Positions 1 through 37,403 of a stretch of DNA of 37,403 bases are shown piece after piece. How positions within the stretch are numbered: position 1 is the stretch's first letter; every line of letters begins with the position of its first letter. A program made the position numbers and the translations under genes. A model generated the notes under the pieces. It was not told the origin of the DNA. It did no database searches and worked only from the letters and a program-made list of their open reading frames with translations. The stretch comes from Halanaerobiales bacterium (GTDB lineage: Bacteria > Bacillota > Halanaerobiia > Halanaerobiales > M55B127), in contig JAIPEX010000013.1 of assembly GCA_021736945.1 (NCBI GenBank), forward strand, positions 1-37,403, read 5' to 3'.

Positions 1-34
1 ATTATATAATATTCTTGAAACAGAATCATTTTTC

Positions 35-84
35 AAGAGGCCTCACTCCTTTCTGTTTTTGATTTTCTTCTTGTGAGGCCTCTT
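35..84 (+). terminator. Long-stem inverted repeat, possible terminator for a + strand gene left of the window
   Basis: 12-bp perfect stem AAGAGGCCTCAC(35-46)/GTGAGGCCTCTT(73-84), 26-nt loop, T-rich tail on +. Confidence 0.45.
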
Positions 85-178
85 TTCTTTATTTATTCTA
101 AATTTCCTGCCTTTACTCCCACATTTATTTTACACTAACTCTAACCATCCTACATTATACAGAAAAGTTACCTATTTA

Positions 179-1441
179 TCAAGATTTTTTTGTGATTTGT
201 CGTAATGCAGTAAGCAATTCTTTGTTATCTTTGGTGTTTTTAATCTGCTTGATAAAAGTATTCATAATATCATAAGGTCTAGACTGCGCAATTTGTTTTC
301 GCAAACTCCACATTACATCTAATTCTTCATCATCAAGAATCAATTCTTCTTTTCTAGTCCCTGATTTTTGAATATCAATCGCAGGGAAAATCCTTCTCTC
401 TGCAAGTTCTCGACTTAAATGAAGTTCCATGTTACCGGTTCCTTTAAATTCTTCATAAATTACATCATCCATTCTACTTCCTGTATCAATTAAAGAAGTA
501 GCTAATATACTTAAACTTCCACCTTCTTCGATATTTCTACCAGCACCAAAGAAACTTTTAGGAAAGTACATTGCAGAAGGGTCTAAACCACCAGATAGGG
601 TTCTACCACTTGGTGGTACTGTTATATTAGAAGCACGGGCTAATCTTGTAATACTATCTAATAATACAACTACATCATATTTATGTTCTACAAGTCTTTT
701 AGCTTTCTTTAATAGTAATTTAGCTACCTGAATATGCTGTTCGGGAGCTTCATCAAAAGTAGAACTAATTACCTCGGCATCAACAGACCTTTGCATATCA
801 GTTACTTCTTCCGGACGTTCATCTATAAGCAAGATCATTAATTTAACATTGGGATAATTATGTCTTATGCTGTTTGCAATCTTTTTTAATAGTACTGTTT
901 TCCCTGCTTTTGGAGGTGAAACTATTAAACCGCGTTGACCTTTTCCTATTGGCGAAATAAGGTCCATAAGACGTGTAGAGACATCCTGCTGATTATATTC
1001 AAGCCTGAGCCTCTCTTGAGGATATAGTGGTGTTAAATCCTCAAAATATGCGCGATTTGTAGCCTTTTCGGGATCTTGGTAGTTAACTGCCTCTATCCTA
1101 AGCAAAGCAAAGTATTTCTCATTATCTTTAGGTTCTCTAACTTGGCCGGATACCACATCACCTGATCTTAAATCAAATCGCTTGATTTGAGAAGCAGATA
1201 TATAGATATCATCGCTGGAGGGAACATATTTAGAAGGCCTTAAAAATCCATACCCTTCATTAGGTATGATATCTAAAACTCCTTCTGCAAAAATATTGCC
1301 TCCCTTTTCTGTTTCGTTTTCAAGGATAGCAAATATTAAATCCTTTTTTCGCATTGTTGTATAACCTGATATATCTAAATCCTTTGCCAGGTCATGTAAT
1401 TCTGTAATTGTTTTTTTCTCTAATTCACTAATATTTAACAA
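179..1441 (-). CDS. rho: Transcription termination factor Rho
   Basis: 420 aa ORF; Rho N-terminal and RNA-binding domains; RecA-type ATPase with [12 protein letters not shown] Walker A and [14 protein letters not shown]; full-length Rho architecture. Confidence 0.98.
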
Positions 1442-1465
1442 ATATAAGACACCTCTCTCTAAAGA

Positions 1466-2479
1466 TTAAATAGCTACTCCTAATTGAAATAATAAATAAA
1501 AGCCTAATAAATATACTACAAAAACAGCAATTGAATCCCAACCCATTCCAAGAAATTTCTTTTTCGACTTATAAAATAGGCCGACAATAAAGATTGAAGC
1601 CATTATGATACCAATAGATGCAGTTACCAGATGTAACATACTCGCTTCTGCCAATATATAACCATCTCTTAAAAACACATCTCCAAAGAAAATTATACTC
1701 ATATTAAAAATATTACTACCCAGTACATTACCGGCAGCCATGTCATAAGCCTTAATTTTAACTGCTGAAATAGCTGTAACCAATTCAGGCAAAGATGTAG
1801 CAGCCGCAACGAGAATACTACCCACAAAAGTATGGTCTATCCCCGTTAAAGTAGCTATCTTATCAGCGGAAACAGCTAATCTTACACCAGCATATACAAT
1901 TACTATTGCAGAAATTAAAAAACCAATAGATGCTTTTTTGAGGGTGGTTTCTAGGAAAGGAACCTCTTCTCTAATATTATCATCAAGAGGATTTTTCTCC
2001 TCAAACCTTAGAATTAAAAACATGGCAAGAAAATATGTAGCAATGAGAATGATACTGTCCAGTCCAATTCCTAATATTCCTAAACTATAATCGGTAAAAT
2101 TTGCGATGATAATTGAAATAACAACTATTGCTGATAAAAGTATTCCCCAAGCTCCAGTCATTACGTGTGAATAATTTAAACTCTGGGTAAGTGGCAACCT
2201 ATTATCATGCATTATATCTACAATTCCCAAAATGAGTAAATTAAAGGTGTTGCTTCCAAAGGCATTCCCAACTGCAATATTAGGAGCGCCTAAAAGAGCA
2301 GAAGTAGAACTAGTAACTACTTCTGGTAATGAAGTAGCCATTGCTATTAGGGCAACACCAATTACCGCTTGACCTAAACCGGTTTTATCTGCTATTACAT
2401 CTCCAAACCTAGAAAGATAAGTACCAGAAATAATGATAAGGGTAGCCATTATTATAAACTCTATCCAAATCTCTAGCAT
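1466..2479 (-). CDS. Na+/Ca2+ antiporter family protein (CaCA family, YrbG-like)
   Basis: Two repeats of the CaCA alpha motif (ATSLPEVVTS...GNAFGSNTFNLL and AATSLPELVTA...GNVLGSNIFNM); multiple TM helices; AAAGGAG SD before ATG. Confidence 0.92.
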   Translation of the reverse strand: MLEIWIEFIIMATLIIISGTYLSRFGDVIADKTGLGQAVIGVALIAMATSLPEVVTSSTSALLGAPNIAVGNAFGSNTFNLLILGIVDIMHDNRLPLTQSLNYSHVMTGAWGILLSAIVVISIIIANFTDYSLGILGIGLDSIILIATYFLAMFLILRFEEKNPLDDNIREEVPFLETTLKKASIGFLISAIVIVYAGVRLAVSADKIATLTGIDHTFVGSILVAAATSLPELVTAISAVKIKAYDMAAGNVLGSNIFNMSIIFFGDVFLRDGYILAEASMLHLVTASIGIIMASIFIVGLFYKSKKKFLGMGWDSIAVFVVYLLGFYLLFQLGVAI

Positions 2480-2544
2480 ATATTGCTCCTTTCGATATGA
2501 TATTACTGGAATTCGAACAAATGGTAGGAAAAAGGAAGGATTGC

Positions 2545-2568
2545 AGGGATATCAAGGATGATATCCCT
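2545..2568 (-). terminator. Hairpin downstream of fba, likely terminator
   Basis: Perfect 10-bp stem AGGGATATCA/TGATATCCCT with 4-nt loop; downstream pyrimidine-rich CCTTCCTTTTTCC on -. Confidence 0.6.
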
Positions 2569-2584
2569 TTATTAATTACTATTT

Positions 2585-4098
<1,514 letters not shown>

Positions 4099-4104
4099 AA
4101 GTCT

Positions 4105-4179
4105 CCCTGTTAAGATTAACAGGGCTCACCCCCTCAAATTAATACTTCTCTAATGAGATTAAAAATCCTCCATTAGAGA
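4105..4179 (-). other. Structured 5' leader of the zinc-ribbon gene: two inverted repeats
   Basis: TCTCTAATG(4147-4155)/CATTAGAGA(4171-4179) and CCCTGTTA(4105-4112)/TAACAGGG(4117-4124). The second stem overlaps the AGGGAG SD 4 nt before the ATG. Confidence 0.5.
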
Positions 4180-4207
4180 CTTAAATACATTTGATTGGGA
4201 GTAATTA

Positions 4208-4582
4208 TTACAGTTCGGCTATTGCTTCGATTTCAACATTTACTCCTTTTGGAAGAGCTGAAACTTCAACAAAAGCTCTTGCTGGGGGTTCTTTTTTGAA
4301 ATTTCTTCCATAAACCTCGTTTATCTCATTAAAATATGATATGTCATCTGTATAAATAGTTGCCTTAACAACATTACTGAAATTTCCACCGGCTTCTTTT
4401 AAAATTGCTTTTAAATTTTTTAAAACTTGTTCAGTCTGATCCTCTATAGAAGTCATAATTAATTCTCCTTCTATATTTAAAGGTATCTGCCCACTTATAT
4501 ACAAAGTACTACCTGCTTTTACAGCCTGAGAATAACTGCCAATAGCAGCAGGTGCTTTATCTGTTTTTATAATTTTTTTCAT
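4208..4582 (-). CDS. ridA: RidA family (reactive intermediate/imine deaminase) protein
   Basis: 124 aa; KAPAAIGSYSQAVKAG, ISGQIPL, PPARAFVEVSALPKGVNVEIEAIA are hallmark RidA/YjgF motifs; TAATG overlap with the upstream HAD gene. Confidence 0.95.
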   Translation of the reverse strand: MKKIIKTDKAPAAIGSYSQAVKAGSTLYISGQIPLNIEGELIMTSIEDQTEQVLKNLKAILKEAGGNFSNVVKATIYTDDISYFNEINEVYGRNFKKEPPARAFVEVSALPKGVNVEIEAIAEL

Positions 4583-5310
4583 TATTTATTCACCTCAAGG
4601 TTATCTAAGTAATCAATAATATCATCACGTGTTCCCTGCCAATCAGGTTTAATATCAATATCTTTTCTTTCAACTTTAAAATCTTCAATTAAAAATGTTT
4701 TAATTCCTAATTTTTTAGCAACCATATCATCTCTCTCATCATTACCCACCATTACACAATTTTGTGATTCACATTCTATAACTTCTAATATTTCTTGATA
4801 ATAACCTGGATTAGGTTTGCAATAATGCATATCCTCATAGGAAGTAATGTAGGTGAAATCATCTGGGTCAAGGTCAATCCATTCCAATCTGGCTGTTATT
4901 GCATTTCTGGGAAATAATGGATTGGTCGCAATTACCATATCAAATCCTTTTTCCTTAGCTTTTTCAACTATTTCTTTTCCTTTTTTATCGATATCAAAAT
5001 ATTTTTGTAAACCCGGGAAAATACTATCATAAAAGGAATCAAATCTATTCCAAATTTCTTCTTTATTAGTTTTCTCTAAACTTATTAGTTCAAAGAATTT
5101 TTCGGTAAAAACTTCCTGGTTAGTTTTATTTCCATTGTTTTTAATCATATTTTCAGTGGCTTTATTAACAGCTTTAACAAAATTTTGAGGATCAAATAAA
5201 TCAGAAAAATGTTTAGATAATTGTTCAAAATATTTTTCAATGAAGTTATCCATATCCATTGGTAGTAAAGTACCATCTAAATCAAATAATATAGTTCCTT
5301 TATTTTCCAT
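4582..5310 (-). CDS. HAD-superfamily hydrolase
   Basis: ILFDLDGTLL motif I, ATNP motif II, VMVGNDERDDMVAKKLG motif IV. Confidence 0.93.
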   Translation of the reverse strand: MENKGTILFDLDGTLLPMDMDNFIEKYFEQLSKHFSDLFDPQNFVKAVNKATENMIKNNGNKTNQEVFTEKFFELISLEKTNKEEIWNRFDSFYDSIFPGLQKYFDIDKKGKEIVEKAKEKGFDMVIATNPLFPRNAITARLEWIDLDPDDFTYITSYEDMHYCKPNPGYYQEILEVIECESQNCVMVGNDERDDMVAKKLGIKTFLIEDFKVERKDIDIKPDWQGTRDDIIDYLDNLEVNK

Positions 5311-5320
5311 TAATTATCAC

Positions 5321-6088
5321 CTAATTTTTTAATTTTTCTTTCATTTTTTTAATTCTTTCTATATGATCTTCAATTTCAAAGCATTTTTGGAAAGATTCGG
5401 TTTCAAACTTTTTACCTTCATCACAGCCCTGAGTATAACCTACATTTATAGATTGTTTAATCATACCAACTGCTCTAGAAGATTGATCAGTAATTCTACG
5501 GGCTAGGTTTTTACTTACTTTTAAGAGGTCACGAGGAGTTACTAGCTTATTAACTAAACCTATTTCATATGCTTCTTCTGCATCAATAATGTTACCAGTA
5601 AAAAGGAGTTCTTTTGCTCGACCAATACCTAATATTCTTGGTAGTCTTTGAGTACCAGAAAAACCTGGGATTAATCCTAAACTTACTTCCGGTTGACCAA
5701 AACGAGCTCTAGTACTGGCTATTCTTAAGTCACAGGCTAGTGTTAATTCCATACCTCCACCTAAGGCATATCCATTAACAGCCGATAGGACAACCTTTTT
5801 TGTTTCTTCAATCATATTACAAATAGTTTTACCTTTATTTGCTATAACATTAGCAGTTTCTACATCTAATTCTTCTAAAAGTTCTATATCTGCGCCTACT
5901 GAAAAAGATTTATCCCCTCTACCGGTAATAATAACTGCATTAACATCGTCATTATTAAAAACTTCTTCTGCTCTCATTTTAAATTGATCTAATAACTCTT
6001 CATCATAGGCATTTAAAACCTCTGGACGATTTAAATAAATCGTAGCTAACGGAGGTGATAAATCTACCTCTACTCTTTTATTGCTCAT
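5321..6088 (-). CDS. Enoyl-CoA hydratase/isomerase (crotonase) family protein
   Basis: 255 aa; VGADIELLEEL, NGYALGGGMELTLACDLRIAS oxyanion-hole region and FGQPEVSLGLIPGFSGTQRL with the conserved Glu. Confidence 0.92.
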   Translation of the reverse strand: MSNKRVEVDLSPPLATIYLNRPEVLNAYDEELLDQFKMRAEEVFNNDDVNAVIITGRGDKSFSVGADIELLEELDVETANVIANKGKTICNMIEETKKVVLSAVNGYALGGGMELTLACDLRIASTRARFGQPEVSLGLIPGFSGTQRLPRILGIGRAKELLFTGNIIDAEEAYEIGLVNKLVTPRDLLKVSKNLARRITDQSSRAVGMIKQSINVGYTQGCDEGKKFETESFQKCFEIEDHIERIKKMKEKLKN

Positions 6089-6128
6089 GATAATCCTCCT
6101 TTATTTTTGTATTTAGATTAATCATTAA

Positions 6129-7736
<1,608 letters not shown>

Positions 7737-7764
7737 TCACAACTCCTTTCCTTTTAAAATATAT

Positions 7765-9441
7765 TTACATATGTTCGGGCGCTTCTATTCCAAGAACTGA
7801 GAATAAGTTCTGAAGTACCTGTTGTAAAGAAACAACTAATTTTAAACGTGCTTTACTCAATTGTTCATCTTCTGTAATAACCTGACATTTATTATAAAAA
7901 ACATGGAAAGCATTTGCTAAATCATATGCATAATTAGCAAGAATGTGTGGTTGGCGGTTTTGCGCACTATCCTTTATGACCTCTGGATAATGAGCCATCC
8001 ACTTGATAAGTTCTATCTCTTCTTCTTTATCTAAAAGATTTAAATTTGCATCTTCAATATCAAGATTACCAGCATTTTCTAAAATACTATGAATCCGAGC
8101 ATGGGCATACTGGATATAGTATACTGGATTATTACTTGATTCTTCTTTTGCTAACTCTAAATTAAAATCAAAGTGGCTGTCAGAACTACGCATAATATAA
8201 AAGTAACGGGCAGCATCTCTTCCTACTTCATCTATCACATCACGCATTGTAACAAATTCACCGGCTCTTTTGGACATTGTAACTTTTTCTCCACCTCTAA
8301 TTAAAGTTACAATCTGCACAATTATTATCTCCAACATATCTTCAGGATAACCCAAAGCCTGAATAGATGCTTTTACACGATCAATGTAACCGTGATGATC
8401 TGCTCCCCAAACATTTATTAATTTATCATAACCTCTTTCGATTTTATCAAGATGGTATGCTATATCTGCAGCTAAATATGTTAAAGAACCATCCGATTTA
8501 ACTATTACCCGATCTTTGTCATCACCATATTCAGTTGATTTAAACCAAAGAGCATCATTCTTTTCATAAATATAATCTTTTTCTTTTAAAATATCAATCA
8601 CATTTTCTATATCTCCATCATGAAGTGTACTTTCATAAAACCAATTATCAAACTTGATACCAAAATAATTTAAGTCTTTTTCTATTTTGTTTTTTAATTT
8701 TTTAAATGCAAAATCTCTACATACTTCCAGCTGTTCTTCTTTGCTTTTATCTAATAGTTCTTTACCCCATTTTTCTTTTAGTTCTTGCGCTATATTTATT
8801 AGATATTCTCCATGGTAAGAATTTTCAGGTAGTTCTTCTTGAATATTAAATAATTGTTTGTATCTTATTAAAGTTGATTCTGCCAAAATGTTTATCTGAT
8901 TACCGGCATCATTAAAATAATATTCTCGGTCCACATCATAACCGGCTGTTTCCATAATATTAGCAGTCATATCTCCCACTACAGCTCCTCGGCTGTGACC
9001 TACATGAAGGGGGCCGGTTGGATTAGCACTTACAAATTCAATTAAAACTTTTTGATTTTTTCCTACATCAATTTCGCCATATTTATCTTTATACTCATCA
9101 ATTAAATCTATAGTCTCGTATAACCAGTCGTTTTCTAGTTCAAAATTAATAAAACCGGGACCAGCAACTGAAACTTTTTTGATTAGATCAGAATCTATAT
9201 TTCCAGAAATTAATTCTGCTATTTGGCGGGGTGCTCTTTTAAAGTGCTTGGCCATGACCATTGCAATATTTGTTGCATAATCACCATGTTCTTTTTCCCG
9301 TGGAACTTCCACTTTAATTTCCGGTATCTGTTCTAACTCGATATTTTCCTGATTTAAAGTAATTACCAAAGCTTCCTTAATCGACTTTTTTAAATTTTTT
9401 TCCACTTTTTTTATTATATTTTTAACCATTAAATCTGTCAC
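7765..9441 (-). CDS. argS: Arginyl-tRNA synthetase
   Basis: 558 aa; EFVSANPTGPLHVGHSRGAVVGD (HIGH), VTMSKRAGEFVTM (KMSK), DALR anticodon-binding C-terminus. Confidence 0.98.
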   Translation of the reverse strand: MTDLMVKNIIKKVEKNLKKSIKEALVITLNQENIELEQIPEIKVEVPREKEHGDYATNIAMVMAKHFKRAPRQIAELISGNIDSDLIKKVSVAGPGFINFELENDWLYETIDLIDEYKDKYGEIDVGKNQKVLIEFVSANPTGPLHVGHSRGAVVGDMTANIMETAGYDVDREYYFNDAGNQINILAESTLIRYKQLFNIQEELPENSYHGEYLINIAQELKEKWGKELLDKSKEEQLEVCRDFAFKKLKNKIEKDLNYFGIKFDNWFYESTLHDGDIENVIDILKEKDYIYEKNDALWFKSTEYGDDKDRVIVKSDGSLTYLAADIAYHLDKIERGYDKLINVWGADHHGYIDRVKASIQALGYPEDMLEIIIVQIVTLIRGGEKVTMSKRAGEFVTMRDVIDEVGRDAARYFYIMRSSDSHFDFNLELAKEESSNNPVYYIQYAHARIHSILENAGNLDIEDANLNLLDKEEEIELIKWMAHYPEVIKDSAQNRQPHILANYAYDLANAFHVFYNKCQVITEDEQLSKARLKLVVSLQQVLQNLFSVLGIEAPEHM

Positions 9442-9884
9442 TCCTTATCTATAAATCGATATTCTACTTTTAAATTATTACTTGTAAAAACTTGACCACC
9501 TTGTAATAAATCATATTTAATCTTAATCTTACCCTTTTTATCGTCAATCTTCATTTCAATCTCTTTAGTATCCGTTGTAAAATTCATCTTATGAGAACCT
9601 AAATTATATTTAAACTCACATTTATTATCCATATCAAATTTTTGTCTCATTTCATTCGGTTGGGCTCTTTTTAACAAAATATTGTTTTCTGATTCATTTA
9701 ACCTTAATATTGTTTTAACATCTTCTAAGCCTTTATTGCTTTCATTATAAATAAGATAATGTTTGTCATTTTTAAACTTGTAATCACCTTCTCCTTCATA
9801 ACTAACTTCATCTTTACTCCCATCAGGAGAAGTTTGCTTATTATTTACTTTTATCTTTACTCTTTTCATAATATCATACTCCAA
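9438..9884 (-). CDS. DUF1934 (YwiB-like) beta-barrel protein
   Basis: 148 aa; VKIKVNNKQT...EGEGDYKFKNDKHYLIYNE and LGSHKMNFTTDTKEIEMKIDDKKGKIKIKYDLLQGGQ; 4-nt overlap with argS, the usual genomic context of this family. Confidence 0.8.
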   Translation of the reverse strand: MEYDIMKRVKIKVNNKQTSPDGSKDEVSYEGEGDYKFKNDKHYLIYNESNKGLEDVKTILRLNESENNILLKRAQPNEMRQKFDMDNKCEFKYNLGSHKMNFTTDTKEIEMKIDDKKGKIKIKYDLLQGGQVFTSNNLKVEYRFIDKE

Positions 9885-9895
9885 TAATTATTTAT

Positions 9896-9927
9896 ATTCC
9901 AAAAATGCCACAGTTTACACTGTGGCA
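9896..9927 (-). terminator. Intrinsic terminator downstream of the flavodoxin gene
   Basis: Perfect 9-bp stem TGCCACAGT(9906-9914)/ACTGTGGCA(9919-9927), 4-nt loop; A-run on + gives a U-tract on -. Confidence 0.85.
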
Positions 9928-9940
9928 ATTTTATGAAACA

Positions 9941-10348
9941 TTATAAGTTGAAAGAATTACCAAATTCTTTGGCTTCTTTTTCATTTTTTATAGTCCTGAA
10001 ATCTTTTACTATACATCCTAATTTTTCTAATTCTCCCATTACCTTCTTAAGTGCTTTATTAGTCGCAAAAAATCGAGGAGTCACAAAAGCCATTGCCTCT
10101 TGCCCTGTGGTTCTTTTACAATCTTTTAAAAACTTTGATAAATCTGAAGGGATCTTACCTCGGAAAATACCCTGGGTAGGAGCTCCTGCTACAACAAGAT
10201 CATACTTATAAAAAGAGATAGGTCTCCCTGTGTAATTTGTATCAAACAATTCTACTTCATATCCATTTTGTCGAGCTCCTTGAGCAATTCCTTCTGCTAT
10301 TTTTTTAAGGTCTCCTTCTGTTGAATAGATAATAAGGACTTTCTGCAA
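9941..10348 (-). CDS. Flavodoxin-like protein (flavodoxin domain)
   Basis: KVLIIYSTEGDLKKIAEGIAQGA, DLVVAGAPTQGIFRGKIP. ORF track starts at 10429, but a strong SD (GAGGGGTGG) precedes a TTG at 10348 (LQKVLIIYS). Confidence 0.8.
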   Translation of the reverse strand: MQKVLIIYSTEGDLKKIAEGIAQGARQNGYEVELFDTNYTGRPISFYKYDLVVAGAPTQGIFRGKIPSDLSKFLKDCKRTTGQEAMAFVTPRFFATNKALKKVMGELEKLGCIVKDFRTIKNEKEAKEFGNSFNL

Positions 10349-10466
10349 AATACCACCCCTCAGGAAAATATTTAACTCCATACGATTAATACACAAAAGA
10401 ATTATATCATAGTTACTAAATATTTTCACTAAATATAGAGAATTTTTGTAAATAAAAACAAAAAAA

Positions 10467-10482
10467 GCAGGGAAAGCCCTGC
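10467..10482 (-). terminator. Intrinsic (possibly bidirectional) terminator downstream of trxA
   Basis: GCAGGG(10467-10472)/CCCTGC(10477-10482) with A-tract on the left and T-rich flank on the right. Confidence 0.75.
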
Positions 10483-10512
10483 CTTTTATACCTTATAAAT
10501 TATTATATATTT

Positions 10513-10836
10513 TTATTTTAAACCTAATTTTGATACCAATTTCTTCTTCGGTGCATAACCAACAATTCTGTCTTTTTCTTTACCATCTTCAAAAATAACT
10601 AATGTAGGAATACTCATCACATTATATCTTGAAGCAGTTGATTGATTTTCATCAACATTAAGTTTTGCTACCTTAACATCGTCAGAATACTCTCTTGCTA
10701 TCTTTTCCACTACTGGTGCAATCATTTTACAAGGTGCACACCAGTCAGCCCAGAAATCAACTAAAACCGGTACATCAGATTTTAAAACTTTTTTTCTAAA
10801 GTTACCATCATTAACTTCAATTGGTTTTTTACTCAT
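10513..10836 (-). CDS. trxA: Thioredoxin
   Basis: 107 aa; VLVDFWADWCAPCKMIAPVVEKIA with CAPC active site; cis-Pro in MSIPTLVIF. Confidence 0.97.
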   Translation of the reverse strand: MSKKPIEVNDGNFRKKVLKSDVPVLVDFWADWCAPCKMIAPVVEKIAREYSDDVKVAKLNVDENQSTASRYNVMSIPTLVIFEDGKEKDRIVGYAPKKKLVSKLGLK

Positions 10837-10873
10837 TACTTTCCCTCCCCATACTAAATTTTAAAATTTAAAA

Positions 10874-11530
10874 TTACTGAATAGAAGTTTTTATTTTATC
10901 TAAAATAGTTTTGGCAGGAACAGCACCAACCTGTTCTTCTGCTCCACTATTTATAACAGTCTTGGGTACACCTGATACATCAAATTTACTTGAAAGATCA
11001 GGAAATTCAATAGCTTCAACCATTTCACCTTTAATATTTGGATTATGCATTGCCATTTCATGAGCAACTTTTACTGCTCTTGGGCAATATGGACAAGTTG
11101 GAGTAATAAATACCTGTAGTAACACTTCTTCATCAATATTTTTAAGTTCTTCAATTATATCTTCAGAAAGTTCGGTTTCCCCATTTGACATACTTACAAT
11201 ACCCTCAATCAATGTATTAAACTCATGACCACTTGGAATTCCATAAAAATGGACACCAGAATCATTACCATCTTTGTCGGTAAATAAAATAGCCGGTACA
11301 CGGTCTATTCCATATTCTTCTGTTTTACCATTACCAAGGTCATTTTTTTCCAAATTAATTTTATCTGACAAGTTATTCAATTCATCCAGTATTTCTTCAG
11401 TATCCTCACAATACTGACAGTCTTCGTCAGCAGTAAAAAACTGAATATATACTTCTTCTTGCATTTTTCCCTCGAACAGTTCTCTTATTTGTTCTTGTTC
11501 ATCTTCATTAATTTTTGGCACTAGGACCAC
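10874..11530 (-). CDS. Two-domain glutaredoxin/thioredoxin-fold protein disulfide oxidoreductase (PDO-like)
   Basis: Two Trx folds, each with CxxC (CQYC and CPYC) and cis-Pro (DRVPAILF, SGVPKTVI). Confidence 0.88.
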   Translation of the reverse strand: MVLVPKINEDEQEQIRELFEGKMQEEVYIQFFTADEDCQYCEDTEEILDELNNLSDKINLEKNDLGNGKTEEYGIDRVPAILFTDKDGNDSGVHFYGIPSGHEFNTLIEGIVSMSNGETELSEDIIEELKNIDEEVLLQVFITPTCPYCPRAVKVAHEMAMHNPNIKGEMVEAIEFPDLSSKFDVSGVPKTVINSGAEEQVGAVPAKTILDKIKTSIQ

Positions 11531-11632
11531 TCCTTTTAGAAATTTAGCATTATTTAACTTTCAAATACTATTATACAAGAAATCAGGAAAAATAAAGTTA
11601 AATATTTTACAAATAGATAAAATACATTAAAA

Positions 11633-12400
11633 TTAGGTGTTTTCCCCGACAAATTCAAGGATTAATATTATTACAACACCTAAAATAAAAGTTAATACTC
11701 CATTCATGATAAATGTGGAAGGAAATACTGCCGCACTTGAGCCTAATATTAAGCCTGTCAATATAGTCATAATTATTTTCTCATAATTTTTAAGTAAATA
11801 TGAAAAAACATTGGCAAAAACTAATAGTCCTAGAATAACCCCTAGACCAAAAATGGATAAAAATAATAAATTAAAGTTATTAATTGCCGCTAATAAAGGA
11901 TGGTAAACTCCCATCAACACCAAAATAGTACCTCCACTTATTCCGGGGAGGATCATAGCAACACTTCCAAAAAAACCCGCAACGAAATATAATAATAAAC
12001 CACTCATTTCAGTATTAAACTGAATTTCCAGACTGAAAAATAAGGCGCCGCCGAAAGCTATCAATAAAAATAATAGCTTCCAAAAATTGATTCTTCCCAC
12101 TTTTTGATAAGTGGAATGAGCAGATGTTAAGACTAAACCAAAAAGAAAATAATTAAGCAAAAGTGGATTATTAGCATATATATCTGTGATGACTGTTGAA
12201 CCAATATATACACCCACTATTGCTCCCGAACCAATTATTATCAATTTTTTAAACTTAATATTTTTAATAGCATGTATTAATGTTTCATAAATATGTAAGA
12301 CTACAGCTATTGTACCACCGCTTACCCCTGGTAAAGTATTGGCTAACCCAAAAGGTATTGATTTTAGAAATAATGCTAGATTATTATTTTTTTTAGACAA
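11633..12400 (-). CDS. DUF368 family membrane protein
   Basis: 255 aa; GLANTLPGVSGGTIAVVL and SVAMILPGISGGTILVLMGVY repeats characteristic of DUF368. Confidence 0.92.
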   Translation of the reverse strand: MSKKNNNLALFLKSIPFGLANTLPGVSGGTIAVVLHIYETLIHAIKNIKFKKLIIIGSGAIVGVYIGSTVITDIYANNPLLLNYFLFGLVLTSAHSTYQKVGRINFWKLLFLLIAFGGALFFSLEIQFNTEMSGLLLYFVAGFFGSVAMILPGISGGTILVLMGVYHPLLAAINNFNLLFLSIFGLGVILGLLVFANVFSYLLKNYEKIIMTILTGLILGSSAAVFPSTFIMNGVLTFILGVVIILILEFVGENT

Positions 12401-12506
12401 TACTATCTTCCTTTCTGGTATAATAAAAAACCATTTTTATAATGTATATAATATAATTAATCCTATAAAAACTATAACATATTTTGGGAGTTTTTAAAAT
12501 AAATAA

Positions 12507-12525
12507 AGCCCCCAAAAGAGGGGCT
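12507..12525 (-). terminator. Putative terminator downstream of the FecR/CHASE2 pair
   Basis: AGCCCC(12507-12512)/GGGGCT(12520-12525) hairpin with A/T-rich flanks on both sides. Confidence 0.55.
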
Positions 12526-12570
12526 GATTAAAAAATATTCTCCAGCTTAGTTTTTTCTATAAATATTACT

Positions 12571-13200
12571 CTAATTTACGGAATTATCTTTTCCTGTTTC
12601 TGATATTTTATCAAATATTTTTATTGTTTTGTCTTCCACGATAGCTAATTCACCTTCAGAAATTTCTTCTTTGGCTTGAGTAATTTTCTCTTCAATAACA
12701 GCTTCACCAGTTTGCATATAGAGAAAAGTTCTTCCTCTTATAATCTCTAATTTGAAAATGGCTTGGCTTGTAGATATTATACAGGAAGGTGTATTGATTT
12801 GGAGTTTAAAATCTTCCTTAGTATCCAGAGTTGTATTTATCCAAACTACACCTTTTTCCACTGACAAGTTTTGAATTAATGAACTAGTCTCTTCCTCTAT
12901 ACTCAATATAGTATCACCTAATATTTCGATGCGATTAAATTTTCCTATATTTAGTGAAAACATACTTTCAGGGTCAGTTTTGATAGTTTCACCAACATTT
13001 ATATTGGAATTATCTAAAATTCTTGTCCATACTACTGTTTTGAAAAAATCAAAAAACCCCTGGTCAGTTTTTCGATAAACAGTTCCTTTTAAAGAATTTA
13101 TTGTTATATTAACCTCTTCATTATTATCTTGGGCTAAAGCCGGAGTGAAAATAGTTAATATAAAAAGGGAAATCAAGATAACACTCAATATCTTTCTCAT
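12571..13200 (-). CDS. FecR domain-containing secreted protein
   Basis: Signal peptide (MRKILSVILISLFILTIFTPALAQ), FecR-like beta repeats (INTPSCIISTSQAIFKLEI); adjacent to a CHASE2-cyclase gene, a common pairing. Confidence 0.78.
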   Translation of the reverse strand: MRKILSVILISLFILTIFTPALAQDNNEEVNITINSLKGTVYRKTDQGFFDFFKTVVWTRILDNSNINVGETIKTDPESMFSLNIGKFNRIEILGDTILSIEEETSSLIQNLSVEKGVVWINTTLDTKEDFKLQINTPSCIISTSQAIFKLEIIRGRTFLYMQTGEAVIEEKITQAKEEISEGELAIVEDKTIKIFDKISETGKDNSVN

Positions 13201-13202
13201 TA

Positions 13203-14969
13203 CTATTCCCCCTTGTCTAGACTTTTAAATTCTTTTAAACTAAATACAACTAATGATTTTTCAACTCCTTCAATATCTATTTCTTTATACTTCCAATTTA
13301 ATTTTTTATAAATTTCAGCTAGACCATAGTAGGTATTCTCACCTATCAAAATTTCCTCAGGACCACTAACCTCTCCTAATTCCATTGTATTATGAACTAC
13401 CTGCCCCATTGTTTTAAACTCCATTCTCTTATTAGTACCAATATCACCTAGAATTATTTTACCGGTATTTACAACAATCGAAGGTTTTAATTCTATTCTT
13501 TCTTTTTCAAGATAATTCATAATTTCAATAGCAGCTTTAACTGCTCTATTTCTATGATTGTCTTGTCCAAAATCTTTATTCCAATATGCTAAAAGGCCAT
13601 CTCCTAAATATTTATCTATTACTCCATCATATTTAAAAATGATTTTAGATATGTTTTCATAAAAGTGATTCAAATCTTCTATTACTTTTTTTGGAGTACT
13701 TTCTTGGGAATATCTGTTAAAGTTTTCAAATTCAAATAAAATTAATGTAGCAGGTGTCTTATCCCCTTTTAATTTCAACATCTCGGGCTTATCAACTATT
13801 TTTTTAATTAAATAGGGAGAAAAATATGGTTTCAATTTATCAACAATTTCAAATTTTTCTTTTCTTCTAAATCCAAACCAACTAATTAAACTTATTATAT
13901 ATAAGATAAAAATCCCTATTAAATAGACAGATACTTCTGTAAACAAATAATGATAAATTGTTACATAGTAATTAAGGGATAATATTATTACGCTTAATAC
14001 AATAAGAGCAATTAATGATCGATATGGATTATATCTTTCAAAAAGATAAAATGCCAACCATAATAAAATGAAAGCAATAATAATAGTCTGCCATGAGCTA
14101 TTTACTTTTATAAATGTTTGATGTAAATAATTGTTAGTCATCTGTCCTAATAATTGTATTTTGCTAATACTACTATCTGGAGAAAAAATCGAAGGATAAT
14201 TTTGACTTTGATTCTTTTTAGTAACTCCAAGTAAAATAATATTATCCTTAATAAATTCAGAATTGTAATTGTCATTTAAATAATCATGTAAAGAAATTTT
14301 AGGTATAGTACCAGCAGGTCCTAAATAATTAACTAAATATTCTCCCTCAGTAATTGAAATTTCTTCCTCTAAAGCTAATTCAGCTGCCCTTCTTCCAATC
14401 GGTAGATAAGTCGTATTTCGATCTATAAAAAGGGGAGGCAAACTCCGAATAGTTCCATCCTTATCGGAAATAATATTAGTATGTCCTAACTTAACTAGAT
14501 TCATAAAAGAAGAAATTGGTGTATTTACAGAATTAACGTTATATTCTTTTTTTCTTTGAGAAATTTGATTAACACTATAATCTATTGATACAGGCATCAC
14601 AATATTCTTGTTTTCTCTTAAACGATCAATCATTAAACTGTCTGCCTGTGCTGTTCGAGCATTATCAAATAATATATCAAATACTATAACATTGGCGCCG
14701 TCATTATTTAGTTTTTCAATTCCTTCTACATAATAGCTTCTATTTATTGGCCAGTCCCCAAGTTTTTTGGTAGTAAGGTCATTAATTTCAATAATTGTAA
14801 CATCACTATTTACTTCTTCAATATCAGATAAATATTCAATTTTTTGATATGTATCATATATGTAATTATCGATTTTTGAAAAACTATTGTAATAATAGCC
14901 TAAAATTACGACAACTATTATTAAAGTGTATATTAGTATTTTTTTAGTATTAAACTGATATTCATTCAT
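13203..14969 (-). CDS. CHASE2 domain sensor with C-terminal class III adenylate/guanylate cyclase homology domain
   Basis: N-terminal TM, CHASE2 (DVTIIEINDLTTKKLGDWPINRSYYVEGIEKLNNDGANVIVFDILF), three TM helices, then cyclase-like domain (YDGVIDKYLGDGLLAYW, GDIGTNKRMEFKTMGQ). Confidence 0.88.
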   Translation of the reverse strand: MNEYQFNTKKILIYTLIIVVVILGYYYNSFSKIDNYIYDTYQKIEYLSDIEEVNSDVTIIEINDLTTKKLGDWPINRSYYVEGIEKLNNDGANVIVFDILFDNARTAQADSLMIDRLRENKNIVMPVSIDYSVNQISQRKKEYNVNSVNTPISSFMNLVKLGHTNIISDKDGTIRSLPPLFIDRNTTYLPIGRRAAELALEEEISITEGEYLVNYLGPAGTIPKISLHDYLNDNYNSEFIKDNIILLGVTKKNQSQNYPSIFSPDSSISKIQLLGQMTNNYLHQTFIKVNSSWQTIIIAFILLWLAFYLFERYNPYRSLIALIVLSVIILSLNYYVTIYHYLFTEVSVYLIGIFILYIISLISWFGFRRKEKFEIVDKLKPYFSPYLIKKIVDKPEMLKLKGDKTPATLILFEFENFNRYSQESTPKKVIEDLNHFYENISKIIFKYDGVIDKYLGDGLLAYWNKDFGQDNHRNRAVKAAIEIMNYLEKERIELKPSIVVNTGKIILGDIGTNKRMEFKTMGQVVHNTMELGEVSGPEEILIGENTYYGLAEIYKKLNWKYKEIDIEGVEKSLVVFSLKEFKSLDKGE

Positions 14970-14994
14970 ACGAAGTCCTCCAGAACATATTGAA

Positions 14995-15013
14995 GGGAGG
15001 CGTTAGGCCTCCC
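14995..15013. terminator. Inverted repeat, possible terminator between aminopeptidase and CHASE2 gene
   Basis: GGGAGGC(14995-15001)/GCCTCCC(15007-15013); U-tract on - strand is weak. Confidence 0.5.
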
Positions 15014-15024
15014 CCTTATTTTAA

Positions 15025-16425
15025 TTAATTTTCTAAGAATGTAAGATATGCAAGATAAGTGTTATAAACATCTATTTTCCCTACTACTTCATAGGGGGAA
15101 TGCATAGCTAAAACTGCAGGCCCTGCATCCACTACATCCATATTGTAGTTAGCTAAAAACTGGGCGATAGTTCCTCCACCACCCTCATCTACTTTACCTA
15201 ATTCCGCAACTTGCCATATCACTCCTGCCTTATTCAGTAAGGAGCGTACTTGAGCCATAAATTCTGCAGTCGCTTCTGATGAACCAGCTTTACCGCGAGC
15301 ACCAGTATATTTAGTTAATACAACTCCTTTGTTAATAAATGCAGCATTCCTTTTATCAAATACTTCGGAGAAGTTAGAATCATAAGCTGCATTTACATCT
15401 CCAGAAAGCGAACTTGATTTTTCAAGAATTTCTCTTAAGTCAAGTTCACTGTAATCTTTATAATATTTACTAGTTATTTTAGCCACAACATTTTCAAAAA
15501 ACCGAGACTGCATTCCTGTTGTTCCCATACTACCTATTTCTTCTTTATCTACTAGTACAGTTACAGCAGTATATTCGGGTTGATTAGTGTCTAAAAGCGC
15601 TTTTAGACCGGTATAACTACATACCCTATCATCATGTCCATAGCCTCCAAGCAGAGCTCTATCAAAGCCTACATCTCTCACTCCAGCGGCAGGAACTATC
15701 TGTAAGTCAGCACTAACTAGATCTTCGCCGTTGATATCATATTCGTTTTCCAGATGCTTTATTACAGCACTTTTTATTTTATCATTACCGTTTTCCTCAT
15801 CTTCATCATCTAAGGGTATACTTCCAACAATTAGATTAAGATGTTGAGCATTAATAGCTTCACTCATTTTCTTTTCTCTCTGCTTTTTACCTAAATGAGG
15901 TAAAATATCACTTATATAAAATACGGGATCGTCCTCTTTCTCACCAATACTTATTTCTATTTTTGTACCATCTTCTTTAATTACTAATCCTCTCAATGCT
16001 AAAGGAATAGTTACCCATTGAAATTTCTTGATTCCACCATAATAATGGGTGCCAAAATATGCTAGTCCACCATCTTCATAAAGGGGATTAGGTTTCAAGT
16101 CAATACGGGGGGAATCCATATGAGCAGCAACAATACGAAGCCCCTCTTTAAGATCTTTTTCACCTATAACTGCGGCAATTAATTGTCGATCTCTATTTAC
16201 TGCAAATACTTTATCGCCTGCCTGCAATGAGTCGACCTCATCTATTCTTTTAAATCCTTCTTGCTCAAGCATTTCTACCGATCCACTTGTAAACTCTCGT
16301 TCTGTTTTGTTTTCTTCTAAAAACGTTCCATATTCTTTATTAAATTTAAAAACTTCTTCCTTCTCAACATCTTCCATTTCTAACCAGGCATTTTTCGCCT
16401 CATAACTTTTATCAGTTTTTGACAT
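15025..16425 (-). CDS. M18 family aminopeptidase
   Basis: 466 aa; VAAHMDSPRIDLKPNPLYE, GGYGHDDRVCSYTGL, VLVDKEEIGSMGTTGMQSRF, LAMHSPYEV metal-binding motifs of M18. Confidence 0.94.
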   Translation of the reverse strand: MSKTDKSYEAKNAWLEMEDVEKEEVFKFNKEYGTFLEENKTEREFTSGSVEMLEQEGFKRIDEVDSLQAGDKVFAVNRDRQLIAAVIGEKDLKEGLRIVAAHMDSPRIDLKPNPLYEDGGLAYFGTHYYGGIKKFQWVTIPLALRGLVIKEDGTKIEISIGEKEDDPVFYISDILPHLGKKQREKKMSEAINAQHLNLIVGSIPLDDEDEENGNDKIKSAVIKHLENEYDINGEDLVSADLQIVPAAGVRDVGFDRALLGGYGHDDRVCSYTGLKALLDTNQPEYTAVTVLVDKEEIGSMGTTGMQSRFFENVVAKITSKYYKDYSELDLREILEKSSSLSGDVNAAYDSNFSEVFDKRNAAFINKGVVLTKYTGARGKAGSSEATAEFMAQVRSLLNKAGVIWQVAELGKVDEGGGGTIAQFLANYNMDVVDAGPAVLAMHSPYEVVGKIDVYNTYLAYLTFLEN

Positions 16426-16623
16426 ATATAGTTTCCTCCTATAATTGTTTAGACTTAAATTTATTATAACTTAGAAATAGTGATAATTCAATTTTATATA
16501 GAATTATTATTTTCTCACCAGCAAATGAACTCAGTTTCTTTTAAGTTTTTCTTTAATGTCAAAATTATTATCCATGTATATACAATACTTTTTAACAATA
16601 TTTTAAATTAGATTATCAGGTTT

Positions 16624-16644
16624 TTATAAGTTGAATTCTTATAA
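16624..16644. promoter_or_regulatory. Perfect palindrome TTATAAG-TTGAATT-CTTATAA upstream of ccdA, possible operator
   Basis: 7-7-7 inverted repeat 20 bp upstream of a -35-like element; no U-tract, so not terminator-like. Confidence 0.4.
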
Positions 16645-16664
16645 AGTTGATAGGATAAATAAGA

Positions 16665-16693
16665 TTGATAAAATATAATTATTGTGGTAAAAT
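16665..16693 (+). promoter_or_regulatory. Candidate sigma-A promoter for ccdA-tlpA
   Basis: TTGATA (16665-16670), 17-bp spacer, TAAAAT (16688-16693). Confidence 0.6.
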
Positions 16694-16738
16694 ATATTTA
16701 AATATTCAAATAAATAAAACTGATATGGATGTGTTTAT

Positions 16739-17419
16739 ATGAATGGAGATTTATCATTATTTATTGCCTTTTCGGCAGGTTTATTATCGTTTCTTTCTCC
16801 CTGTGTATTACCTTTAATTCCATCTTATCTAGCTTTTTTACTGGGAGATTATACAGACCAAAAGAAAAAAGATAAAAAATATTCAATATTACCTGCTATA
16901 ATATTTATTTTGGGTTTTACATTGGTCTTTATACTACTAGGACTTTCTGCCACTTTTATTGGGAAGTTTTTACTTAGAAACCAAGCTATCTTAAGGAAAA
17001 TTAGTGGGGTTATAATTATCATCTTTGGACTGCATATTAGTGGTATAATAAAATTAAAATGGCTTTATTATGAAAAAAAGCTTTCCATAACCGAAAAATC
17101 CAATAAGTATTTACAGTCTTTTGTACTTGGGTTAGGTATTGCATTAGCCTGGACTCCTTGTATTGGACCAATTTTATCATCAATTCTAATTCTTGCTGGT
17201 AACAGTCAAAACATTTTTGCAGGTGGTTTTTTATTATTTATTTATTCAACAGGATTTGCGCTCCCCTTCTTAATCACGGCCTTAGCAGCTAAGAAAGTTC
17301 TTCCGGCTATCAAAAAAATGAATAAATATTTAAATTATATAAATATTGTTAGTGGTATTTTAATTATTATTCTTGGTCTCCTTGTCTATACAAATAATTT
17401 AAATTTCATAACTTTTTAG
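16739..17419 (+). CDS. ccdA: Cytochrome c biogenesis/thiol-reduction membrane protein CcdA
   Basis: 226 aa, 6 TM; SAGLLSFLSPCVLPLIPSYLAFL and GLGIALAWTPCIGPILSSIL Cys-Pro motifs. Confidence 0.95.
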   Translation: MNGDLSLFIAFSAGLLSFLSPCVLPLIPSYLAFLLGDYTDQKKKDKKYSILPAIIFILGFTLVFILLGLSATFIGKFLLRNQAILRKISGVIIIIFGLHISGIIKLKWLYYEKKLSITEKSNKYLQSFVLGLGIALAWTPCIGPILSSILILAGNSQNIFAGGFLLFIYSTGFALPFLITALAAKKVLPAIKKMNKYLNYINIVSGILIIILGLLVYTNNLNFITF

Positions 17420-17432
17420 GAGGTATAAAAAG

Positions 17433-17957
17433 ATGATTTTATCTCGAAAAAAAATACTGGTGGTAATAACTTCTCTTATCCTTATCGTGGGAATTTGGAC
17501 TTTAATAGGAACTTTTACAAACGAAACTGTTCATTCTGAAACAGAAGTAGGGGTAGAAGTTGGCATGAAAGCTCCTGACTTTACCATAAATAACGTGAAC
17601 GGTGAAGAAGTTAGTCTCAGTGATTACCAGGGAACAAAAGTATTTTTAAATTTTTGGGCCAGTTGGTGCCCACCTTGTAGAGAGGAAATGCCTTCCATCC
17701 AAAAACTACACAAAAACTATGATGATATAAAGGTTTTGGCTGTAAACTCCGGAGAAAGCAAAGAGAAGGTACTAAATTTTCTAATGGAAAACAACTTTTC
17801 ATTTACTACTCTTTTAGATAAAAATGGAAAAGTAACTACAGATTATTTAATAAGAGGTATTCCAAGTACTTTTGTTATCGATAAAGAAGGTATTATTGTA
17901 AGAAAACAGAGAGGTGCTATAACTTACGGGAAAATGGAAGAAATGATAAATCAATAA
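17433..17957 (+). CDS. TlpA/ResA-like membrane-anchored thiol-disulfide oxidoreductase
   Basis: N-terminal signal anchor, GMKAPDFTINNVNGEEVSLSDYQGTKVFLNFWASWCPPCREEMPS (CPPC); RGIPSTFVIDKEG. Confidence 0.94.
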   Translation: MILSRKKILVVITSLILIVGIWTLIGTFTNETVHSETEVGVEVGMKAPDFTINNVNGEEVSLSDYQGTKVFLNFWASWCPPCREEMPSIQKLHKNYDDIKVLAVNSGESKEKVLNFLMENNFSFTTLLDKNGKVTTDYLIRGIPSTFVIDKEGIIVRKQRGAITYGKMEEMINQ

Positions 17958-17960
17958 CAC

Positions 17961-17988
17961 AAAAGTGACCTTTCACAAGGTCACTTTT
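17961..17988. terminator. Bidirectional intrinsic terminator between convergent tlpA (+) and CoADR-like (-) genes
   Basis: Perfect 12-bp stem AAAAGTGACCTT/AAGGTCACTTTT, 4-nt loop, T-run on both strands. Confidence 0.93.
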
Positions 17989-17996
17989 TTAAATTT

Positions 17997-19349
17997 CTAT
18001 TTCTTATTTTTTAATTTCTTTTCTGCAACCATTCCTAAAACTGCCACTGGATCCTTAGGTGTAGAATAAGGAGGAGCATATGCTAAATCAATTTGGAATA
18101 AGTCTTCTGCTCTCAATTCACTATATATAGCTGTGCTCAATACATCTACCCTCTTATCTACTTTGTCTTCACCTTCTATCTGAACACCTAATATCCTGTG
18201 AGTCTTTTTATCAAAAATCCCTCTAATTTTCATCTTTTTAAAATTCGGAAAATAACTGGCATGATTAGAACCAGTAATTGAAACCACTAATGGCTCATAT
18301 CCGCTTTCCTCAGCTTCTTTTTCATCAAGTCCTGTTTTTGCTACTGTATAATCGAATATTTTTGTAATAGCAGTCTGGAATACACCTAAATGATGGTTAT
18401 TACCCCCACCAGCATTTTCGCCAGCTACTCTACCTTGTTTATTAGCTGTAGATCCCATTGGAACCCAGGCTTTTTCATCTGTTAAAAGATTGATGGTTTC
18501 TGCACAATCACCAGCAGCATAAATATCTTCTTCACTAGTTTCCATTCTTTCATTGACGGCAATAGCACCTGTATCACCAATTTCTATTCCACCTTTTTTA
18601 GCTAATGTAATTTCTGGTTTAATTCCTAAAGATAAAAGCACAAAATCTGTATCAATTTCTTTACCAGAACTTGTAATCACTTTATCAACAGCATCTTCAC
18701 CCTTAAAAGAACTTACTCCATCTCCTAGCACTAGGTTTACATCCTGTTCTCTAAGATGTTGATCCACATATTTTGTTATTTCTTCACTAAAAGGTGGTAA
18801 AATTTTATCTTCAAGTTCAACAACCGTAACTTCTTTATCTAATTCAGAAAAAGCTTCCGCCATTTCTAGGCCAATTAGCCCCGCACCTATTATCGTAACT
18901 TTTTCTAAACCTTTTACTTTCTCTTTTATCCGATCAGCGTCTTTAACTGAGCGCAGAGGATATATATTTTCTAAATCTATACCTGGAATTGGTGGAACAA
19001 CTGGTTTAGCTCCTGTTGTTATAATCAATTTATCATACTGATAAGTTCCTTCAGTGTCTTCCTTTAAGTTTTTATATTTTAAAGTTTTCTTTTCTTTATC
19101 AATATCTATCACTTCATGTTCTATCTTAACATCTACATTATATTTTTCTGCAAATTCATCAGGTGTATTTATTACGACTTTTTTTCTGGATTTAGTTACA
19201 CCTGAAATATAATAGGGTAAGCCACAACCTGCATAGGAAATATCTTTGCCTTTTTCAAAAAGTACAATTTCAGCTTCCTCGTTTGTTCTACGTGCCTTAG
19301 CTGCAGCACTTGTACCTGCTGCTACCCCACCAACTACTGCAATTTTCAT
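17997..19349 (-). CDS. CoA-disulfide reductase / NADH oxidase-type FAD-dependent pyridine nucleotide-disulfide oxidoreductase
   Basis: 450 aa; GGVAAGTSAAAKARR, ISYAGCGLPYYISG single-Cys motif, IIGAGLIGLEMAEAF, YAAGDCAE; no rhodanese extension. Confidence 0.9.
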   Translation of the reverse strand: MKIAVVGGVAAGTSAAAKARRTNEEAEIVLFEKGKDISYAGCGLPYYISGVTKSRKKVVINTPDEFAEKYNVDVKIEHEVIDIDKEKKTLKYKNLKEDTEGTYQYDKLIITTGAKPVVPPIPGIDLENIYPLRSVKDADRIKEKVKGLEKVTIIGAGLIGLEMAEAFSELDKEVTVVELEDKILPPFSEEITKYVDQHLREQDVNLVLGDGVSSFKGEDAVDKVITSSGKEIDTDFVLLSLGIKPEITLAKKGGIEIGDTGAIAVNERMETSEEDIYAAGDCAETINLLTDEKAWVPMGSTANKQGRVAGENAGGGNNHHLGVFQTAITKIFDYTVAKTGLDEKEAEESGYEPLVVSITGSNHASYFPNFKKMKIRGIFDKKTHRILGVQIEGEDKVDKRVDVLSTAIYSELRAEDLFQIDLAYAPPYSTPKDPVAVLGMVAEKKLKNKK

Positions 19350-20632
19350 TCTTTATCCGCTCCTTTTTTAGAAAAATTCGCTTCAATAGACTTAATCAAA
19401 GCATTGTTCACAGAAACTCCTACTGGGTTTACTATTTCATATTGATGTTTTAATGTTTTTTGTAAATCTTCATTTACATACCCAGTTGGAAGTGGACATT
19501 CAAGTCCATTGACTAAAAAATTAAAATGTCTTTGGGCTATTTCATAAGCACTGATCGCTTTAAATGCACAACTTGTTTTAGCCCCATCACATAAAACCCC
19601 ACCAATATCACTATATATATTATTAATTCCTTCTTCAATCATTTCATTTTTTTCTTCTAAATACAGTAAAGCAGCTAACAATCCAGGAGCTGCAGCTGTA
19701 AAAAGACCACATAAAGATGATAACTTTCCAATTTTTATTTTTATAAAATATGCTATTAAGTGAGCTAAAAGTGTTGCTTTTAAGATTTCGGTTTCATTTT
19801 TATCTAATTCCAAACCTGATAAGTGGGTGCCAAGTGTTATAAAAATACCCTGATTACCACTACCGGAAGAGGCTAAAGCCGGCAACTCTGCACCTGCCAT
19901 TCTGGCATCTATTCCAGCCGCTACTTCCGCAGCCGAGTTTCTTATGAAATCATCTCCGGCCATTTTTTTATATTGTCTTCCAATCCCACAACCTTCATTA
20001 TTTAAACCGGCTTCTGCTAACTCTTGATTAGTAAGTAAGCCTTGTTTTAAATATCTTTCCATTGAAACATCAAATTGCTTTTCCATTAAATCAACTATTT
20101 CTCGAATATTCATGTTTTTTATTTCATTTTCTAAATTAAATTTCATGTTCTTTTCTTCCATTAGATCCTCATTCTTATATATAGGATCACTATCTACTTT
20201 TATCTGAGTCAAATTGGTGTGACTTTTAACAATTGTTGACTCTACAACATTGTCTCCAAAAATCTCAGCTTTAATAAATAATTCTTCCTGATCTTCTATA
20301 ACTTTCAATTCTACTAAATCTATAATTTCTTCCCCTTTTTTTATAACTTCTTCTTCTAAACTATTTAATAGTGTCAATTTTTTATCCGCAGAATTTTCAA
20401 TAAAAAATCCGAGGGCAGCTGCTAATCTATTCCCTCCATACCTATCGGTACCAGGAATCCCGGTCCGCATTCCGTTCTTATATACATAACCATCCATTTT
20501 AACTACAATTTTTTGAAGTTCTCCTTCTGAGAAATCTGCAGCTCTTGCAACTGCATAAGCCACCGCTGCTGGTTCCGTACATCCATTAGCTAACTCTAGT
20601 TCCTGGTTGATAAACTTCTGGAGTAATTTCAT
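19346..20632 (-). CDS. UPF0597/L-serine dehydratase alpha-like family (CyuA/YhaM-type L-cysteine desulfidase)
   Basis: 428 aa; ELELANGCTEPAAVAYAVA, GIPGTDRYGGNRLAAALG, SSGSGNQGIFITLG; conserved cysteines; 4-nt overlap with CoADR-like gene. Confidence 0.87.
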   Translation of the reverse strand: MKLLQKFINQELELANGCTEPAAVAYAVARAADFSEGELQKIVVKMDGYVYKNGMRTGIPGTDRYGGNRLAAALGFFIENSADKKLTLLNSLEEEVIKKGEEIIDLVELKVIEDQEELFIKAEIFGDNVVESTIVKSHTNLTQIKVDSDPIYKNEDLMEEKNMKFNLENEIKNMNIREIVDLMEKQFDVSMERYLKQGLLTNQELAEAGLNNEGCGIGRQYKKMAGDDFIRNSAAEVAAGIDARMAGAELPALASSGSGNQGIFITLGTHLSGLELDKNETEILKATLLAHLIAYFIKIKIGKLSSLCGLFTAAAPGLLAALLYLEEKNEMIEEGINNIYSDIGGVLCDGAKTSCAFKAISAYEIAQRHFNFLVNGLECPLPTGYVNEDLQKTLKHQYEIVNPVGVSVNNALIKSIEANFSKKGADKE

Positions 20633-20720
20633 CTAAAATTATGCCCCCTATCTCTTTTTTACTTTATTCTGGATAAAATGATTAAATTCCTTTAATCTAT
20701 TTTTAGTTCAGGGATAAAAT

Positions 20721-20750
20721 AAAAGTGCCTGGTTTTATCCAGACACTTTT
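20721..20750 (-). terminator. Terminator downstream of the feoAB-mrp operon
   Basis: AAAAGTGCCTGG(20721-20732)/CCAGACACTTTT(20739-20750), one mismatch in a 12-bp stem with A/T tracts. Confidence 0.8.
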
Positions 20751-20766
20751 CATATATACTATTTTT

Positions 20767-21618
20767 TTAAGCCTGACCTGGTCCACCTTTTAAATCCATA
20801 GGTTCTAAGGAAGGATCAAACTCTTTTTTTCTTTTAATAACTTCTTTAGCAATTTTATTGAATTCTCTACTAATATCATCATTATTAGCTTCTTCAACTA
20901 CTGGATTACCTTTATCTCCACCTTCTCTAACATGCTTCATCAAAGGAAGCTGTCCCAGTAAATCAACATTTAATAACTTAGCTAGTTCTTTACCACCGTT
21001 TTTACCGAATATATATTCCTTGTTCCCACATTCTGAACATTCATAATAAGCCATATTTTCAATAATTCCCAAAATTTCGGAATCCATTTTTTCTGCCATA
21101 TGACCTACTCTACCAGCAACATTAGTAGCTGTAACTTGGGGAGTTGTTACTATCAAAGTCCTGGCATGGGGTAATTTCTGCATTATATTTAAAACCATAT
21201 CTCCAGTTCCAGGGGGTAAGTCTAAAAGAAGATAGTCTAATTCATTCCAAACTACATCCTGGAAAAACTGCTGCAGTGCGCCTAAAAGAAGGGGACTTCT
21301 CCAAATTACAGGATTCTTCTCATTTACAAACGAACCCATTGAAATTACCTTAACACCCATTTTTTGAGCAGGGTGAATTAATTCGGATTCCTGTTCAACT
21401 TTAACTTCTTCTTCTATCCCTATAATCCGAGGAATACTAAATCCATGTACATCTGCATCAATAATACCAACATTTTTACCCTGGTTTTGTAAAGCCACAG
21501 CCAAATTAGCAGTTACTGTAGATTTACCAACTCCACCTTTCCCACTAGCAATAGCTATTAAACCTTCACTTATTGAACCGTGTTCTAATTCAATTTTACC
21601 ATCTTTAATTTCATACAT
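20767..21618 (-). CDS. Mrp/NBP35 (ApbC) family P-loop ATPase, Fe-S cluster carrier
   Basis: 283 aa; IASGKGGVGKSTVTANLAVAL, DLPPGTGDMVLNIMQ, CSEC pair. Confidence 0.95.
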   Translation of the reverse strand: MYEIKDGKIELEHGSISEGLIAIASGKGGVGKSTVTANLAVALQNQGKNVGIIDADVHGFSIPRIIGIEEEVKVEQESELIHPAQKMGVKVISMGSFVNEKNPVIWRSPLLLGALQQFFQDVVWNELDYLLLDLPPGTGDMVLNIMQKLPHARTLIVTTPQVTATNVAGRVGHMAEKMDSEILGIIENMAYYECSECGNKEYIFGKNGGKELAKLLNVDLLGQLPLMKHVREGGDKGNPVVEEANNDDISREFNKIAKEVIKRKKEFDPSLEPMDLKGGPGQA

Positions 21619-21635
21619 TCTATTTTCCTCCCTTT

Positions 21636-23441
21636 TTATTCTACAATTTTCTGTTGTTTTTTACTCGTCAATTTATATAACACAAAAATGATTATAAATA
21701 TTATGGATATGGTAATAACAGTAGTCAAGGTGGTATTAAAACCTATATTTAAAATTGTACCAACTGTAATTGCTGTTAATACCATAACCCCAGCTGACTT
21801 CAACATGCTATTTAACCCTAATTCTCTAAATAAAATTATAAAAGTAGCTACACAGGGGAAATAAACTGTTAAAATAGTACTAGCTATTACCAACTGCTTA
21901 ATAGTTAAATCCAAAGGAGCTAACATACCCATAGCTAAATCTTTTCTTAGAAACCCCATTAGCAAAGCAGAAATTACCTCTTTAGGTAATCCAAATAGTG
22001 TTGAAAAAACTGGACCTAATACTCTAGTTAGTAAATCAAAGAAGCCCAGAGCATACATTGTATTTACTGCTAATACACCTAATAATACAAACGGAATTGC
22101 TTCTTTCAAGAAATTGATTACCCTCATCCAAAGTTTTTTAAATACTATATCTAATAATGGTCTCCTTAAAGTCGGAATTTCAATAAGTAAATCACTGCTG
22201 TAGCCCGGCAGAAAATAATTTAATAGTAAACCTACAATTATCCAAACAATAAATAATGCTGTAAAAACAAATGAAACATATATACCACCAAAAGCCCCTA
22301 CTAAGCCTATAATCATAGCGGTCTGGGCCATGCAAGGTATTGAGATAGACATTAAAGTACTAGCAATAAACTGTTCTCTTTTACTATCAAGGTTCCGAGC
22401 AGCTAAAGCTGCCGGCACATTACACCCAAAACCAAGAATCATTGGTATTATTGAAAAACCATGTAATCCAACTTTATGCATTAAATTATCTAATAAAACT
22501 GCAAGTCGAGGCAGGTATCCTGAATCTTCTAAAATGCTTAAAACAAAATAAAATGAAATAATATATGGTAATACTGCAGCAAAAGGTATAAATATTCCGG
22601 TAGTAAGTAAACCAAAAGACTGTTCGAAATCGATCTGACCATTTACTAACTGTCCTATTAAAAGGTCATGTAAAAAAGTACCTTCGTTAATAAAATTGCT
22701 AATGGAGAGCAAAAATGTGTGGTAGGGCCCTTCAAAAAATGGTTCCGCTACATAAGTTATCAGTCCTTCACCTATAAATCTGATTACTATAAAGGTCAGA
22801 TATAATACAATTCCTGCTATCGGAATACCAGTCCAGGGTTTTAAAGTATATTCTTCTAAAAGTTCTTTACTGGAATGATGTTTAGGTTTAATTCTTTGAA
22901 CATTATTTATGATGTGCCCTATTTTCGCCCATCTCTCATCATTTGAGAGTTTTTTAAATTCTTTTATTTCTCTATATTCTAAATAATTTAAAGCTTCTTT
23001 TAATCCTTTGCCGGTAGTAGCAACTGTTGGTATTACTGGTACCTTAAGTCGGTTTTGTAATTTTTCTAAATCAATATCAATTCCTTTATGCTTAGTCTCA
23101 TCCCACATATTTAATAATATTACAACAGGTATGTCTCTTTCTAAAAGCTGAAGGGTTAGGTTTAAATTTCTTTCTAAATTAGTTGCATCAACTATATTAA
23201 AAACTATGTCACCTTCTTGTAACATTTCCACTGCAACTTCTTCTGCTTTATTGGTCGGATCTAAAGTATAGGTCCCAGGTACATCAATTAATTCAATATT
23301 TTTACCTTCATGTTTAAATAGTCCTTTTTTATATTCTACTGTAGTTCCAGCATAATTAGAAGAGGTTACACTGGTTCCAGTTAATCTTGAAAATATGACG
23401 CTTTTACCTACATTTGGATTTCCCATTAATAATACTTTCAT
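21636..23441 (-). CDS. feoB: Ferrous iron transport protein B
   Basis: 601 aa; GNPNVGKSVIFSRLTG G1, DVPGTY G3, NMWDE G4; FeoB gate domains (GFGCNVPAALAARNLDSKREQ, GFLRKDLAMGML). Confidence 0.97.
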   Translation of the reverse strand: MKVLLMGNPNVGKSVIFSRLTGTSVTSSNYAGTTVEYKKGLFKHEGKNIELIDVPGTYTLDPTNKAEEVAVEMLQEGDIVFNIVDATNLERNLNLTLQLLERDIPVVILLNMWDETKHKGIDIDLEKLQNRLKVPVIPTVATTGKGLKEALNYLEYREIKEFKKLSNDERWAKIGHIINNVQRIKPKHHSSKELLEEYTLKPWTGIPIAGIVLYLTFIVIRFIGEGLITYVAEPFFEGPYHTFLLSISNFINEGTFLHDLLIGQLVNGQIDFEQSFGLLTTGIFIPFAAVLPYIISFYFVLSILEDSGYLPRLAVLLDNLMHKVGLHGFSIIPMILGFGCNVPAALAARNLDSKREQFIASTLMSISIPCMAQTAMIIGLVGAFGGIYVSFVFTALFIVWIIVGLLLNYFLPGYSSDLLIEIPTLRRPLLDIVFKKLWMRVINFLKEAIPFVLLGVLAVNTMYALGFFDLLTRVLGPVFSTLFGLPKEVISALLMGFLRKDLAMGMLAPLDLTIKQLVIASTILTVYFPCVATFIILFRELGLNSMLKSAGVMVLTAITVGTILNIGFNTTLTTVITISIIFIIIFVLYKLTSKKQQKIVE

Positions 23442-23442
23442 T

Positions 23443-23688
23443 TTACTCTATTACCTTTACCATTATTTTTTCAGCCATTCCCCTTCCGATCGCTACCCGG
23501 GAACTATTATCTATTTGGATAGTAATCGGACCTTTTAATACCATATCACTAACTTTCTTTATTTGCTTACCCTTTCTTATTCCTAAAGAATCAAGTTTCT
23601 TTTTGAGCTTTTTCCCACCTTTAAAGGAAAACACTTCCCCTTTTTTACCTGCTTTTAAGTCCGCTAATGATATTATATTTTTCTCCAC
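23443..23688 (-). CDS. feoA: Ferrous iron transport protein A (proposed GTG start at 23688, not 23784)
   Basis: FeoA SH3-like core (ISLADLKAGKKGEVFSFKGGKKLKKKLDSLGIRKGKQIKKVSDM...GPITIQIDNSSRVAIGRGMAEKIMV). AGGGG SD precedes GTG GAG AAA; longer ORF start would run through promoter and Fur box. Confidence 0.87.
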   Translation of the reverse strand: MEKNIISLADLKAGKKGEVFSFKGGKKLKKKLDSLGIRKGKQIKKVSDMVLKGPITIQIDNSSRVAIGRGMAEKIMVKVIE

Positions 23689-23714
23689 TATTAGATCAAC
23701 CCCTGGATATATAT

Positions 23715-23729
23715 TGATATTCATTATCA
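23715..23729 (-). promoter_or_regulatory. Fur-box-like operator upstream of feoA
   Basis: TGATAAT-G-AATATCA on -, compared with the 7-1-7 Fur consensus TGATAATNATTATCA: one mismatch. Confidence 0.75.
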
Positions 23730-23745
23730 TTGTATTCATGTTTAT

Positions 23746-23774
23746 ATAGTAACATAACTTTAAAATTAGTTCAA
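23746..23774 (-). promoter_or_regulatory. Candidate feoAB promoter
   Basis: TTGAAC (23769-23774), 17-bp spacer, TACTAT (23746-23751) on -, directly upstream of the Fur box. Confidence 0.5.
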
Positions 23775-24998
23775 TATCATACATTTCTTTCTTTTATCAA
23801 TAAAAAATGCGGATAACATTACCAATGAAACCAAAAGGAAAGTTAAAGTGTAACCTAATAAGTTTATTAAAATACCACCCGCAAGTGGAAGGATAATTAC
23901 TAAAATGTTAAGGCTATCTCTAATTCCTAAATATACTGTTCTTTGATCTGCAGGTGTTATATCAAGTAAATAAGGTGTGAAGCCTATCTTTCGACCACTA
24001 ATTACAAAACCAATTAAAAGGAAAAGATATTTATATAATCCAGGATCTAAGTGACCAGCTATTAGAGCTAGAATAGGTATTATTCCACCAATTAATACAC
24101 AAACACGAACAACATATCGCGCCCCTTTTTTATCACCCAAATAACCCCAGAAAATATTTGATAAAATCATTCCTGTTATTTGAAATAGAAGAAAAGTACC
24201 TACATACTGACTAGAAAGGTTAAAGGTGTCTTTCGCAAATACTATATAAAAAGGAAGTATCATTAGACTAAAACTAGATAAATTTTCAATGATTACAAAT
24301 TTTAAAAATGCAGGATCATTTTTTAATAGTTGGGGAACTCTCTTTAAAAAACTTAAAAGTTTTAATTTTTCTTCACTTACAATGGAAGGTTTCTCCTCTA
24401 TCATCCAAAAAGATATGGCAGCTATAATAAGTCCTATAAAACCAATAATAAGTAATATACTATAATTATTAGGAAAAGAAAAATTGCCTGGACTAAATAT
24501 ATATTTTACTATTAAACCACCAGAAAAAGCCATTACACTAGCCACAAATTGTTTAGAAGCAAATATTTTTTCCCGTTCCCCTTTAGTAGTTAACTTCCCA
24601 ATTATCTCAGTGTAAGAAAGAGAGGCAAAACCACCACTAAGTGAAAAGATAAAGATAAATATAAAAAAGAACGTAATAACTATCAAAGGATTTTCTTTTC
24701 CATAAAAGTAAGTTGTTAATGCCATTCCTAGAAAAGAAAATGCCCTTAAATATATACCGGTTAGTAATATTTTCTTTTTGTATTTTACATAACTTAGATA
24801 ATGACTAAATATAATATTAAATAGTCTTGGCACCCCTAGTATCATAGAATATAATAGACCAAATATAATTTTTGAATCTATTAATTCTGAAATAAGGGAA
24901 GGTAAAACTGTATTTAAATCTATCATGGACATTGTTAAAGCTAAAAACGCTCCGTGCCACAAAAATATAAAATATATTTTTTTGTTTTTTATATTAAT
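23766..24998 (-). CDS. Major facilitator superfamily transporter
   Basis: ~410 aa, ~12 TM, WGYLGDKKGAR MFS loop motif. ORF track begins at 25043, but the strong SD (AAGGGAGGGG) lies inside it, before an ATT codon at 24998. Confidence 0.83.
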   Translation of the reverse strand: MNIKNKKIYFIFLWHGAFLALTMSMIDLNTVLPSLISELIDSKIIFGLLYSMILGVPRLFNIIFSHYLSYVKYKKKILLTGIYLRAFSFLGMALTTYFYGKENPLIVITFFFIFIFIFSLSGGFASLSYTEIIGKLTTKGEREKIFASKQFVASVMAFSGGLIVKYIFSPGNFSFPNNYSILLIIGFIGLIIAAISFWMIEEKPSIVSEEKLKLLSFLKRVPQLLKNDPAFLKFVIIENLSSFSLMILPFYIVFAKDTFNLSSQYVGTFLLFQITGMILSNIFWGYLGDKKGARYVVRVCVLIGGIIPILALIAGHLDPGLYKYLFLLIGFVISGRKIGFTPYLLDITPADQRTVYLGIRDSLNILVIILPLAGGILINLLGYTLTFLLVSLVMLSAFFIDKRKKCMILN

Positions 24999-25095
24999 AA
25001 CTACCCCTCCCTTTTTTATTTCAATCGCATACAATATTATCAAAGAGTATAGACATATTCTGTAAAGTGGTTACATTTTATAAATTCATAAGACA

Positions 25096-25125
25096 ATAAA
25101 AAAAGACCCCGCTAAGGGCCCTTTT
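25096..25125 (-). terminator. Putative terminator downstream of the acidic secreted protein gene
   Basis: AAAAGACCCC/GGGCCCTTTT imperfect hairpin followed by a U7 tract on -. Confidence 0.55.
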
Positions 25126-25147
25126 AAATCTCAACAAAATTAATTAT

Positions 25148-25708
25148 TTATTTTTTACCATTGCTATTTCCGTTATTTCCACTATTTCCTTTATTTTCAT
25201 TTTTATTCTTATTTTTTTCAGCGTTTTCATTTCGGTTTTGAGCTTGTGTTGCAGTTAAGTCTCCATCGGAATCTTCTTCTTGGTCTTGGTCTTGGTCTCT
25301 ATTTCTTACTCGATCTTTATTTTTATCAAGAAATTCTTGTATATGGTCGGAAAGATCTTGTCCAGTCCAATCTCCATGATCTTCTTTATATTGTGCTATT
25401 GAAGAAGATAAATCTTCTCCGAAGCTTTCTTTATCGGTATCTTCTTCATCTTCATCTCCGTCTTCATCTAACTCTAGTTCTTCTAACATCTCATTTATTG
25501 TCGCTTCATCAACTGTTTCATTATCTTCTAAATCTTTTAAGGCATCTTCTAAAGAAGCTATTTCATCTTCGCTAAGATAATCTAAATCATATTCTTCTAC
25601 TAAACTTGTGTTTTCTGAGTCCCCATCCTCCTGTGCTAACACTGCAGGTACTACCAATAATAGCAACACCAATGTCAATGAAAGTATTTTTAACTTCTTA
25701 TTAAACAT
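25148..25708 (-). CDS. Secreted, highly acidic, low-complexity protein of unknown function
   Basis: 186 aa; signal peptide (MFNKKLKILSLTLVLLLLVVPAVLAQ), Asp/Glu-rich centre, Asn/Lys/Gly-rich tail; GAGGGGG SD before ATG. Confidence 0.85.
   Translation of the reverse strand: MFNKKLKILSLTLVLLLLVVPAVLAQEDGDSENTSLVEEYDLDYLSEDEIASLEDALKDLEDNETVDEATINEMLEELELDEDGDEDEEDTDKESFGEDLSSSIAQYKEDHGDWTGQDLSDHIQEFLDKNKDRVRNRDQDQDQEEDSDGDLTATQAQNRNENAEKNKNKNENKGNSGNNGNSNGKK
25279..25296. repeat. Short tandem hexanucleotide repeat (CTTGGT)x3
   Basis: Three exact copies, encoding DQDQDQ on the minus strand within the acidic protein. Confidence 0.9.
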
Positions 25709-25771
25709 TACATTTTCCCCCTCAATTTATAATTTTGTTTTTGGAGTTTCTTTAAATCAATAAGCAGGAAA

Positions 25772-25808
25772 AACAAAAAAGCCTATTGACTTAAAAAGCC
25801 ATAGACTT
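25772..25808 (-). terminator. Riboswitch-associated intrinsic terminator (expression platform)
   Basis: On -: AAGTCTATGGCTT-TTT-AAGTC(A)ATAGGCTT followed by TTTTGTTTTT; ~13-bp stem with G-U pairs and one bulge, starting 8 nt after the aptamer core. Confidence 0.85.
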
Positions 25809-25810
25809 AA

Positions 25811-25890
25811 AATTATGGCAGCCTGGCGATCTTAAAAATAAGATCCATAGCTTTGCGTCCCCCCTTCACAAAGGGTTTGCCTTTTTCTTC
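25811..25890 (-). promoter_or_regulatory. Cyclic di-GMP-I riboswitch (GEMM-I) aptamer
   Basis: On -: GGCAAACC (25874-25881), P2 hairpin CCCTT..AAGGG with GTGA (GNRA) loop, GGGACGCAAAGC (25850-25861), P3 helix GATCTTA/TAAGATC (25828-25845), GCCAGGCTGCC (25817-25827). Confidence 0.93.
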
Positions 25891-25916
25891 GATAATTATT
25901 TTTTTACTGTAAATTA

Positions 25917-25945
25917 AATTTATCATATTATTTTCAACAAGTCAA
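25917..25945 (-). promoter_or_regulatory. Candidate sigma-A promoter driving the riboswitch leader
   Basis: TTGACT (25940-25945), 17-bp spacer, TAAATT (25917-25922) on -, ~30 nt upstream of the aptamer. Confidence 0.6.
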
Positions 25946-26011
25946 CCGTCTAAAGCTAAGTAAATATCTCATCTTTTTGTTACCACTATTATACAAAGTA
26001 TCTGCTTTCAT

Positions 26012-27136
26012 TTATTTTTCAATAACTTCTTCTTTTTTTAAGTTATCATTATCTAAAAGTCCTAATAAAACACCGGAATATACTGTTGCTAAATCATTGA
26101 AGATTACATGAACCCAAAATCCAATTAAAATAGCAATAATAACTTTCTTATACTTATTTTGTACTTTCCAGGCGTTCTTAAAAATTCTATAAAATATCCA
26201 GCCAAAGAAAAAGAGTCCTCCTATAATTCCCCATCCAGTAATAATATTCAAATAATTATTGTGTGGGGTCATTGCATCAATCTTTTCCCCGGGCACTTTA
26301 TAATTGGGATAAGCAGTATGAAAGTTTCCAGGTCCAACACCAAAAAAGAAGTTATCTTTAACCATTAATAAAGCACCTTCATATACTTTTAATCGCATAT
26401 AGTTACTACGATCTTGCAAAGAAAATATTGATAAAGCTCTTCTGTAAAATCTGTTATTAGTAAATAAGGCAACTGCTACTAATGAAGTTAATACACCTAT
26501 GACCTTCCAGGACATAAAAACCGCTAAAACAAATCCTCCTGCTGCAGTACCCACCATTGCACCTCTTGAACTAGAGATTATTAATGCTACCAGGTTCAAA
26601 ATTAAAAATAGTAGATATAAACCCTTTTTCTTTTTTGTCTTTTCTATTATCAAGAAACCTAATGCACCAATTATTCCGGCCTGTATAATTACTCCTAAAC
26701 CATTATCACCAATTCCTAAAATATATGCTCTCCCGTTACCATTAATTAATTCTACACCTTTATACACTACTTTCCAAGAAAAATAATGAGCTAATATAGT
26801 AATAATAGCCAGAAGAGTAGTACCTTTGACCATATCCTTTATAAATACAACAGGATTATCAACAAAATATTTACCCATTATATAAAACCAAATAAATATA
26901 AAAGGTATTAAAAATGATGGTATTGCTTTGGAAACACTATAAGATCCAATTATACTTATAATTCCTGAAATAAATAAGCCGGCCCAAAAAAACAAATTTA
27001 CTTTATCCCAATCAGCATTTTTTAGTCTTTTACCTCTAGTTGTAGAAAGGACCACCAAATTCAAGATGTTAAAAGCCGGATTAATATTCATAGTAAATCC
27101 CATTATTCGTTCCCATATTTTAGCTAATTTCTTCAT
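26012..27136 (-). CDS. O-antigen ligase/polymerase (WaaL/Wzy-like) family membrane protein
   Basis: 374 aa, ~10 TM; GVGPGNFHTAYPNYKVPGEKIDAMTPHNNYLNIITGWGIIGGLFF periplasmic-loop motif. Confidence 0.88.
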   Translation of the reverse strand: MKKLAKIWERIMGFTMNINPAFNILNLVVLSTTRGKRLKNADWDKVNLFFWAGLFISGIISIIGSYSVSKAIPSFLIPFIFIWFYIMGKYFVDNPVVFIKDMVKGTTLLAIITILAHYFSWKVVYKGVELINGNGRAYILGIGDNGLGVIIQAGIIGALGFLIIEKTKKKKGLYLLFLILNLVALIISSSRGAMVGTAAGGFVLAVFMSWKVIGVLTSLVAVALFTNNRFYRRALSIFSLQDRSNYMRLKVYEGALLMVKDNFFFGVGPGNFHTAYPNYKVPGEKIDAMTPHNNYLNIITGWGIIGGLFFFGWIFYRIFKNAWKVQNKYKKVIIAILIGFWVHVIFNDLATVYSGVLLGLLDNDNLKKEEVIEK

Positions 27137-27148
27137 TTAAACACCCCA

Positions 27149-28318
27149 TTATAGAAAATCTTTTATCCTATTTACTGTTTTAGTAACTGCGCCTCTTTCT
27201 CCCATTCTTTTTTGTCCAATTTCACTTCTTTTTTTATATTCTTCATCATCTTCTAAAAGTTCTATAATAGAATACGCAACATTTACAAAATTGCGGTCTA
27301 CAAATTTCACTCCATCTCCTAAAAGTCTTTTTTGATCTGCAGCAAACTCATAATCAAATTGCGCTCCGGTTCCAGGAAAAGTAACTACTGGTTTCCCTAA
27401 TCCAACTGCCTGTTCATTAGCAGTACCAGCCATTCCTAAAAATAATTCTGCTTGATTTAACACATCACCAAAACCATTGTAAATTATAGAAACTTTACTC
27501 ATACCACTCGGAGAAATAATTTGAAGTTTAACATTTTTACCACTTTTTTTCTTAATATGCCAATTTATGTTCTGCAATTTATTTTTAAGCTTTGAAATTG
27601 AAAAATTACCAGCTACAGCCACTAAAAATTCGTACTTCTCTTTTTTAAGTTTTTCTAATTCTTCTATTACTTTAATAAAGTCTAACATATTATCATAAGC
27701 TTCTACTCTACTCCCGGGTAAAATTCCTATTTTAATACTTTCAGGATCAAGTCCAAAATCAATGTTTTTTATTTCAAAACAATCCATCATTAAGTTACCA
27801 TTAAATTCAGCTTTAATGTCATTTTCTACTAAATCTTTTTTTGTTTTTTGATCGCGAGGTAATACAAGATTAGCATATTTTCTCATCAAATATTTTTCAA
27901 TTTTATAATGTCCATTGATATATTCTGATTTAGCAGTAGGTATAAAGATTATATCTCCACCTAAAAATAGCCCAGTTAATAATAATATATAAACATCTCC
28001 TACTACAATTGATAATTCATTTTGTCTTTTGTGTTTTCTTAACTCTTTAATTTGTTTAAAAGTATTGACTAATAAACCTGATTTAATATCTTTTAATAAA
28101 TTTTGCCAACTGTTTCTTGCAAATCCACCACTTGGTAGAGTTTTTCTGGGGCCTAATATTTTAACAGGTAAACTTTCAAAACGATCTCCTTTACCCACAA
28201 TTGGCAATACTGATATATCTAACTCTAAACTGGTTTCTTTTAAAAGTGACTCTATTAATTTAGAAGTCATCAGATCTTCCCCATGACCATTACTTATAAA
28301 CATTAATTTATTCTTCAT
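27149..28318 (-). CDS. Lipid-A-disaccharide synthase-related glycosyltransferase
   Basis: LMFISNGHGEDLMTSKLIESL; GILPGSRVEAYDNM; FLGMAGTANEQAVGLGKPVVTFPGTGAQFDYEFAADQKRLLGDG. Internal Met at 28318 avoids a long overlap with the upstream ABC gene. Confidence 0.85.
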   Translation of the reverse strand: MKNKLMFISNGHGEDLMTSKLIESLLKETSLELDISVLPIVGKGDRFESLPVKILGPRKTLPSGGFARNSWQNLLKDIKSGLLVNTFKQIKELRKHKRQNELSIVVGDVYILLLTGLFLGGDIIFIPTAKSEYINGHYKIEKYLMRKYANLVLPRDQKTKKDLVENDIKAEFNGNLMMDCFEIKNIDFGLDPESIKIGILPGSRVEAYDNMLDFIKVIEELEKLKKEKYEFLVAVAGNFSISKLKNKLQNINWHIKKKSGKNVKLQIISPSGMSKVSIIYNGFGDVLNQAELFLGMAGTANEQAVGLGKPVVTFPGTGAQFDYEFAADQKRLLGDGVKFVDRNFVNVAYSIIELLEDDEEYKKRSEIGQKRMGERGAVTKTVNRIKDFL

Positions 28319-28322
28319 ATAA

Positions 28323-30047
28323 TCATTCCTGTTCAAATTGTGATTTATATAGTCTATAATAATAACCTTCATTATCTAAAAGTTTCTCGTGACTTCCTTC
28401 TTCCACAATTTCTCCTTCTTCGATCACTATAATTTTATCAGCATTAATAATTGTAGAAAGACGATGTGCAATTACAAATGTAGTTCTGTCTTTTATTAAT
28501 CTTTCTAAAGCTTCTTGAATTAAGGACTCAGATCTTAAATCCAAAGAAGAAGTTGCTTCATCCAAAATTAAAATTTTATGATCAGTTAATAGTGCCCTGG
28601 CAATAGAAATTCTTTGTTTTTGCCCACCAGAAAGGGAAACACCTCTTTCCCCAACTTCCGTTTCATAGCCATTATCGAAATCTACGATAAATTGATGTGC
28701 ATTAGCTTTTTTTGCGGCATCAATGATTTCTTCCCTTGACTTATTACTAGCACCATAAGCTATATTATCTGCGATGGTTCCCTTAAATAAAATTGTATCC
28801 TGAGGTACAATTCCAATTTGTTTACGTAAAGAGCTTAAGGTCACATCTTTAATATTTATTCCATCTATTCTAACTTCACCCATATCAACATCATAAAATC
28901 TAGGAATTAAATTAACTAATGTTGTTTTCCCGGCTCCACTATGTCCAACAAAAGCTACCATTTCACCTGGTTCCACTTTCAAATTAATATTATCTAAAAC
29001 TTTTTCTCCTTCATTATAACTAAAACTAACATTATCAAAAACAACTTCACCTTCAATAAGAGGCATATTTTCTGCATTATCTTTTTCAATTACTTTTTCT
29101 TCCACGTCTAATAAATCAAAGATCCTTTCAGAAGCCCCTACTGCTTTTTGCATTAAATTATAACTTTTACTTAAAATATTGATAGGACTAATCAAAAGAC
29201 CTATATATCCAATAAAAGTAATCAATTCACCGGTTGTCATTTCTCCTCTTAATACTTTATGACCACCGTACCATAAAAATGCAGCTGCACCAATTGAAAT
29301 TATTAGTTCAACGATTGGAGTTATGGTTGCTTCAATTTGTACTCCTTTAAGATTTTGTTTTAGTGTTCTATCATTTGCATCGGAAAACTTTTTAATTTCC
29401 TTTTCTTCATTATTAAATGCTTTAACAATCCTTACCGCTGATAAAGTTTCCTGTAATATATTTGTAACATTGCTCATCTCGTTTTGGATTTTAGTACTTA
29501 CCGATCTCATTTTAAACCCAAACTTGTTTATTACATATGATACCAAAGGTATAATTAAAAACGATACTAAGGCTAATTTCCAATCTATGTATAATAAAAA
29601 ACCTACAATCCCAATGATCATAATTGGTTGCAAGACTAAATTGGATAAACCATTAATTAAACTATTTTGAATAACATTTACATCATTAGTAACTCGTGAC
29701 ATTAAATCTCCTGTTCTTTGCCTTTCAAAAAAGCTTAGAGACAATTTTTGTAAATGTTCATATAAATCTTTTCTCAAATCAACGATTACATGCTGGCTCA
29801 TTCCCGAAATTAGATATTTCTGACCATAATTAAAGACTCCTTTTAAAAAATACAGCAAAACTGCACTTGCTGCAATATAATTAAGTATTAATTCATCTCC
29901 ACCGATTAAAACATCGTCAATTAAAAATTTGAACAACCAAGGAATTAATAATCCTATAATACCAACTAAAACTAAACAAACAAATCCCCCAATTAATTGA
30001 CTCAAATAAGGGCGCATATATCTAAAAAGTTTACGATAAGTTTTCAA
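28323..30047 (-). CDS. MsbA-like ABC transporter (fused permease/ATPase)
   Basis: TM domain plus GHSGAGKTTLVNLIPRFYD Walker A, VSLSGGQKQRISIARALL signature, KILILDEATSSLD. GGAGG SD overlaps the annotated TTG (30062); TTG at 30047 fits better. Confidence 0.9.
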   Translation of the reverse strand: MKTYRKLFRYMRPYLSQLIGGFVCLVLVGIIGLLIPWLFKFLIDDVLIGGDELILNYIAASAVLLYFLKGVFNYGQKYLISGMSQHVIVDLRKDLYEHLQKLSLSFFERQRTGDLMSRVTNDVNVIQNSLINGLSNLVLQPIMIIGIVGFLLYIDWKLALVSFLIIPLVSYVINKFGFKMRSVSTKIQNEMSNVTNILQETLSAVRIVKAFNNEEKEIKKFSDANDRTLKQNLKGVQIEATITPIVELIISIGAAAFLWYGGHKVLRGEMTTGELITFIGYIGLLISPINILSKSYNLMQKAVGASERIFDLLDVEEKVIEKDNAENMPLIEGEVVFDNVSFSYNEGEKVLDNINLKVEPGEMVAFVGHSGAGKTTLVNLIPRFYDVDMGEVRIDGINIKDVTLSSLRKQIGIVPQDTILFKGTIADNIAYGASNKSREEIIDAAKKANAHQFIVDFDNGYETEVGERGVSLSGGQKQRISIARALLTDHKILILDEATSSLDLRSESLIQEALERLIKDRTTFVIAHRLSTIINADKIIVIEEGEIVEEGSHEKLLDNEGYYYRLYKSQFEQE

Positions 30048-30103
30048 TTTCAATACCTCCAAAAAATATTATATAATATAATTATAATAACCTCAATCAA
30101 TAA

Positions 30104-30132
30104 TTGAATCTACTGACTAAATAATATATAAT
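30104..30132 (+). promoter_or_regulatory. Candidate sigma-A promoter for the GT2 gene
   Basis: TTGAAT (30104-30109), 17-bp spacer, TATAAT (30127-30132). Confidence 0.7.
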
Positions 30133-30171
30133 TATTAAAAAATTATTTGTAAATATAGGAGTGAATGTATT

Positions 30172-31071
30172 ATGGAATCAAAAAAACAAATAAGTATTAT
30201 AATACCCACTCGAAACAGAAAAATAATATTAAAAAAATGCCTTGAAGCATTAAACAAACAAAGTATAGATAGTAATAAATATGAGATAATAATTATTGAT
30301 GACGGCTCAACTCAAGATATTGAAACAATGATTAACTCACTTAATTTAAAACCGGAAATAAAATATCACTATCAAGAACATAGTGGACCAGCCAAATCCA
30401 GAAATAAAGGAATCAAATTCGCTAAGGGTAAATACATTATATTTATTGACGATGATATAATTGTAAACGAACAATTTGTAGAAAGTCATTTAAACAAACT
30501 TTTAAACAATGATAAAGTCATTGTACACGGTCCTGTTATTCATACAAATAACTTAGATAATCCCTCAGCAGCAGAAAAGAAAATACGCGACTTTTCTTCT
30601 GCCTTTTTTGCTACTGGAAATGCTTCTATTAAAAAAACTTATTTAAAAGAAGCTGGATTATTTAATGAAAATTTTTATGAATACGGTTGGGAAGACCTAG
30701 AATTTGGAAAGAGATTAAAACAACTTAACCTTAAAGCAGTTAAAGCTGAAAACGCAATAGGTTATCATTTGAAATATCAATTCTCTCCAAATTATTTACC
30801 AAATATAAAAGAAAAAGAAAAGCAACGAGGTAGAATGGCAGTTTTATACCATGATATTAATCCATCATTTTCAGTAAAATTATCAACTCTTTATTGGAAA
30901 CCATTGTTAATACTTTTGGAAGTACTTACCATTGGTAATTGGCCTGAAAGTCAATTTACAATGAAATTAATAAAATACCTACATGAAAATGATCTCAATA
31001 ATACACGAAAATTTGTGGTTTATTTTATCAAACTAAACTCTTACCTAAAAGGTTTAAAAGAAGGATACTAA
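30172..31071 (+). CDS. Family 2 glycosyltransferase
   Basis: 299 aa; ISIIIPTRNRKIILKKCLEALNKQ, IIDDGST, FIDDDIIV (DxD), EYGWEDLEFGKRL. Confidence 0.94.
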   Translation: MESKKQISIIIPTRNRKIILKKCLEALNKQSIDSNKYEIIIIDDGSTQDIETMINSLNLKPEIKYHYQEHSGPAKSRNKGIKFAKGKYIIFIDDDIIVNEQFVESHLNKLLNNDKVIVHGPVIHTNNLDNPSAAEKKIRDFSSAFFATGNASIKKTYLKEAGLFNENFYEYGWEDLEFGKRLKQLNLKAVKAENAIGYHLKYQFSPNYLPNIKEKEKQRGRMAVLYHDINPSFSVKLSTLYWKPLLILLEVLTIGNWPESQFTMKLIKYLHENDLNNTRKFVVYFIKLNSYLKGLKEGY

Positions 31072-31112
31072 GAGATAAATGATTAACTTATATCAACCAT
31101 TTTTATTTATTT

Positions 31113-32339
31113 CTAATAAAGATCTGATATGATATCTCTTACAATTTCATCGGAAGCCCCTTTATCTATCTTTAAAGTTTTCAACTTATTTTTTAAAGTT
31201 TGAAGGGGCTCTTCACCAATTAATTTAAGAACTTCCTCGGATAAAATATCAGAAGAAAATTTTCCAATCAATTCAGGAACAATTCTTTCATTAGCCATTG
31301 AATTAACTATTGAGATATAATCCCTATTTTTGACTTTCTTAGGAATAATTGTACTCTTAAGCATCTCACCTAAATAAGGGATTTCTCCAATCATACCTAT
31401 CAATCCTGGTAACGGTATTAAGCTGGGTTCATTTAATGGAAGTATAACTATCATAGGTGTTTCCAACACAGCTAATTCTAAATTATTTGTTCCTGGGATT
31501 GTAAGTGCAAAATCAGACTCCCTCATAATACTGTGTAGTTTATCTTCATATATTTTTATTTTTATATTATCATCTATCATCAAAAGGTTTTCAGTATCAA
31601 AATATTCCACTTTTCCTTCTATTCTTTTGCTTTTAAGAATTTTCTTTATGCTACTTATATCTACAAAATCGGCTTTACTTAAAATATACTTTAATTTTTT
31701 AGTAGAATTATCATAGGTTTTATTAATTTTTCGTACAGTATTTAAAAATAACGGAAGGACATATTTGAACTCCTGAGGACGACTACCAGGTAATAAGTTT
31801 ATTAAAATCTCTTCGTCCTCTTTACCTAATAATTCTCTTGTCTTTTCTCTACTAAAAACTGGATTTATTGAATCAAACATAAGATTACCAACTATTTTTA
31901 GTTTACTGGAAGAAACTCCTGCATTTATCAATTTATGATATACATTTTCATCTGATAAATAAAATTTCTTTACACTATTGGTAAACCCAAAATCTCTTTC
32001 TGTATAAGAATACACTGGATAATTTAAACGTTTTCCTAAAAATACCGCATGCATAAAATCCCCACCTAGAAAAAGAACAAAACCTTTTTCAGAAAGATCA
32101 AAATTCTGGGGTCTTTTATTTAATAAAATATATTTCAAATAATCCTTTTTATTATAAGTTTCAGTAACACCTTCTATTTCTGAAATTACCTTCCCTTCAT
32201 TACCGCTTGAAAAAACACAAGGCGGGGTAAATACATAGATGTTTTTATCTATATTCAATTCATTTAACTTTTTAACTACAGGTTTTACCCAGGCAGAAAC
32301 TTCCCCCGGACTGTTAGTAGTTAAAATAACATCAATCAC
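31113..32339 (-). CDS. Second lipid-A-disaccharide synthase-related protein
   Basis: 408 aa; LTTNSPGEVSAWVKPVVKKL; VGNLMFDSI; NLLPGSRPQEFKYVLPLFL; LTIPGTNNLELAVLETPMIVILPLN. Confidence 0.78.
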   Translation of the reverse strand: MIDVILTTNSPGEVSAWVKPVVKKLNELNIDKNIYVFTPPCVFSSGNEGKVISEIEGVTETYNKKDYLKYILLNKRPQNFDLSEKGFVLFLGGDFMHAVFLGKRLNYPVYSYTERDFGFTNSVKKFYLSDENVYHKLINAGVSSSKLKIVGNLMFDSINPVFSREKTRELLGKEDEEILINLLPGSRPQEFKYVLPLFLNTVRKINKTYDNSTKKLKYILSKADFVDISSIKKILKSKRIEGKVEYFDTENLLMIDDNIKIKIYEDKLHSIMRESDFALTIPGTNNLELAVLETPMIVILPLNEPSLIPLPGLIGMIGEIPYLGEMLKSTIIPKKVKNRDYISIVNSMANERIVPELIGKFSSDILSEEVLKLIGEEPLQTLKNKLKTLKIDKGASDEIVRDIISDLY

Positions 32340-32366
32340 TATAAATCATCCTTTTCAACACACTTT

Positions 32367-32981
32367 TTAATCAATTTTTAAATGATGAGTGCTATTTAAC
32401 AGTTTTAAAACTGGATAATGTTCATAAAATTTAATTCGAGATATCGAAACATTATCAACTTCAATACTAAAAATTCTACTAAGTGGTAATTCTAGTAGAT
32501 AGGCAATGATAATTCTCACTATACCACCATGAGTAGCAATTAATATCTTATTATCAGCGTTTTCATCTACTATTCTATCAATAGTTTCTCCTACTCTTTC
32601 TTCTACCTCTTTAATATGTTCTCCTTCCGGGGGTTTACAACAAGTCGGATCTTTCGCCCACTTTTTAGCCAAATCGGGATAATCTTTTTCTATTTCAGAA
32701 AAAGTTAAACCTTCCCATTCGCCGAAATTAATTTCCATTAGATCTGCAATTGTTATTACATCTTTGTTTTGATAATCAGCTATATCTTTAATTGTATGAT
32801 AAGCTCTTTTCAATGTACTACTATAAATTGCATCAAAGTCTTCATCTTTTAAAAAATCATATAATTGTTCAGCTTGAAATTTACCCTTTTTATTAAGTTC
32901 AATATCCATTACTCCCTGATATCGTGAACTTTTGTTCCACTCGGTTTCTCCATGTCTAACCAAAACCATATTAGTTGGCAT
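32367..32981 (-). CDS. Histidine phosphatase family protein (CobC/phosphoglycerate mutase-like)
   Basis: LVRHGETEWN RHG motif; GEWEGLTFSEIEKDYP; ILIATHGGIVRIIIAYLLELP; near the cobalamin genes. Confidence 0.9.
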   Translation of the reverse strand: MPTNMVLVRHGETEWNKSSRYQGVMDIELNKKGKFQAEQLYDFLKDEDFDAIYSSTLKRAYHTIKDIADYQNKDVITIADLMEINFGEWEGLTFSEIEKDYPDLAKKWAKDPTCCKPPEGEHIKEVEERVGETIDRIVDENADNKILIATHGGIVRIIIAYLLELPLSRIFSIEVDNVSISRIKFYEHYPVLKLLNSTHHLKID

Positions 32982-33105
32982 AATTACACCTTCTCATGTT
33001 AATGTTTTCTTATACTATTATAATTGATAAACTATACTATATCAATAATTATTAACAGTAGTTTACTAATTATTACACTGAAGAGCTTAAAAATTAATGT
33101 AATAT

Positions 33106-33136
33106 AAAAAGCCCCTACTCTATTAAAAGCAGGAGC
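33106..33136 (-). terminator. Putative terminator at the end of the cobalamin operon
   Basis: On -: GCTCCTGC...GTAGGGGC followed by TTTTTATATT; imperfect stem. Confidence 0.65.
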
Positions 33137-33167
33137 AAATTAATATATTTATAATATTTTGTTTTTA

Positions 33168-34115
33168 CTAATCTTTCATAATTTCATTTACTTCCTCTGT
33201 TAAATCAGGGAATACAGCTTTAGTCATTAATGCTAAACCTTTAACCAATCTTGGTGAGGGTCTATTTAAAATATTTTGGTCAATTAAATATACTCTATCA
33301 TTCTTTATAGCACTTATAGATTGATATTGTTCCCTGTTTTTTATCTTTTCCTTGGAAACTTCCATATCTGCACTATGAGGAGTTGAAATATATACTTCCG
33401 GATTTTCTATTAGTAGTTTTTCTAAATTATATTGCGGCCATTGTCCTTCAGCTAGACGTCCAATGTTAATACCTCCGGCCATACTTATTAAATCATCAAT
33501 AAAGTTGTTTTTACCAGCAGTATATAGAGGATCATTCCAGATTTCATAAAATACCTTCCTCTTTTCATTATTCTTTAAATGATCTTCTACTAAATTAGTT
33601 ATCTCTCCTATTTTTATATACATTTTTGTTACTATTTCTTCACCTTTTTCTTGATTACCTGTCAATTCTGCAACAGTTTTGATATTTTCAATTGCCTTAT
33701 CTACGCTGTTAGCACTAAAACCTACTACCTTGACATTCAATTCCTTTAATCTTTCAATAGTTTCCATTTTATTTACTGAAGATGCTATTACAACATCGGG
33801 TTCCATTGTAATTATCTTTTCAATATTTGGTTCTGTGATAGAACCTATTATATCTACCTTTGTAGCTTCCTCCGGATAATCAGCAAACTTTGTAACTCCT
33901 ACCACATTATCGCCGGCTCCTACTGCAAAAAGGACCTCGGTCATGTTAGGGGAAAGTGAAATGATACGAGTTGGTTTTTCTTCTAATTTTACTTCTTCAC
34001 CCAAACTATCTGTTATCGTTACTGGAAATTCTTGTGCCATAACACCTGTACTAATTAATAATAAAGTAATAATTAAAATTAATGAAGTTAAGTTGATTTT
34101 GTTTTTAAATTTCAT
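33168..34115 (-). CDS. ABC transporter substrate-binding protein (BtuF-like, cobalamin/metal chelate)
   Basis: Signal peptide; PTRIISLSPNMTEVLFAVGAGDNVVGVTKFADYPEEA; AGGINIGR; in operon with cob genes. Confidence 0.88.
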   Translation of the reverse strand: MKFKNKINLTSLILIITLLLISTGVMAQEFPVTITDSLGEEVKLEEKPTRIISLSPNMTEVLFAVGAGDNVVGVTKFADYPEEATKVDIIGSITEPNIEKIITMEPDVVIASSVNKMETIERLKELNVKVVGFSANSVDKAIENIKTVAELTGNQEKGEEIVTKMYIKIGEITNLVEDHLKNNEKRKVFYEIWNDPLYTAGKNNFIDDLISMAGGINIGRLAEGQWPQYNLEKLLIENPEVYISTPHSADMEVSKEKIKNREQYQSISAIKNDRVYLIDQNILNRPSPRLVKGLALMTKAVFPDLTEEVNEIMKD

Positions 34116-34143
34116 TTTTGGCCTCCTTGATATATTCTTGTTA

Positions 34144-35229
34144 TTAATTATTTATTATTAAAAAGCTTTTTAATCTATTTAAAAGCTTCTTATTATCTTC
34201 TCTACTCTTAACAGCAATCCTTATATAATTATCATCTAAACCCCTATAATTACGACAGTTTCTTATTAATATTCCTTTTTTAGCTAATTTTTCATAAACG
34301 GCTGTAGAATTATAACCACTGTTTTTTAAATCAATAAATATATAGTTAGCATTGGGATAATATACTTCAATCTTTTCTATTTTTTTTAGTTCCTGATATA
34401 AAAACAGTTTCTCTTTATAAATAGCTTTTTTTGTTAACTTTATATATTCATCCTGATTTAATATTATTTCACCTGCTTTTTGAGCTAAGATATTTACATT
34501 CCAAGGATCTTTAAATCCATTCATCTTATCAATTATTCCCTGTTTTCCTATTCCAAAACCCAATCTTAAACCTGGAATTGCAAAAAATTTAGTTAAAGAT
34601 CTCAAAATAAATATTTTGTCATATTTTTTTAATAAACTAATAGCAGAAATATTTCTATCCAAAAAATCCACAAAAGCCTCATCAATTATAGTGAAAATAT
34701 TATGCTTTTCATTATGTTTCAAAATTTGTTTTACCTCTTCTTTTGAAATGAAATCACCTGTAGGATTATTGGGATTACATAAAAAGAATAAATCTATTTC
34801 ATCAGTAAGATCGGCTTTTAATTCTTCAATATCTAGTTTAAACTTGTTTCCTCTTTTTAAATAATGATAATTAATCTGACTATATACAGTTCTTAGTGCT
34901 TTCTCGTATTCAGAAAATGTTGGAGCATATACTAAACTCTGTTTAGGCTTAAGAACCTTAACAAGAATATATATTAATTCTACCGCCCCATTACCAATAA
35001 TATAATTATCTTTTTCAAATCCATATTTATTTGCTAGTTTTTTCTTTAATGTTTTTGAATCCACCTCTGGATATCTAGTAATTGATTCTAATTCGTTTTT
35101 CAACCTACTATAGACATCGGGGGGAGGCCCCACAAAATTTATATTTACACTAAAATCTATAATATTTTCCTTATGAATATTATATTTTTCTGCAATATTT
35201 TCTATATTCCCACCATGTTTTTGTTCCAT
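34144..35229 (-). CDS. cobD: Threonine-phosphate decarboxylase
   Basis: 361 aa aminotransferase class I/II; HGGNI.., FSVNINFVGPPPDV, CNPNNPTGDF, SLTKFFAIPGLRLGFG PLP-Lys motif. Confidence 0.9.
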   Translation of the reverse strand: MEQKHGGNIENIAEKYNIHKENIIDFSVNINFVGPPPDVYSRLKNELESITRYPEVDSKTLKKKLANKYGFEKDNYIIGNGAVELIYILVKVLKPKQSLVYAPTFSEYEKALRTVYSQINYHYLKRGNKFKLDIEELKADLTDEIDLFFLCNPNNPTGDFISKEEVKQILKHNEKHNIFTIIDEAFVDFLDRNISAISLLKKYDKIFILRSLTKFFAIPGLRLGFGIGKQGIIDKMNGFKDPWNVNILAQKAGEIILNQDEYIKLTKKAIYKEKLFLYQELKKIEKIEVYYPNANYIFIDLKNSGYNSTAVYEKLAKKGILIRNCRNYRGLDDNYIRIAVKSREDNKKLLNRLKSFLIINN

Positions 35230-35246
35230 ATCAAATTACCTCTTCT

Positions 35247-36119
35247 TTAAATAATTTTGTAACCACCATTAATTATTCTTGTCTTGAATAAAGAATTTAA
35301 ATTTGGAAAAAAATTTTGTATTTTCTTCTTTATTTCACCTGAGAACTTTTCATTATCAATCATAATTCCAATCACTGTTCCACTATGAGCAGTACTTACA
35401 CCCAAAAAACCTTTTTGCGTTTCTAAAGTATTAATAAGTTCTCTCAATCCCGGTTTTTTGATTATGTTTTGATTTGCAAGACTGCTCATGGTTGCACCTT
35501 TACCAATTAGCTTTTTATCATTGGATTTTATTCCTTTTTTAACCAATCTATATGCTTTATTGACCATCTTTCCTTTATGACTATTTAATTTTTTTAAATC
35601 TTTTCTGGAATTAAATCTTAAAGTATCAACTTCACCTCCATAGTCAAAAACCAAAAGCGGAATTGGTTCTATCTTACCTAATTTTTCTTTTTGCTTTCCC
35701 GTCAGATGATCAAATTTTACAATACCATCCATAAAAGTAGCATCAGAAGGTTCAACCGCCAGAGCTATTTTGGTTACCAATTCAAGATCAACTTTTTTAT
35801 TTAAAAGAAGTAGGGTTGCTATCATTCCTCCGGTGATATCTGCAGTAGAACTTCCCATTCCTTTTCCTTCTGGTAAATCAGCTTTGATTTCAACCTTTAG
35901 CCCCAAATCTTTTAAACCAAAATACGATAATAACTTTAATAACGCCTGTTTGGTCTTAGACTTATTCTCATTAATTAGAATCTCATTACTAAATTCTACT
36001 TTGCTCACATGAATAGTATTATAGACATCTATAGGACAACTAACTAAAAAATTATTTTCATTTAAGTAACCCTGCACTAATTCTCCACAACTTCCTGGTA
36101 TTTTAACTATCTTTTTCAT
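35247..36119 (-). CDS. GHMP kinase, probable L-threonine kinase (PduX-like)
   Basis: KIPGSCGELVQGYL; ADLPEGKGMGSSTADI GHMP motif; between cobD and cobS. Confidence 0.87.
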   Translation of the reverse strand: MKKIVKIPGSCGELVQGYLNENNFLVSCPIDVYNTIHVSKVEFSNEILINENKSKTKQALLKLLSYFGLKDLGLKVEIKADLPEGKGMGSSTADITGGMIATLLLLNKKVDLELVTKIALAVEPSDATFMDGIVKFDHLTGKQKEKLGKIEPIPLLVFDYGGEVDTLRFNSRKDLKKLNSHKGKMVNKAYRLVKKGIKSNDKKLIGKGATMSSLANQNIIKKPGLRELINTLETQKGFLGVSTAHSGTVIGIMIDNEKFSGEIKKKIQNFFPNLNSLFKTRIINGGYKII

Positions 36120-36128
36120 AATTTCTCC

Positions 36129-36866
36129 TTAATAAAATAAAATCATTAATAATAAAATGACTACTTCTAATATTTCATTTATTGCTCCATAATTATCTCC
36201 GGTCAAACCATCAATTTTTTTAGTTATATAATCTCCGATTAACCATATTATTAAAAAAGAAATTCCTAATATTAGAGCACCTTTCCAGAAAAATAATATT
36301 AGTGTCAATAAAAGTACCCAAAGTGTGGCTCCCAGTACATGTTTCTTTTTTAAATACAATTTATAGGCCTTTCCAAACCCTTCTTTTTTGGCATAAGGAA
36401 AAAGATAAACCGCCATAACCATTGCCCAGCGACTGATTGTTGGAACAATGATGAGGAAAATATTTTTCCGGACTATTGGTAATTCGCTCAATAATGTGAA
36501 TTTAAAAAGCAAAAGTAAAACTACTGCTAATACACCATAAACTCCAATTGAACTATCACTCATAATTTTTAATATATCTTTTTTATTTTTTCCCCCGAAT
36601 AAACCATCAAAACTATCCGCCAGCCCATCTAGGTGGATACCACCTGAGAGAAGGACAAAAAATATCAATAACAAACTATCACTGACTAGAGTAGGCAGAA
36701 ATTGGGTGCCAATAAAATTAATCAAAACAAGTATCAAACCTATGATAGTTCCTATAAAAGGATAATATAACATAGAGTGTGCTATCTCTTTTTCACTATA
36801 TTTTAACTGTTTTTTAACAGGTATTATGGTAATAAACTGTAAAGCAATTAGAAAAGAATTCATCAC
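36129..36866 (-). CDS. cobS: Adenosylcobinamide-GDP ribazoletransferase (cobalamin synthase)
   Basis: 245 aa; ALQFITIIPVKK, SGGIHLDGLADSFDGLFGGKNKKDILKIMSDSSIGVYG, LTGDNYGAINEI. Confidence 0.95.
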   Translation of the reverse strand: MMNSFLIALQFITIIPVKKQLKYSEKEIAHSMLYYPFIGTIIGLILVLINFIGTQFLPTLVSDSLLLIFFVLLSGGIHLDGLADSFDGLFGGKNKKDILKIMSDSSIGVYGVLAVVLLLLFKFTLLSELPIVRKNIFLIIVPTISRWAMVMAVYLFPYAKKEGFGKAYKLYLKKKHVLGATLWVLLLTLILFFWKGALILGISFLIIWLIGDYITKKIDGLTGDNYGAINEILEVVILLLMILFY

Positions 36867-36874
36867 TTTCCTCC

Positions 36875-37403
36875 TTAGAGATCCAAGCTATCAAAAGTAG
36901 CCATTTCTTTTATGATCCTGACCGAAGATTCTACGATTCCCATACCTAAAATTGCTCCAGTACCTTCACCTAATCTCATATCTAAATCAAACATAGGTCT
37001 TATATCAAGAATTTCATATAACCGTCCGTGGCCCGGTTCTACTGATTTGTGGGATGGAATTAAAAAATTGACTACTTTAGGTTCAATTAGATATGCAACT
37101 AAGGCAGCAGCACCTGATATTAAACCATCGATAAGAACAGGCTTTCGATTAGCTGCTCCAGCTAACATCACTCCTGTCATACCTGCTATTTCAAGTCCTC
37201 CTACTTTATGTAAAATATCTAAACCATCATCTTTTTTAGGTTGATTTATTTCAAGGGCTTTTTGAATAACTTGCTTTTTATTTCTTAAACCTTTTTCATC
37301 AATACCTGTACCATAACCCACTACTTCCTCTAAACTCAAATCAGTAGCTGCAGCTACTATAGCACTACTAGGAGTTGTATTACCGATTCCCATCTCACCG
37401 GTA
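36875..37403 (-). CDS. cobT: Nicotinate-nucleotide-dimethylbenzimidazole phosphoribosyltransferase, N-terminus beyond window
   Basis: TGEMGIGNTTPSSAIVAA; KVGGLEIAGMTGVMLAGAANRKPVLIDGLISGAAAL; SVEPGHGRLYE; LRLGEGTGAILGM. Reading frame stays open to the window edge. Confidence 0.95.
   Translation of the reverse strand, partial: TGEMGIGNTTPSSAIVAAATDLSLEEVVGYGTGIDEKGLRNKKQVIQKALEINQPKKDDGLDILHKVGGLEIAGMTGVMLAGAANRKPVLIDGLISGAAALVAYLIEPKVVNFLIPSHKSVEPGHGRLYEILDIRPMFDLDMRLGEGTGAILGMGIVESSVRIIKEMATFDSLDL

What the first reader, a model, noticed from the sequence alone, without database searches (positions are those of the whole stretch)
25772..25890. c-di-GMP-I riboswitch with terminator expression platform in the leader of an uncharacterised secreted acidic protein
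Seen: on the minus strand, the conserved GEMM-I core (GGCAAACC, GNRA-looped P2, GGGACGCAAAGC, P3, GCCAGGCTGCC), then ~8 nt later a ~13-bp hairpin with a U-rich tail, then a 561-nt ORF. A TTGACT-17-TAAATT promoter sits just upstream. Known: GEMM-I aptamers bind c-di-GMP. By my alignment to the Vibrio Vc2 aptamer, the position equivalent to G20 is G here (- strand base at 25881), which favours c-di-GMP over the cGAMP-type A20 variant. Inference: intracellular c-di-GMP controls production of this exported protein. AAAAAG just 5' of the aptamer could pair with CUUUUU in the terminator loop, which would be one route to switching. The ON/OFF direction cannot be read from sequence alone.
Basis: partly seen in the sequence, partly recalled or inferred. 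Interest (0 to 1): 0.8.

Follow-up and report, generated by a model that had tools for sequence, protein, structure and literature searches.

The report
c-di-GMP OFF riboswitch before secreted protein
An uncultured bacterium of the order Halanaerobiales carries an ordinary RNA switch of a well-known kind that most likely shuts off one small secreted acidic protein of unknown function when the bacterial signal molecule c-di-GMP is abundant.

Summary
Minus strand 25890-25813 is a class-I c-di-GMP aptamer (68.5 bits to RF01051, cut-off 35). It is followed by a 12-bp bulged terminator and a U-tract, then the 186-aa gene, all behind a promoter conserved in a sister species. Rfam's nominal best model is the 'c-di-GMP-I-GGC' variant (68.7 vs 68.5 bits), but the defining G at position 47 is absent: the pocket is G20/A47/C92, canonical for c-di-GMP. 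The genome has 18 GGDEF matches and at least two EAL domains. Riboswitch, promoter, terminator and gene are conserved in synteny in a second Halanaerobiales species. Aptamer and terminator share no base. The aptamer's closing strand GCCAUA, which holds ligand contact C92, is the exact complement of UAUGGC in the terminator's 5' arm. That is the architecture of the C. difficile Cd1 OFF switch, so ligand should cause termination. The protein is fast-evolving, probably Sec-exported, without Pfam or NCBIfam match; its other homologues lack the riboswitch. This is a new instance of a known riboswitch class. Ligand binding and switching are untested.

The parts
25917..25945 (-). Promoter TTGACT-17-TAAATT (TG before the -10), predicted start of transcription near 25910
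   Evidence: block conserved in sister species G001
25892..25897 (-). 5' strand of extended P1 (AAUUAU)
   Evidence: pairs with 25816-25811; in G001 the two strands differ and still pair; weak helix (-0.2 kcal/mol)
25813..25890 (-). c-di-GMP-I (GEMM-I) aptamer; G20=25881, A47=25854, C92=25818, C93=25817
25814..25819 (-). Antiterminator 5' strand GCCAUA, overlapping ligand contact C92 and P1
25798..25803 (-). Antiterminator 3' strand UAUGGC, inside the terminator's 5' arm
25779..25808 (-). Intrinsic terminator hairpin (12 bp, one A bulge); U-tract continues to about 25767
   Evidence: RNAfold; same hairpin in G001
25717..25723 (-). Shine-Dalgarno GAGGGGG
   Evidence: sequence
25148..25708 (-). 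186-aa probably Sec-exported acidic protein (signal peptide about residues 1-25, ...VLA|QE), lineage-specific family
25100..25125 (-). Terminator after the gene, so the unit is probably monocistronic

Best explanation
A single, canonical class-I c-di-GMP riboswitch of the transcriptional OFF type. Transcription starts about 20 nt upstream of the aptamer. If c-di-GMP binds as soon as the aptamer is made, C92, C93 and P1 are locked; the terminator's 5' arm is then free, the hairpin 25808-25779 forms and transcription stops before the gene. Without ligand, GCCAUA (25819-25814) pairs with UAUGGC (25803-25798), which takes away the terminator's 5' arm, and the gene is read. The secreted acidic protein is therefore made when c-di-GMP is low. 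Shown: the aptamer, its pocket bases, the terminator, the alternative pairing, conservation in a second species, and the presence of c-di-GMP enzymes. Inferred: binding, direction and physiological role.
For: RF01051 68.5 bits. Pocket G20/A47/C92. 18 GGDEF matches and 2 strong EAL domains in the same genome. Riboswitch, promoter, terminator and gene kept in syntenic order in G001, an uncultured Halanaerobiales MAG. In own transcripts of 114-126 nt the antiterminator is the minimum-energy fold, and the terminator takes over once its 3' arm exists. A P1-closed aptamer costs 6.5-9.5 kcal/mol against the antiterminator in that window, and at full length terminator and antiterminator folds are nearly equal, -34.6 and -33.9. 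Over 40 c-di-GMP-I leaders with terminators, each aptamer 3' end pairs better with its own terminator arm than with a swapped one (mean -5.7 vs -4.8, sd 0.28, 0 of 500 permutations); the own pair is among the best 3 of 40. The measured Cd1 OFF switch has the same logic: aptamer and terminator coexist, antiterminator competes (PMC9262584).
Against: No ligand or termination assay exists for this element. In G001 the antiterminator is only 5 bp and is not the equilibrium minimum. P1 is weak in both species. Energies come from a secondary-structure model without the tertiary contacts. The permutation set holds some related leaders, and its terminator finder is crude.
Confidence: 0.75

Rival explanations
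1. Same aptamer but an ON switch: ligand binding disfavours the terminator, for example through the reader's AAAAAG/CUUUUU pairing or another fold.
For: ON and OFF platforms both occur with nearly identical aptamers (PMC9262584). AAAAAG (which ends at G20) can pair with CUUUUU.
Against: Terminator and aptamer share no base, so a bound aptamer does not break the terminator. AAAAAG/CUUUUU is worth only -1.1 kcal/mol and is never predicted.
Confidence: 0.15
2. A variant aptamer with another ligand, as the top Rfam label 'c-di-GMP-I-GGC' suggests, or a 3'3'-cGAMP sensor.
For: RF03167 scores 0.2 bits above RF01051.
Against: The GGC model has G where this RNA has A (position 47, alignment). All 62 aptamers examined have A there. 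Position 20 is G, not the A of cGAMP sensors. RF01051 fits equally well.
Confidence: 0.05
3. A decaying or non-functional relic of a c-di-GMP riboswitch.
For: Homologous genes in other genomes live without it. The outer P1 pairs of the model are largely mismatched.
Against: Core, promoter and terminator are conserved in G001 while P2, the P3 loop and the extended P1 vary in ways that mostly keep pairing.
Confidence: 0.05

Closest known systems
c-di-GMP-I (GEMM-I) riboswitch, RF01051
   Same: All core motifs, P2 GNRA loop, pocket bases G20/A47/C92; score nearly twice the cut-off
   Different: Short A-U-rich P1 with a bulge; controls an uncharacterised secreted protein
Cd1 riboswitch of the C. 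difficile flgB operon (OFF switch, PMC9262584)
   Same: Terminator compatible with the bound aptamer; aptamer 3' strand forms the antiterminator with the terminator 5' arm
   Different: Much shorter platform (P1 abuts the terminator); another target gene; untested
c-di-GMP-I-GGC variant, RF03167
   Same: Overall score (68.7 bits, above cut-off 59)
   Different: Lacks the G at position 47 that, as I read it, gives the variant its name
3'3'-cGAMP (GEMM-Ib) riboswitch
   Same: Scaffold
   Different: Has A at position 20; here G

Membership tests
c-di-GMP-I riboswitch (RF01051) | Covariance-model score above gathering cut-off 35 | tested here: met
   68.5 bits
c-di-GMP-I riboswitch (RF01051) | Pocket G20, A47, C92 | tested here: met
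   25881 G, 25854 A, 25818 C; the pocket assignment follows from knowledge of the Vc2 structure
c-di-GMP-I riboswitch (RF01051) | GNRA loop on P2 and the pairs G21-C46, C22-G45 | tested here: met
   GUGA; G-C and C-G
c-di-GMP-I riboswitch (RF01051) | Host makes c-di-GMP | tested here: met
   18 GGDEF matches, 3 EAL matches in the genome; enzyme activity not testable here
c-di-GMP-I riboswitch (RF01051) | Binds c-di-GMP and changes gene expression | not testable with these tools
   needs in-line probing or ITC and a transcription assay
c-di-GMP-I-GGC variant (RF03167) | Score above gathering cut-off 59 | tested here: met
   68.7 bits
c-di-GMP-I-GGC variant (RF03167) | G at position 47 (the middle G of GGC, as I read the name and the model consensus) | tested here: not met
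   A at 25854
3'3'-cGAMP riboswitch | A at position 20 | tested here: not met
   G at 25881
Cd1-type transcriptional OFF platform | Aptamer and terminator coexist; aptamer 3' strand pairs with terminator 5' arm | tested here: met
Cd1-type transcriptional OFF platform | Ligand raises termination | not testable with these tools
   in vitro transcription needed

The most novel reading that the evidence does not exclude
The aptamer belongs to a Halanaerobiales group lying between the canonical and GGC models and senses another cyclic dinucleotide, or a mixture, to control a new lineage-specific extracellular acidic protein.
Probability: 0.05. Interest if true: 0.55.

Novelty: new member of a known kind. 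Interest (0 to 1): 0.25.

Why it matters
It ties an uncharacterised, fast-evolving secreted protein of Halanaerobiales to the c-di-GMP signal and gives a testable direction: made when c-di-GMP is low. It also shows that a top Rfam label (GGC) can be given to an aptamer without that variant's signature base. The class itself is well known.

Tried and rejected
Variant reading from the top Rfam hit: rejected, A at position 47. AAAAAG/CUUUUU switch: rejected on energy. Protein family by Pfam and NCBIfam: no match. AlphaFold2 on eight homologues: mean pLDDT 49, only a helical hairpin about 96-129 moderately confident, so no fold search was run. An 8-member alignment was too diverse for collection scans. 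A first regex count of positions 20 and 47 over whole loci was noise and was replaced. No paper on Halanaerobiales c-di-GMP riboswitches in the library. The paper that I believe defines the GGC variant (Weinberg et al. 2017, PNAS) is not held.

Full report
What is there. Reading the minus strand, cmscan against all Rfam families gives one strong match in the window, 25890-25813. The family listed is RF03167, c-di-GMP-I-GGC (68.7 bits, cut-off 59), but RF01051, the ordinary c-di-GMP-I family, scores 68.5 bits (cut-off 35) on the same stretch. The alignment shows G in the RF03167 consensus and A in this RNA at the base after GGGACGC, which corresponds to Vc2 A47. The bases that contact the ligand in the Vc2 structure (my knowledge of that structure) are therefore G20, A47 and C92, here at 25881, 25854 and 25818: the canonical set. 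All 62 aptamers I examined from this order and phylum carry A at position 47, so the GGC label is best read as a near tie of two models, not as evidence for a variant ligand.

Surroundings. The gene is probably transcribed alone: a promoter (25945-25917), the aptamer, a bulged 12-bp terminator (25808-25779), a Shine-Dalgarno sequence, a 186-aa ORF and a terminator at 25125-25100. The promoter as a consensus match is not above chance, but it is conserved in the sister species. The host is a 2.36-Mb genome assembly of the order Halanaerobiales, judged from the named sister record CAJXKY01, with 18 GGDEF and 3 EAL matches. One further c-di-GMP-I element lies on contig C79.

Conservation. In G001 (same genus) the order ABC transporter, lipid-A-disaccharide-synthase-related protein, Wzy-like ligase, riboswitch, acidic protein, MFS transporter, FeoB-like protein is the same. 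Neighbours are 82-95% identical but the acidic protein only about 60%. Core, promoter and terminator are retained, while P2 and the P3 loop differ and still form their hairpins. An A-U-rich extension of P1 pairs in both species although both strands differ (AAUUAU/AUAAUU here, a bulged AAGAAAUAU/AUAUUCUU there). Homologous genes in G004, in Halanaerobiales of another family (G029, G033, G037) and paralogues in G000 and G001 have no c-di-GMP-I element in the 1.5 kb read upstream, less where a contig ends. The riboswitch was thus gained or kept in only one branch of this protein family.

Direction. In ON switches such as pilM the closing strand of the aptamer is part of the terminator, so the two exclude each other; in the C. 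difficile Cd1 OFF switch aptamer and terminator coexist and compete with an antiterminator (PMC9262584). Here the terminator starts just after the P1 strand and shares no base with the aptamer. The aptamer's last strand, GCCAUA (with C92 and C93), is the exact complement of UAUGGC in the terminator's 5' arm. In folding of growing transcripts this hairpin is the best fold from 114 to 126 nt and the terminator wins at 130 nt and beyond. Forcing the P1-closed aptamer at that stage costs 6.5-9.5 kcal/mol, an amount that tight ligand binding could supply (inference). At full length terminator and antiterminator folds are nearly equal (-34.6 and -33.9). Across 40 c-di-GMP-I leaders with terminators, natural combinations of aptamer 3' end and terminator arm pair better than swapped ones (-5.7 vs -4.8, sd 0.28, 0 of 500). 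In G001 the same antiterminator is 5 bp and weaker. I therefore predict OFF, with moderate confidence.

The protein. It has an n-region with lysines, a hydrophobic stretch and VLA|QE, so Sec export is likely. It has no Pfam or NCBIfam match. The family's most conserved part is ...GxxLxxxIxxxK...WTGxxLxxxI..., moderately predicted as a helical hairpin; the acidic linker and low-complexity tail have low model confidence and look disordered. Other genes behind c-di-GMP-I elements in these genera include further small exported proteins, a large exported protein, a CheC-like protein, FlgB/FlgC, a methyl-accepting chemotaxis protein, a GGDEF protein and PilB (identified by reading the sequences, not by a profile search). 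A surface or matrix role is plausible but unproven.

Verdict. An authentic, ordinary c-di-GMP-I riboswitch with a compact OFF-type platform in front of an uncharacterised exported protein: new member of a known kind.

Noticed in passing
L005 (G000:C79) 3060-5370: The genome's second c-di-GMP-I riboswitch is followed, right after its terminator, by a group II intron with maturase (TIGR04416, RF00029). The related locus G001:C58 has a CheC-like gene behind the riboswitch; here no same-strand gene of its kind follows before a wecB-like ORF at 5759, so the element looks cut off from its target.
   Followed up: partly
L055, L065, L068, L076, L058, L072, L066, L067: Tandem c-di-GMP-I aptamers in the genus and in another Halanaerobiales family. 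The second aptamer's 5' P1 strand (CCUCC in most) can pair with the GGAGG Shine-Dalgarno sequence of a small exported protein, suggesting a translational OFF switch after a transcriptional one.
   Followed up: partly
L049, L051, L052, L060, L064, L069, L071, L073, L074: Nine c-di-GMP-I aptamers in another Halanaerobiales family (genus g8) have A at position 20, the base typical of 3'3'-cGAMP sensors, including flgB leaders such as L051, while the flgB leader L047 has G20. Worth a ligand test.
   Followed up: no
window 12571-14969: FecR-like exported protein next to a CHASE2-adenylate/guanylate cyclase: a probable second nucleotide-signalling unit.
   Followed up: no
window 25148-25708 versus neighbours: The acidic protein is about 60% identical to its syntenic orthologue while neighbours are 82-95% identical, so it evolves unusually fast.
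   Followed up: partly
G000:C100:3202-3284: A c-di-GMP-II riboswitch-like match (45.8 bits, below the 53.5 cut-off); clear c-di-GMP-II in sister genomes G003 and G004.
   Followed up: no
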